Source of the DNA: an uncultured Pelagibacteraceae bacterium
GTDB taxonomy: Bacteria > Pseudomonadota > Alphaproteobacteria > Pelagibacterales > Pelagibacteraceae
Direction of reading: 5' to 3'
Assembly (NCBI GenBank): GCA_902611465.1
Contig: CACLZS010000003.1
Coordinates: forward strand, 28,835-92,834
DNA: 64,000 bases
Shown here piece after piece: positions 1 through 64,000 of this stretch. Within the stretch, counting starts at the first letter, position 1. Every line of letters starts with the position of its first letter. A program made the position numbers and the translations under genes. The notes under the pieces were generated by a model. It saw nothing but the letters and a program-made list of their open reading frames with translations, was not told the DNA's origin and did not search any database.

Positions 1-1
1 C

Positions 2-1005
<1,004 letters not shown>

Positions 1006-1006
<1 letters not shown>

Positions 1007-1398
1007 TGAGCGAAGAATATTCTGTAGAAATAGTAAACCCTGAAAAATCATTTTTATCAAAAAATGATGTCACCGAGGTAGTTGTCCCTGCATTTGAAGG
1101 TGAGATAGGGATTTTAAAAGACCATATTTCTATTATTTCTTTTTTAAAACCAGGAATAATTAAAATATTTTCAAAGTCTGGCGAGGAAAGTTTTTATGTA
1201 AATGATGGAATAATTGAATTTAAAGATAATAATCTTTCTATACTTACAAGTCTTATTTTAAATTTAAAAGATATTGATAAAGAAAAAATTTCAGAAATTC
1301 AGAAATCTGCTGAGGAAGAACTTAATAAGTCTGATATAAATGATCAGGAAAAATATTTGCTTGATCAAAAACTTGAAGTATTAAAATCAATTAACTAA
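1006..1398 (+). CDS. atpC: ATP synthase F1 subunit epsilon
   Basis: Directly follows atpD; N-terminal epsilon domain pattern (VVVPAFEGEIGILKDHISIIS..LKPG). Confidence 0.93.
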
Positions 1399-1866
1399 AA
1401 TTTTTTTCACTTCTTCTTGAATTTGTTCGTATACATGTAGTTTAAATTCTACCACAAGTTCAGTAATTTTATCTGGATCTACCCATTTCCATTCAAGAAA
1501 TTCTGGATGTTTTGTATTAATATTAATTTCTTTTTCATCACCATTAAATCTCATTATATACCATTGTTGTTTTTGACCTTTAAATTTACCTTTCCAAATA
1601 ATTCCTAATAATTCATTTGGTAAATGGTAGGTAAGTAAGCCATCAATCTTTTTAATTAAACTTACTGATTTAATACTAGTTTCTTCTTTTAATTCTCTAA
1701 TTGCAGCCTCGTAAAAGTCTTCACCCTTATCAACCCCACCTTGTGGCATTTGCCAAAAGTTTTTTTTATTATCTATTCTTTTTGCAACAAAAATTTTATT
1801 ATCTTTATTTAAAACAACTATCCCAACACCACTTCTAAGTGGTAAATTTTTATATTTCTCTTTCAT
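1387..1866 (-). CDS. rppH: RNA pyrophosphohydrolase, Nudix family
   Basis: Nudix box GGVDKGEDFYEAAIRELKEETS and WQMPQGG motif. Confidence 0.93.
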   Translation of the reverse strand: MKEKYKNLPLRSGVGIVVLNKDNKIFVAKRIDNKKNFWQMPQGGVDKGEDFYEAAIRELKEETSIKSVSLIKKIDGLLTYHLPNELLGIIWKGKFKGQKQQWYIMRFNGDEKEININTKHPEFLEWKWVDPDKITELVVEFKLHVYEQIQEEVKKILVN

Positions 1867-1867
1867 T

Positions 1868-3013
1868 TTAGCCGTTTAAAAGCTCTAGAGCGAATTGAAG
1901 TTGATTGTCTGTATCAGTATTAAACCTAAAGTCATCAGATCCTTCAGCTACCTCAATATCAGGCGAGACACCTATTTCTGATATAGATTTTCCTGACGGA
2001 AGATAATATTTAGATACAGTCAATCTTATTGCACCTTTATTTTTAAGAGGAATGATTGATTGTACAGAGCCTTTACCATAGCTATTTTCTCCAATTATTA
2101 TTGCTCTTTTGTGATCCTTTAGTGCCCCTGCTACAATTTCAGATGCAGATGCTGAACCATAATTTATTAGGACAACAATTGTATCTCCATCTAATATATC
2201 ACCTTTTCTTGCAAAGAATTTTCTACTTTCATATTTTCTTTTACTTTTTGTTGAAACAATTTCTCCACTATCTATAAAAAAATCTGTAATTTTAATTGCC
2301 TGAGAAAGTAGTCCACCAGGATTATTTCTTAAATCCAAAATATAATTTTTAACATTTTCATTTTTTTTAAACTCTTTAATTTTGTCTCTAATTTGACCAC
2401 TACTGTTTTCATTAAAAGAAGTAAGTCTTAAATAACCAGTTTGATTACCTAATATCTCAGATTTTACTGATGAAACTTTAATTTTTTCTCTAGTAATATT
2501 AAAAACTAATGCCTTTCGTTCACCCCTTCTTCTAACTGTTATTTCAATATCTGATCCAACAGGACCTCTCATTATGTCTACTGCTTCACTTAAAGATTTA
2601 CCTTGAACCTGAATATCATTAATTCTTACAATGTAATCACCAGCTTTAACTCCTGCTTCAGCCGCAGGTGAATCGTCCATTGGTGTTATTACCTTTATTA
2701 CCCCGGCTTCCATGCTCACTTCAATTCCTAGTCCTCCAAATTCTCCACTCGTTTCTGTTTGCATACTTTGATAAGAGTCTGGTGACATATAAGCAGAATA
2801 AGGATCTAAGGATTGAAGAACACCATTGATTGCAGCATCCATTGCATCACTTTGGTTTACCTCATCAACAAATTCTTTATTAATTTTATCTAAGACTTCT
2901 GAAAAAACATCTATTTTTTTATAAATATCATTCTCTTCTGATACGGCAACAATACTAGTTACAAAAAAGTAAATAAAAAATGATAAAAAATATGTTTTAA
3001 GTTTTTTCATCAT
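1868..3013 (-). CDS. ctpA: Carboxyl-terminal processing protease (S41) with PDZ domain
   Basis: PDZ region, LDLRNNPGGLL, NYGSASASEIVAGALKDH, GKGSVQ motifs. Confidence 0.95.
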   Translation of the reverse strand: MMKKLKTYFLSFFIYFFVTSIVAVSEENDIYKKIDVFSEVLDKINKEFVDEVNQSDAMDAAINGVLQSLDPYSAYMSPDSYQSMQTETSGEFGGLGIEVSMEAGVIKVITPMDDSPAAEAGVKAGDYIVRINDIQVQGKSLSEAVDIMRGPVGSDIEITVRRRGERKALVFNITREKIKVSSVKSEILGNQTGYLRLTSFNENSSGQIRDKIKEFKKNENVKNYILDLRNNPGGLLSQAIKITDFFIDSGEIVSTKSKRKYESRKFFARKGDILDGDTIVVLINYGSASASEIVAGALKDHKRAIIIGENSYGKGSVQSIIPLKNKGAIRLTVSKYYLPSGKSISEIGVSPDIEVAEGSDDFRFNTDTDNQLQFALELLNG

Positions 3014-3360
3014 ATAATTACTTTTTCTTTAGGAATTAATTCAGACCATATTTTTTCTAATTCATAAAATTTTCTTTTTTCAGGATTGAAAATATGAATA
3101 ATAAGATCAATTCCATCTACAAGTTTCCAATCACTACTTTCTCTTCCTTCAATTTTACAATTTCTTACACCATTTTTTTTTAAGTATTCATATACTTGTT
3201 CTGACAAAGCTTGGATATGTCTTGAAGACGTCCCGCTAGCTATTATCATTTGATCAGCTATTGATGATTTTCCATCTAAATCTATTGAAACAATATCTAG
3301 GGCTTTATTTGTATCTAAGAGATTTATCACATCTTTGTGAAGAGAAGAGATTTTGTCCAT
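3010..3360 (-). CDS. rsfS: Ribosome silencing factor RsfS
   Basis: RsfS/Iojap pattern (D..IIASGTSSRHIQALSEQV...EGRESSDWKLVDGIDLIIHIF). Confidence 0.93.
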   Translation of the reverse strand: MDKISSLHKDVINLLDTNKALDIVSIDLDGKSSIADQMIIASGTSSRHIQALSEQVYEYLKKNGVRNCKIEGRESSDWKLVDGIDLIIHIFNPEKRKFYELEKIWSELIPKEKVII

Positions 3361-3377
3361 TAATTAATAAAAGAGTA

Positions 3378-3923
3378 TCAAATTTTTCTTAATTTAGAAG
3401 ATGAAATATTGACCTTATTAAATTTTATAAATTTTAAGCTTTTCTTACTATATTTTTTAAAGCTTCTAGAACTAAGTGATTTCGCCTTATATCTGTCTCT
3501 ATCAAATACCAGAATGTTACAAATAGATGAAATTAAATCAGAATTCTTCCATTTATGAAAATTAATTAAACTATCTGCCCCCATTATGAAATAAATATCA
3601 GTATTTTTATTATTTTTTTTTATATACTTTATCAGGTCAACTGTTCTATTTGATTTAATTTTATCTTCAAAATATTTAACTTTTATAAACGGATTTTTTT
3701 GAGAAATTTTTTTTGCAAAATTTATTCTTTTATCTAAACTTAAACTACTTTTGTCTTTAAATGGATTTTTTTTGGTCACCGCCCAAATAATCTTATCAAT
3801 ATCGTATCTTTTTTTTGCTTCTTTAGAGATACTTAAATGTCCTTTATGTGCTGGATCAAAGGTGCCTCCAAGAATACCAATTTTTTTTTTATTTTCTTGT
3901 TTGTCCAGATCCATATATCTCAT
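3378..3923 (-). CDS. nadD: Nicotinate-nucleotide adenylyltransferase
   Basis: GILGGTFDPAHKGHL nucleotidyltransferase motif; FIMGADSL..FHKW; start could be the Met at about 3914. Confidence 0.92.
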   Translation of the reverse strand: MRYMDLDKQENKKKIGILGGTFDPAHKGHLSISKEAKKRYDIDKIIWAVTKKNPFKDKSSLSLDKRINFAKKISQKNPFIKVKYFEDKIKSNRTVDLIKYIKKNNKNTDIYFIMGADSLINFHKWKNSDLISSICNILVFDRDRYKAKSLSSRSFKKYSKKSLKFIKFNKVNISSSKLRKI

Positions 3924-5132
3924 ATTTGTAACTAACTAGCTGGTTTAGTCCAACAGGACCTCTTGGTGGAAGTTTATTTGTTGAAATTCCAACCTCCCCT
4001 CCAAAACCAAATTCCCCTCCATCAGCATACTGTGTTGAAGAATTGTGAATAGCGATCGAACTTTTAATATTTTTTATGAAAAACTTTGCAGAAATTTTAT
4101 TATTTGTAATTATAGCATCAGTATGCATTGTTCCATATTTATTGATATGATTTACTGCATCATTAATATTATTTACTAATTTTACAGATATTTTTGCAGA
4201 TAAATGTTCCTTCGACCAAGTTTTATTGTTTGCTAATTGCGAATTCCCATTAAATAATTTAGAAATTTTTCTATCAGCATAAATATAACAACCTCTTTCA
4301 GTGAGTTCATTTAATATCTCATTTACATTTTTAGATTTATTTTTATGTATTAAGAGTGTCTCAGTAGCTCCACAAATACTTGTATTGCGCAACTTAGCAT
4401 TGATTAATATTTTTTTAGCCATTTTAATATTAGCATCTTTATCAATATATGTATGACACATGCCTTCAAGGTGACCAATTACAGGAACAGAGGATAAATC
4501 TTGAACTTTTTTTACAAGACTTTTTCCACCCCTTGGAATAATAACATCTATGTATTTCGACATTTTTGAGAGCATGTAGTCGACCAGTTTTCTATTTTTA
4601 TTCTCTATAAACTGAACAAAATTCTTATTTATTTTATTTTTTTCTAAAGATTTTCTAAAAAGATTAGCTAAAATTTTATTACTAAAGTAAGCCTCAGATC
4701 CTCCTCTTAATATTACGCAGTTTCCAGATTTAAAACAAAGTGTGGATACATCTGAAGTAACATTTGGTCTACTTTCATAAATTACACCAATAATACCAAT
4801 TGGAATTGATACCTTCTTTAGTTTTAAGCCATTTGGCCTTTTCCAGGTTTCTATATCAACATCTACTGGATCCTTAAATTTTGAAATAGTTTTAATTGAC
4901 TTAATAATTGCTCTTATTTTGTCATTATTAAGAGCAAGTCTTTTAATTAAATTCTCTTTAAGTTTTTTAGATTTGGCAATTTTTATATCTTTTGCGTTTT
5001 CAACCAAAATTTTATTTTGGTTTTTTAAAATTAGTTGAATGTAATAATTTAATACTTTATTTTTTCTTTTATTACTTATTTTGTTTTGAAAAGCAATTTT
5101 TGCATTTGAACCAATTTTTTCTAAAGTTTTAC

Positions 5133-5136
<4 letters not shown>
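3889..5136 (-). CDS. proA: Glutamate-5-semialdehyde dehydrogenase (gamma-glutamyl phosphate reductase)
   Basis: PIGIIGVIYESRPNVTSD, LRGGSEA, GPVGLNQLVSYKY motifs; adjacent to proB. Confidence 0.96.
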
Positions 5137-7227
<2,091 letters not shown>

Positions 7228-7242
7228 TTAATTAGCTGTCTA

Positions 7243-7497
7243 CTAATTAGGCTTTACTGATACGTAAGTTCTGTCTGATTTGCTTTTTTTAAAAACAACT
7301 TTTCCTTTGACAACAGAAAAAATTGAATGGTCTTTACCCATTCCAACATTTTCTCCAGGAAAAATTTTAGTGCCTCTTTGTCTTACAATAATATTTCCAG
7401 GTATTACTAATTCACCACCATATTTTTTTACACCTAGTCTACGGCCTGCACTATCTCTTCCGTTTCTCGATGATCCACCAGCTTTTTTTGTTGCCAT
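7243..7497 (-). CDS. rpmA: 50S ribosomal protein L27
   Basis: [29 protein letters not shown]27 signature [10 protein letters not shown]. Confidence 0.97.
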
Positions 7498-7508
7498 AAA
7501 TTACCTAT

Positions 7509-7919
7509 TTATTTTGAAGCCTCAATTTTATCTTCTTTAGCTTCTTTAACTACAACTTCCTTTTTTTTCATCTTTTCAGCCTCTGATAAAACTTTACCAT
7601 CTTTTGAAAAAATTTTGTTAATTCTTATTAGTGAATACTGTTGTCTGTGCCCGTTTTTACGTCTTGAATTTTTTCTTCTTCTTTTTTTAAAAATAAGAAC
7701 AGTTCTCTCTTTGCCATTTTTTAATAATTCAGCTTCAACTTTTGCACCATCCACAGTTGGTGTACCTAATTCAATACTTTTATCATCTCCATAAGCTAAA
7801 ATTTCTTTAAATTCTACTTTAGAGGCTGGATTTGATTCAGCTAATTTTTCTACTTTTATTATTTCACCAGCTGAGACTTTGTACTGTTTTCCACCTGTTT
7901 GTATTACTGCGTATGACAT
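7509..7919 (-). CDS. rplU: 50S ribosomal protein L21 with Lys/Glu-rich C-terminal extension
   Basis: MSYAVIQTGGKQYKV..., KKRRRKNSRRKNGHRQ; adjacent to rpmA. Confidence 0.96.
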   Translation of the reverse strand: MSYAVIQTGGKQYKVSAGEIIKVEKLAESNPASKVEFKEILAYGDDKSIELGTPTVDGAKVEAELLKNGKERTVLIFKKRRRKNSRRKNGHRQQYSLIRINKIFSKDGKVLSEAEKMKKKEVVVKEAKEDKIEASK

Positions 7920-7946
7920 TAACGATCCTAAATTTTAATTATCAGC

Positions 7947-7974
7947 AATATAGTCAGGGCCTTATTTTAGTCAA
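7947..7974 (-). promoter_or_regulatory. Sigma70-type promoter for rplU-rpmA
   Basis: On the minus strand: TTGACT (7974-7969), 16-nt spacer, TATATT (7952-7947), upstream of the rplU start at 7919. Confidence 0.65.
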
Positions 7975-7984
7975 GATGAATAAG

Positions 7985-8704
7985 TTAGAAATTATCCTTT
8001 AAATCTCTCAATTTTGAAAAGTTTTTAACGTTTTTTGATCTTAAAAAAATATTTGTTTGTAGTTCTTCTTCAAGAGTAGAGGGTATAGTTGGTATTCCTT
8101 TTGCTAACTTATTTTTTACTGTCTCAATTTTTGAAATTAGTCTTTTGTTATCTGAATCATACTTTAAACAAAAATCCGAATTTTTTAATGTATATTCATG
8201 TCCACAATAAATTTCTGTATCTAAAGGTAAACTCTTTATTAACTGTAAGGAATTAAACATTTCTTCATGAGTGCCCTCGAATACTCTTCCACAACCTAAT
8301 GAAAACAATGTATCTCCAGAAAATAATGCATTCTCTTTGAAAAAATAAAAACATACATGACCTAAAGTATGTCCTGGAATATGAAAAACTTTTGCTTCAA
8401 ATATACCAGTTTTCCAAATTTCATTATTTTTTAATAATATATCTATTTCAGGTATTCTGTGTTTGTCCTGATCAAAACCGATAACTTTGGCATTATATAA
8501 TTTTTTAAGCTCTTTATTACCTCCAACATGATCATAATGATGGTGGGTGTTCATTATAAATTTTAATTTTAAGTCGAGACTTTCAATTTTATTTATTACA
8601 GGCTCTGCTTCGCTTGGATCTATCACAACAGCAGATCTATTAATTTCATCAATTAACAAATATGAAAAATTATCCTCTAAACATTTTATTATTTCTATTT
8701 TCAT
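7985..8704 (-). CDS. gloB: Hydroxyacylglutathione hydrolase (glyoxalase II)
   Basis: Metallo-beta-lactamase THHHYDHVGG motif, IPGHTLGHVCF, GDTLFSLGCGRVFEG. Confidence 0.95.
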   Translation of the reverse strand: MKIEIIKCLEDNFSYLLIDEINRSAVVIDPSEAEPVINKIESLDLKLKFIMNTHHHYDHVGGNKELKKLYNAKVIGFDQDKHRIPEIDILLKNNEIWKTGIFEAKVFHIPGHTLGHVCFYFFKENALFSGDTLFSLGCGRVFEGTHEEMFNSLQLIKSLPLDTEIYCGHEYTLKNSDFCLKYDSDNKRLISKIETVKNKLAKGIPTIPSTLEEELQTNIFLRSKNVKNFSKLRDLKDNF

Positions 8705-8705
8705 A

Positions 8706-9302
8706 TTATTTCTCTAGTAAAAAAATACCTAACTCAGATATTAGGTTTTTAAATTTCAAATTTGAAGATGTAATTTTTGAAGTTTTTTGTCCATTTAAAG
8801 AAATTGTTTTAAAAATATTGATCCCTTTATTATGACAAAAATTATAAAAGTCTTGAATTGTACACATATGTAAATTTGGAGTATTATACCATTCATAAGG
8901 CAAATTCTTAGTAATTGGCATTTCTCCTTTAAAAAGTAAATCTAATCTAACTTTCCAATGTCCAAAATTTGGAATGGTTACAATAACTTTCTTGCCAACT
9001 CTTAATAAATCTTTAATTACATTCTCTGGACTCATGAAAGCTTGTAATGTTTGACTTAGAATCACATAATCAAAAGATAAATCTGGAAATTGTTTTAAGT
9101 CATGCTCTGCATTACCTTCAACTACAGCTAGTCCATTTGATAAACATTTTTTGACTTTTTCTTTGGAAATCTCAAGTCCTCTGGCATCTACCACTTTATT
9201 TTTTAATAAATATTCCATCAAAATTCCGTCACCACATCCAACGTCTAGGACTCTTGATTTTTCATTAATTAATTCTGATATAACTTTAAATTCTTCTTTC
9301 AT
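8706..9302 (-). CDS. metW: Methionine biosynthesis protein MetW
   Basis: VLDVGCGDGILMEYL SAM-binding motif, SFDYVILSQTLQAF, VTIPNFGHWKVR; overlaps metX. Confidence 0.94.
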   Translation of the reverse strand: MKEEFKVISELINEKSRVLDVGCGDGILMEYLLKNKVVDARGLEISKEKVKKCLSNGLAVVEGNAEHDLKQFPDLSFDYVILSQTLQAFMSPENVIKDLLRVGKKVIVTIPNFGHWKVRLDLLFKGEMPITKNLPYEWYNTPNLHMCTIQDFYNFCHNKGINIFKTISLNGQKTSKITSSNLKFKNLISELGIFLLEK

Positions 9303-10401
9303 TTATATTTAAATAAGTAGTGTTTAAGTAGTTTTTAATAGTGCTTAAAAAATCTGGGACATCTAATAAAAATGAGTCATGACCTTTGTCAGTTTTAATT
9401 TCCACAAAACCAACATCAGCTCCAATGGCATTTAGTGCTATTACAATGTCCTTATTTTCAGAGGTTGGATACAACCAATCCGAAGTAAATGAAATAATAA
9501 AAAATTTTGTCTTACTTTCTTTAAAGGCTTTAGAAAGATTTCCACCATATTGTTTAGTCAAATCGAAGTAGTCCATCGCTCTGGTAATATATAAGTAACT
9601 ATTTGCATCAAATCTATCCACAAATACAGAGCCTTGATATCTTAAATAACTCTCAATTTGAAAGTCAGCATCAAATCCAAATTTTAAATCAGATCTTTCT
9701 TGAAGATTTCGTCCAAATTTTTCTTGCAACCCTTTCTTTGATAAATACGTAATATGTGCTGCCATTCTAGCTACAGCTAAACCTTTGTCTGGATTATTTG
9801 TTTGTCCATCATATAAACCATCTTTCCAATTTATATCTGACATGATTGCTTGTCTTCCAAGTTCATTGAAAGCAATATTTTGGGCTGAGTGACTAGCAGT
9901 ACAAGCAATTGGTAAAGCAACTTTAGCTTTATTTGGAAAATTTGAGACAAATTGTAATACTTGCATACCACCCATAGAACCACCAGCTACTGCAAATAAT
10001 TTTTCTATCTTGAAGTGATCCAAAAGATTATATTGGGCATTAACCATATCGTTTATTGTAATAACTGGAAAATTTGTTCCGATAGGTTTGTTAGTCGAAG
10101 GATCAATAGTTCCTGGTCCATATGATCCCATACATCCGCCAATTACATTTGCACAAATTACGAAAAATTTATCAGTATCAAATGCCTTTCCTGGGCCAAC
10201 TGCATAATTCCACCAACCCTCTTTATTTGTCACAGGGTTTATGCCTGAAGCAAACTGATCTCCAGTCAAAGCATGAAAAACCAATATGGCATTATCTTTT
10301 TTCTCATTAAGATTTCCATAAGTCTCATAAGCTAATGGAAAATTTGATATTTCTTTTCCACAATCAAGTTTAAGAGGTTGTTTAATTGTTATACTTTTCA
10401 T
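9286..10401 (-). CDS. metX: Homoserine O-acetyltransferase
   Basis: Alpha/beta hydrolase with AVAGGSMGGMQ, NVIGGCMGSYGPG, DKGHDSFLLD. Confidence 0.95.
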   Translation of the reverse strand: MKSITIKQPLKLDCGKEISNFPLAYETYGNLNEKKDNAILVFHALTGDQFASGINPVTNKEGWWNYAVGPGKAFDTDKFFVICANVIGGCMGSYGPGTIDPSTNKPIGTNFPVITINDMVNAQYNLLDHFKIEKLFAVAGGSMGGMQVLQFVSNFPNKAKVALPIACTASHSAQNIAFNELGRQAIMSDINWKDGLYDGQTNNPDKGLAVARMAAHITYLSKKGLQEKFGRNLQERSDLKFGFDADFQIESYLRYQGSVFVDRFDANSYLYITRAMDYFDLTKQYGGNLSKAFKESKTKFFIISFTSDWLYPTSENKDIVIALNAIGADVGFVEIKTDKGHDSFLLDVPDFLSTIKNYLNTTYLNINERRI

Positions 10402-10446
10402 TTTACCAAAATTACCTATAATATTTTTGCTGAAATGAATTGTGAG

Positions 10447-10506
10447 AAAAAAAACTTATTTAGCAGGTTTTTTATAGCGCTCGCAATTCAGTTAAATCAG
10501 CGCAGA
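10447..10506 (-). promoter_or_regulatory. SAM-II riboswitch in the metX leader, followed by a U8 tract
   Basis: Minus strand reads TGCGCTGATTTAACTGAATTGCGAGCGCTATAAAAAACCTGCTAAATAAGTTTTTTTT. This closely matches the SAM-II core as I recall it (CGCUGAUUUAAC...AUUGC.AGCG...AUAAA...GCUAAA) and sits upstream of a known SAM-II target gene. Confidence 0.92.
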
Positions 10507-10511
10507 AACGT

Positions 10512-10538
10512 TTTATAAGATAGCTTTTTGGATGTCAA
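10512..10538 (-). promoter_or_regulatory. Promoter of the metX-metW(-gloB) transcript
   Basis: Minus strand TTGACA (10538-10533) and TATAAA (10517-10512), spacer about 15 nt; predicted start just before the riboswitch 5' end. Confidence 0.6.
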
Positions 10539-10602
10539 TTTTTTTTGAATTATTGATTGTATTATCTAATTATCTGACTATCTATTAATAAAAATTAGCA
10601 TC

Positions 10603-11688
10603 ATGAATACCCCAACATTTAGGAAAATAACCCTACAAGCTTATAAACCAGGAAGATCTTTTTTAAGTAAAAAAAAAAAAATAATTAAATTATCAGCAAA
10701 TGAGTCCGCCTTAGGTATGAGCAATAATGCTAAAAAGGCAATAAAAAAATTTAATGATAATATCTCAAAATATCCAGACGGAAAATTTAGAGATTTAACT
10801 TCTATAATTTCAAAAAAATATAACTGTAATCAAAACCAAATAATTTGTGGATCTGGATCCGATGAAATTATTCAAATGATATGCCAACTATTTTTAAATA
10901 AAGGGGATCAGGTAATTGTACCAGAGTTTAGTTTTTTAATGTACAGAATTTATGCGCAAATAGTGGGAGCAAAGGTTGTATTTTCTAAAGAAAAAAATTT
11001 TAAAGTATCAAATAATGAAATTTTAAAAAAAGTATCAAATAAGACCAAAATTGTATTTTTAGCTAATCCTAATAATCCTACAGGTACATATATTTCTAAA
11101 AAACAGTTATTAGAATTAAGAAAGCGTTTAAATAAAAAAATTTTACTTGTTGTTGATGATGCTTATTTTGAATACATGCTTAACAAAGATTACAAATCAG
11201 GTTTAGAGATTTTTAAAAATAAAAGTAATGTATTTATATTGAGAACTTTTTCTAAAATTTATGGACTCGCTTCTTTAAGAGTTGGATGGGGATATGGAAG
11301 TAAAAAAATAGTAGAAGCTCTGTATAAAATCAAACCACCATTTAATGTTAATAAAATAGCCCAGGTATGTGCTATTGAATCTTTAAAAGATCAAAGTTTT
11401 ATAAAAAAGTCTGTAAAACATAATTTAGATTGGGCAAAAAAAATACAAAAGACATTGAATTTATATAATATTAAGACAAACGATATTGGGCCAAATTTTT
11501 TTCTTTTAAATTTTAAGAATTGTAAACTTTCTGCTAACTTTGTAGAAAAAAAACTTGAAGCTTCAGGAATAATTTTAAGAGAGATGAATTCATATGGAAT
11601 TAAAAATTGCCTGAGACTTACTATAGGAAATAATTACGAAAATAAACTATTACTCGATAAACTGAAAAATATTTTCAAAAATGTTTAA
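10603..11688 (+). CDS. hisC: Histidinol-phosphate aminotransferase (class I/II aminotransferase)
   Basis: LSANESALGMS, CGSGSDEIIQ, ANPNNPTGTY, RTFSKIYGLASLRVGWG PLP site. Confidence 0.93.
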   Translation: MNTPTFRKITLQAYKPGRSFLSKKKKIIKLSANESALGMSNNAKKAIKKFNDNISKYPDGKFRDLTSIISKKYNCNQNQIICGSGSDEIIQMICQLFLNKGDQVIVPEFSFLMYRIYAQIVGAKVVFSKEKNFKVSNNEILKKVSNKTKIVFLANPNNPTGTYISKKQLLELRKRLNKKILLVVDDAYFEYMLNKDYKSGLEIFKNKSNVFILRTFSKIYGLASLRVGWGYGSKKIVEALYKIKPPFNVNKIAQVCAIESLKDQSFIKKSVKHNLDWAKKIQKTLNLYNIKTNDIGPNFFLLNFKNCKLSANFVEKKLEASGIILREMNSYGIKNCLRLTIGNNYENKLLLDKLKNIFKNV

Positions 11689-12580
11689 AAAAATTTTAAT
11701 TATTGGTTGTGGACTTATAGGGTCTTCAATATTGAGAGGCTCTATAACTAAAAAAATATCCAAACACTATTTTGTTTTCGAAAAATCAAAAAAAAATATT
11801 CGAAAAATAAAAAAAATTGATAATAAAATAAGAATTATTAAAAAATTGGATGATAAATTATCTGATGTAGATCTTGTAGTGTTATCAACCCCAATGAGTG
11901 AATATGAGAAAATTATTCCTAATTTAAACAAGTATTTGAATAAAAATTGCTTAATTACTGATGTGGGCTCAACTAAAGAAAATATATTAAAACTTAAAAA
12001 TAAAAAACTATCAAAATCTCTTGATTGGATAACTAGTCACCCAATATCAGGTTCAGAAGTAAGTGGACCTGAGCATGGAACTAAAAATCTTTTTGTAAAT
12101 AAATGGTGTGTTGTAATAAGTGATAAAAATAAAATAAAACAAAGCAAATTATTGAAATTTTGGAAAAAATTAGGTTCAAATGTAATTATTATGGATGCAA
12201 AAATTCATGATAAAATTTTTTCAATAACAAGTCATTTGCCTCATTTAATCGCTTATAACCTAATTAAAACTGCACAAGACTTTCAAAAAAAACAAAATAA
12301 GGATGTCATAAAGTTTAGTGCTGGAGGATTAAGAGATTTTTCAAGAATAGCTGCATCCAATGAAATAATGTGGAGAGATATATTTTTCAATAATAAAAGA
12401 AATATAGTCAGTGCAATAAACTTATTTATTAATAATTTAAATTCATTTAAAAAAAATATAGAAAATTTAGATGATAAAACATTAAGAAAAAAATTAATTA
12501 ATTCAAAAAAGGTAAGGCAACAGATATTAAGTTTAAAACAAGATATAGCAAAACCAGATTTTGGAAGAGATCAAGATTAA
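11681..12580 (+). CDS. tyrA: Prephenate/arogenate dehydrogenase
   Basis: IIGCGLIGSSILRG, STPMSEY, DVGSTKENI, HPISGSEVSGPEHGT. Confidence 0.93.
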   Translation: MFKKILIIGCGLIGSSILRGSITKKISKHYFVFEKSKKNIRKIKKIDNKIRIIKKLDDKLSDVDLVVLSTPMSEYEKIIPNLNKYLNKNCLITDVGSTKENILKLKNKKLSKSLDWITSHPISGSEVSGPEHGTKNLFVNKWCVVISDKNKIKQSKLLKFWKKLGSNVIIMDAKIHDKIFSITSHLPHLIAYNLIKTAQDFQKKQNKDVIKFSAGGLRDFSRIAASNEIMWRDIFFNNKRNIVSAINLFINNLNSFKKNIENLDDKTLRKKLINSKKVRQQILSLKQDIAKPDFGRDQD

Positions 12581-13323
12581 ATTGATATAACCTTTGCTAC
12601 TTTTAAATTTACAGTTTTCTTAATTAATTTAATGGTCTGATTAATTGGCATGATTAATACCTTCTTTCTTGGTCCATATGCATGAATTAAATTCTTTGAA
12701 TTTAAACAAATTGCGACATGTCCCTTCCAAAAAATAATATCTCCTTTTTTGAACTTTTTTTTTTTAATTGATCCATTTTTAATTTTTATTTGGTCAATTG
12801 TATCTCTGGGAAAAAATTTATTATTAAATTTATAAAATATTTGTAATAAAGCTGAGCAGTCAATACCATCAAAACTTTTCCCACCCCACTTATATTTGCA
12901 ATTTAAAAAAAGTTTAAATATTTTTGTAAAATCTTTATTTTGTTTTTTTATAGTTTCTAATTCATTAAAGCTAATCCATTTGTTTTTTTCAAACATGACA
13001 AAATTATTATTTTTATTTAAAATTTCAATTTCTGATGAAAAAGGAAGGTATTTTTTTGTACCAAATTTACTTTTAGGTTTTGAATAAATTTTAGATTTTA
13101 ATACACTAACTTTATACGTCTTATCTAATCTTTTTTTAAACTTTCCAACTTTTATAAAACCTACATAATGATCAAAGTCAGTTTTGATCTTTAAAAAATT
13201 TTTATTTTTTTTGATTACTTTAAATTTTTCACCGTATAATAATTGAGTGCTTATATTAGAGTTTTTTGATGCTAACTCATATACGTTCAAGTATGAATTT
13301 CTGCAAAAAAAGCTATTTTGCAC
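12577..13323 (-). CDS. NlpC/P60 family cysteine peptidase with SH3-like N-terminus
   Basis: KWGGKSFDGIDCSALLQ catalytic Cys motif, GDIIFWKGHVAICL. Confidence 0.88.
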   Translation of the reverse strand: MQNSFFCRNSYLNVYELASKNSNISTQLLYGEKFKVIKKNKNFLKIKTDFDHYVGFIKVGKFKKRLDKTYKVSVLKSKIYSKPKSKFGTKKYLPFSSEIEILNKNNNFVMFEKNKWISFNELETIKKQNKDFTKIFKLFLNCKYKWGGKSFDGIDCSALLQIFYKFNNKFFPRDTIDQIKIKNGSIKKKKFKKGDIIFWKGHVAICLNSKNLIHAYGPRKKVLIMPINQTIKLIKKTVNLKVAKVISI

Positions 13324-14701
13324 CGATTTTTACTTTATTCCTTATAAACGAAAGACAAATTAGTGAAGGTATCACCATAACAGTTGTTATTACAAAAAAA
13401 GTACCCCAGTCTCCATTTAACCAATCTACCAACGCTCCTGACGATGAGGCAAGCGTTGTTCTTCCAGCTGTCCCAATTGATGCCAATAATGCATATTGAG
13501 TAGCTGTATAGGTTCTATCCACTAACAATGATATAAAGGCAACAAATGCAACAGTAGCGAATGCTGCAGTTATGTCATCTGCAATTACAGCTATTGCAAA
13601 TAAAAGTTCAGATTTACCTGTCCAAGCTAAAACTGCAAAAATAAGATTTGTTAGAGCCATTAAACCACCGGCAAAAAACATTGTTTTAATGGTTCCAGCT
13701 CGCATTGCCATTATTCCACCAAGTAAAGTGAAAACTACAGTAGTAATCCATCCTAATCCTTTAGAATAAATAGCTATTTGACCCTTAGAAAAACCAATTT
13801 CCTTGTAAAAAACAATCGACATCCGACCTAAAAATGCTTCTCCGATCTTGAATAAAAATACAAAACCTAAAATTCCTAGTGCAATTGCTAATCCATTTTT
13901 TTTGAAAAAACTAATTATTGGTCCACCAATCGTTCCTGTAATATAAGCAACAAAATTTGTTAAAATATTGTTGGATCCAAGCTTATCTCTAATTATTTGA
14001 TCTGTTGCTTTTTGATTATTTACTCTATTAAAATCAATTGTTTCGTGAACAAACATCAAACCTATATTCATCAAAATAATCAAAATTCCTAAAACTAAAA
14101 AAGTAGCCTGCCAATAATCTGCTACGCCCATGTTTTCAAAAAATTCTGCAGTAAATAATGCTACAACACCTCCTAATTTATACCCTGTCCACCATCCAAC
14201 AACTGCCATAGCAGCTCCAGCGGCCATAGATTTTCCTTCATTTGAATTAATCTGTTCAATTCTTAGTGCATCAACAGTAATATCTTGAGTAGCAGAGGCA
14301 ATAGCAATTACTAATCCAATACTAATTAAAAGTGCTAGGTTTTGAGTAGGATTAATAAAACTCCAAACTATCAAGCTTAGTAAAATAATTATTTGCATTA
14401 ATACAATCCACCCACGTCTATGTCCTAATTTTTTTGTTAAAAATGGAATTTGTACTCTATCAATTATCGGAGCCCATAAATAATTAAAGGCATACACCCC
14501 AAATATTAATCCTGCCCAACCAATTGTTGATCTACTTAATCCTTCTTCCTTAAGCCAAAGACTTAAGCTACTTGCAATTAATACCCATGGAAAACCACTT
14601 ATTGCTCCTAGAAGCAATATTCTTAACATCCTTATATCTTTATAAACTAATAATGAGTCAACCCAGCTTTGTTTTGTTTCAAACATTAATATTTTCTCCA
14701 A
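13313..14701 (-). CDS. MFS transporter, AmpG-like muropeptide permease family
   Basis: Twelve-TM-like hydrophobic pattern; YLWAPIIDRVQIPFLTKKLGHRRGW and SATQDITVDALRIE are AmpG-family hallmarks. Confidence 0.88.
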   Translation of the reverse strand: MEKILMFETKQSWVDSLLVYKDIRMLRILLLGAISGFPWVLIASSLSLWLKEEGLSRSTIGWAGLIFGVYAFNYLWAPIIDRVQIPFLTKKLGHRRGWIVLMQIIILLSLIVWSFINPTQNLALLISIGLVIAIASATQDITVDALRIEQINSNEGKSMAAGAAMAVVGWWTGYKLGGVVALFTAEFFENMGVADYWQATFLVLGILIILMNIGLMFVHETIDFNRVNNQKATDQIIRDKLGSNNILTNFVAYITGTIGGPIISFFKKNGLAIALGILGFVFLFKIGEAFLGRMSIVFYKEIGFSKGQIAIYSKGLGWITTVVFTLLGGIMAMRAGTIKTMFFAGGLMALTNLIFAVLAWTGKSELLFAIAVIADDITAAFATVAFVAFISLLVDRTYTATQYALLASIGTAGRTTLASSSGALVDWLNGDWGTFFVITTVMVIPSLICLSFIRNKVKIGAK

Positions 14702-16134
14702 AATGATGGAATAAACAATACTAATACAGCAAACAATTCTAATCTACCTAAAATCATCGCTAAGCTTAAAATCCATTTTGAAAAATCAGATAAATTAGAA
14801 AAATTACCATTTGGACCAATAATATCACCTAAACCAGGTCCTACATTTGATATTGATGTTGCAGCAGCAGATATTGAAGTTGTTAAATCTAAACCACTTG
14901 TTGATAAAAGAGCAGTTATAATAAAAAAAATTACAATATATAAAAATATAAAGGAAATAATTGATGCTAAAAACTTTTCATCAATATTATTATTTTCATA
15001 TTTTATTTTAAATATACCTCTAGGATAAATTATTTTCTTTAGTTGTACAGAAACAAACTGGAATAAAATCTGTACCCTAAATATTTTAATCCCACAAGCT
15101 GTTGAGCCTGCACATCCACCGATAAACATAAGAATAAGAAAATAGATTAATGGGAATTGACCCCAATCACTAAAGTTTTGAGTTACATAACCAGTTCCAG
15201 TTAAAATTGATATTACATTAAATGCAACTGACCTAATACTGGTATCAAAAAAGCTTTGATTTTTTGTAAGTAGATATAGATACATTAAAAGAATTGAAAA
15301 AAGGACAATCTTTATAAAAGTTTTAATTTGTGTATCATTAAAAAATATTTTTTTGTCCCCATTTAAGTATTTGATATAGGCAATAAATGGAATGCTTCCT
15401 AAAATTATAAATATAATTGATGTAAATTCAATAAGTGAACTATCAAAATATCCAATAGACTCATCATAATTTGAAAAACCCCCTGTTGCAATTGTTGTCA
15501 TTGAGTGAACTATGCTATCAAAAAAGTTCATCCCGAATATTTTATAAAATAATGCGCAAATAAAAGTTAATCCTGAGTATACCAAGATCAATCTCAATGC
15601 TATTTCTTTTGATCTAGGTAAAATTTTTTCTGGGGTATCACTAGTGGATATTATAAACAACTGCATTCCACCAATATTCATAAGTGGCATTAAAGTAATT
15701 GCCATCACAATGATACCAATTCCACCCAACCATTGAAGCATTCCCCTCCAAAGCAAGATACTTTTTGGCGTTTCATTTAAATTGGTGATTATAGTTGATC
15801 CAGTTGTAGTAATACCCGACATACTCTCAAAAAAAGCGTCTGTTACACTCAATTCTATTTCAGAAAATATGAACGGAAGTGAGCCAAAAATAGCAATACT
15901 CAACCAAGATAAAGCTGTTAAAAGAAAAGCTTGAGATAAACTAATTTTTTTATCATGATCTAAATTTGATAGTAAAAAGAGAATTCCAAATATAACAGTT
16001 ATAATTCCAGAACTTATAAAACTAGAATCAAATTCATCATAAAAAAACTGCGCAAAAATTGGCGCAATCATCGATATACCCAAAATAATTTGTAAAATTC
16101 CAAGGGTAAAGAAAACTGTTTTATAATTGGACAT
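14686..16134 (-). CDS. trkH: TrkH-type potassium uptake protein
   Basis: TTGSTIITNL, TTIATGGFSNYDES, GGCAGSTACGIKIFR selectivity-filter-like repeats. Confidence 0.9.
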   Translation of the reverse strand: MSNYKTVFFTLGILQIILGISMIAPIFAQFFYDEFDSSFISSGIITVIFGILFLLSNLDHDKKISLSQAFLLTALSWLSIAIFGSLPFIFSEIELSVTDAFFESMSGITTTGSTIITNLNETPKSILLWRGMLQWLGGIGIIVMAITLMPLMNIGGMQLFIISTSDTPEKILPRSKEIALRLILVYSGLTFICALFYKIFGMNFFDSIVHSMTTIATGGFSNYDESIGYFDSSLIEFTSIIFIILGSIPFIAYIKYLNGDKKIFFNDTQIKTFIKIVLFSILLMYLYLLTKNQSFFDTSIRSVAFNVISILTGTGYVTQNFSDWGQFPLIYFLILMFIGGCAGSTACGIKIFRVQILFQFVSVQLKKIIYPRGIFKIKYENNNIDEKFLASIISFIFLYIVIFFIITALLSTSGLDLTTSISAAATSISNVGPGLGDIIGPNGNFSNLSDFSKWILSLAMILGRLELFAVLVLFIPSFWRKY

Positions 16135-16220
16135 TTTGATTGGACATTATTTTATGGTAAATAAATTTCAACTCTATAAGAATTATTAAAAACGTTATTT
16201 TATAGGCTGTTTAATTAAAA

Positions 16221-17789
16221 GTGATCGATAAAACCAACATAGATAAAACAAACGCTTGGCCCTTTGTTGAAGCTAAAAAGCTTCTAAGAGAGAGAAAAAA
16301 AAATATAGAAAATAAAGGAAAAATTATTTTACAAACAGGATACGGTCCTAGTGGTTTACCTCACATTGGTACTTTTGGTGAAGTGGCAAGAACTTCAATG
16401 ATCGTTAATGCATTAAATCATTTATCAGACCTCCCTAAAGAAATAATTACTTTCTCCGACGATATGGATGGACTTAGAAAAGTTCCAGAAAATATTCCCA
16501 ATCCTGAAAAACTTGAAGAAAATCTTCATAAACCTTTAACTCAAGTACCAGATCCTTTTGGAAAATTTAATAGTTTTGGTGAACACAATAATGAAATGTT
16601 AAAAAATTTTTTAGATAAATTTAAGTTTGAATACAGTTTTAAAAGTTCATCCGTTCTATATAAGTCTGGTTTTTTTAACGATACATTAAAAATAATTTTA
16701 GAAAATTATGAAGGAATAATGAATATAATCATCCCTACTCTTGGTAAAGAGAGACAAAAAACATATTCTCCTTTTTTACCAATATGTCCAGATACAGGGA
16801 TTGTATTAGAGATACCAGTCTCAGAGATAGATACTAAAAATTCAAAAATAATTTTTGATAATAATGGCAAAAAATTAGAACAAAGCATTTTAGATGGCAA
16901 TTGTAAATTACAATGGAAAGTTGATTGGGCTATGAGATGGTATGCCCTTGATGTAGATTTTGAAATGTATGGAAAAGATTTGATTGAGAGTGCAATTTTA
17001 TCTACTAAAATCATAAAACTATTGGGCAAGTCAAATCCATCTGGCTTTGCATATGAGTTATTTCTAGATGAAAAAGGTGAAAAAATATCTAAGTCAAAAG
17101 GAAATGGTATAACAATCGATCAATGGTTAGAGTATGCATCACCTGAAAGTCTCTCGTTGTATATGTACCAGAATCCAAAGAGAGCAAAAAAACTTTTTAG
17201 AGAAGTAGTACCAAAGGCTGTCGATGAATATCTTGATTTTATTGAAAAAGGTAAAACTCAAAACGAACTTCAAAAACTAATGAACCCTGTTTGGCATGTT
17301 CATAATTCAAATATACCAGAAGAAAATTCAATTATGTCCTTCTCAATGCTTTTAAATTTAGTTGAGACCAGCAATGCTGATAATAAAGAATTACTTTGGA
17401 AGTTTGTAAAGAAATATAAGAAAGATATAAATGAGAATATGTATCCAATTTTTGACAAATTAATATCCTATGCAATTAAATATTTTAATGACGCTATAAA
17501 ATCTAAAAAGATTTATAAAAAACCAAATGAAAGCGAAAAAATCGCTTTAGATGCTTTAGTAAACTCTTTAGATAACTGCGATGACGGAATGAAACCAGAG
17601 GACATTCAGACTACTATTTATACAGTCGGCAAAGAGAATGGTTATAAAGAAAATTTGCGCGATTGGTTCAAGTTAATATATGAGGTAGTTTTTGGGGTAG
17701 AAAATGGACCACGATTTGGTTTTTTTATAAGCTTTTTTGGAGTTCAAGAAACTAAAGAATTAATAAAAAGTAAATTAGAAAATGTTTAA
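16221..17789 (+). CDS. lysS: Lysyl-tRNA synthetase, class I; GTG start
   Basis: Class I signatures GPSGLPHIGTFGE (HIGH-like) and KISKSKGN (KMSKS-like); matches class I LysRS rather than class II. Confidence 0.93.
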   Translation: MIDKTNIDKTNAWPFVEAKKLLRERKKNIENKGKIILQTGYGPSGLPHIGTFGEVARTSMIVNALNHLSDLPKEIITFSDDMDGLRKVPENIPNPEKLEENLHKPLTQVPDPFGKFNSFGEHNNEMLKNFLDKFKFEYSFKSSSVLYKSGFFNDTLKIILENYEGIMNIIIPTLGKERQKTYSPFLPICPDTGIVLEIPVSEIDTKNSKIIFDNNGKKLEQSILDGNCKLQWKVDWAMRWYALDVDFEMYGKDLIESAILSTKIIKLLGKSNPSGFAYELFLDEKGEKISKSKGNGITIDQWLEYASPESLSLYMYQNPKRAKKLFREVVPKAVDEYLDFIEKGKTQNELQKLMNPVWHVHNSNIPEENSIMSFSMLLNLVETSNADNKELLWKFVKKYKKDINENMYPIFDKLISYAIKYFNDAIKSKKIYKKPNESEKIALDALVNSLDNCDDGMKPEDIQTTIYTVGKENGYKENLRDWFKLIYEVVFGVENGPRFGFFISFFGVQETKELIKSKLENV

Positions 17790-18822
17790 TATTTTAAGAC
17801 CACTAATTTTTAAATTTAGCCCTGAAGTAGCCCATTCTTTAGCAATAAAAGCACTAAAATTAAATAATATTCCTTACTCAAAACCCAAAGATAATCATAT
17901 TTTAGAAACAACTTTTTGTGAAAAAAAATTATCTTCACCAATTGGTGTTGCAGCTGGCTTTGATAAAAATGCTGAAGTATATAATCCTCTGTTTAATCTT
18001 GGATTTGGTTTTGTCGAAGTAGGGACAATTACTCCAAAACCCCAATTTGGTAACCCTAAACCAAGAGTTTTTAGACTTGAAGAAGATGAAGCTCTTATAA
18101 ATAGATTAGGTTTTAATAATTCTGGTTCAGAACGAATTAGTCAGACAATAAAGGAAAATAATAAAAAGGGTTTTTTAGGAATAAATATTGGACCAAATAA
18201 AGACTCTAAGGACAGAGTTGAGGATTATTTAATTTGTTTTCGTAAATTTTATAATTTAGCTGATTATATAACTATAAACATCTCCTCACCAAATACAGAA
18301 AATTTAAGAGACTTTCATAACCAAGATGAATTAAATTCATTGATTGACAAACTAAGAAATGAAAAAAAAGAGTTAAATTCAAACATTCCATTAGCAATAA
18401 AAGTTTCACCTGATCTAAATGACGATCAAATTAATGAAGTATCCAAGATCATTATAGAACAAGAAATAGGAATTATTATTGTTTCCAATACCACAGATAA
18501 GAATAGAGAAAATTTAAAAAATATAAATAAATTAGAAAAGGGTGGACTGTCAGGTAAACCAATTGTAAAGATTTCAAACGAAGCAATTTCTAAATTTTAT
18601 AAAATTCTAAAAGATAAAACAAAAATAATAGGAGTGGGTGGTGTTAGCAATGGACAAGATGCTTTTGAAAAAATAACTTCTGGCGCAACACTCGTTCAAT
18701 TATATACTGGAATGGTTTATAGAGGTCCTCGTATAGCTTCAAAAATAAGTACAGAATTAATTGATTTATTAAAAAATAAGGGGTTTAAAAATGTTTCAGA
18801 GGCCATTGGAACTAAAAATTAA
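17782..18822 (+). CDS. pyrD: Dihydroorotate dehydrogenase (quinone), class 2
   Basis: PIGVAAGFDKNAEVYNPLFNLGFGFVEVGTITPKPQ, NISSPNTENLR, GGLSGKPI. Confidence 0.96.
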   Translation: MFNILRPLIFKFSPEVAHSLAIKALKLNNIPYSKPKDNHILETTFCEKKLSSPIGVAAGFDKNAEVYNPLFNLGFGFVEVGTITPKPQFGNPKPRVFRLEEDEALINRLGFNNSGSERISQTIKENNKKGFLGINIGPNKDSKDRVEDYLICFRKFYNLADYITINISSPNTENLRDFHNQDELNSLIDKLRNEKKELNSNIPLAIKVSPDLNDDQINEVSKIIIEQEIGIIIVSNTTDKNRENLKNINKLEKGGLSGKPIVKISNEAISKFYKILKDKTKIIGVGGVSNGQDAFEKITSGATLVQLYTGMVYRGPRIASKISTELIDLLKNKGFKNVSEAIGTKN

Positions 18823-18825
18823 TCT

Positions 18826-18854
18826 TGACGCGATAAGATTCAGATCTTATACAG
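18826..18854 (+). promoter_or_regulatory. Sigma70-type promoter for rpmB
   Basis: TTGACG (18826-18831), 17-nt spacer, TATACA (18849-18854), immediately upstream of rpmB. Confidence 0.7.
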
Positions 18855-18865
18855 GCTCATAATTT

Positions 18866-19147
18866 ATGTCTAAAAAATGTGAACTTACTGGAAAAATCCC
18901 ACTCAAGGGTCATAACGTTAGTCATGCTAACAATAAGACTAAAAGAAGATTTCTTCCAAATCTAAAAAAAGTTAAGTTTAAAAGTGAGCTACTTAAGAGA
19001 AGTTTAAGATTAACCGTCTCAAATGCTGGGGTTAGATCAGTAGATAAAAAAGGTAGTTTTGATCAATTTCTTATTTCAGCTAAGTTTAGAGATTTATCAT
19101 TAAGACTAAAAAAATTAAAAAAATCCTTAGTCAGTAAATCTGCATAA
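18866..19147 (+). CDS. rpmB: 50S ribosomal protein L28
   Basis: [33 protein letters not shown] is a typical L28 N-terminus. Confidence 0.97.
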
Positions 19148-19695
19148 TGAATAAAGTATTTTTAACACTCTCATTTTTAATGGGATTGGTTGTTTTAGCG
19201 TCTAATTATTTAGTCCAATTTCCAATTAAATATTATGGTCTTCAAGAAATTCTTACATATGGAGCATTCAGTTATCCTATAGCTTTTTTAATAACTGATC
19301 TAGCAAATAGATCTTTTGGTAAATTAGTTGCTAGAAAAATTGTGTATATAGGGTTTACGATAGGTATTTTATTTACACTAATTTTCTCAACAAATTTTGC
19401 CGATTTAATCTCAGTAAGAATAGCAATTGGCTCAGGAACAGCATTTATTATTGCTCAATTACTGGATGTACAAATATTTGATCAATTAAGACAAAAAAAA
19501 TGGTTTATTGCGCCACTTGCCTCTTCATTAATTGGTTCTACCGTTGATACATTTTTATTCTTTTCGATTTCATTTTATGGAACAGGAATACCTTGGGTGA
19601 CACTGTCTTTAGGAGATTTAGCAGTAAAGATTTTTGTAGCTTTAGTAATGTTGATACCTTTTAGATTATTATTAGGTACTTTAAAAGCTGCTTAA
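19147..19695 (+). CDS. Queuosine precursor transporter (YhhQ/VUT_1 family)
   Basis: Hydrophobic; FPIAFLITDLANRSFGK-like and IAQLLDVQIFDQLR, IGSTVDTFLFFSISF motifs. Confidence 0.9.
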   Translation: MNKVFLTLSFLMGLVVLASNYLVQFPIKYYGLQEILTYGAFSYPIAFLITDLANRSFGKLVARKIVYIGFTIGILFTLIFSTNFADLISVRIAIGSGTAFIIAQLLDVQIFDQLRQKKWFIAPLASSLIGSTVDTFLFFSISFYGTGIPWVTLSLGDLAVKIFVALVMLIPFRLLLGTLKAA

Positions 19696-19696
19696 T

Positions 19697-20761
19697 TCAA
19701 ATTTTTGGCTCTTGTTGTGTCATGCAATGAATGGCTCCAAAACCCCAAATTAAATCACTACAATCAACAGGAACAACTTTTCTATTTGTAAAAAATTTTC
19801 TAAAAATTTTTATTACCTTTTTGTCTTCTTTCACATTAAATACTGGAACCAAGACTGTTTTATTACTTATGAAAAAATTTAAATAACTTGCTGGGACACG
19901 AGTTTTGTCTATGACAACTGGGCTTGGCATAGGAATCTTTATAATTGTAAATTTTTTCCCATTTTCATCGTAACTTTTACTTAATATTTTTAAATTTTCT
20001 TTAAGAGCTTTATAATTTTTATCTGATCTATTATTTTCTACAGCTATCATAATCGTACTTTTTGAAACAAATCTTGCAATATCATCAATATGACCGTGTG
20101 TGTCATCTCCAACAATTCCTTTATTAAGCCAAATAAAATTTTTTGCATTTAAATATTTTGAAAATAGATTTTCATAATCAATTTTTTTGAATCCTTTATT
20201 TCTCTCTTGTTTTCTACTTAATAAGCACTCCTTTGTAAGTAATATGGAGCCTGATCCATTATTGTCAAATGCACCTCCTTCCATCACTACTCTTACAAAC
20301 TTTTTTGAATTTACTTTTTTAGGCAGAATACTTTCAATATTTAAGTACCTACTAATATAATTATTGATTTTGTTATCATTTCCGAAATTTTTATATTTTG
20401 ACCAGGCATTAAATTTAAAATCAAGCATGGTCTTTTTTCGATTTTTCTTGTTGACTAAAAATATTGGTCCAGAATCTCTAAGCCAAAGTCTGTCTGTCTT
20501 AAGTTTATGAAATTTAATTTTAGAAATATTACAACCTATTTTTTTTAAATGTATTCTTGTGGTATCAATACTTTTGTTATTATTGACTAATAAATCTATT
20601 CTTTGATCTTTTGTTAAATATTTTATTATTTTTCCAACTACATTTGGAATTTTTTCAAATAATCCAGGCCAATCATTTTTATTATGTGGCCACGCAATCC
20701 AAACTGATTTTTGAGGCTCCCATTCTGCTGGGATTCTAAATTCATCTATTTTTTTACTCAT
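19697..20761 (-). CDS. aguA: Agmatine deiminase (peptidylarginine deiminase family)
   Basis: PAEWEPQKSVWIAWPHN, WLRDSGPIF, MEGGAFDNNGSGSILLTKECLL, HIDDIARF, GAIHCMTQQEP. Confidence 0.95.
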   Translation of the reverse strand: MSKKIDEFRIPAEWEPQKSVWIAWPHNKNDWPGLFEKIPNVVGKIIKYLTKDQRIDLLVNNNKSIDTTRIHLKKIGCNISKIKFHKLKTDRLWLRDSGPIFLVNKKNRKKTMLDFKFNAWSKYKNFGNDNKINNYISRYLNIESILPKKVNSKKFVRVVMEGGAFDNNGSGSILLTKECLLSRKQERNKGFKKIDYENLFSKYLNAKNFIWLNKGIVGDDTHGHIDDIARFVSKSTIMIAVENNRSDKNYKALKENLKILSKSYDENGKKFTIIKIPMPSPVVIDKTRVPASYLNFFISNKTVLVPVFNVKEDKKVIKIFRKFFTNRKVVPVDCSDLIWGFGAIHCMTQQEPKI

Positions 20762-21636
20762 CTTCAGGATTTTTGAGAATATCTTTATAAAATTCAGTTC
20801 TTCTATCTCTTAAAAAAGGCCAGTGTTGTCTAGCAGTGTCTATTTTTTTATAATCAACTTCACAAACTAAAATATCTTCTTTCTTATTTCCTGCTTTTGC
20901 AATTATTTTACCACTAGGGTCTATCACCATTGAATTACCCCAAAATTCAATTTTTTTCCTACCCTTCGTTTCTACCCCAACTCTATTTATAGCAGCCACA
21001 TAAGTTCCATTAGCAATAGCATGAGATTTTTGCATTGTAATCCAAGACTCTAATTGAGATTTACCAAATTTCTTTTTTTTCTTTTGGGTGCCATCCAATA
21101 GCAGTAGGATAAAAAATAATTTGAGCTCCTTTTAAAGCTGTTAATCTTGCTGCTTCCGGGAACCATTGATCCCAACATATAAGAGGACCTATCTTGCCAA
21201 ATTTAGTTTTCACACTTTTGAAACCTAGGTCTCCAGGACTGAAATAAAATTTTTCATAATACCCTGGGTCATCAGGTATGTGCATCTTGCGATATTTAGA
21301 TAGAATATTACCTTTTTCATTAATAATGATACTAGTGTTATGATAAAATCCAGATGTTTTTTTTTCAAACATCGTAATATTCAATACGACACCAAGCTCC
21401 TTTGCTAAATCACAAAAAATTCTAGAGGTTGTTCCTGGAATTTTTTCTGCCAATTTAAAGTTTGAATGACTTTCTGTTTGGCAAAAATAATTAGACAAAA
21501 ACAGCTCTGGAAGACATATTATCTTTGCCTTTTTTCTTGCAGCTTTTTTAATGTTTTTTATAGCTAAATCAATATTAGATTGAATTGTACCTAAAGATTT
21601 ACTTTGTATTAAACCGATTTTGATTTTTTTGATCAT
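20754..21636 (-). pseudogene. aguB: N-carbamoylputrescine amidase, split by a +1 insertion-type frameshift in an A8 tract
   Basis: ORFs 21061..21636 (N-term ...FYPTAIGWHPKEKKE) and 20754..21098 (C-term FGKSQLESWITMQKSHAIANGTYVAAINRVG) together make one nitrilase-fold amidase; the frame changes at T8 on + (21073-21080). Removing one A restores a continuous ORF. Confidence 0.88.
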
Positions 21637-21639
21637 TAA

Positions 21640-22680
21640 TCAAAATATCTTGGAAAAATTTTTTCTCTCTCTATTTTTCCATTCACCTTTATGATAGGCG
21701 TCACTTGCTATTAAGGGTAATACACTTGTTGCTTCTGCAAAAACCATTTGCTCTTTGGTTATATCTACTTTGCCCCATGAGCTTGCTTCTTTTAATGTTG
21801 AGCTGCTGCAAGCACCATCTCTAGAGTCAGCAACTGTTATTTGAATAGCATACTTATGCATATCTACATCTTTACCTAAAAGTTCAGCACATATAACAGT
21901 ATCTTGAATAAAATTTTTCGGCACACCTCCTCCAATCATAAAAAGACCTGATCCTTTTGATTTAATTTTAATTTCGGTTAATTCTCTAAACTCTCGGATT
22001 GTGTCGATTGTGATGTGATTTTTTGGATTTCTTTCCTGATGCATTACAAGTCCAAATCCAGCACTTGAGTCAGTAAACGCTGGACAGAAAATTGGAACGT
22101 CGTTATCATAGGCAACTTCTATCAATGAATCTTTTTTCTTTGCGTTATTTTTAAGATATTTACCAATCTCTTTTATAAATTCTCTTGATGTATAACTTTT
22201 GGGCTCTAATTGATCTGCAATTTCTCCAATAGTTTTATCGCACATCTGAAGCTCTTCTTCATCAATGTAAGTATCATATATTCTATCAATGTAGTTATTT
22301 CTTAACTCTGTATCATCTTGATATTGGGATCCCTGATAATGTTTAAAACCAAGTGCTTCAAAGAAATCCATATCAATAATTGAAGCCCCAGTTGCGACTA
22401 TTGCATCTACCATATTATATTTAACTAAATCTCTATAAATATGCATACATCCTGCAGCAGATGTTGATCCTGCGAGTGTTAAAAATATTGTACAATCTTT
22501 ATCTTTTATCATCTCATTATAAATATTTGCAGCATTTGCAGTCTCTCTTGAAACGAAAGACATTTTTTCCATTGAAGAAACTATTTTTCTAGCATCGAAA
22601 GAAGTTATATCAATATGCTCTACTTCTTTACTAAGTAAATCACTTTTTCTATTATTTGATTGGTTTTTATTATCTGACAT
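21640..22680 (-). CDS. Deoxyhypusine synthase-like protein (bacterial DHS family)
   Basis: FLTLAGSTSAAGCMHIYRDLV, VDAIVATGASIIDMDFFEALG, GLFMIGGGVPKNFIQDTV, and EASSWGKV containing the DHS catalytic-lysine motif. Confidence 0.9.
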   Translation of the reverse strand: MSDNKNQSNNRKSDLLSKEVEHIDITSFDARKIVSSMEKMSFVSRETANAANIYNEMIKDKDCTIFLTLAGSTSAAGCMHIYRDLVKYNMVDAIVATGASIIDMDFFEALGFKHYQGSQYQDDTELRNNYIDRIYDTYIDEEELQMCDKTIGEIADQLEPKSYTSREFIKEIGKYLKNNAKKKDSLIEVAYDNDVPIFCPAFTDSSAGFGLVMHQERNPKNHITIDTIREFRELTEIKIKSKGSGLFMIGGGVPKNFIQDTVICAELLGKDVDMHKYAIQITVADSRDGACSSSTLKEASSWGKVDITKEQMVFAEATSVLPLIASDAYHKGEWKNRERKNFSKIF

Positions 22681-23858
22681 TAAGCAACAAGAAACTCTTT
22701 ATTTGCTTCTTTGTCATACATCGTCATGATTGGACTATCTTCAACTTCATAAATTTCATCAGAGTAAAATCCATTAAAATTAGTTCTAAAAGTTAATCCA
22801 TACGCTCCAAGCTGCCCTAACTCTATATAATCATTTTCTTTTATATTATTTGGTAAAATAAAAGGACCTTTCATATAATCCATGCTATCGCAAGTTGGGC
22901 CATAGAAATCGAAAGATGTTAATTTTTTGGAGATTACTCTTCCATCAGTTATCATTTTTGATGGGTAAACAATATTGGGTACACCTGCGTCAAACAAAGT
23001 TCCATACGTCCCATCATTTATATAAAGTTTCTGTTTTTTTCTTAAATCAACTCTTACAATTGTTGAGCCACTTTCTGCAACAATAGCTCTTCCAGGTTCA
23101 CAAATAATTTCTGGAAGCTTATCCAATTTTAAATCACTTAAACCTTTTTTAATTTCTTTAAAATAAGCATCTAATGATTGAGGAATAAGATCAGGGTAAA
23201 TAGTAGGAAAGCCACCACCAACGTTAATCACATCAGGTATAATTTTAGTTTTTTTAATTATATTATTGATTTCAAATATTCCTTTTGAATAAGATATTGG
23301 GTGCATACATTGTGAGCCAACATGAAAACTAAGTCCAATTTTTTTAGAATATTGTTTTGTTAATCTAAGTAGTCCAGCTGCTTCATTATTAATAGCTCCA
23401 AATTTTTTTGATAAATCAATCTCTGCATGCTCATTAGACACAGAAACTCTAACAAATAATTCTAAGTCTTTAGCGTAATTTGTACTTTCTAAAATTTTTA
23501 TTAATTCATCTTTAGTATCTAAAGAAAAGGTCTTAACATTATATTTAAAATATGCTTCTTTAATACTCTCTCTGCTTTTGACTGTATGCATATAAGAACA
23601 ATTCGCATCTGAACTTATTTTCCTTATAACCTCTATTTCTCTGATAGATGCTACGTCAAAATGGTTAATTCCACTCTCAACAATAGTTTTAAGAACTACT
23701 GGATGAGGGTTGGTTTTCAACGCATAAAGTATTTTTCCTGGGAAATTTTTTTGAAAGTATTTAGAAGCCAATTTGATTGACTCTTTTCTAATACAATAAA
23801 CAGGTCTTGTCGGCCTCAGTTGATTAACTAATTCTTCAACTGACTTAAATTTTTGCAT
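22680..23858 (-). CDS. Ornithine (or lysine/ornithine) decarboxylase, fold III PLP enzyme
   Basis: YALKTNPHPVVLKTI PLP-lysine region, SFHVGSQC, INVGGGFPTIYP, ICEPGRAIVAESG, YGPTCDSMDYM. Confidence 0.92.
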   Translation of the reverse strand: MQKFKSVEELVNQLRPTRPVYCIRKESIKLASKYFQKNFPGKILYALKTNPHPVVLKTIVESGINHFDVASIREIEVIRKISSDANCSYMHTVKSRESIKEAYFKYNVKTFSLDTKDELIKILESTNYAKDLELFVRVSVSNEHAEIDLSKKFGAINNEAAGLLRLTKQYSKKIGLSFHVGSQCMHPISYSKGIFEINNIIKKTKIIPDVINVGGGFPTIYPDLIPQSLDAYFKEIKKGLSDLKLDKLPEIICEPGRAIVAESGSTIVRVDLRKKQKLYINDGTYGTLFDAGVPNIVYPSKMITDGRVISKKLTSFDFYGPTCDSMDYMKGPFILPNNIKENDYIELGQLGAYGLTFRTNFNGFYSDEIYEVEDSPIMTMYDKEANKEFLVA

Positions 23859-23883
23859 ATATGCACCTCTAAAAAAAATTTAC

Positions 23884-23912
23884 AAAAAAAACCTGCATAT
23901 CACGTATGCAAG
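23884..23912 (-). terminator. Rho-independent terminator/attenuator in the 5' leader of the decarboxylase gene
   Basis: Minus strand: CTTGCATA CGTGA TATGCAGG TTTTTTTT (8-bp stem including two wobble-type ends, 5-nt loop, T8), located 25-54 nt upstream of the start codon. Confidence 0.75.
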
Positions 23913-24002
23913 TTTCATAAATGCAGCATTTAGGGGAAATATTTAATAATGTAAAGTAAATAATGCTATTGAAATATTAAAATTTACTTCCATATAACGG
24001 CT

Positions 24003-24566
24003 ATGATCAATCAACCAACACTTCAAAAATTAAGTGATTTTGAGGATAAATCGCTTTTGATAGTAGACGATGACAATCCATTTAGACAAAGATTGGCTAG
24101 AGCTATGGAGAAAAAAGGATTTACAGTTACACAAGCTGAGAGTGTAAAAATGGGTATTGATACCGTAAAATCCCAAAATCCAGCATTTGCAGTTGTCGAT
24201 CTTAGATTAAATGATGGAAATGGTCTAGAGGTAGTTAAGGAAATTCAAAAGGGAAATCTTAAAAGCAGAATTATTATGTTAACTGGATATGGTAATATCC
24301 CTACGGCAGTTGCTGCAATTAAAGAAGGTGCAATTGATTATATTGCTAAGCCTGCAGATGCAGATGATGTTGAAAAAGCACTTTTAGCTGATCCAAATCA
24401 AAAACCAGCCCCTCCTGAAAACCCAATGTCAGCGGATAGAGTAAAATGGGAGCACATACACAGAGTTTTTGAGTTATGTAACAGAAATGTCTCAGAAACT
24501 GCAAGAAGACTAAAGATGCATAGAAGAACTCTTCAAAGAATACTGTCTAAAAGATCTCCTAGATAA
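24003..24566 (+). CDS. Response regulator of the RegA/ActR/PrrA family
   Basis: Receiver domain (LLIVDDDNPFRQRLARAMEKKGF, VVDLRLNDGNGLEVV, MLTGYGNIPTAVAAIKEGAIDYIAKPAD) plus Fis-like HTH (NRNVSETARRLKMHRRTLQRILSKRSPR). Confidence 0.93.
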   Translation: MINQPTLQKLSDFEDKSLLIVDDDNPFRQRLARAMEKKGFTVTQAESVKMGIDTVKSQNPAFAVVDLRLNDGNGLEVVKEIQKGNLKSRIIMLTGYGNIPTAVAAIKEGAIDYIAKPADADDVEKALLADPNQKPAPPENPMSADRVKWEHIHRVFELCNRNVSETARRLKMHRRTLQRILSKRSPR

Positions 24567-24567
24567 T

Positions 24568-25497
24568 TTAATTTTTTGTAAGTCTTAAAAATACATCTTC
24601 AAGATCTCCATCATCAGTTGAAATATCTTGTATTTTTATATCTTGTTTTTTAATCTCTGAGATTATTGAGTCTATACTTAGTTTACTCTTCTCATATGAT
24701 AAAACTAACTTATTTTCGTCATTTGATAGAACTTTTAATGACTCAAAAGTGTTGTCCTTAATATTAGTTTTTTTATCTGTGGTGACATATACAATTTTTG
24801 TTTGAATTCTTTCCAAGAGATTTTTAGTCGTATCTAAAGCAACTAATTTTCCTCCACTAAGGATTCCAATTCTGTCACACATTTTTTCTGCTTCCTCAAG
24901 GTAATGAGTTGTTAGTATTGTTGTAACCCCTTGTTTGTTCAAAGATTTTACATTTTCCCACAATGTATTTCTCAGCTCCACATCAACTCCTGCGGTAGGC
25001 TCGTCTAAAATAATAATTGGAGGTTGATGCACCATCGCTTTTGCTACAAGTAATCTTCTCTTCATACCACCAGATAGTGCTCTAGCATAACTGTCAGCTT
25101 GCTCCTCTAATGATACCAACTTCAATATAGTATCTGTAATTCTATCTTTTTCTCTAATTCCGTATAGACCTGCTTGAAGCTCTAAAAGTTTTCTGGGACT
25201 AAAAAATGGATCAAAGTTTACCTCTTGTGGAACAATCCCAATAGAGGCTCTAACTTGTCTAGGGTTTTTATCTAAGTTAAACCCCCAAACATTAACCTCG
25301 CCACCAGTTTTTACAACTGATCCTCCTAATATGTTTATAAATGTACTTTTTCCAGCCCCATTTGGTCCTAATAGACCAAAAATTTCACCTTCTTTCACTT
25401 CTAAGTTTAAATTATTAAGAGCATGCGTTTGTTTCGAACCATTTTTTGAATAAACTTTATTCAAGTTTTTAACAGTTAAGGCGTTTTTTTTATTCAT
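24568..25497 (-). CDS. ABC transporter ATP-binding protein (ABC-2 type exporter family)
   Basis: GLLGPNGAGKSTFINILGG, LSGGMKRRLLVAKAMVHQPPIIILDEPTAGVD. Confidence 0.93.
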   Translation of the reverse strand: MNKKNALTVKNLNKVYSKNGSKQTHALNNLNLEVKEGEIFGLLGPNGAGKSTFINILGGSVVKTGGEVNVWGFNLDKNPRQVRASIGIVPQEVNFDPFFSPRKLLELQAGLYGIREKDRITDTILKLVSLEEQADSYARALSGGMKRRLLVAKAMVHQPPIIILDEPTAGVDVELRNTLWENVKSLNKQGVTTILTTHYLEEAEKMCDRIGILSGGKLVALDTTKNLLERIQTKIVYVTTDKKTNIKDNTFESLKVLSNDENKLVLSYEKSKLSIDSIISEIKKQDIKIQDISTDDGDLEDVFLRLTKN

Positions 25498-25547
25498 ATG
25501 GGGGTATACATTTATTACATTTATAAAAATTAAGATATCATTACATT

Positions 25548-28322
25548 ATGGAGAAAATTAAAAAAAGTGACCATTTTTACTTAATAGATGGTTCGGGATA
25601 CATTTTTAGAGCATATTATGCCCTTCCTCCTTTAACTAGAAAAAGCGATGGATTGCCAGTAGGTGCCGTTAGCGGTTTTTGTAATATGCTTTTTAAATTA
25701 TTAGAGGACTCTAAATCAGATGATAATTTAGAAAAACCGACACACTTTGCTGTAATATTTGATTCAGCACGAAAAAATTTTAGAAATGAAATATATTCAG
25801 AGTATAAAGGAAATAGATCTGATGCACCTGACGATCTAATTCCTCAATTTGAATACATCAGGCAATCTGTAAAAGCCTTTAATTTACCTTCGATTGAATT
25901 AATTAATTATGAGGCAGATGATTTAATTGCAACTTATGTTGAGAAAATTTTAGACTTAGGTGCAAAAGTAACAATTGTTTCCTCTGACAAAGATTTAATG
26001 CAGCTTTATAAAGAAGGGGTGAGAATTTATGACCCAATGAAGAACAAATTTATAAATCAAGACGATGTACATAATAAATTTGGAGTTACTCCTGAAAAAG
26101 TAATAGATGTCCAATCTTTAGCTGGTGATAGCACAGATAACGTCCCTGGTGTACCTGGTATAGGAGTTAAAACTGCCGCTGAATTGATAAATCAATATGG
26201 AACTTTAGAAAATTTATTAAAAAATGCATCAAAAATAAAACAAAATAAAAGAAGAGAAACTCTAATAAATAACAAGGACGATGCAATTATTAGTAAAAAA
26301 CTAGTTACACTAAAAAAAGATGTGCCTGTAAAAAATAAAATTCAAGAATTCATATTGAAAAGTGTTGATCAAGATAAGCTTTATACTTTTCTAAGGGAAA
26401 TGGAATTTAATAGACTATTGAGTTCTGCCATCTCAAAATATGGGGGCACAAATAATCTTGGAACTAAAGATATTGAGATAAATTCAGAAAAAACATCAGA
26501 AATTAAGAAAAAAAATTATCAATTAATTAAAAATGAGAAGGAAATTGAAGATTGGATGAAACAATCTGAGGAAATAGGTGAATTTGCAATAGATACTGAA
26601 ACAACCTCATTAGACCCTCACACAGCAAAATTAGTAGGTATTTCAATTTCTAACAGAATCGGAAATGCATGTTATATTCCATTAAATCATGTCAGTGGAA
26701 ATAATCTTAACGAAAAAAAAGTCTTAAGCATTTTAAAGAATTATTTAGAGGATGAGAGCATTAAAAAAATAGGACAAAATATTAAGTTTGATTTCATTGT
26801 CTTTTATCACCGTGGAATAACTTTAAATTCCATGGAAGACACCATGCTTATGTCTTACACACTAGATGCTGGTAAAAATAGGCATAATATGGATACTCTT
26901 TCAGAAATCCATCTAGGTCATAAAACTATTAAATTTAAAGATTTAGTTGGGACGGGAAAAAAACAACTTAATTTTTCAGAAGTCAATATATCTGAGGCAA
27001 AAGATTATGCGGCTGAAGATGCAGATATTACATTTAGATTGTACAAAATTTTTTTAAAATCATTAAAAGCAGAAAAATTATTGAATATTTATGAGTTATT
27101 TGAAAAACCACTAATTAAAATACTAGCAGAGATGGAGATAAAAGGTATTAAACTTGATAAATCTTCACTCAACAAACTGTCTTCAAAATTTTCATCTAAA
27201 ATCGAAAAATTAGAAAAATCTATTTTTAGGATTTCAAAGAAAACATTTAACATCGGATCAACTAAGCAACTTGGTGAAATAATGTATAACGATTTAAAAA
27301 TAGCAGCTTTAAAGAAAACAAAAAAAGGAAGTTTTGCCACTAGTGCTTCGGTTTTAGAAGACCTAGCTTTTAAAGGTTATGAATTTCCAAAACTCATCTT
27401 GGAATGGAGGCAAATTAGCAAACTTAAAAATACCTACTCAGATGCATTGCCAGAACATATAAATCAAAATACTAAAAGAGTTCATACATCTTTTTTGTTA
27501 GCAGCTACTACAACAGGTAGACTTGCATCTAGTGATCCAAATTTACAAAATATTCCAATAAAGTCAGATGATGGTAAGGATATAAGAAAAGCCTTTGTTT
27601 CTGAAAAAAATAATAAATTGATTTCAGCAGACTACAACCAAGTTGAAATGAGAATTTTGGCAGATTTAGCAGATGTAAAACAGTTGAAAAAGGCGTTTTT
27701 AAACAATGAGGATATTCATACTTTGACAGCTAGTCAGGTTTTTGGAAAAGAAATTAATAAAATTGATTCAGAAACAAGAAGAAAAGCAAAAGCAATCAAC
27801 TTTGGGATTATTTATGGTATATCACAATATGGTCTAGCCAAACAAATCAATGTTTCAAACATTCAAGCAGAAGAATTTTTAAATTCTTATTTTAAAAAAT
27901 TTCCAGAAATAAAAGATTATATGAAAACAACTGTGAATTTTTGTAGAAAAAGTGGCTATGTAAGTAATATATTTGGAAGAAAAACACATCTCACCGGAAT
28001 TAATGATAAGAATTTTAATGTAAGAAATTTTCAAGAGAGGGCAGCGATAAATGCCCCAATTCAAGGGTCGGCATCAGAGATAATGAGATTAGCAATGATC
28101 AGGATAAATAAAGAAATCTCCAATAATAAAAATAATAGTTTGAAAATGTTGTTGCAGATACACGATGAGTTAATTTTTGAGGAAAGCTCAAAAGAAACAA
28201 AAAAAAGTACTAAATTAATTAAGGATTTGATGTTGAGTGTAAAAGATAGTGAACTTCATTCATTTTCGATACCTCTTTTAGTCGATGTGAATATTGGAGA
28301 AAATTGGGGTGAACTTCATTGA
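25548..28322 (+). CDS. polA: DNA polymerase I (5'-3' exo, 3'-5' exo and polymerase domains)
   Basis: N-term FLAP domain YLIDGSGYIFRAYYALPPL, exo motif FAIDTETTSLDP, polymerase motifs SADYNQVEMRILADL, KAINFGIIYGIS, LQIHDELIFE. Confidence 0.97.
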   Translation: MEKIKKSDHFYLIDGSGYIFRAYYALPPLTRKSDGLPVGAVSGFCNMLFKLLEDSKSDDNLEKPTHFAVIFDSARKNFRNEIYSEYKGNRSDAPDDLIPQFEYIRQSVKAFNLPSIELINYEADDLIATYVEKILDLGAKVTIVSSDKDLMQLYKEGVRIYDPMKNKFINQDDVHNKFGVTPEKVIDVQSLAGDSTDNVPGVPGIGVKTAAELINQYGTLENLLKNASKIKQNKRRETLINNKDDAIISKKLVTLKKDVPVKNKIQEFILKSVDQDKLYTFLREMEFNRLLSSAISKYGGTNNLGTKDIEINSEKTSEIKKKNYQLIKNEKEIEDWMKQSEEIGEFAIDTETTSLDPHTAKLVGISISNRIGNACYIPLNHVSGNNLNEKKVLSILKNYLEDESIKKIGQNIKFDFIVFYHRGITLNSMEDTMLMSYTLDAGKNRHNMDTLSEIHLGHKTIKFKDLVGTGKKQLNFSEVNISEAKDYAAEDADITFRLYKIFLKSLKAEKLLNIYELFEKPLIKILAEMEIKGIKLDKSSLNKLSSKFSSKIEKLEKSIFRISKKTFNIGSTKQLGEIMYNDLKIAALKKTKKGSFATSASVLEDLAFKGYEFPKLILEWRQISKLKNTYSDALPEHINQNTKRVHTSFLLAATTTGRLASSDPNLQNIPIKSDDGKDIRKAFVSEKNNKLISADYNQVEMRILADLADVKQLKKAFLNNEDIHTLTASQVFGKEINKIDSETRRKAKAINFGIIYGISQYGLAKQINVSNIQAEEFLNSYFKKFPEIKDYMKTTVNFCRKSGYVSNIFGRKTHLTGINDKNFNVRNFQERAAINAPIQGSASEIMRLAMIRINKEISNNKNNSLKMLLQIHDELIFEESSKETKKSTKLIKDLMLSVKDSELHSFSIPLLVDVNIGENWGELH

Positions 28323-28372
28323 AAACAAACAATTGCCCTAATATGAACAATTTAGTATTTTTATTTTAATTT

Positions 28373-29077
28373 ATGTCACAAACAATTGCGTTAGTAGATG
28401 ATGATAGAAATTTATTAACATCTGTCCAGATGGCTTTAGAAAAAGAGGGTTTTAAAGTTCAAACTTATATTGATGGTGAAAATGCTCTTGTCGGATTATC
28501 AAGAACACCACCTGATCTTGCTGTGATTGATATTAAAATGCCAAGAATGGATGGTGAAGAACTTCTAAGAAAACTTAGAAAAAAAACTTCCATGCCAGTT
28601 ATTTTTTTAACTTCTAAAGATGAAGTAACAGACGAGGTTAGTGGTTTAAAACTCGGTGCAGATGACTTTGTTGGCAAAACTGGAGGATTTTCAACCAAAG
28701 TTTTAGTTGAAAGAATTAAAGTACAATTAAGAAAAAAAGATAAGGACATTAATATAGAAGAAAATAAAAATGTAATTTCTCATGGTAAGTTAAAATTAGA
28801 TCCTTCCCAACTCGAATGTGAGTGGGATGGTAAACAATTGCCTGATAAACTGACCACAACAGAATTTAAAATTGTTGAGGAGCTAGCAAAAAGACCAGGA
28901 ATGATTAAAGAAAGAGCCTTACTCATGGATGTGGCTTATCGAGAGGACACAGATATAGAAGATAGGACTATTGATAGTCATGTTAAAAGAATAAGAAAAA
29001 AATTTAAAAAGGTAGACAGTGATTTTTCAGCAATTGAAACAAGATATGGAAGTGGATATAGATGGAATGTTAAATAA
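28373..29077 (+). CDS. chvI: OmpR/ChvI-type response regulator
   Basis: Receiver domain IALVDDDRNLLTSVQMALEKEGF, winged-helix C-term; paired with adjacent histidine kinase. Confidence 0.88.
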   Translation: MSQTIALVDDDRNLLTSVQMALEKEGFKVQTYIDGENALVGLSRTPPDLAVIDIKMPRMDGEELLRKLRKKTSMPVIFLTSKDEVTDEVSGLKLGADDFVGKTGGFSTKVLVERIKVQLRKKDKDINIEENKNVISHGKLKLDPSQLECEWDGKQLPDKLTTTEFKIVEELAKRPGMIKERALLMDVAYREDTDIEDRTIDSHVKRIRKKFKKVDSDFSAIETRYGSGYRWNVK

Positions 29078-29082
29078 TAATT

Positions 29083-30585
29083 ATGGGAAAAATACTAAAA
29101 AATCTCTCTATATTACAGAAATTCTTATTTATTAATCTAGTAATCTTCATATTTATAATAATAATCACATTCTTTTACTTAGGTGCTATCAAAAAAAATT
29201 TGATTAATGAAAAACAAAATAATCATACAGATATAATAACTGAAACAATATTAAATCTTGAAAAATCAAATATTAAATTAAATGAGTATGGAATAAGCGA
29301 ATTTTTATTTTCCAAAAAATCTCGATTTCCTTATTTTGAAAAACTAGATAGAGTAATATTTTTTGACGATCAATTGAATTTGATTGGGGATACAAGATCT
29401 ATTCCATCATCATTATTACTAATTGAAGAATTAACCGAACAATCGAGTGAGAATAATTTTAGTAATCAAGAAAATAAAAACGAAACAATTTTTGATGAAG
29501 ATCTTAATAAATATTATTTATCAGGATCTGAAAAATCTTTAACTTATTTAAAACAAATCCAAGAACAGTTTTTTGTTTTTAGTATTAAGAGTGTTAATTA
29601 TTTGAATAATAATGGCTATATTCTTATATCTGAAAATGCTGATAATATAATCGCACAAATTGAAGAGAGAGAGAACTTTATTATTAGAACAGCTCTTGTT
29701 GTACTTTTGGTTATCATTATTTTTTCATATGTCTTAAATAGATATTTTTTAAAACCCATTAAAAATTTGGTTACTTATACAAAAATCATAAAAGATAAAA
29801 GTAACGAAAAAACAGATATAGAAAGGGTTAAGACAAGAAATGATGAATTAGGAATATTATCAAAATCTCTTGATGAAATGACTAGTGAATTAAATAAAAG
29901 AATTGCAACTGCTGAAAATTATTCAACAGACCTACTTCATGAAATTAGAAATCCTCTTGCTTCATTGAAAAGTGCATCTGAAATAATTTCAGAAACAGAT
30001 GATAAAGCTAAAAGAGAAAAGTTAATTAATATCGTATCTCATGATGTTGAGAGAATAGAAAGATTAATTACTGATTATTCTCAAATGCTGAAAGATGAGG
30101 CAGTAATTTCCACAGAAACAATGCAAAAAATTGATATAAAGGATATTGCAAAATCTGTAGTTGATGATTTTAACAATATTTATAATTCAAAGAGAAAAAT
30201 ACAAATAAGATTAAAGTCTAATGGATCAGAGAATTATTTTATACTTGGTATCAACAATAGGATAGAGCAAATTATTGCAAATTTACTTGAAAATTCAATT
30301 TCTTTTAGTGATGAGAATCAAGAAATTGTAGTAGAGGTCAGTAAAGATAAGGAAGGTAAACCAAGACTTGTCGTAATTGACGAGGGGACCGGGTTTAACG
30401 AGAAGGATACTGCTAAAATTTTCAATAGATTTTACAGCAATAGACCTCAAAATTTTGGAGAACACTCTGGCTTGGGCCTGAATATAGTGAAAAACTTAGT
30501 TGAATTGCATAATGGACAAATTAAAGCTGAAAATAATAAAAATAAGGGTGCAAAAGTTGAAATTATTTTCCCGGCGACCCAATGA
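29083..30585 (+). CDS. chvG: Sensor histidine kinase, ChvG-like
   Basis: TM segments, HAMP, H-box DLLHEIRNPLASLKSASEI, N/G boxes NLLENSISFSD, VIDEGTGF, GLGLNIVKNLVELHNG. Confidence 0.88.
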   Translation: MGKILKNLSILQKFLFINLVIFIFIIIITFFYLGAIKKNLINEKQNNHTDIITETILNLEKSNIKLNEYGISEFLFSKKSRFPYFEKLDRVIFFDDQLNLIGDTRSIPSSLLLIEELTEQSSENNFSNQENKNETIFDEDLNKYYLSGSEKSLTYLKQIQEQFFVFSIKSVNYLNNNGYILISENADNIIAQIEERENFIIRTALVVLLVIIIFSYVLNRYFLKPIKNLVTYTKIIKDKSNEKTDIERVKTRNDELGILSKSLDEMTSELNKRIATAENYSTDLLHEIRNPLASLKSASEIISETDDKAKREKLINIVSHDVERIERLITDYSQMLKDEAVISTETMQKIDIKDIAKSVVDDFNNIYNSKRKIQIRLKSNGSENYFILGINNRIEQIIANLLENSISFSDENQEIVVEVSKDKEGKPRLVVIDEGTGFNEKDTAKIFNRFYSNRPQNFGEHSGLGLNIVKNLVELHNGQIKAENNKNKGAKVEIIFPATQ

Positions 30586-30627
30586 AAAGTTGATTAATAT
30601 AAATAAAGTTGTTACAAGCCCTACTTT

Positions 30628-31914
30628 ATGACAGATTACAAAGTAAAAGATATTAACGAAGCAGAATTTGGAAGAAAAGAAATCTCTCTAGCAGAGACTG
30701 AAATGCCAGGATTAATGGCAGTAAGAGCCGAATATAAAGGCAAAAATCCTCTTAAAGGTGCAAGAATTTTAGGTTGTCTTCATATGACAATTCAAACAGC
30801 AGTTTTGATTGAAACTTTAGTTGATTTAGGTGCAGAATGTAGATGGTCTTCATGCAATATATTTTCAACACAAGATCATGCAGCAGCAGCAATTGCAAAA
30901 GCTGGTATCCCAGTATTTGCATGGAAGGGTGAGACAGAGGAAGAATATTGGTGGTGTGTAAAACAGACTATAGAGGGCAAAAAAGACTGGATCCCTAACA
31001 TGATATTAGATGATGGTGGAGATCTTACTGCTCTTATGCATAAAGATTACAAAGATTTATTAAAAGGTGTAAAAGGTTTGAGTGAAGAAACAACAACAGG
31101 TGTTTTAGCACTTAAAAAAATGGAAGAACAAGGTCAATTGTTAGTACCAGCAATTAATGTAAACGACTCGGTCACGAAATCAAAATTTGATAATCTATAT
31201 GGATGTAGAGAAAGTTTAGTTGATGGGATCAAAAGAGCTACAGATGTAATGATGTCAGGGAAAGTTGCAATTGTTGCAGGCTTTGGTGATGTTGGAAAAG
31301 GTAGTGCAGCATCTTTACGACAGAGTGGAGCAAGAGTTTTAGTAACCGAAACTGATCCTATTTGTGCATTACAAGCTGCTATGGAGGGTTACGAAGTAGT
31401 TTTAATGGATGAAATGATAGGTCAAGCAGATATCGTTGTAACTGCAACTGGCAATAAAGATGTAGTAACGGCAGATCATATGAGAGCTATGAAAGATAGA
31501 TCTATTCTATGTAATATTGGACACTTCGATAACGAAATTCAAGTCGAGGCTTTGAAAAATTATAAATGGGATGAAGTAAAACCTCAAGTTCATGAAATCA
31601 CATTCCCAGACGACAAAAGATTAATTTTGTTAGCTGAAGGAAGACTTGTAAATTTAGGTTGTGGAACTGGTCACCCAAGTTTTGTTATGAGTGCATCATT
31701 TACTAATCAGGTTATTGCTCAAATTGAGCTTTGGAATAATTCAGATAACTATGAAAATAAAGTTTATGTGCTTCCTAAACACTTAGATGAAAAGGTTGCA
31801 AGGCTTCACTTAGATAAAGTTGGCGCAAAATTAACGCCACTATCAAAAGAGCAAGCTGACTATATAAGTGTAACACCAGAGGGACCATACAAGCCTCATG
31901 CTTATCGCTACTAG
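30628..31914 (+). CDS. ahcY: Adenosylhomocysteinase (S-adenosylhomocysteine hydrolase)
   Basis: [51 protein letters not shown]-term YKPHAYRY. Confidence 0.98.
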
Positions 31915-32377
31915 AAGTGGCAAAATTAATATTTCTAAAGAAAAAGATACTAGACTTGTAGCTGAAAAAATTTCTAAGCTTATTAATTTAGGAGATTTCA
32001 TACTTTTAACTGGGAATCTAGGTGTAGGAAAAACTACCTTCACTAAATATATTATTAATTCTCTTCAAAGAATTAATAGACAGGCAATATCAGAAGTTCC
32101 TAGTCCTACTTTTAATATTACTAATGAGTATCAGATAAAAAAAATTTTAATAAAACACTACGATCTATATAGAATTAGAAATGAAAAGGAGCTTAATAAT
32201 TTAGGTATCCAAGAAAATTTAAAAAAACAAATAACCCTAGTTGAGTGGCCTGAAATGGTAAAAAAATTGAAAATTAAAAATATTATTAGTTTAATATTTA
32301 AATATAATAAAAACTATACTGAGCGTTATCTGACAATAATTTCTAAAAACAAAAAATTAATTAATGAATTTAAGTAA
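31898..32377 (+). CDS. tsaE: tRNA threonylcarbamoyladenosine biosynthesis ATPase TsaE
   Basis: [16 protein letters not shown] Walker [21 protein letters not shown]. Confidence 0.93.
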
Positions 32378-33287
32378 ATTAAAAAAACTCACTGGAGATG
32401 CATCGTTTAGAAATTTTTATAGAGGAAAAAAAAATATTCTTGTTCATTGTGAAAAAAATAAAAAAAGTAATTTGTTAGAATACGATGCTGTTAACAAAAT
32501 ATTAATTAAAAAAAATATTTTAGCACCTAAATTAATATCTCAGAATTACAAAAATAATTATATTGAGATTGAAGATTTTGGTGATTTAACAGTTTTTAAA
32601 AAATTCAAAAAAAAATCTACCAACAAAAAAATATATTATAAAAAAATTTTAAACTTATTGGTCAAAATCACAAATATTAAAATTAAATATAAAGTTCCAA
32701 ACTATTCATTAAAAAAATTATTAGATGAGAGTAATTTATTCTTAGACTGGTATTTACCAAAATATGTCAAAAGTGAAAAAAATAAAATTTTAAAAGTCAA
32801 ATTTAATAAGATATTTAAAAAATTACTAAACAATATCTATTTTAAAAATAAAGTTTTTGTACATCGAGATTTTCATATATCTAATATAATGATAACTAAA
32901 AAAGGTTTAGGATTGATAGACAGTCAAGATGCTGTCTATGGTAATATTGCATATGATCTAGCCTCTCTTATCGATGATGTTAGGTTTAAAACAGATAAAA
33001 AGATTAAAAATTTTATTTTTAATGAGTTTATAAATAGGAACAAACACTTAGACCTTAAGAAGTTTAAAAATGACTTTGATATTTTATCTGTTTTAAGGAA
33101 TTTAAAAATAATTGGCATATTCACTAGGTTATCTGTGAGAGATAAAAAAAACAAATACCTTAAACTTATACCTCACGCATGGGAGTTGATCGAATACAGA
33201 ACTTTAAATAATCCTATATTCAAAGACTTAAATTACCTTTTAAGTAAAAACTTTGATAGAAAAATTAGAAAAACTTATGAAAATTAA
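32364..33287 (+). CDS. Aminoglycoside phosphotransferase-like kinase (AmgK-like)
   Basis: VHRDFHISNIMITKKGLGLIDSQDAVYGNIAYDLASLIDD; between tsaE and a MurU-like nucleotidyltransferase. Confidence 0.82.
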   Translation: MNLSKLKKLTGDASFRNFYRGKKNILVHCEKNKKSNLLEYDAVNKILIKKNILAPKLISQNYKNNYIEIEDFGDLTVFKKFKKKSTNKKIYYKKILNLLVKITNIKIKYKVPNYSLKKLLDESNLFLDWYLPKYVKSEKNKILKVKFNKIFKKLLNNIYFKNKVFVHRDFHISNIMITKKGLGLIDSQDAVYGNIAYDLASLIDDVRFKTDKKIKNFIFNEFINRNKHLDLKKFKNDFDILSVLRNLKIIGIFTRLSVRDKKNKYLKLIPHAWELIEYRTLNNPIFKDLNYLLSKNFDRKIRKTYEN

Positions 33288-33963
33288 AACCGCTCTTATA
33301 CTCTGCGCTGGATTTGGGAAGAGAGTACAACCGATTACAGATAGTTTGCCCAAGCCATTAATAGTTTATAAAAATGAAACTTTATTAGAAAATACAATTA
33401 ATTTTCTTGTTAAGATAAAAATTAAAAAAATCAAAATTAATGTTTTTTATTTAAAAGAAAAGATAATTGATTTTATTAACAGTAAAAATTTTCCAATAAA
33501 TATTGAAATTGTAGATGATGGTGAGACAATCTTAGGAACAGGAGGTGGTACTTTAAGTCTAATTAAAAAATCTTATGAGGATGATGTTTTAGTAATCAAT
33601 CCAGATACGATTTGGAATGACAGTTACGTCAAATCAATTTTCGAAATGGAGAAAATGTACTTTGAAAAAAAAATAAAAAATATTTTATTAATTGTAAATA
33701 ACTTGACATGTTTCGATAAAAGATTTAATGGAGATTTTGAGATTAAAAACAATATCCTTCTAAAAGAAAAAATAAATAATTTTAAATATACTGGATGTCA
33801 GATATTCAACAAGGAATTAATATCACACAAACAATTAAATTATTTTCCAATATCTGAAATATGGGATGAACTTTTAAGAGAAAGCAAACTTTATGGTTAT
33901 GAGCATAAAGGTGAATTTAAGCATTTAACTGATTTTGAAATATACGAAAAATTATTTATTTAG
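33277..33963 (+). CDS. Sugar nucleotidyltransferase, MurU-like; likely start ATG at 33277
   Basis: MKIKTALILCAGFGKRVQPITDSLPKPLI; GTGGGTLSL. Confidence 0.85.
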   Translation: MKIKTALILCAGFGKRVQPITDSLPKPLIVYKNETLLENTINFLVKIKIKKIKINVFYLKEKIIDFINSKNFPINIEIVDDGETILGTGGGTLSLIKKSYEDDVLVINPDTIWNDSYVKSIFEMEKMYFEKKIKNILLIVNNLTCFDKRFNGDFEIKNNILLKEKINNFKYTGCQIFNKELISHKQLNYFPISEIWDELLRESKLYGYEHKGEFKHLTDFEIYEKLFI

Positions 33964-34670
33964 AAAACTAAAAGATCTTTTGCTCTATCTTTATCTAAAT
34001 ACCTTGCATTCTTAATCTTTCCTTTTTCAAATATAATCAATAGAGGATTGCCAGTTGGTATTTCCAAACTCGAAATATTTTCATTATCTAAATTAAATAT
34101 ATATTTACATAATGATCTTATTGAATTTCCATGAGCCGATACAATAATATTTTTATCTAATTTAGGTTCAATATTTTTTTTGTAAAAAGGTATCACTCTT
34201 TCATAAGTATTTTTTAATGACTCTGTATCTGGAATTTTATCTTTTGGAACATTTTTATATATATTAATATTTAATGGATGATATGGGCTAGTTTTTTTTA
34301 GTGGCTCAGGCGGGTTATTCCAGGATCTTCTAAAAGTATGAATTTTTTCTTCTCCATAAAGTTTCCTCATTTCATCTTTATTTAAACCTGTTAACGCTCC
34401 ATAGTGCCTCTCATTTAGCTCCCAAGCATTAACAACATTTTGATCTTTAATTCTCATAGTATTGAGAATTAAATTTAGTGTTTCGATCGATCTAGTCTGT
34501 AATGATGTATAAAAATAAGATAATTCAAGGTTTAATTCCTTTATTAATTCTCCAGCCTTACAAGCTTCAAGTTTGCCCTTGGCAGCTAAACCTACATCTA
34601 CCCAGCCAGTAAAACGGTTTTCTAGGTTCCATTCGCTTTGTCCGTGTCTAACAAGTATTAAATTATTCAT
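33960..34670 (-). CDS. gpmA: 2,3-bisphosphoglycerate-dependent phosphoglycerate mutase
   Basis: LILVRHGQSEWNLENRFTGWVDVGL, NERHYGALTGLNK, SAHGNSIRSL. Confidence 0.95.
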   Translation of the reverse strand: MNNLILVRHGQSEWNLENRFTGWVDVGLAAKGKLEACKAGELIKELNLELSYFYTSLQTRSIETLNLILNTMRIKDQNVVNAWELNERHYGALTGLNKDEMRKLYGEEKIHTFRRSWNNPPEPLKKTSPYHPLNINIYKNVPKDKIPDTESLKNTYERVIPFYKKNIEPKLDKNIIVSAHGNSIRSLCKYIFNLDNENISSLEIPTGNPLLIIFEKGKIKNARYLDKDRAKDLLVF

Positions 34671-34734
34671 AAATTTAACACAAATATAAATTAAATTAGA
34701 TTGACATAAAGCTAAATCTTTTTAATTTATTACA

Positions 34735-35043
34735 ATGAGTTCATTTGAAGATAGAAAAAAAAGTTTCGAAAAGAAATTTGCTCACGATCAAGAGCTTCAA
34801 TTCAAAGTTAGTGCTAGAAGGAATAAATATTTAGGTGAATGGGTATCTCAAATATTAAGTTATAATCCAGATCAAGAAAAAGAGTACATTCAATCAGTAA
34901 TAAAAGCAGATTTTGCTGAAGCAGGAGATCAAGACGTTTTTCGAAAAATTAAAGAGGATTTGAAAGAAAAAAACGTATCAGATGAAGATCTTCGAAAAAA
35001 AATGGACGAATTAAATGAAAAAGCAAAAACTGATTTTAATTAG
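34735..35043 (+). CDS. DUF1476-family protein (ATPase inhibitor zeta-like)
   Basis: MSSFEDRKKSFEKKFAHDQELQFKVSARRNKYLGEWVS is the conserved alphaproteobacterial DUF1476/zeta pattern. Confidence 0.88.
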   Translation: MSSFEDRKKSFEKKFAHDQELQFKVSARRNKYLGEWVSQILSYNPDQEKEYIQSVIKADFAEAGDQDVFRKIKEDLKEKNVSDEDLRKKMDELNEKAKTDFN

Positions 35044-35530
35044 TTTTTTTTTCTTCTTATTTAACATTAATCCCTTATTGTCTTCAGAACAAAATTATTT
35101 GTTAATCTCAGGCAAACCAAAAATTACAGATGGTGATACAATTAAGATTAATAATAAAAAAATTCGTTTTAGTGGAATTGATGCTCCAGAAAGTCTTTTT
35201 TTTGGAAAAAAACAATCATGTATCTTGAATAATGTTGAAATTCTATGTGGGAAGTTATCTAAAGATAAACTCATTGAAAAAATTGGAAATCAGATTGTTA
35301 ATTGTAAAATAGAAAAAAACAAAGATCAATATAGCAGGTTAATAGGAGAATGTTTTATAAATAAAGAAAGCCTATCAGTTTTTATGGTTAAGAATGGTTA
35401 TGCATTTGATTATCCTAAATATTCAAACGGAAAATTTCGAAAATATCAGATTTATGCAGAAAAACTTTCCTTGGGTTTATGGCAAATGCAATTCGAATAT
35501 CCTTGGATATGGAGAAAAAAAAATAGATAA
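35015..35530 (+). CDS. Thermonuclease (SNase)-like secreted nuclease
   Basis: Signal-peptide-like N-term; ITDGDTIKINNKKIRFSGIDAPES, KDQYSRLIGECF, NGYAFDYPKYS. Confidence 0.88.
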   Translation: MKKQKLILISFFFFLFNINPLLSSEQNYLLISGKPKITDGDTIKINNKKIRFSGIDAPESLFFGKKQSCILNNVEILCGKLSKDKLIEKIGNQIVNCKIEKNKDQYSRLIGECFINKESLSVFMVKNGYAFDYPKYSNGKFRKYQIYAEKLSLGLWQMQFEYPWIWRKKNR

Positions 35531-35538
35531 TAAAAAAA

Positions 35539-36138
35539 ATGATTCGAAACAAAAATATTTATTTAATTTTAATTCTTATCTTAGTTTCTGCTTGCTCTTC
35601 AATTCCTAAAAATACTGCTGATGGCTGTTCAATTTTTTCAGAAAGATATCTTTGGTATAAGCATGCCAAAAAAACTGAACAAAAATGGGGTACTCCTATT
35701 AATTTACAACTTGCTATAATTAAAATGGAGTCTGATTTTGATTGGTTGGCAAAACCACCTAGACAAAAATTATTTAAGGTTATTCCATATAAAAGACCAT
35801 CAAGTTCTTTTGGTTATTCTCAAGCAATTAGAGGAACCTGGAAGCAATACAAAGAGGAAACAGGAAACAAGTATGCTACTAGGACAAGATTTAAAGATAG
35901 TGTAGATTTTATTGGTTGGTATACAAACAAAACAGAAAAGATCCTAAAAATACCAAAAAATGATGCTTTTAAACAATATGTTGCTTATCATGAGGGCTGG
36001 GGAAATTACAAAAATTATAAAAAGAATCAAAAAATTATTCTTTTAGCAAAAAAAGTTGAAAACCAATCTAAGAAATACAAGGCACAACTTAATAATTGTC
36101 AAAAATCACTTACTACTAAAAAATATATTATATTTTAG
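35539..36138 (+). CDS. Lipoprotein with lytic transglycosylase-like (SLT) domain
   Basis: Lipobox VSACSS; INLQLAIIKMESDFDWLAKPPR, SFGYSQAIRGTWKQY. Confidence 0.78.
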   Translation: MIRNKNIYLILILILVSACSSIPKNTADGCSIFSERYLWYKHAKKTEQKWGTPINLQLAIIKMESDFDWLAKPPRQKLFKVIPYKRPSSSFGYSQAIRGTWKQYKEETGNKYATRTRFKDSVDFIGWYTNKTEKILKIPKNDAFKQYVAYHEGWGNYKNYKKNQKIILLAKKVENQSKKYKAQLNNCQKSLTTKKYIIF

Positions 36139-39100
36139 TTTAATTGTTTTTTAAGCTCTATATCAACTGCATCAATTCTCTTCGTATTTTTCGCCAAAGT
36201 TAAATACATCGTTGGAGTTACATATAAAGTGAAGAAAGTAGAAATTATCATGCCACCAAGTATAGTTGCACCTACAGCAAGTCGGGAACCTTCTCCAGCA
36301 CCTGGTCCAATATTTCCAATAACCAAAGGTAACATCGCAATCATTGTGCTAAGAGATGTCATTATGATTGGTCTAAATCTTAAACTGCAGGCTTCTTTTA
36401 CAGCCTTTTCAATTTCTTTACCTTTAGTCCTCAATTGATTTGCGTAATCAACGATAAGAATACTATTTTTTGTTGAAATACCAATAAGTATTACCAAGGC
36501 TATTTGTGAAAATATATTTATTGATGAATTCAAGAATAGAATAAATATTAATCCTCCAAATACTGCAAGTGGAACAGTTAAAATAATTATAAATGGGTGT
36601 ATAAACGAATTAAAAGTAGCTGACATAACAAGATAAGCAGTCAACAATGCTAAAGCAAATATGATATAAAGTTCATTACTTGTTTCCTTTAATTCTTCAG
36701 ATTTTCCTTTCCAAGTAATTTGTTTTTCTGGAGCAACTTTAGTCATTGTTTCTTCTAAATATTTAATTGCTTCAGCTAAAGTATAACCTTCACTTATATT
36801 AGCCGATATTGTTACGGCACGTTGTCTGTTATATCTTGATAACTTACTTGCCGTTCCTTTTTCATTAAACTCAACAAGATTAGAGAGGGAAACTAAATTA
36901 CCTGTTTTTTCTGATCGAACGAATATTTTACTTAAACTTTCCTTATTTTTTCTATCTTCTAAATATTGTTGTAAAATAATTGGATATTCTTTTCCAAGTT
37001 TATTAAATTTTGTGACCGTCTTACCCCCATACAAAGTTTCTAAAGTTTGACCAATTGCTTCAGTTGATATTCCTAAGTCTTTTGCTTTATTTTTGTTAAT
37101 TTTTATATTCACTTCAGGTTTATTTCTCGTGTAGTCAGATTCAAGTCTTGATAAATTTCTGTTCTTTCTTAACATTCTAATAACCTGAGACTGTATTTGT
37201 TCTAACTCTTCGTATGTATTTCCATAAATAACCATTTGAACCGGCTTATTGTAACTTGAAACTCTTATTGACTGAGGAGAAATTGGAAATGCTAGTGTTT
37301 GAGGTACTGTAACTATTTTTCCAATTGCTTGTCTCATTATTGTTTGAGAATTTTGTTTTCTATTTTTCCAATTGTCCAAAAGTGAGATTATTAAGAAGCT
37401 ATTTTCAGAGCCAAAACCTGGAACTATCATTAAAAATCTATTGTATGGACTATTATCGCCATCAAGCAGTGGAATAAGTCTTTTTTCCACATCCTCAGCT
37501 CTTTTTTGAGTATACTGGAATGAACTTCCTTCATCAGTAAATCCTATAACTAAGTAAACTCCACGATCTTCTAATGGTAACAATTCTTTTTTTGTATAGT
37601 TATACAAAGCCCCAGAGGCAACTATGATAAAAATTATGAATGTTATTATTGTTTTCTTCTTGTTCATCCAAAATCCTAATGTCTCAGTGTAAAATTTTAA
37701 AAAGCCTTGAAAAAATTTATCAAAACGTCTTGTTAAGAAATTAGACTTTTTCTTTTTATCAAGAAATTTACTACCTAGCATTGGCGAAAGTGTTAGAGCA
37801 ACAAATGATGACACTACTATTGCAAATGATAGTGCTATTGCAGTCTCTTTAAATAAAGTTCCAGCAATACCTTCAATGAAAATTAAAGGCAAAAATACTG
37901 CAACCAAAATAAGAGTTGTTGCAATAATTGCAAATGTAATTTGTTTTGAGCCTTTATATGCTGCTACCAGTGGTGTCTCACCATTTTCAATTCTTCTATA
38001 TATTGCATCAGTCATAATGACTGAATCATCAGTAATAATTCCAATTGCTAATATAAAACTTAGTAAGACAAATATATTAATAGATAAATCAAATATATAT
38101 AAACCTAAGAATGTAGCAATTAGACTTACAGGTAAAGCTATTGCAGGAACAATAACTGCTTTTAAATTTCCTAAAAATAAATAAATTATTATTACAACAA
38201 GTATAAAGGCTATAGCTAAAGTTTTATAAACTTCATTTATTGCTTCGCCAATATAAGTAGCTCTATTAAAAGCTATTTCCAAATTTAAGTCGCCAGGTAA
38301 AGTTTTTCTAATTTCATTGATTTTCTTTTCAACATCTTTTGATAATTCAACAGTTGAAGCTCCACTTCTTGCATAAATTCCTATACCCATGGTTTTTAAA
38401 TTTAATGCTCCTTTACTTTGAGCTCTAAATAAAACTTTCTCTGTGACAGGACCTAATTCTAAATTTGCAATATCAGATAATCTTACTATATTATCTTTAG
38501 CTTTCTTAATTGGCAGTTCCTTAAGTTTTTCTAAATCATTATATGATTTATCGATATTGATCGTTAAATCTATATTTTCAGCCTCAAGTGTACCCGCTGG
38601 TAATCGAACATTTTCGTTTCTTAAAGATCTTTCTACTTCTTGAATAGTTAAATTATTTGCAGCTAATTTGATTGGATCTATCCATACTCTAATACTCTGC
38701 TCCCTAAGGCCACCCGTTCTTATTCGACCAACATTTTTAATGCTAGAAAATTGATCAACTAAATATCGTTCTGCATAGTCTCCGAGCTCAAGATCACTCC
38801 AAGTTTCTGAAGATAAGGCAAGCCACATTGTGGTTGTAAAACCTGCAGATTGCTTAAGTATTCTTGGGGCCTCAGACTCGGCTGGCAGCCTTCCAACAAT
38901 TCTTGCAACTCTCTCTCTTACATCATTTGCGGCATTATCAAGGTCTATATCTGTATCAAATTCGATATTTATAGTACTTTTCCCATTCTCTGATTTAGCG
39001 TCTATGTTTTTTATTCCCTCTGCTCCACCTATAACTTCTTCAATTACCTGTGTCACTTCTTCATCAACAATTGGAGCTGACGCTGATGCATATTCTACCT

Positions 39101-39245
39101 GGACTTGAACCACAGGTGGTTGTAAACCAGTTGGTAGTTCTCTAACTGGTAATTTTGAAAAAACAAAAGTTCCAAAGACTACTAATATTAAGGATAATAC
39201 CCATGACAATGCTGGTCTTCTAATACTAACATCAGTTAAATACAT
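36135..39245 (-). CDS. RND efflux transporter, inner-membrane component (AcrB/MexF-like)
   Basis: 1036 aa; DVSIRRPALSWVLSLILVVFG, ILAIGIITDDSVIMTDAIYRRIE, RLRPIIMTSLSTMI-like. Confidence 0.95.
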   Translation of the reverse strand: MYLTDVSIRRPALSWVLSLILVVFGTFVFSKLPVRELPTGLQPPVVQVQVEYASASAPIVDEEVTQVIEEVIGGAEGIKNIDAKSENGKSTINIEFDTDIDLDNAANDVRERVARIVGRLPAESEAPRILKQSAGFTTTMWLALSSETWSDLELGDYAERYLVDQFSSIKNVGRIRTGGLREQSIRVWIDPIKLAANNLTIQEVERSLRNENVRLPAGTLEAENIDLTINIDKSYNDLEKLKELPIKKAKDNIVRLSDIANLELGPVTEKVLFRAQSKGALNLKTMGIGIYARSGASTVELSKDVEKKINEIRKTLPGDLNLEIAFNRATYIGEAINEVYKTLAIAFILVVIIIYLFLGNLKAVIVPAIALPVSLIATFLGLYIFDLSINIFVLLSFILAIGIITDDSVIMTDAIYRRIENGETPLVAAYKGSKQITFAIIATTLILVAVFLPLIFIEGIAGTLFKETAIALSFAIVVSSFVALTLSPMLGSKFLDKKKKSNFLTRRFDKFFQGFLKFYTETLGFWMNKKKTIITFIIFIIVASGALYNYTKKELLPLEDRGVYLVIGFTDEGSSFQYTQKRAEDVEKRLIPLLDGDNSPYNRFLMIVPGFGSENSFLIISLLDNWKNRKQNSQTIMRQAIGKIVTVPQTLAFPISPQSIRVSSYNKPVQMVIYGNTYEELEQIQSQVIRMLRKNRNLSRLESDYTRNKPEVNIKINKNKAKDLGISTEAIGQTLETLYGGKTVTKFNKLGKEYPIILQQYLEDRKNKESLSKIFVRSEKTGNLVSLSNLVEFNEKGTASKLSRYNRQRAVTISANISEGYTLAEAIKYLEETMTKVAPEKQITWKGKSEELKETSNELYIIFALALLTAYLVMSATFNSFIHPFIIILTVPLAVFGGLIFILFLNSSINIFSQIALVILIGISTKNSILIVDYANQLRTKGKEIEKAVKEACSLRFRPIIMTSLSTMIAMLPLVIGNIGPGAGEGSRLAVGATILGGMIISTFFTLYVTPTMYLTLAKNTKRIDAVDIELKKQLN

Positions 39246-39249
39246 TTAA

Positions 39250-40170
39250 TTATTTACTTTTATTTTCTTTTTTACCCCAACTAGACTCACTTTTTTTTTC
39301 ACCATCTTTAATGGGTTTAATTTTTCCATTGGGTCTTACTTTTTTCAATCCTTCAGCAACAACTATATCGCCCTCATTTAAACCTGACTCCACTTCTAGA
39401 TATCCTTTGTTTCTGTTACCAACTTTAACTTCAACTCTTTTTGTTATATTCTCTTTATCTACTTTATAAATATAAACTTTGTTACCTTCTAAGATTACAC
39501 TTGTATCTGGAATTCCTAAAGAAACTCTTTCATCATATTTTATTGTGACTTCCATTAAAGCACCAGGCAAAATCTCTGAATTTGAATTTTGCATTTTAAC
39601 TCTAAGTCTTAAAGATCTATTGCTAACATCAATTTTGCTAGCCAAAGAGTCTACTATTCCGTTATAAGTTTTATCCTTATTGCCAGAAAATTTTACATCA
39701 ACTCCAAGTCCTTTCTTTACAAACGGTGCGAATACCTCTGGAACATCAACATCAATAAATAAAGAAGATGCGTCCTCAATATCAATTACAACAGAACTTT
39801 CCGAAACATTAATATCGTCAGAAAAGTTTCTTTTACCAATTACTCCATCGAAGGGTGCTACTATAGTTCTATTTTTTAATTTTGCGATAACATCACCAGA
39901 CTTAACCTTGGTATTATATTTGATTTCTTCTAGAATTTCGTATTTTTCAATATTGTATGACTGTGTTTTAATTGGAACCGCCGTTCCAAAGGTTTCAATA
40001 ATATTTTGAAACTTTCTTTCCTCTACTGTTTTGACAATGATACCTGGTGGCGGTCTTTTACTAAATTTTTTTTTAAAATGGTTCCCAATCATTGTTCGAG
40101 CAATGATCACTCCTGCAATAATTAGAAAAAAAATTACTATTATTGATGTTATTTTAGTAGATCTCTTCAT
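39250..40170 (-). CDS. RND efflux periplasmic adaptor (HlyD/AcrA family)
   Basis: IVAPFDGVIGKRNFSDDINV, adaptor beta-barrel pattern; adjacent to the RND pump. Confidence 0.93.
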   Translation of the reverse strand: MKRSTKITSIIVIFFLIIAGVIIARTMIGNHFKKKFSKRPPPGIIVKTVEERKFQNIIETFGTAVPIKTQSYNIEKYEILEEIKYNTKVKSGDVIAKLKNRTIVAPFDGVIGKRNFSDDINVSESSVVIDIEDASSLFIDVDVPEVFAPFVKKGLGVDVKFSGNKDKTYNGIVDSLASKIDVSNRSLRLRVKMQNSNSEILPGALMEVTIKYDERVSLGIPDTSVILEGNKVYIYKVDKENITKRVEVKVGNRNKGYLEVESGLNEGDIVVAEGLKKVRPNGKIKPIKDGEKKSESSWGKKENKSK

Positions 40171-40172
40171 TT

Positions 40173-40988
40173 CTATATTCTTCCATATTCAGCCCATGAA
40201 CCATCATAAACTGTAGGAGAATATGTATTATTTACTAGGGAATATGCAAGACCTAAAACACATGCTGTTATACCAGATCCACATGAAAAAACAGTTTTAT
40301 CGTCATTTAAATCAATAATTTCGCTGAACTTTTTTGAGATTTCACTTACACCTTTAAAAGTGTTGTCTGAACTATTTATAATTTCTTTAAATGGAAGACA
40401 TACAGAGTTTGGAATAGATCCACTTTTCACATTCTTCCTGGGATCTGGAACACTTCCATTAAATCTTTCCTTACTTCTTGCGTCGATTATTGTAAAATTA
40501 TTTTGTTCAATGTTTTCATTTATTTCAAGAATACTTTTTACCAGATTTTTATTTTCTGTTGCTCTGTAGGTTGAGTTGTTTAAAATTGTCCTTTCACTTG
40601 TTGTTTTCCTATTTTCAATCATCCATTTTTTTAAACCACCATCTAAAACACTTACTAGGTGTTTATCATGACCAAAATAAATAAAATTGTACCAACCTCT
40701 ACATGAACTTAAAACATCAGAGTTATCATAAATTACAATTCTATCAGTATTTGATATGCCCATTGAAGATACTATCTCTTCCCATTTTTCTTTTGTAGGA
40801 AGCATGTGAGGTAAATCTGTATCTTGATCTGAATTTTTGTCTAAGTCAAAAAAAATTGCACCAGGAATATGATTTTTAGAGTACTCCTCTTTAGGATTTC
40901 TATCAATTCCTGGCATATGCCATGAGCAGTCAATTATTTTGATGTCACTTAAATTATTTTCTAACCAATCTGATGTAACAAGCGACAT
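40173..40988 (-). CDS. sseA: Thiosulfate/3-mercaptopyruvate sulfurtransferase, two rhodanese domains
   Basis: IPGAIFFDLDKNSDQDTDLPHMLP, TVFSCGSGITACVLGLA active-site loop. Confidence 0.93.
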   Translation of the reverse strand: MSLVTSDWLENNLSDIKIIDCSWHMPGIDRNPKEEYSKNHIPGAIFFDLDKNSDQDTDLPHMLPTKEKWEEIVSSMGISNTDRIVIYDNSDVLSSCRGWYNFIYFGHDKHLVSVLDGGLKKWMIENRKTTSERTILNNSTYRATENKNLVKSILEINENIEQNNFTIIDARSKERFNGSVPDPRKNVKSGSIPNSVCLPFKEIINSSDNTFKGVSEISKKFSEIIDLNDDKTVFSCGSGITACVLGLAYSLVNNTYSPTVYDGSWAEYGRI

Positions 40989-40989
40989 T

Positions 40990-41433
40990 CTATCTTTTTT
41001 CTAAATACTTCTGATGATACTCTTCCGCAGTGCAGTAATTTTTTAACTCAGATAGCTTAGTTACAACTTTTCCAGATAACTTCAAATTTTCTTCGTCTAT
41101 TACTTTTTGAGCAATATTTTTTTGTTCTTCATTAAGGTAGAAAATCTCACTTCTGTATTGTGTTCCAAAATCAGGACCTTGAGAGTTTAGAGTAGTTGGA
41201 TCATGAAATTCAAAAAATCTCTTAATTATTTGTTCGTATGTAATAACTTTAGGATCAAATTCTAATTTTACAGCTTCTGCATGATTAGTTGTTCCTGTAC
41301 AAACTTCTCTATAATTTGTATTAGGACTGTTTCCTCCACAATATCCAACCTCTGTTCTGTAGATACCATCTAATTGTGCATATTTTTTTTCTGGACCCCA
41401 GAAACATCCCAAAGCTAAAACTGCTATTTCCAT
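40990..41433 (-). CDS. msrA: Peptide-methionine (S)-S-oxide reductase
   Basis: LGCFWGPEKKYAQLDGIYRTEVGYCGG, CTGTTNHAEAV, TAEEYHQKYLEKR. Confidence 0.95.
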   Translation of the reverse strand: MEIAVLALGCFWGPEKKYAQLDGIYRTEVGYCGGNSPNTNYREVCTGTTNHAEAVKLEFDPKVITYEQIIKRFFEFHDPTTLNSQGPDFGTQYRSEIFYLNEEQKNIAQKVIDEENLKLSGKVVTKLSELKNYCTAEEYHQKYLEKR

Positions 41434-41467
41434 AGATTAATGTTATAATATTAATATAATCTAATCC

Positions 41468-42349
41468 ATGTTATCTAGAAATCAATTAGGCTTTTTGTAC
41501 ATGTTTCTGTCAGTGTGTGCATTTTCAATGATGGATGTGCTTGTTAAGTGGTCTGAAAATTATCCTGTTGGTGAAGTTCTTTTTTTTAGAGGAATCTGCG
41601 GATTAATACCTATTTTTTTTTTAATACCAAAAGAAAACTACACAAATTTTTATAAAACAGATCGACCTAAATTACATTTCTTAAGGTGTGCAGCAGGATT
41701 AATGGCAATAGTATCAGTATTTATTGCACTAAGAAATTTACCTTTGGCAACGGTAGTGGGAATCTCATTTGCTGCACCAATTTTTGCAACAATTTTATCC
41801 ATTTATTTTTTGTCAGAAAAAATTGGTAAATACCGCTGGTTAGCAGTTTTGATCGGTTTTATAGGTGTAATAATTATTACACAACCAGGTATTTCCACTT
41901 TAAATTTTTATTATATTTACCCAATAATTTTTTGTTTAGGAATGTCATATGTTGCAATTGCTATCAGACAGTTATCTACATCCGAACCAGTTTGGCTTAT
42001 TTCTTTTTATTTTTCAGTAGCGATATCTATTTTAGGTTTGTTTACAATTCCTTTTGGATGGGTAATGCCTACATTAATAGATTTTATTTTTTTGTGTATG
42101 ATTGGTTTGCTTGGAGGTATTGCTAATTTACTACTTGGACAATCTTACAAACTTTCAGAAGTTTCTTTAGTTACTCCACTTAAGTATTTAAGTTTAGTAT
42201 TTGCAATTATATTTGGTTATTTTATTTGGAATGAAATACCATCTTATAAAACTTTATTGGGTTCATTACTTGTAGTGTTATCTTCATTAATTATATTTAG
42301 AAGAGAAATCTATTTGAAAAAACCAAACTTAATTTTTAAAAATGAGTAA
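41468..42349 (+). CDS. EamA/DMT-family permease
   Basis: Ten-TM-like drug/metabolite transporter pattern (FFRGICGLIPIFFLIP; GGIANLLLGQSYKLSEVSLVTPLKYLSLVFAIIFGY). Confidence 0.9.
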   Translation: MLSRNQLGFLYMFLSVCAFSMMDVLVKWSENYPVGEVLFFRGICGLIPIFFLIPKENYTNFYKTDRPKLHFLRCAAGLMAIVSVFIALRNLPLATVVGISFAAPIFATILSIYFLSEKIGKYRWLAVLIGFIGVIIITQPGISTLNFYYIYPIIFCLGMSYVAIAIRQLSTSEPVWLISFYFSVAISILGLFTIPFGWVMPTLIDFIFLCMIGLLGGIANLLLGQSYKLSEVSLVTPLKYLSLVFAIIFGYFIWNEIPSYKTLLGSLLVVLSSLIIFRREIYLKKPNLIFKNE

Positions 42350-42965
42350 ACCTCCGATTTATTGGTCAAAGGCATTAAAGTTCCTTTCTAAAGACAAGAT
42401 AATGAAAAAACTTATTTCTAAATACAAAGACAAAACCTTAACTACAAGAAAAGATATTTTTTTGTCTCTATGTAAAAGTATAATAGGACAACAGATAAGT
42501 GTTGCTGCAGCAAATTCTGTATTTTTAAAGTTTAAAAAAGAATGTAGAGGAAAGATAAATCCAAAAATAGTTAATGCTATTACCTCGGCTCGTTTGAAAA
42601 AATGTGGATTAAGCAGACAAAAAGTTAGAGGAATTAAAGAGTTGGCAAAAAAATTTGTAAATAAAACATTTAATCCAAGAATTATAAAAAAAATGGATGA
42701 TGAGGAGGCAATTCTTTATTTATCTGAGTTAAGACAAATAGGTAGATGGTCTGCTGAGATGATATTGCTATTTACTTACAACAGATCAAACATATGGCCT
42801 GTGCAAGATATTGGTTTACTTAGAGCTATTTCAAACAATTATAAGAAAAGCTATTTACCACCCATGAGTTATGTAAATCGATTGAAAAAGAGGTTTTCTC
42901 CATATTGTTCCGTAGCTACTTGGTATTTATGGCGTTCTATAGACGATGAGCCTATACAATATTAA
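42342..42965 (+). CDS. DNA-3-methyladenine glycosylase II-like (HhH-GPD)
   Basis: SIIGQQISVAAANSVF, LRQIGRWSAEMILLFTYNRSNIWPVQDIGLLRAI. Confidence 0.88.
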   Translation: MSKPPIYWSKALKFLSKDKIMKKLISKYKDKTLTTRKDIFLSLCKSIIGQQISVAAANSVFLKFKKECRGKINPKIVNAITSARLKKCGLSRQKVRGIKELAKKFVNKTFNPRIIKKMDDEEAILYLSELRQIGRWSAEMILLFTYNRSNIWPVQDIGLLRAISNNYKKSYLPPMSYVNRLKKRFSPYCSVATWYLWRSIDDEPIQY

Positions 42966-43249
42966 GTGCCTTCAACTATCTGATGATGTCTTACAGCATG
43001 GCCTTTAATAACGTCTAGTGCTTCCTGATATTCGGGGGAGTCATAAAATTCTATTGCAGTGTTGTAATCTGGAAATTCAACTACAGTTGTTCGAGGAGAG
43101 TTTATTCCCTCATTTGTTCTATTTTTTCCACCTCTAATTATAAATATCCCTGAGTATTTATCTGCAGCAATCTTGGCTTTTAGTGCATATTCCTTTAGTT
43201 TTTCCTCACTATTAATTTTTTCCCACACACAAACTACGTAACCTTTCAT
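42962..43249 (-). CDS. DUF1330-family protein, copy 1
   Basis: GIFIIRGGKN...TTVVEFPDYNTAIEFYDSPEYQEAL is the DUF1330 pattern. Confidence 0.85.
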   Translation of the reverse strand: MKGYVVCVWEKINSEEKLKEYALKAKIAADKYSGIFIIRGGKNRTNEGINSPRTTVVEFPDYNTAIEFYDSPEYQEALDVIKGHAVRHHQIVEGT

Positions 43250-43291
43250 AATTTTCCTTTATTTATCATTATATAATCAATTTTTACTTTA

Positions 43292-43594
43292 TCAAATTTG
43301 TTCTTGTTCTACTCCTTCAACAATAAACATTATTCTCTTAGTTGTATCCTCTGCATGAGTCCAAGCAGATTTATATTCAGTTGACTCATGGCATGACATA
43401 GCATCATTGTAAGTCGGAAACTCCCATATTACAGTACGCACAACGTTTGGGCCACTATACGACTTTAATTTTCCACCTCTAACTACTGGTTTTCCGCCAT
43501 AACTTTTTATTATAGGAACAGCCTTTTCTCCATATTTTTTTAAGTTATCCTGGCTTGAGATTTCTAAGTATAGACTTATCCAATAAGTTTTCAT
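43292..43594 (-). CDS. DUF1330-family protein, copy 2
   Basis: GGKPVVRGGKL...RTVIWEFPTYNDAMSCHESTEYKSAW; tandem paralog of the adjacent gene. Confidence 0.83.
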   Translation of the reverse strand: MKTYWISLYLEISSQDNLKKYGEKAVPIIKSYGGKPVVRGGKLKSYSGPNVVRTVIWEFPTYNDAMSCHESTEYKSAWTHAEDTTKRIMFIVEGVEQEQI

Positions 43595-43637
43595 ATTTAT
43601 CCTTTTTTAATATTTTTATTTATGATACCAAATTTTT

Positions 43638-44162
43638 ATGGCTGATAAATTAATAATTACTTATGAAGAATATAAAAAGGTAGTGGAAAAACTTGCTTTA
43701 GAAATTGAAAAAAAATACAAGCCAACAGTATTAGTTGGCATCATGAGAGGTGCAGCTCCAATTATAGATATTTTATCTAGAATTTTTAAATTACCTACGG
43801 CTTATGTTGTAATTCAAAGTTACTCCGGTGATACGGTACAAGATAAACAAGGGGAGCTAATATTTGCAAGAGATATAAGTGCAATTGCAACTAATGAAGA
43901 TTTTAAAAATGTATTATTAGTTGACGATCTATCAGACACAGGACTAACCTTAAATAAAAGTATAGAGTGGCTTAAAGAATATGAACCTGTTAAGGACCAC
44001 ATAAGTGAAATTAAAACAGCGTGTCTTTGGAAAAAAAAATCCTCCACTTTTACTCCTGATTTCTGTCCAATTTTATTAGATAATGATCCATGGATTGTTC
44101 AACCATCAGAGTATTATGATGAAATCGATATTGATGGTTTGAAAAAAAAATATTCTAAATAA
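43638..44162 (+). CDS. Purine (hypoxanthine/xanthine) phosphoribosyltransferase family protein
   Basis: VLVGIMRGAAPIIDIL, PRPP motif VLLVDDLSDTGLTL. Confidence 0.85.
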   Translation: MADKLIITYEEYKKVVEKLALEIEKKYKPTVLVGIMRGAAPIIDILSRIFKLPTAYVVIQSYSGDTVQDKQGELIFARDISAIATNEDFKNVLLVDDLSDTGLTLNKSIEWLKEYEPVKDHISEIKTACLWKKKSSTFTPDFCPILLDNDPWIVQPSEYYDEIDIDGLKKKYSK

Positions 44163-44165
44163 AAA

Positions 44166-44195
44166 AAAGGCCAGACTAAGCTGGCCTTTATTTTT
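44166..44195. terminator. Intrinsic bidirectional terminator between convergent genes
   Basis: AAAGGCCAG ACTAAG CTGGCCTTT then ATTTTT; A-run on the other side for the opposite strand. Confidence 0.85.
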
Positions 44196-44211
44196 AATTT
44201 TTAATTGAGTT

Positions 44212-45276
44212 TTATTGAGGAATATCTCCCTCTACTCCTTTAACATATACATTCATTCCTGCTAACATACCATCGTCTGCTACTGCACCTTCGGCAACAA
44301 GAATATTTCCCTTTTGATCATAAATTGGACCTGTAAAAGAGTGAGCTTTACCAGAAGCTAAGTCTTTTTGAAGTTGTTCAACTTCTTTAATTAAATCACT
44401 TCCCATTGCAGAATTATAAGGGGCCATCGCTACCATTCCTTCTTTTAATCCATGCCAAGTATCTTGTTGTTTCCAAGTACCATCTCTTGCTGCAATCGAT
44501 CTTTCCACATAGTAAGGCGCCCAATCATCAATAATTGACGTTAATATAGATTTTGGAGCAAATCTTTGCATGTCACTTGCTTGACCAAAAGACCAAACTC
44601 CTGCTTTTTCTGCAACTTGTACCGGAGCAGTACTATCAGTATGTTGCATAATTATATCTGCACCTTGATCAATCAAAGCTTGAGCTGCTTCAGATTCTTT
44701 TCCTGGATCATACCAAGTAAAAACCCAAACAATTTTTGTCTTAATATCAGGATTTACTTTTTGAGCGGCTAATGTCATTGCATTAATTCCTCTTATTACT
44801 TCAGGAATTGGAAAAGAAGCAATGTATCCAATAGTATTTGTCTTTGTCATCTTTCCAGCCATATGTCCTAATAAAGTTCTACCTTCATAAAACCTTGCTG
44901 AATATGTTGAAACATTTGAATGCTCTCTTTTGTAACCAGTCGCATGTTCAAATTTTACATTTGGAAAATCTTTAGCAACTTTATTTGTTGGATCCATATA
45001 TCCAAAACTAGTCGTAAAGATTAGGTCGTGACCAGATTGTGCTAATTGTCTTATAACTCTCTCTGCATCTGCACCTTCAGGCACGCTTTCTACGTAAGTA
45101 GTTTTTATTCCCAAAGCCTCAACTGCATTTCTTCCTTCATGGTGTTGGTATGTCCATCCATGGTCTCCAGTTGGTCCAACATAAACAAAGCCAACTTTAA
45201 ATTCTGCGTTCGCATTTATGCTTAAGCCAAGCAAAAATAATACAGAAATTAAACTTCTTAAAAATAGTTTGTACAT
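44212..45276 (-). CDS. BMP-family (PnrA-like) ABC substrate-binding protein, probably nucleoside-binding
   Basis: Signal peptide; KVGFVYVGPTGDHGWTYQHHEGR, DLIFTTSFGYMDPT, GADIIMQHTDS. Confidence 0.92.
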   Translation of the reverse strand: MYKLFLRSLISVLFLLGLSINANAEFKVGFVYVGPTGDHGWTYQHHEGRNAVEALGIKTTYVESVPEGADAERVIRQLAQSGHDLIFTTSFGYMDPTNKVAKDFPNVKFEHATGYKREHSNVSTYSARFYEGRTLLGHMAGKMTKTNTIGYIASFPIPEVIRGINAMTLAAQKVNPDIKTKIVWVFTWYDPGKESEAAQALIDQGADIIMQHTDSTAPVQVAEKAGVWSFGQASDMQRFAPKSILTSIIDDWAPYYVERSIAARDGTWKQQDTWHGLKEGMVAMAPYNSAMGSDLIKEVEQLQKDLASGKAHSFTGPIYDQKGNILVAEGAVADDGMLAGMNVYVKGVEGDIPQ

Positions 45277-45363
45277 TTGATTCCCCTTTAAATTTAATTT
45301 TGTGATACTACAAACTAATCAATATTCTAATAAAAAAAAATATTTATTTTGGAATAGCTAACA

Positions 45364-46296
45364 TCACTTTTCCTTATAGAAGATTTGTCCCAGCGAAGTT
45401 GGTGTATTTAGTTTTATTTTTCTACTATCACGAGAAATTACAACTAAAACTATTATTGTCATGATATATGGCAATGCACTTAATAATTGAACTGGAATTC
45501 TTAAACCCACTGCCTGCATATGTAATTGTAAAATTGTAATTCCACCAAATATTAATGCGCCTATAAGAACTTTAATCGGACTCCATGTTGCAAAAACTAC
45601 TAAAGCTAGTGCAATCCATCCTCTACCCCCTGTCATATTCTCAATCCATTGGGGAGTGTATATTAATGATAGGTATGCACCTGCTAATCCACACATTGCA
45701 CCTCCATAAAGGATGCAACTATATCTTACTAATGTAACATTAATTCCTTGATTAGAGGCTGAAGTTGGCGAATCCCCAACGGCTCTGATAATTAAACCAG
45801 TTTTAGTCTTCTTCAAAACATAATTTGTTAAAAAAGGTAATACAAATGCAAAATATAATATAATCGAATGACCAAAGAATATGGGACCCAAAAAAGGAAT
45901 ACTTTCTTTTAAATTAAGGAATAATAACGGAAATTCCTTTCCTGGAATTCCAACAAAATTCTTTCCTATCATTGCTGACATTCCAATACCAAAGATAGTT
46001 AGTGCAAGACCTGTAGCCACGTGATTTGTAAGGAGTGATTGGGTAAGTAATCCAAAAATAAGAGATAAAATTAAACCTGACAGCATAGAGCCTAATACTG
46101 CAAAAAATAAATTATCAGTCACTACCATTAAAGCAAATCCAGAAATTGCTCCAATGATCATCATTCCTTCTACCCCAAGATTTAAAACACCAGATCTCTC
46201 CGCTATTAATTCCCCAGATGCAGCAAGTATTAAAGGAACTGATGATGCCATGATGGCACCAATTAAAATACCTATAAAATTTAAATCAAAGCTCAT
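45364..46296 (-). CDS. ABC transporter permease (nucleoside/BMP-type)
   Basis: AASGELIAERSGVLNLGVEGMMIIGA is a BMP-ABC permease hallmark. Confidence 0.92.
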   Translation of the reverse strand: MSFDLNFIGILIGAIMASSVPLILAASGELIAERSGVLNLGVEGMMIIGAISGFALMVVTDNLFFAVLGSMLSGLILSLIFGLLTQSLLTNHVATGLALTIFGIGMSAMIGKNFVGIPGKEFPLLFLNLKESIPFLGPIFFGHSIILYFAFVLPFLTNYVLKKTKTGLIIRAVGDSPTSASNQGINVTLVRYSCILYGGAMCGLAGAYLSLIYTPQWIENMTGGRGWIALALVVFATWSPIKVLIGALIFGGITILQLHMQAVGLRIPVQLLSALPYIMTIIVLVVISRDSRKIKLNTPTSLGQIFYKEK

Positions 46297-47371
46297 TTTT
46301 TTTTAAACCTAAAAATTTTATTTTAAAAAATAACAAATAATCAGACCCAAGAAGAAAAAATAAAATCATTCCTTGAAAAACTTGACCTGTATATTTTGGT
46401 ACTTGCAAAAATATCTGAGCTGTTTCTGCTCCTAAATAAGTCAACGCTACAATTAAAGATGCAAATATAATTCCAACTGGATTTAGTCTTCCTAAAAAAG
46501 CAACAATTATTGCTGTGAAGCCATAATCAGGAGAAATGTTTCTATGTAATTGTCCTATTGGTCCTGTTATCTCACCTACACCTGCAAGACCTGCACATGC
46601 TCCACTAATCATAAAAACAATAATAATCATTGTCTTACCTTTATACCCTGCATATTTTGCAGTTTTTAAACTTAAGCCTGAAACTTTTATTTGAAAACCT
46701 AAATAAGTTTTGTACAATATAAGCCAGCTTAAGAATACAGTGATGAGAGTAATAAATATTCCAGCATGAATTCTTAAACCGCCAAATAAAATTGGCATTC
46801 TTGCAGACTCACTAAATTGTCTTGTTTCTGGAAAATTAAAACCTTCGGGATTGCTCCAAGGACCAACCACCAAATAATCTAATAATAATTTTGCAACATA
46901 AACCAGCATTAAACTGACCAAAATTTCATTAGTGTTAAAATAGGTTTTTAAAATTGCTGGTATCATTGCAAATAACATCCCACCAATTGCTCCAGATAAT
47001 ATAATTATTGGTAAAACATAAAATCCATCATGATTATAAAATAGCAAAGCAACTCCGCCGCCGACTATTCCACCAAAAATAAGTTGACCTTCTGCACCAA
47101 TATTCCAATTATTACTTTTAAAACAAAAAGATAAACCTATCGCTATTAAACAAAGTGGTGTAGCTTTTACCAAAAGTTCACTTAATCCGTATAAATCTGA
47201 AATGGGGGTAATAAAAAAAAATTTTAAAGCCTCAATAGGATTAAATCCCAAAATATAAAAAATAATCCCACCACCGAATAATGTGAGAAAAATGGCTAAT
47301 ACTGGTGTTAAAAAGTAAATTGATCGAGATACATCATTACGCTTTTCAATTTTAATCAATTGAACCTCCAC
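46286..47371 (-). CDS. ABC transporter permease (nucleoside/BMP-type)
   Basis: ATPLCLIAIGLSFCFKSNNWNIGAEGQLIFGG permease hallmark. Confidence 0.92.
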   Translation of the reverse strand: MEVQLIKIEKRNDVSRSIYFLTPVLAIFLTLFGGGIIFYILGFNPIEALKFFFITPISDLYGLSELLVKATPLCLIAIGLSFCFKSNNWNIGAEGQLIFGGIVGGGVALLFYNHDGFYVLPIIILSGAIGGMLFAMIPAILKTYFNTNEILVSLMLVYVAKLLLDYLVVGPWSNPEGFNFPETRQFSESARMPILFGGLRIHAGIFITLITVFLSWLILYKTYLGFQIKVSGLSLKTAKYAGYKGKTMIIIVFMISGACAGLAGVGEITGPIGQLHRNISPDYGFTAIIVAFLGRLNPVGIIFASLIVALTYLGAETAQIFLQVPKYTGQVFQGMILFFLLGSDYLLFFKIKFLGLKKNEL

Positions 47372-48851
47372 CCATCAAAATTCCTAATTTTTCAGCAGTG
47401 ACAGTATCTGCATTCATTATTTTAGATAGTTTACCTTTATAAATTACACAAATACGGTCACTTAATTTTAATAGTTCATCGTTATCAGTAGAAATTAATA
47501 TTGATGATTTTCCTTGTTCATTAATTTGAATTAATGTTTCATGAATGTAGTTGATCGCACCAACATCAAGACCCCATGTTGGGTTAAAACATACCAATAA
47601 TTCAGGTGAAGTAATTAATTCTCTTCCAATAATCAATTTTTGAAGATTTCCGCCAGATAAAAATTGACTTTTTAATTCAACATTGTCTGTATTAACAGAA
47701 AAATTAGAAAGTATCTTCTTGGAATGTTCTTTTATTTTCTTTTCATTAACTAAACCTTTTTCAAAAAAGTTTGATGACTTAAAATTGTTTAATGCAACAT
47801 TTTCATATATCTTTAACTCAGGGACTGCAGCTTGAGAGATACGATCTTCAGGTGAAAAAGCCATAAGGTATTCTCTTCTTTCTCTAGGATTCAACTTGCC
47901 AATTTCTTTATTTCTAAACATTATAGAAGTACCTTCGATAATTATTTCTCCACTCAGTATTTGAAATAATTCATTTTGTCCATTTCCTGAAATTCCAGCT
48001 ATACCTAAACACTCTCCTTTTTTTAAAGAAAGGTTTAAATTATTTAAATTTGTTTCATATGGGTCGTCACTTTTAAAATTTAAATTTGAGATTTTTAAAA
48101 TTTCCTCGCTATTTTTAAAATTATTAATTTTTTTTTTAATAGTATTTAAATTTTCACCTACCATTTTATTGGCTAAACTCTCAATTTTTTCATCAATCGT
48201 ATTACTAACCGAAACTACTTTGCCTTTTCTCATTACGGCTACCTCATCACAAAGTGACAAAACTTCTTTTAATTTGTGAGTAATATAAATAATTAAAATT
48301 CCATCTTTAGAAAATTGTTTTAAAGAGATAAATAAATCATCAGTTTCTTGTTCAGTTAAAACTGATGTAGGTTCATCCATAATCAATACTTTTGGATTTC
48401 TAATTAAACACCTTATAATTTCTACTTTTTGTTTTTGACCTGCTGATAAATTTAGAACTGGAATATCTAGATCAATTTTAAAATTGTACTTTTTTAATAT
48501 ATCGTTGACTAAAACTCTAAGTTCTTTATCTTTTTTGTCACTATCGATACTTAAATTTTCAAATACTGATAAAGTCTCGAAGAGGTTGAAATGTTGAAAA
48601 ACCATTCCAATATTATTTTTTTTGGCATCTAGCGGAGAGTTAAGTTTAATGCTTTCATCATTTAAAAAAACTTCGCCCTCGTCAGGTTTTACTACTCCAG
48701 ATAAGATTTTAACTAGAGTAGACTTGCCAGCCCCATTTTCTCCCAATAATGCATATATTTTGCCACTTCCAAATTCTAATGATACTTTATCGTTTGCAAT
48801 ACATCCTGGATAAATTTTTGAAATTTCTGATACTTTAAGTTTTGTGTTCAT
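47352..48851 (-). CDS. ABC transporter ATPase with two nucleotide-binding domains
   Basis: LLGENGAGKSTLVKILSG, LSAGQKQKVEIIRCLIRNPKVLIMDEPTSVLT; second domain GISGNGQNELFQILSG, LSGGNLQKLIIGREL. Confidence 0.93.
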   Translation of the reverse strand: MNTKLKVSEISKIYPGCIANDKVSLEFGSGKIYALLGENGAGKSTLVKILSGVVKPDEGEVFLNDESIKLNSPLDAKKNNIGMVFQHFNLFETLSVFENLSIDSDKKDKELRVLVNDILKKYNFKIDLDIPVLNLSAGQKQKVEIIRCLIRNPKVLIMDEPTSVLTEQETDDLFISLKQFSKDGILIIYITHKLKEVLSLCDEVAVMRKGKVVSVSNTIDEKIESLANKMVGENLNTIKKKINNFKNSEEILKISNLNFKSDDPYETNLNNLNLSLKKGECLGIAGISGNGQNELFQILSGEIIIEGTSIMFRNKEIGKLNPRERREYLMAFSPEDRISQAAVPELKIYENVALNNFKSSNFFEKGLVNEKKIKEHSKKILSNFSVNTDNVELKSQFLSGGNLQKLIIGRELITSPELLVCFNPTWGLDVGAINYIHETLIQINEQGKSSILISTDNDELLKLSDRICVIYKGKLSKIMNADTVTAEKLGILMGGGSID

Positions 48852-48990
48852 TAGAATCGGTCTGATAGTAATAAAAATAAAGAATTTAGTAATATAAATA
48901 CATTATATTTATCTAATTTTGATGGAAAACTTATTTTTTTTTCAACTTTTAAGTTAATCTTTTGTCACATTTCAGTATTATAAATAAATT

Positions 48991-49293
48991 ATGAAAATTA
49001 GATTCGCCATCACATTAATTTCAATTCTTTTGGTGACTGTAGGTTGTCAAACTATTCAGAATAAAACCAACGAGGTTGTAGAAAAGGAAAATAAAAAATA
49101 CGGTTTATTTGTAGGTGGAGATGTTAATAAAATGAAGTTAGAATTAGGGGCTCCTGACGAAGATATTGTCACTGATATTGGCAATGAAGTTTTAATCTAT
49201 AAAACAAAAAAATATGGTGTACCCTGTGAACGAAGATTTGAAGTCAACGCAAGTGGAACTATTATCGCTTTCAGTTCTAGTGGATGTTTTTAA
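48991..49293 (+). CDS. Small lipoprotein (SmpA/OmlA-like fold possible)
   Basis: Signal peptide plus lipobox VTVGCQ; MKLELGAPDEDI region. Confidence 0.65.
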   Translation: MKIRFAITLISILLVTVGCQTIQNKTNEVVEKENKKYGLFVGGDVNKMKLELGAPDEDIVTDIGNEVLIYKTKKYGVPCERRFEVNASGTIIAFSSSGCF

Positions 49294-49294
49294 A

Positions 49295-49316
49295 CTTGTG
49301 GGGCGAACCCCACAAG
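49295..49316. terminator. Strong hairpin between convergent lipoprotein and hsp20 genes, likely termination or 3'-end stability element
   Basis: CTTGTGGGG CGAA CCCCACAAG: perfect 9-bp stem, tetraloop; no long U tract on either strand. Confidence 0.6.
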
Positions 49317-49331
49317 CAAGGTTTAAATTAT

Positions 49332-49778
49332 TTATTTAATATCAATAAGTCTTTTTTTCTTATGATCTGGTAAAATTCTTTCGCATGCAATCGTCAAAAG
49401 ACCGTCCTTAAGCTCAGCACCATTTACTTTCACATCATCTGCAATAGTAAAAGATCTTGCAAATTGTCTTTGTGATATTCCTTTGTGAATTATTTCACCG
49501 TCTACATTTTGATCTTCAGACTTATTAAGCTGTTTAGTTCTAACAGTTAATATGTTATCTTCGAACTCAACCTCGACATCTTTCTTATTAAAACCAGCTA
49601 ACGCAACTTCAATTGAATAGTTGTCTTTGCCAGTTTTCCTTATGTTATATGGTGGATAATTTGATTGCATTGTCATGCCACCATTACCAAGCATATTTTC
49701 AAATTGGTCAAACATATCGTCGAAACCAATAGAAAAAGGTCTTAGTGAGTTAAAGATAGATATATCCTTACTTGTCAT
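49332..49778 (-). CDS. Small heat shock protein Hsp20 (IbpA-like)
   Basis: SNYPPYNIRKTGKDNYSIEVALAGFNKKDVEVEFEDNILTVRT..., HKGISQRQFARSFTIADDVKV. Confidence 0.94.
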   Translation of the reverse strand: MTSKDISIFNSLRPFSIGFDDMFDQFENMLGNGGMTMQSNYPPYNIRKTGKDNYSIEVALAGFNKKDVEVEFEDNILTVRTKQLNKSEDQNVDGEIIHKGISQRQFARSFTIADDVKVNGAELKDGLLTIACERILPDHKKKRLIDIK

Positions 49779-49841
49779 ATTTACTCCTTTTGTTTAAGCA
49801 AGTTAATTTATGTAAGCCCCATGAGGCGACTTACATTTTAC

Positions 49842-49868
49842 ATATGGTGATTAAATATAAAATTTCAA
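49842..49868 (-). promoter_or_regulatory. Putative sigma32 (RpoH) heat-shock promoter of hsp20
   Basis: Minus strand TTGAAA (49868-49863), 13-nt spacer, CACCATAT (49849-49842), versus consensus CTTGAAA-N13-17-CCCCATNT. Confidence 0.72.
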
Positions 49869-49879
49869 TACAAGATTAT

Positions 49880-51955
49880 TTAAATTTTTTCTGCAATTTT
49901 TAAAGCAAAAGCATAATCAATAGCTATTTCCTCAATTGCACCATCTCTTCCTGATTTTCCTCCATGGCCTGCATTCATTTCAGTTTTCAATAATAGCAAA
50001 TTATTGTCTGTTTTATAATCTCTTAGTTTTGCAGTAAATTTTGCTGGTTCATCAAATAGAACTCTATTGTCACTAAGACTAGTAGTAATCAAAATATTTG
50101 GATAATCCATTTTTTTAATATTATTGTAAGGAGCGTATGAGTATATATAGTCAAAATGATCCTTGTTATCTTTAGCATTTCCAAATTCATCAAATTCTCC
50201 AATGGTTAAGGGTAGAGAATGGTCAAGATTAGTAGTTAAGGAGTCTACAAACGGCACAGCCATTATTAACCCTAAAAATAGCTCAGGCGCTGCATTTACA
50301 ACTGCCCCCATCAACAACCCTCCTGCTGAACCACCCATACCTATAATTTTTCCTTTAGAAGTATATTTTTTTTCAATCAAGAATTTTCCAACAGCAATAT
50401 AATCTTCAAATGTATTTTTTTTGTTTAAAAGTTTTCCTTCCTTCCACCATTTCATTCCTCTTTCCATTCCTCCCCTTATATGTGCTGTAACCCAAATTAT
50501 ATTTCTATCAATGAGGCTTAGTCGTGTAGATGAAAAACCAGGAGACATCGAATTTCCATAAGAACCATAGCCATATAGTAAAAGGTTTGATGATCCATCC
50601 AGAACTGTATCCCTATGTCTTGTTATAGTTATTGGTACCATTCTCCCATCATGAGATGGGCATTCAATGCGTTCAACCACATAATCATTTGGATTATGTC
50701 CAGATGGAATTTCTTGTTCCTTAACAAGTTTTTTTTCTTTTGATTTTAAATTATATAAATAAGTCCTCCCAGGTGTTTTAGGTGAAGAATATGATAAATA
50801 TACATTGTCTGTATTTTTATCTTTTTGAGTTAATGATATACTTGGCACAATTACTTTTTCATCACTAAAAATTATCTCTTCTTCTTTGTTTGTCTTCGGG
50901 TCACGTAAAATTATTTTTCCAAGTGCATTAGATGTTTCAGATCTAATTACCCAATTACTTAAAAATACTAAACCTCCTATCAATACCTCATCTTTTGCAG
51001 CAACAAATGTTTCCCATTTTTGTTCAACTAAATCAGTACACCTATCAATTTTAAAATCCTCTGCATTTTCATTTGTATGTTTATAAAAATAGTTATCCCA
51101 AGAATTTACTGAGTAAATTATACCTCTTTTCCTCTTTTGGATTAATTTAGGATTTGGATTATTTTCATCGACTTTAAAGCAATATTGTTCCGAAGTGTTA
51201 TGATCGGAGCTCGTAATCATAAAATATTTTTCATCTGAACTTAAGCCAATGCCAACGGTAAATGCCTCACTTTTTTCTTCAAAGATCAATAAATCATCTT
51301 TTGTCTTTGTTCCAATTTCGTGTCTATAAATAGTTCTAGGCCTGTGATGTTCGTCTAATTTAGAATAAAATATATACTTATCATCCAAACTAAATTCGAT
51401 GCTACCACTCGTCTCTTCAATTTTTTCAGTGACTAAATTTCCAGATTTTATATTTCTTATATAAATTGTGTAATACTCAGATCCTTTCAAATCTAAAGAA
51501 TATCCAAGTAACTCATCGTTAAAGCTTACCTCTAAATCTCCTAAACCAAAATATTCTGTTTTAATTTTATCCTTCTCTTTATCGCCATTCCATATTTCCT
51601 CAACTTTTTCCTCACCAATTTTTCTTCTTAATTTAATGGAATAATTTCCTTGTGCAGTAGTTTTCGTCCAATACTCATAATTTTTATCTTTGTAAGGAAG
51701 TGACTCATCATCCAATTTAATTCTTGCTTTAATTTCATCAAAAAGTTTTTTTTGAATATGTTTAGTATCTTTCATTTGATCAGAAAAAAACTCATTTTCA
51801 TCTTCCAAATATTTTCTTACTTCAGGCAAAAGTTTAGAGCTATCCCTTAAAACCTCTAAAATATTCGGTTGATGGATCCAACTGTAATCATCCGTCCACG
51901 TCTTGTTGTGACAAGATTTTATTTCAGTTTTCTTTTCAAGCTGTGGTAATTTCAT
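49880..51955 (-). CDS. ptrB: Oligopeptidase B (prolyl oligopeptidase family S9)
   Basis: GMGGSAGGLLMGAVVN catalytic Ser, GYGSYGNSMSPGFS, AHIRGGMERGMKWWKEGKLLNKKNTFEDYI, AGHGGKSGR. Confidence 0.94.
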   Translation of the reverse strand: MKLPQLEKKTEIKSCHNKTWTDDYSWIHQPNILEVLRDSSKLLPEVRKYLEDENEFFSDQMKDTKHIQKKLFDEIKARIKLDDESLPYKDKNYEYWTKTTAQGNYSIKLRRKIGEEKVEEIWNGDKEKDKIKTEYFGLGDLEVSFNDELLGYSLDLKGSEYYTIYIRNIKSGNLVTEKIEETSGSIEFSLDDKYIFYSKLDEHHRPRTIYRHEIGTKTKDDLLIFEEKSEAFTVGIGLSSDEKYFMITSSDHNTSEQYCFKVDENNPNPKLIQKRKRGIIYSVNSWDNYFYKHTNENAEDFKIDRCTDLVEQKWETFVAAKDEVLIGGLVFLSNWVIRSETSNALGKIILRDPKTNKEEEIIFSDEKVIVPSISLTQKDKNTDNVYLSYSSPKTPGRTYLYNLKSKEKKLVKEQEIPSGHNPNDYVVERIECPSHDGRMVPITITRHRDTVLDGSSNLLLYGYGSYGNSMSPGFSSTRLSLIDRNIIWVTAHIRGGMERGMKWWKEGKLLNKKNTFEDYIAVGKFLIEKKYTSKGKIIGMGGSAGGLLMGAVVNAAPELFLGLIMAVPFVDSLTTNLDHSLPLTIGEFDEFGNAKDNKDHFDYIYSYAPYNNIKKMDYPNILITTSLSDNRVLFDEPAKFTAKLRDYKTDNNLLLLKTEMNAGHGGKSGRDGAIEEIAIDYAFALKIAEKI

Positions 51956-51973
51956 TTTGAATTGAATTAATAT

Positions 51974-52483
51974 ATGAATATTTTTTTTATAACACTGATT
52001 ATTTTTGTCATTGTATATGTTCTTCTGACTTGGTTTGCTAGGACCTCAGCTAAAAAAATTTCAAAATTTATAAGAATATTAATTATTTTTTCTGCAATAG
52101 TATTGGCCGTTATAATGGCCTATGCTGGAAGATATATATTTTCATTACCTTTTGTACTCGCAATCTTACCACTGATAAAAACTAAAGCTGGAATATCTTT
52201 GTTTCAACTTCTCAGATTATGGGGTCTTTTTAGAGTGTTAAGAAATTCAGGAAGATTTAATTTTAATAATTTTAATCAATCAGTAAATAAACAAAGCTTA
52301 TCATTAGATGAGGCATACAAGATACTAAATTTAAAATCTGATATAAAATATACCAAAACCCAAGTAATGCAGTCATATAAATCTATAATGAAAAAAATTC
52401 ATCCAGATGTAAGCCCAGAGCTAACTAGGCTAGCCTCAATAGTGAATGAAGCAAAAGAAATTGTGATAAAAAATATTAGCTAA
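51974..52483 (+). CDS. Membrane-anchored DnaJ-domain protein
   Basis: N-terminal TM segments; C-term J-like SLDEAYKILNLKSD...MQSYKSIMKKIHPDVSP (HPD). Confidence 0.78.
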   Translation: MNIFFITLIIFVIVYVLLTWFARTSAKKISKFIRILIIFSAIVLAVIMAYAGRYIFSLPFVLAILPLIKTKAGISLFQLLRLWGLFRVLRNSGRFNFNNFNQSVNKQSLSLDEAYKILNLKSDIKYTKTQVMQSYKSIMKKIHPDVSPELTRLASIVNEAKEIVIKNIS

Positions 52484-53429
52484 TAATTGATTTAAATTTT
52501 TTAAAAATTTTCTCTGGATTAATTTTCTCTTTACCCCTTGAATTATGGGAAACATTCTCCATTCCATCTGGAATTATCGGATACATATTTGGACTGTAAC
52601 TACCATACAGTAACGGGGTGTCAGACATCAAAACTATTGTTGGAACATTTAAAGCAGCAGAGAGGTGACTAAAACTTGAATCGTTACAAATTGATATTTT
52701 ACAATTTTTAATAATTGGTAATATTTCTGAAATTGAATTATTATCTAAAGAAATACAAATCTCTTTATATGATGACAATATACTTTTAAGTATTAGCTGT
52801 TCTTCTTCATTTTTACCTGTTGCTAAATAAAAAATACATTCATAATCCTTAAGAGTTAATTCTATAAATTTTTTAAATTTATTAGCTGGTATCCTTTTCG
52901 AAGAACCAGAGCCACCAATTCCTAATAAAATATTAATTTTATTTTTCGAAATAGAGAAATTTTGCTCAGCTAGTTTAATTAAACTTTCATCAACTTTAAT
53001 TTGAGGATTACTTTCTACTTTTAAATCAATCTTTTCTAACAATTTTTGAGCAGCTTTAATTACGTGTTGTTCTTTTTTTTCAAATAGGGGATACTGAAAT
53101 ATACTTTTAATACCTGCGAATTTACAAATAAGTCTGTATCTTATGGATGAATTAAAAATAAAAACTTTATCAAATGAATTATTTTTAATCTCATTTTTTA
53201 AATTAAAAAAGCCTGATAAACCGCTATGAAAATCATTTTTGCTATCTCTTTTTAAATAAATTATTTTTTTAATAAAATTTAAATTATTTGTATATTCCCT
53301 GGCTTTCGTACTTTCTTTTATTAAAAGTGTTACAGATGTATTATATTTTTTTGAGATTGCTTCAACGAAAGGTAAGAAAATTACCATGTCCCCAATACCC
53401 ATACGGTTTTGTATAACAAGTATATTCAT
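52476..53429 (-). CDS. Glycosyltransferase family 9 (heptosyltransferase-like)
   Basis: GIGDMVIFLPFVEAI N-term, CKISICNDSSFSHLSAALNVPTIVLMSDTP. Confidence 0.83.
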   Translation of the reverse strand: MNILVIQNRMGIGDMVIFLPFVEAISKKYNTSVTLLIKESTKAREYTNNLNFIKKIIYLKRDSKNDFHSGLSGFFNLKNEIKNNSFDKVFIFNSSIRYRLICKFAGIKSIFQYPLFEKKEQHVIKAAQKLLEKIDLKVESNPQIKVDESLIKLAEQNFSISKNKINILLGIGGSGSSKRIPANKFKKFIELTLKDYECIFYLATGKNEEEQLILKSILSSYKEICISLDNNSISEILPIIKNCKISICNDSSFSHLSAALNVPTIVLMSDTPLLYGSYSPNMYPIIPDGMENVSHNSRGKEKINPEKIFKKFKSIIS

Positions 53430-53477
53430 ATGTTTTTATAACCTTTACTAATTTGAATTTTTATATAAATTTTAGCT

Positions 53478-54362
53478 ATGGAACAAATTAAAGGTGTATA
53501 TGCTGCAGGTTTATCAGTGTTGGATGAAAATCTTGCATTAGACGTTAAAAATACCATTAAACACGCAGAAAATGTTATTGATTTAGGTTGCCATGGAGTC
53601 GTTTTCTTTGGCAGCACTGGTCAGTCTCAACTGATATCCTTAAGTGAAAAAATTCAATTAATAAATGAGCTACCTAAAAGCAAGTATAAAAATAAATTTA
53701 TAATTGGAACTGGACTAAATTCTTTAATTGATACGATCAATTTAATGAAAATTTCGAAATCAATGGGTTTTAATAATTTTTTAATTATGCCTCCTGCTTA
53801 TTATAAATATGGTGATGAAGAAGTAATTAATTTTTATTCTAAAATAATAAATGAAATCAATGATTGTAAGATTATTTTATATAATTTTGAAAAGCTTTGT
53901 GGATATAAATTTAGTATTCAATGTGTTGAAAATTTAGTTAAAAAATTTCCTAACCAAGTCGTTGGTGTGAAAGATAGTAGCTATAATTTATTTGAAACTT
54001 TAAAAATAAAAAATTTTTCAATCTTTCCAGGATCTGAGGCAAAATTATTAAAAGGATTAGAGCTTGGATGTGATGGGATAATTACAGCAACTACAAATGT
54101 TACAGGTCACCTAGCTAGAGAAATTTATGATAATTTTAACAATAATTTATCACTAGATACTAATCAAAATTTGTGTGATGTAAGAATGTCATTTGATAAA
54201 TATAACTTAATTTCAGGACTGCATACTCTAATGGCACAAAAAAATTCAGTTTATGAAAACCTTTTGCCCCCATTAAAATTATTAGATGAAGCAGAGAAAA
54301 ATAATCTTCTAGCAAATTTAAAGAAACTTAATTTTAATATGGAGATATTAAAAGCAGCATAA
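53478..54362 (+). CDS. Dihydrodipicolinate synthase family protein (DapA-like aldolase)
   Basis: GVVFFGSTGQSQLISLSEKIQL, IMPPAYYKYGDEEVINFYSKI, GVKDSSYN. Confidence 0.87.
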   Translation: MEQIKGVYAAGLSVLDENLALDVKNTIKHAENVIDLGCHGVVFFGSTGQSQLISLSEKIQLINELPKSKYKNKFIIGTGLNSLIDTINLMKISKSMGFNNFLIMPPAYYKYGDEEVINFYSKIINEINDCKIILYNFEKLCGYKFSIQCVENLVKKFPNQVVGVKDSSYNLFETLKIKNFSIFPGSEAKLLKGLELGCDGIITATTNVTGHLAREIYDNFNNNLSLDTNQNLCDVRMSFDKYNLISGLHTLMAQKNSVYENLLPPLKLLDEAEKNNLLANLKKLNFNMEILKAA

Positions 54363-54363
54363 A

Positions 54364-55551
54364 ATGAAGTTAGTAAGTTTTTTAAATAATTTATTTAAAT
54401 ACGATGGTTTCGAACTTATTGATTCAAATTCAAAAAAATATGTAATTGGAAAACCTATAAAGGAAAAACCAATAGTACTTAAATTACTTGATCAAAAATT
54501 AATGCAAAAATTACTTTTATATCCTGACTTATATTTTGGTGAAGCTTATATGGATGGATCTCTAGTTATTCAGAATGGAACGATTACAGAATTTTTAGAT
54601 TTAGCATTTAAAAATATTGGTAGAGGAAACATAAATTTTTATGGAGCGGTAATAAAAAAATTGAGAGGTACTTATAGATATCTTACAAGCTTTAACAAAA
54701 TAGCAAAATCTAAAGAAAACGTAGCTCATCATTATGATATATCTGAAAAACTTTATGATTTATTTTTAGATGAAAATAGACAATATTCGTGTGCGTATTT
54801 TAAAAATGATAATGATACTTTAGAGCAAGCTCAAAATAATAAGATTCATCACATAATCAAAAAATTAAATATCCAGCCAGATCAGAAGGTTTTAGATATT
54901 GGTTCGGGATGGGGAACTTTAGCTTTAGCAATGGCAAAGGAAACGAAAGCTAGCGTTACAGGCATAACATTGTCAGAAAATCAATTTGAATATAGCAAGA
55001 ATAAAGCAAAAGAAATGAACCTATCTAATCAGGTTGAGTTCAAACTTATTGATTATCGACAACTAAATGAAAAATTTGACAGAGTAGTAAGTGTTGGAAT
55101 GTTTGAGCATGTAGGAAGAAAATTTTATAAAACATATTTTAATAAAGTCTTTAAACTCTTGAACGAAAAAGGAATAGCATTGATTCACACGATTGGTTCA
55201 TCGATGCCGCCACGAGATCCACAACCATGGATACAAAAGTACATTTTTCCAGGGGGTTATACTCCTAGTTTAAGTGAGGTTGTAAACCCAATTGAAAACT
55301 CAGGTTTAATTGTGTCAGATATTGAAGTTCTTAGAATGCACTATGCACATACCCTTAGGAACTGGAAAGAAAGATTTTTATCAAAAAAAGACATAGTTTT
55401 AGACATGTTTGATGAAAAATTTTTTAGAATGTGGGAATTTTACTTAGCTAGTTGTGAAATGGCATTCAAATGGGGGGATCAGGTTGTATTTCAGCTTCAA
55501 TTATCAAAAGATAATACCTCAGTTCCTAATACTCGGGACTATATTTATTAA
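54364..55551 (+). CDS. cfa: Cyclopropane-fatty-acyl-phospholipid synthase family SAM methyltransferase
   Basis: NVAHHYDISEKLYDLFLDENRQYSCAYF, VLDIGSGWGTLAL, RVVSVGMFEHVG. Confidence 0.93.
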   Translation: MKLVSFLNNLFKYDGFELIDSNSKKYVIGKPIKEKPIVLKLLDQKLMQKLLLYPDLYFGEAYMDGSLVIQNGTITEFLDLAFKNIGRGNINFYGAVIKKLRGTYRYLTSFNKIAKSKENVAHHYDISEKLYDLFLDENRQYSCAYFKNDNDTLEQAQNNKIHHIIKKLNIQPDQKVLDIGSGWGTLALAMAKETKASVTGITLSENQFEYSKNKAKEMNLSNQVEFKLIDYRQLNEKFDRVVSVGMFEHVGRKFYKTYFNKVFKLLNEKGIALIHTIGSSMPPRDPQPWIQKYIFPGGYTPSLSEVVNPIENSGLIVSDIEVLRMHYAHTLRNWKERFLSKKDIVLDMFDEKFFRMWEFYLASCEMAFKWGDQVVFQLQLSKDNTSVPNTRDYIY

Positions 55552-55581
55552 AATATTACTGATAAATAATTAACAGTAATA

Positions 55582-56736
55582 ATGAAAAAAAATAAAAAAA
55601 AAAAAGTTAAGAAGAAAAGAAAAGTTACAAAAGTTCTATCAAAAATTAAAAAAAAAGTAAAAAAGAAAAAAATCCTCAAGGCTAAAAGAAAAAAAAATAT
55701 TCAGAAAAAATCAATCCTAAAAAAAAAAATAAAAAATAATTTAATTACAAAATCAGTAAGAGTAGAAGAAAATTTAAAATCAAAATTAAACGTCAAGGTC
55801 AAATTTGATATTTTTGCAATTGATAGACGTCTATCTAAAATTTTTAATTCAATAGACGAAAAAATCAATGAATTTAAATCTCAAAGAAAAGATGAAAAAA
55901 GGAGATTAAAATTATTAGAAATTGAAAAAAAAGATAAAGAAAAAGAAAAAATTAAGAAACAAAAAATCCTAAATGAAGAAAAACAATTAAAACTAAAGGA
56001 GCAACAACTAAAGGATGAAGAAAGAATAGAAAAATTAAGAGCAAAAGACTTAAAATTATTTTTAAGAAAAGAACAAGCCCTCCTAAGAAAAGAGCAATCT
56101 GAGAGACAAAAGAAATTTTTACAAGAATTGAGGATACAAAAACAAATTGAGAGATTTAGAATTAGAGAAGTAAAAGAATTAGAAAAACTTGAGAAAATTT
56201 CCTTAAAAGAAAAAAGGGAAGACTATGGAGAATTACAACAAAGAATAGAGAATTTAAAAAATAAGTACAGACTTATAAGAGACCAAAAAATTAGAGAGAG
56301 AGTTGAGGCTCTTGGTGTAAAGACAGATGAGACTGATGATAGATCGGCTCTCCTTCAAAAAGAGAAGGAATATAATTTAGAAAGACAGAAAATTGAATTT
56401 GCCTTAGAAAGTTTTTATAGAAGTGCCAACAGTTTAGTTTTTCAATTAAATAAAAGATATATAACGAGACACATGTCTATTTTCAGATGTATAGACAAAA
56501 GGTTTGAGACAGGAGAAATATTTATTAAATGGGACGAGTCTTCAGATGATGAGTGGTTAATTTTAATATATATAAAGGATAATTCACCTGATAAAGGAAT
56601 AATAATAGAAGATAAGACAAATGAGGAAAAAAATATGTCTCATGAATTCAAAGCAAATGAAATATTTAAAGCTTCGGACTTGATGGTAGACTCTCTTACT
56701 CAGCTTATTTCAAAGAAAAGGCAAAAACAGCAGTAA
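55582..56736 (+). CDS. Lysine-rich coiled-coil protein of unknown function
   Basis: Long ORF with poly-basic N-terminus (KKNKKKKVKKKRKV...) then charged heptad-like coiled coil and a compact C-terminal domain. Confidence 0.8.
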   Translation: MKKNKKKKVKKKRKVTKVLSKIKKKVKKKKILKAKRKKNIQKKSILKKKIKNNLITKSVRVEENLKSKLNVKVKFDIFAIDRRLSKIFNSIDEKINEFKSQRKDEKRRLKLLEIEKKDKEKEKIKKQKILNEEKQLKLKEQQLKDEERIEKLRAKDLKLFLRKEQALLRKEQSERQKKFLQELRIQKQIERFRIREVKELEKLEKISLKEKREDYGELQQRIENLKNKYRLIRDQKIRERVEALGVKTDETDDRSALLQKEKEYNLERQKIEFALESFYRSANSLVFQLNKRYITRHMSIFRCIDKRFETGEIFIKWDESSDDEWLILIYIKDNSPDKGIIIEDKTNEEKNMSHEFKANEIFKASDLMVDSLTQLISKKRQKQQ

Positions 56737-56744
56737 GCTATTTT

Positions 56745-58208
56745 TTACTCATTTACGTAAACCGAAACTCCTCTAGAATTAATGTCTACATCAAATTTTT
56801 TATGAAGAGGGGGGAAAGCTCTTTGTGAACAATCAAGTCTATCACATGTTCTGCATGATACTCCAATAGCTAATTCTGACTTTTTGTCGCTTAGATCTAA
56901 ATTTTCAGTGTATACAAATTCTTTTGCATATTTTGCTTCACAACCAAGACCTATAGACAACATACTTTTTTTTTGTCCATATCTTCCAACACCCTTTTCT
57001 ACTGTTTTAGCTATGCAAACATATTTCTCTCCATTAGTCATTTTGCTAACTGCTGCTTGAATAACACCTGGTCTTGAAAAAGCTGAGTAGACATTCCATC
57101 TTGGACAAGCCCCCCCATATCTTGGTATCTCTATACCTGATAACGAGAATCTTTTTGAAATATTTCCAGCAACATCTACTCTTAAAAAATGAAAAGGTAT
57201 TCCAGGAAGTTTTGGATCTTGTAAACATGTTACTCTATGAGCTACTTGTTCGAAAGAAGTAGCAAATGTATTTTGTAAAAGTTCCAAATCATATTTTAAT
57301 TCTTTGCATTCTTTATGAAAAAGAGAGTAAGGCATTAATATTGCAGCACCACAATAATTCAAAAGCGCAACCCTCGTTAATTTTTTAGACTCTTCAGTTG
57401 GAAAATTAAATGTAGCAAGGTATTCATCAATTTCTTTTGAGGCGCCTTCTTGTGAAATTTGTGCTGCCGCAAAAAGTTTTTTAGTTTCAAGTGAAAGATA
57501 ATCAGATAATAATAATTCTTTATCTTTTACTTTATATATTTTTGAAAATGGTTTTCCTTCTTTAGGTATTACATCTTTTACAGTTATACCATATTCATCT
57601 TTTAAAAACTGACATAAGGCAATATATCTTGTTCTATTATTTTGTTTTACTTTATCAAATATCTGATTTGCAAATTCTTCTAATTTTGGAAAAAAATTTT
57701 TATTTTCTTGTAAAAAATCTGAAATTACTTCTCCAGGAAACGCGTTTTTTCTACCATCAATAATTTTGCCTGAAATATTTTCCAATTTGTTAAAAATTTC
57801 ATGATCTTTTTGTTTAAAGTTGTCACCTAGTTTAATTAAAGCTTTAGCAATTTTGGGATTTGTATTAACTAAATCTTTTACTTCTGGTCCAAGAATATCA
57901 AGATCCTCAAAAAGTTCATCACCCAATAATTCAGAAATATTATTCTCAAGATTTATGTCAGTTTTACTTGTAAGGTCTGAAAGCTCTATTTTTAGTTTAT
58001 CACAAACCCTTAAAAGTAAGTCTCCGTCAATTTTTCTTTTTCCACTCTCTATTAGATTTAAATAGCTGGGTGAAATAGACATTTCTTCTGCTAGTTTGTT
58101 AGCTTGAATTCCTAGTTGCCTTCTAAATGCTTTAATTTTTGGACCAATTTTTGTATCAATTTGACTCATTTTACTATTTGTAAATTTTGTAAATTTAAAT
58201 TTACACAA
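56745..58208 (-). CDS. XRE-family regulator with IrrE-like and short-chain fatty acyl regulator C-terminal domains (ScfR/RamB-like)
   Basis: HTH KIKAFRRQLGIQANKLAEEMSISPSYLNLIESGKRKI; C-term GVSCRTCDRLDCSQRAFPPL. Confidence 0.9.
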   Translation of the reverse strand: MCKFKFTKFTNSKMSQIDTKIGPKIKAFRRQLGIQANKLAEEMSISPSYLNLIESGKRKIDGDLLLRVCDKLKIELSDLTSKTDINLENNISELLGDELFEDLDILGPEVKDLVNTNPKIAKALIKLGDNFKQKDHEIFNKLENISGKIIDGRKNAFPGEVISDFLQENKNFFPKLEEFANQIFDKVKQNNRTRYIALCQFLKDEYGITVKDVIPKEGKPFSKIYKVKDKELLLSDYLSLETKKLFAAAQISQEGASKEIDEYLATFNFPTEESKKLTRVALLNYCGAAILMPYSLFHKECKELKYDLELLQNTFATSFEQVAHRVTCLQDPKLPGIPFHFLRVDVAGNISKRFSLSGIEIPRYGGACPRWNVYSAFSRPGVIQAAVSKMTNGEKYVCIAKTVEKGVGRYGQKKSMLSIGLGCEAKYAKEFVYTENLDLSDKKSELAIGVSCRTCDRLDCSQRAFPPLHKKFDVDINSRGVSVYVNE

Positions 58209-58270
58209 AATTATTCGATTTTACAAGTAAAATCAATTTAATTGTAGATTTTGTAAATATTGTAAATTAT
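58174..58270. promoter_or_regulatory. Cluster of TTTGTAAAT/ATTTACA-like repeats, candidate operator for the adjacent regulator
   Basis: ATTTGTAAATTTTGTAAATTTAAATTTACACAAAA...GATTTTACAAG...AGATTTTGTAAATATTGTAAATTAT. Confidence 0.6.
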
Positions 58271-58279
58271 AAAGATTAT

Positions 58280-58441
58280 ATGGAAAAAAACAAAATTAAC
58301 AACATCGAAAATAACTACCAAATTACTAATAAAGAAGAGCATTCTGAGCACAAGTCAAAAGGTATTTACATTAGAGACGATCATTGCGACTGGGGATCTA
58401 GTGGAATGAACGAATTTACTGAAGAATACAGCTCAAAATAG
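58280..58441 (+). CDS. Unannotated 53-aa small protein of unknown function
   Basis: ATG...TAG: MEKNKINNIENNYQITNKEEHSEHKSKGIYIRDDHCDWGSSGMNEFTEEYSSK; below the length cut-off of the ORF track, non-repetitive composition, fills the gap before aceA. Confidence 0.6.
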   Translation: MEKNKINNIENNYQITNKEEHSEHKSKGIYIRDDHCDWGSSGMNEFTEEYSSK

Positions 58442-58485
58442 TCATTAGTCATTTCTAGTCATTTAATCAAAAGAGAGGGATTTAA

Positions 58486-59760
58486 GTGTCAGCTGAAAAT
58501 ATTTCATACGATTTACAAAGATTTGCAGGTATTAAAAGAGATTATACTCCAGAAGAAGTTGAAAGATTAAGAGGATCAATCAAAATTGAGTATTCTATGT
58601 GTAAAATGCAGTCTCAAAAGCTTTGGAAACTGCTAAATACAGAAGCTTATGTGAACACCCTTGGGTCACTTTCAGGAAATCATGCAGTACAACATGCGAA
58701 AGCTGGTTTAAAAGCAATTTATTTAAGTGGTTGGCAAGTTGCAGCTGATGCTAACAGTGCTGGAGAAATGTATCCTGATCAATCTTTATATCCATATGAT
58801 AGTGCACCAAAATTAGTTGAGACAATGAATAATTCCCTAGTTAGAGCAGATCAAATTCAACATATGGAAATGATAGATGGTGACATGGATAAAAGTAAGA
58901 GAACTGATTACATGTTGCCAATTATAGCTGATGGTGAAGCAGGATTTGGTGGACCACTAAACGTATTTGAATTAACCAAAAAATTTATTAGAGCAGGTGC
59001 TGCTGGAGTTCATTTTGAAGACCAATTAGCTAGTGAGAAAAAATGTGGTCATATGGGTGGAAAAGTTTTAGTTCCGACTGGAACAATGGTTAGAAATTTA
59101 AAGGCTGCTAGACTTGCTGCCGATATTGCAGATGTACCATTAATAATTTTAGCAAGAACAGATGCAAATGCTGCAAAATTAATCACAAATGATTTTGATG
59201 ATAATGATAAACCGTTTTTAACTGGAGAAAGATCACCCGAAGGTTTCTTTTATGTTAAAGACGGAATTGAGCAGGCAATTTCTAGAGGCCTTGCTTATGC
59301 ACCATACGCAGATTTAATTTGGTGTGAAACTGCTACTCCAAATTTAGAAGAGGCAAAGAAATTTGCTGATGCTATACATGAAAAATTTCCTGGTAAAATG
59401 TTAGCTTATAATTGTTCACCATCATTCAATTGGAAAAAACATTTATCTGATGAAGAAATTGGATCATTTCAAAGAAAGATTGGAGAAATGGGATATAAAT
59501 TTCAGTTTATAACATTAGCTGGTTTTCACACTCAAAACATTGCAATATTTGAATTGGCAGAAAAATATAAATCAGAAGGTATGACTGCTTACTCAAAAAT
59601 TCAACAGCATGAATTTGCTAGGGAAAAAGATGGATATACAAGTGTGAAACATCAAAGAGAAGTAGGCACATCTTATTTTGATGCAGTTTCAAATACAATA
59701 AGCTCAGGTAAAAGCTCAACTACAGCAATGGAAGGCTCAACTGAGTCAGAACAGTTTTAG
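58486..59760 (+). CDS. aceA: Isocitrate lyase; GTG start
   Basis: [14 protein letters not shown] active site, [31 protein letters not shown]-like RBS before GTG. Confidence 0.97.
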
Positions 59761-59771
59761 ATGATAGATTA

Positions 59772-60062
59772 ATGTTTACTAGTGGTCTTCTTTTAATAGT
59801 AAGCTATCTTTTATTTAAATATACAGTTCAATGGATTCAATATTATAATCAAACTGATCCTAGAATGCCTGACTCAATATGGCGTTATACTTGTGATTAT
59901 AAAGTTATCGGCATAAGAGATATCTGTGACCTGGATGATAAGCCATTTGTACGACAAAGAAGGAAAAGAGACAAAATTGTTACAATAATGTATTTTATTG
60001 TAGTTCTTGCTTTTGTATTTTCTATGTATTTTATGGCGAGTTTATTAGGACTAATTCTTTAA
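59772..60062 (+). CDS. Small membrane protein of unknown function
   Basis: Two hydrophobic segments flanking a charged central region. Confidence 0.65.
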   Translation: MFTSGLLLIVSYLLFKYTVQWIQYYNQTDPRMPDSIWRYTCDYKVIGIRDICDLDDKPFVRQRRKRDKIVTIMYFIVVLAFVFSMYFMASLLGLIL

Positions 60063-60773
60063 TTTTTGTATCTGATCCCACGCTGAATTGACAGCCCTCA
60101 TTTTCGCTTTACTCTCATTTATTACTTCTTGCGGAACACCTTTACTTAATAAAAGATCAGGATGATGCTCTTTACTAAGTTTAATATAACGTTTTCTTAT
60201 TTCTTCGAGTGAGTCATCAGGCTTACTCTCCAAAACAATATAAGGATTAAGTTTGTCTGATGACTTTCTGCTTTCTTTAATTCCATTAATTTGAGTTTGA
60301 TTTAATCCAAAAATTCTTGATATATCTTCTATCATCATTAATTCATTGTCACTTATGTGTCCGTCAGCTTCAGCAATATAAAAAAGAGTATTAATTACTT
60401 CCTCTAATACATTCATATTTCCTCTATAAACTTCTGCAATTTGTTTTGCATAAGGTTCATACCCGGTACTTTCCTCTTTTGCTTTATTAAAAATTTTACC
60501 AACTTGATCTAACTCACTTTCAGGTATTTTTAATTTATCTTTAACTGCAATTAATTCTTCACGACTAACTTGTCCATCTGCTTTACTTAGCTTTGCTGAT
60601 AAAACAATCAAAGAGAGTGCAAATATCTGTTGTGGCTGTGCAAAAGATCTAAATCCACCACTTGATCTGGCTCTTGACATTTTTCCACCGATTAAGGATC
60701 CTAAAAGCATACCAAAAGGTCCACCAATTGAAAAACCTAGCATTCCACCAATTATGCTTCCCCATATTGCCAT
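60051..60773 (-). CDS. TerB-domain plus J-domain protein (DjlA-like co-chaperone)
   Basis: Gly-rich membrane N-term, TerB-like middle (KADGQVSREELIAVK...EADGHISDNELMMIEDISRIFG), C-term J domain (KRYIKLSKEHHPDLL). Confidence 0.87.
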   Translation of the reverse strand: MAIWGSIIGGMLGFSIGGPFGMLLGSLIGGKMSRARSSGGFRSFAQPQQIFALSLIVLSAKLSKADGQVSREELIAVKDKLKIPESELDQVGKIFNKAKEESTGYEPYAKQIAEVYRGNMNVLEEVINTLFYIAEADGHISDNELMMIEDISRIFGLNQTQINGIKESRKSSDKLNPYIVLESKPDDSLEEIRKRYIKLSKEHHPDLLLSKGVPQEVINESKAKMRAVNSAWDQIQKLKN

Positions 60774-61459
60774 TACTCAAAACTCCTTAATCTATATTCC
60801 CAATTACCCATTTTATTATAAGTTACTTTTAATATTAAATTATTTTCTGGATTATACCAAACATCAAATTCAAATTTTTTTTCATCAGAAAGACTTTCAT
60901 CATTTGATTTAATATTAAAGTGTTTAGCTAAATATTCTTTACCGTTAATATTAATGTTTTCATTTCCTATTAAACTCACAGTCTGTTTTTTTATACTTCC
61001 AGATAAAGGACTGATTTGTTTATTAGCTTTAAAAATTTTGTGGTTCCACCAATTCCCAATTATACAATCTAAACTGGCTTCACCCTTGTATGATGATCCG
61101 TCAATAACGAATTTATTTATAGATTTATCATAATTTAAATTTACATATTTCTCCTTATCATTTTGAAAAGTATTAGATTTAAAAAAAACTAATTCATCAT
61201 CTTTGTACTTTTCTATTGTCTCACTTAATATTGAAAAAACTGTTATGCCAAATAACTCTACTTTAAAATTAGTATAATTTTTTACGACAAACAAATCTTC
61301 ATCAAATTCAAAGAAGTAGTTCGTGCTACCAATAACTTCATTATTTCTTAGAACATCCATCTCAATTTTTTTAAGACCTTCATAATGACTGCTGTGTGCC
61401 ATCGCTTTAGAAGCAAACATAATAATTATTGATACGATTATAAAATGTTTCATTTTCAT
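60773..61459 (-). CDS. Secreted protein of unknown function (DUF6134/DUF3108-like)
   Basis: Signal peptide; KIEMDVLRNNEVIGSTNYFFE, IIGNWWNHKIF, FDVWYNPENNLILKVTYNKMGNWEYRL. Confidence 0.65.
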   Translation of the reverse strand: MKMKHFIIVSIIIMFASKAMAHSSHYEGLKKIEMDVLRNNEVIGSTNYFFEFDEDLFVVKNYTNFKVELFGITVFSILSETIEKYKDDELVFFKSNTFQNDKEKYVNLNYDKSINKFVIDGSSYKGEASLDCIIGNWWNHKIFKANKQISPLSGSIKKQTVSLIGNENININGKEYLAKHFNIKSNDESLSDEKKFEFDVWYNPENNLILKVTYNKMGNWEYRLRSFE

Positions 61460-61498
61460 AGATTTTAGTTAAAGAAAGTATAAATAATAGCGAAATAT

Positions 61499-62146
61499 AT
61501 GTTCCTTACTATCAAAAATATTCCTAAAGTCTCATGGAGCTCTCACGAGACTTTTAATTTAAAGCCAAAATTATCTACCTTATTCTTCCTTTGTTTTGGT
61601 CTAATATTATTCGGTTTTGGCGAAGCCTTAGTCGTTATTTCATTTATTGGCAATTCTCCATGGACTGTAATGGCACAAGGAATTTCAATTAATTCAGGAT
61701 TATCCATTGGAATTGTCACTTTTATAGTGAGTGTTGTCGTTTTATCTTCATGGTTTTTTTTAAAACAAAAACCTGGTCTAGGTACCATATTCAATATCGT
61801 AATCATTGCAGCAATGTTAGACATAACAATTGCATTAATACCAACCCCTGAAACTTACATTATGAAATTATTAATGGCTGCAGTAGGCGTTATGATAGTT
61901 GGAGTGGGGAGTGGTATCTATTTAATAGCTAATCTAGGTCCAGGACCTAGGGATGGTCTAATGACTGGTTTACAAAAAAAAACTAATCTACCAATTGCTG
62001 CAGTAAGAGCTTTTATAGAAATTTCTGTAGCTTCAGTTGGGTGGTACTTGGGTGGAACAATTGGTGTTGGAACTTTAATGTTTGCTTTTGGAATTGGTCC
62101 TTGTATTGCTTTTAGTTTGTACATTATTGATAGAATAATGAACTAA
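61499..62146 (+). CDS. YitT/YczE-family membrane protein
   Basis: Multiple TM segments; LIANLGPGPRDGLMTGLQKKTNLPIAAVRAFIEISV. Confidence 0.85.
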   Translation: MFLTIKNIPKVSWSSHETFNLKPKLSTLFFLCFGLILFGFGEALVVISFIGNSPWTVMAQGISINSGLSIGIVTFIVSVVVLSSWFFLKQKPGLGTIFNIVIIAAMLDITIALIPTPETYIMKLLMAAVGVMIVGVGSGIYLIANLGPGPRDGLMTGLQKKTNLPIAAVRAFIEISVASVGWYLGGTIGVGTLMFAFGIGPCIAFSLYIIDRIMN

Positions 62147-63969
62147 GAAGCAGTATTTTGTTTTTCACTTTTTTTTCTTTCGTTTGGGTCCAAGATCGCT
62201 TTTCTGAGTCTACAAGATTTAGGTGTAATTTCTAACGCTTCATCTGTGTTAAGCATACTTAATTGTTCTGCAATCGACATTTGTCTTACGGGTGTAAGAA
62301 CAATATTTTCATCAGTACCTTGTGTTCTCATATTCGTAAGTTTTTTTCCTTTCATAACATTAATTATCATATCGCCTGGTTTAGGAGCTAAGCCAACAAT
62401 CATTCCTGTATAAACTGGATCATTGTGTGTAACAAACATTTCTCCTCTAGCTTGCAAATTAAAAATTGAAAATGCAACAGCTTTGCCTTGGTCCATAGAG
62501 ATTAAAGCGCCATTTCTTCTTCCCTCCATGTCTCCCTCAAAATCTCCATAAGAGTGAAAAATTCTATTAATAACACCTGTTCCTTTGGTTAATGTTAAAA
62601 ATCTACTTGTGTATCCCATTAAACCTCTTGTTGGAGCTTGAAAAATAAGTCTTTTTTTATTTTTTCCTGTATCTTTTAGTTCAACTAATTTGCCCTTTCT
62701 CCTGTTCATAGAATCTATAATTCTTGATGAATATTCTTCATCTAAATCCATAGTTATTTCCTCAATTGGTTCTAACTTTTTTGAATTTTTGTCAGTTTTA
62801 AATAAAACTTTAGGAGGACTAATTGTCATTTCAAAGCCCTCTCGTCTCATTTGTGTTAATAATATTTCAAGCATCAATTCTCCTCTTCCACTTATTTCAA
62901 ATGCATCTTTATTTGCGTTTTCTGAGAAAGAAATTCCAACATTGTTTTGAGCTTCTAAAATTAGACGATCTCTAATTTGAGTACTTGTTAATTTTTTACC
63001 TTCAGTTCCAGCTAGTGGTGAGCTATTTACTGTTATTTTTATAGACATTGTTGGTGGATCGATCGGTGTTGCCTCAATAGGTTCATTTACCTCTAAATCA
63101 CAAATAGTATCTGCCACATTTGCTTTTTCTAATCCGGCTATAACTACGATATCTCCAGCTTCTCCAACCTCAATGGGCACTTTTTTTGTGCCTTCATATC
63201 TAAAGATTTTTGTAAGTCTGCCTTCATCTACTTTTTCACCTTTTAAATTGATTGCTTTAATTTGTTGATTTGCTTTTGCCGTCCCTTGTGAAATTCTTCC
63301 AACTAAACTTCTGCCCAAAAAGTTATCAGCGTAAAGTAGCGTCGATAACATTGCAAATGGTTTTGATTTATCAAATTCTGAGGGTTTTACGTGATCTAAA
63401 ACTAAATCTAATAGTGGGTTAAGATTTTCTCTTGGTCCGTCAATATCTTTAGAAGCCCAACCAGATCTTCCGCTAGCATATAATACAGGAAAATCTAATT
63501 GTTCCTCATTTGCGTCTAAACTAACAAATAAATCAAAAGTCTCATTTAAAACTTCATCTGCTCTTTGATCGCTTTTATCTAATTTGTTTATAACAACAAT
63601 TGGTCTCAATCCCTGTTTTAATGCTTTGCTTAATACAAATTTTGTTTGGGGCATGACGCCTTCCGCAGAGTCTACTAAAAGTAACGCACCATCTGCCAAA
63701 CTCAAAACTCTTTCAACCTCTGCTGCAAAATCTCTATGACCAGGGGTATCAATAATATTTATTCTAGTATCTTTCCAATTAATCGAAGTAGGCTTAGCAA
63801 GAATTGTAATTCCTCTTTCTTTTTCTAGCTCTCCAGAATCCATTAATCTTTCATCAACTACTTCGTTGTCTCTAAAAGAACCACTCTGTTTCATCAAATT
63901 ATCAATCAGTGTTGTTTTTCCATGATCAACATGAGCAATGATAGTGATGTTTCGAATATTATTATTCAT
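62143..63969 (-). CDS. typA: Translational GTPase TypA/BipA
   Basis: NITIIAHVDHGKTTLIDNLMKQSG, DTPGHRDFAAEVERVL, NKLDKSDQR; BipA-type C-term. Confidence 0.97.
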   Translation of the reverse strand: MNNNIRNITIIAHVDHGKTTLIDNLMKQSGSFRDNEVVDERLMDSGELEKERGITILAKPTSINWKDTRINIIDTPGHRDFAAEVERVLSLADGALLLVDSAEGVMPQTKFVLSKALKQGLRPIVVINKLDKSDQRADEVLNETFDLFVSLDANEEQLDFPVLYASGRSGWASKDIDGPRENLNPLLDLVLDHVKPSEFDKSKPFAMLSTLLYADNFLGRSLVGRISQGTAKANQQIKAINLKGEKVDEGRLTKIFRYEGTKKVPIEVGEAGDIVVIAGLEKANVADTICDLEVNEPIEATPIDPPTMSIKITVNSSPLAGTEGKKLTSTQIRDRLILEAQNNVGISFSENANKDAFEISGRGELMLEILLTQMRREGFEMTISPPKVLFKTDKNSKKLEPIEEITMDLDEEYSSRIIDSMNRRKGKLVELKDTGKNKKRLIFQAPTRGLMGYTSRFLTLTKGTGVINRIFHSYGDFEGDMEGRRNGALISMDQGKAVAFSIFNLQARGEMFVTHNDPVYTGMIVGLAPKPGDMIINVMKGKKLTNMRTQGTDENIVLTPVRQMSIAEQLSMLNTDEALEITPKSCRLRKAILDPNERKKSEKQNTAS

Positions 63970-64000
63970 GGTTGTGGTTCTTATACATTTATAGCTTTAA

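Follow-up and report, generated by a model that had tools for sequence, protein, structure and literature searches.

The window, a 64-kb stretch (64,000 nucleotides) of DNA from an uncultured SAR11 bacterium of the Pelagibacteraceae, carries on its minus strand a gene for a lysine/ornithine-decarboxylase-like PLP enzyme (positions 22680-23858; PF02784/PF00278) whose nearest solved structure is 2plj (E 2e-38). This gene heads a polyamine cluster that continues with a deoxyhypusine-synthase-like polyamine enzyme (21640-22680, minus strand), AguB and AguA. The synthase-like protein scores above the cut-off of NF002699, the model for 1,9-bis(guanidino)-5-aza-nonane synthase, and does not pass that of deoxyhypusine synthase. 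Given the adjoining AguA and AguB, the substrate of the pathway may be either ornithine or arginine/agmatine. In the gene for AguB (N-carbamoylputrescine amidase; 20754-21636), a frameshift at a run of A8 interrupts the coding sequence. Its N- and C-terminal parts share one frame in all 48 relatives holding both, so that the frameshift probably stems from faulty assembly or amplification, or else from a recent mutation. An intergenic gap of 144 bp separates the decarboxylase from a divergent response regulator gene of the RegA/ActR/PrrA type (24003-24566, plus strand; NF033791). The decarboxylase is present in 13 of the 14 Pelagibacteraceae genera sampled. Among the 190 loci compared, the regulator diverges from the decarboxylase in 188 and the synthase lies 3' of the decarboxylase in 186; hence, the hairpin described below cannot serve as the terminator of an upstream gene or of any other gene.

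The leader quoted in the preliminary description corresponds, letter for letter, to positions 23936-23856 of the minus strand. The hairpin and T8 run noted there are real. The hairpin (H1, 23916-23888, minus strand) has 12 pairs, including an AAA/UUU base, and a 5-nt loop. It abuts a first U8 tract (23891-23884), the first U's of which pair with the AAA. There follow a GUAAA spacer (23883-23879), a second U8 tract (23878-23871) and, immediately 3' of the latter, the Shine-Dalgarno sequence AGAGG (23870-23866), 7 nt before the ATG. The second U-tract had been missed in the preliminary description, as had the conserved -35 and -10 elements (see below). The comparison covered 98 distinct leaders of the Pelagibacter type, all from genus g1 except one from g14. 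All 98 keep the order hairpin, U7-9, [GA]U(U)AAA, U7-9, Shine-Dalgarno, with a stem of 8-13 bp running straight into the first tract, as in an intrinsic terminator, and the second tract just 5' of the Shine-Dalgarno sequence, as in an rnd-type enhancer. Under a Markov model, a leader has a chance of about 0.19 of containing two tracts of T7 or longer; among 72 genes with a visible Shine-Dalgarno sequence, one other has a T7 near it. In each of 13 genomes searched, the double U-tract with Shine-Dalgarno sequence occurs only at the decarboxylase locus, and the idea of a general SAR11 translation enhancer was rejected for this reason. An Hfq-bound U-tract RNA was likewise rejected, since Hfq (PF17209) was found in none of six SAR11 genomes while control matches were obtained in Caulobacter and E. 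coli.

Conservation of the hairpin was assessed by permuting its arms between sequence clusters and comparing folding energies. Native hairpins from the 98 leaders average -7.5 kcal/mol, against -2.7 kcal/mol after arm swapping; the z value is -10.3 with 32 clusters, -6.4 with 12 and -3.3 with 5, clustering lessening the problem that these permutations lack a tree model. The signal persists within clade A (z -3.9 to -6.0), whose stems are of the GCATA type, and within clade B, a large Pelagibacter clade with A-U stems (z -6.0 to -9.3). Nearly all inner positions of H1 vary in pair type, complementarity being kept while the sequence changes completely. In a fixed-structure count on 23 sequences, 90.9% of paired cells were complementary, versus 84.8 in shuffled sets, and no shuffle reached the covariation score. 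Within the stems, G·U was counted in 23 cases and A·C in only 3. Tolerance of G·U but not of A·C indicates that selection acts on RNA of the minus strand, that is, on the decarboxylase transcript. Two further helices did not withstand the same scrutiny. H0, a 5'-end/spacer helix predicted by folding the window, was unsupported (P 0.5-0.8). H2, flanking the Shine-Dalgarno sequence, has visible pairs (GUGU/ACAC in genera g5 and g7; GUUAAA/UUUAA in some Pelagibacter leaders) and was rejected as it showed no covariation support (P 0.09-0.5). In nearly all g5 and g7 leaders (L116-L121 and L193-L211) the Shine-Dalgarno sequence is flanked by UGUGU...ACACA, which resembles a hairpin with the Shine-Dalgarno sequence in its loop and shows no covariation beyond sequence conservation.

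Leaders from sister genera retain part of this design. In g5, g7, g9 and g12 the U-tracts are kept and the first tract forms the 5' arm of a hairpin, pairing with a downstream A-tract; g15 keeps a 5' hairpin without the two long U-tracts. Pooling these five genera reveals covariation in the hairpin (z -9.2 with 27 clusters and -3.9 with 6). Genera g8 and g10 are without the two-tract design. Two leaders, L103 and L112, belong to decarboxylase genes close to those of Pelagibacter; leader and promoter resemble those of genus g6 and lack the hairpin-U8 design. The leader may have undergone recombination.

Comparison of the leaders also revealed a promoter. A TTTACA box (23955-23950, minus strand) is followed, 17 bp further on, by TAAATG (23932-23927). 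In 149 distinct leaders from 13 genera, TTTACA occurs in 133 and TTGACA, found in some sister-genus genomes, in 2; TTTAC[ACT] or TTGACA is present in 148. The distance to the second, TA-rich box (TAAATG, TAATTG or TAAACG, for example) is nearly always 16-17 bp. Although TAAATG is a poor match to TATAAT, and a consensus promoter scan does not flag it, the interchange of TTTACA and TTGACA, together with a 10-fold enrichment of TTGACA-N16-18-TANNNT 5' of SAR11 genes, identifies the two boxes as -35 and -10 elements. From the position of the -10 element, transcription is predicted to start within 23923-23918, some 2-6 nt ahead of the H1 stem. A literature search found no published SAR11 start-site map. 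In 17 of the 98 leaders, including the window (23932-23916), a near-perfect dyad, ATAAATGCTGCATTTAT, spans the -10 element and may act as an operator in a single clade.

The position of the start bears directly on how the leader might work. The preliminary description had seen it as an attenuator responding to a ligand or to translation, with CTGCAT competing for ATGCAG in the terminator, CCCCTAAA sequestering TTTAGAGG at the ribosome-binding site, and two overlapping mini-ORFs. All these elements do occur in the window, and the conserved terminator-like RNA hairpin in this proposal stands; the regulatory elements are not conserved. The CTGCAT/ATGCAG pairing is kept in just 22 of the 98 leaders and the anti-Shine-Dalgarno pairing in 2. 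The ATG of the 12-codon ORF, at the base of the hairpin, is absent from 55; 40 leaders have a closed ORF from this ATG, and its peptides differ in length and sequence (MKLAY*, MKLA*, MKTA* and others). The 4-codon ORF is found in 21. Moreover, the -10 box overlaps both CCCCTAAA and the ATG of the 4-codon ORF, and CTGCAT (23926-23921) falls after the -10 box, ahead of the predicted start or straddling it. With so short a distance from start to stem, neither an aptamer nor an antiterminator would be transcribed, leaving no possible sensor ahead of the stem. No Rfam family, speF included, matched at the gathering threshold in the 64 kb or at E<=10 in positions 23700-24200. A two-state attenuator or riboswitch was rejected on the poor conservation of CTGCAT/ATGCAG and the lack of support for H0 and H2, and a speFL-type leader peptide on the variability of the ORF; ligand- or translation-dependent attenuation is accordingly very improbable.

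Terminator likeness deserves more weight. H1 with its T8 is the sole terminator-like site in a 501-base region (0.2 expected). In a background of 464 kb of SAR11 DNA, taken as 20-kb stretches, the decarboxylase leader was the only one of 104 divergent-gene leaders to combine a strong hairpin with at least T7. The hairpin of the window (-12.1 kcal/mol, T8) comes close to true SAR11 terminators in this background (-13 to -24 kcal/mol, T8-9), and its terminator score d of 24 approaches theirs (31-65). Together with the strict abutment of stem and U7-9, these features are consistent with weak intrinsic termination without an aptamer: H1 and the first U-tract would end a fraction of transcripts near +36, with read-through governed by general conditions, for instance UTP, Mg2+/polyamines, temperature or polymerase speed. 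Such a mechanism is quite conceivable, at rather less than an even chance. It does not account for the second U-tract, and no possible antiterminator would be transcribed ahead of the stem. Only 58% of Pelagibacter leaders have a score above zero and 42% fail. The score returns -99 whenever the stem cannot fold without its AAA/UUU base, and so penalizes A-U stems heavily. Stems of clade B contain 0-2 G-C pairs (mean -6.4 kcal/mol). Terminator geometry is missing in sister genera, none of whose sampled leaders passes the score.

We slightly favor a leader acting on translation or mRNA stability over weak termination, the two models being close. The second U-tract, which has no role in termination, is as constant as the first; clade B stems still covary despite their few G-C pairs; and sister genera retain the U-tracts along with a 5' hairpin that covaries without having terminator geometry. 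Against this, the invariable abutment of stem and first tract is a terminator requirement, and the window hairpin scores close to true terminators. It seems tentatively the best reading, at somewhat less than an even chance, that the leader is a gene-specific cis-acting RNA whose main role, judged in part by analogy, is post-transcriptional. The hairpin near the 5' end would hold part of the first U8, leaving the second single-stranded directly before the Shine-Dalgarno sequence. Selection would then act mainly on a post-transcriptional role, the stem protecting the mRNA end and presenting the U-tracts, at which ribosomes (S1/30S) may load or translation may be enhanced, much as proposed for the leader of E. 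coli rnd; binding of S1 is suggested by analogy. Translation enhancers rich in U, among them that of rnd, are well documented (PMC7769764). Some premature termination may be added by the stronger hairpin in the clade to which the window belongs. A role at the DNA level, be it as an operator, as a cruciform or within the promoter of the divergent regA gene, might be suspected from the short divergent intergenic region and from the dyad ATAAATGCTGCATTTAT around the -10 box; it is unlikely in view of the complementarity that H1 maintains under complete sequence change and of the substitution of G·U, but not A·C, for its pairs. A further variant, to which we give little credence, is an aptamer-free polyamine sensor, in which polyamine levels would directly shift the folding of a marginally stable 5' hairpin. 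If this were true, the pathway product would set the amount of free U-tract for ribosome loading, or the level of termination.

SAR11 bacteria are very abundant in the ocean, and their genomes are stripped of most regulation. A study of polyamine use notes that carbon oxidation functions in these cells are often not controlled at the level of transcription, and it observed no rise in their polyamine enzymes under nitrogen limitation (PMC8437039). The SAR11 decarboxylase mRNA appears to begin with a small hairpin and two U runs. This leader is conserved, covaries on the transcript strand, holds a constant position and is unique in each genome searched. It appears neither in Rfam nor in a published survey of structured RNAs in SAR11 (PMC2704228). 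A covarying RNA present genus-wide at one polyamine-synthesis gene offers a testable case of post-initiation control in SAR11.

Several known systems invite comparison. Like the speF RNA motif, the element precedes an ODC-type gene of Alphaproteobacteria; speF is a long structured RNA, however, whereas the SAR11 leader spans about 60 nt and does not match speF at any reported level. The window shares with speFL a small ORF before an ODC gene, but the SAR11 ORF is not conserved and appears to encode no arrest peptide. Polyamine-linked leaders of enterobacteria contain an arresting ORF (speFL), and a similar mechanism was suggested for mdtU (PMC7815308). Attenuators of biosynthetic operons that rely on intrinsic terminators also place a hairpin followed directly by U7-9 before a biosynthetic gene; the transcribed SAR11 leader differs from them in having no aptamer, antiterminator or leader peptide, and many of its homologs are too weak. 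Stabilizing stem-loops at mRNA 5' ends, of which ompA is an example, are formed within a few nt of the 5' end, as predicted for H1; this likeness is one of position, and in SAR11 the stem is linked to U-tracts. The E. coli rnd gene (RNase D), according to Zhang and Deutscher, reportedly has a short leader in which a hairpin resembling a terminator precedes a U8 tract that acts in translation and is near the Shine-Dalgarno sequence, and the SAR11 leader likewise places U8 after a terminator-like hairpin and close to the Shine-Dalgarno sequence. The genes are unrelated, and the SAR11 leader carries two U-tracts, for which an enhancer role is proposed by analogy with rnd.
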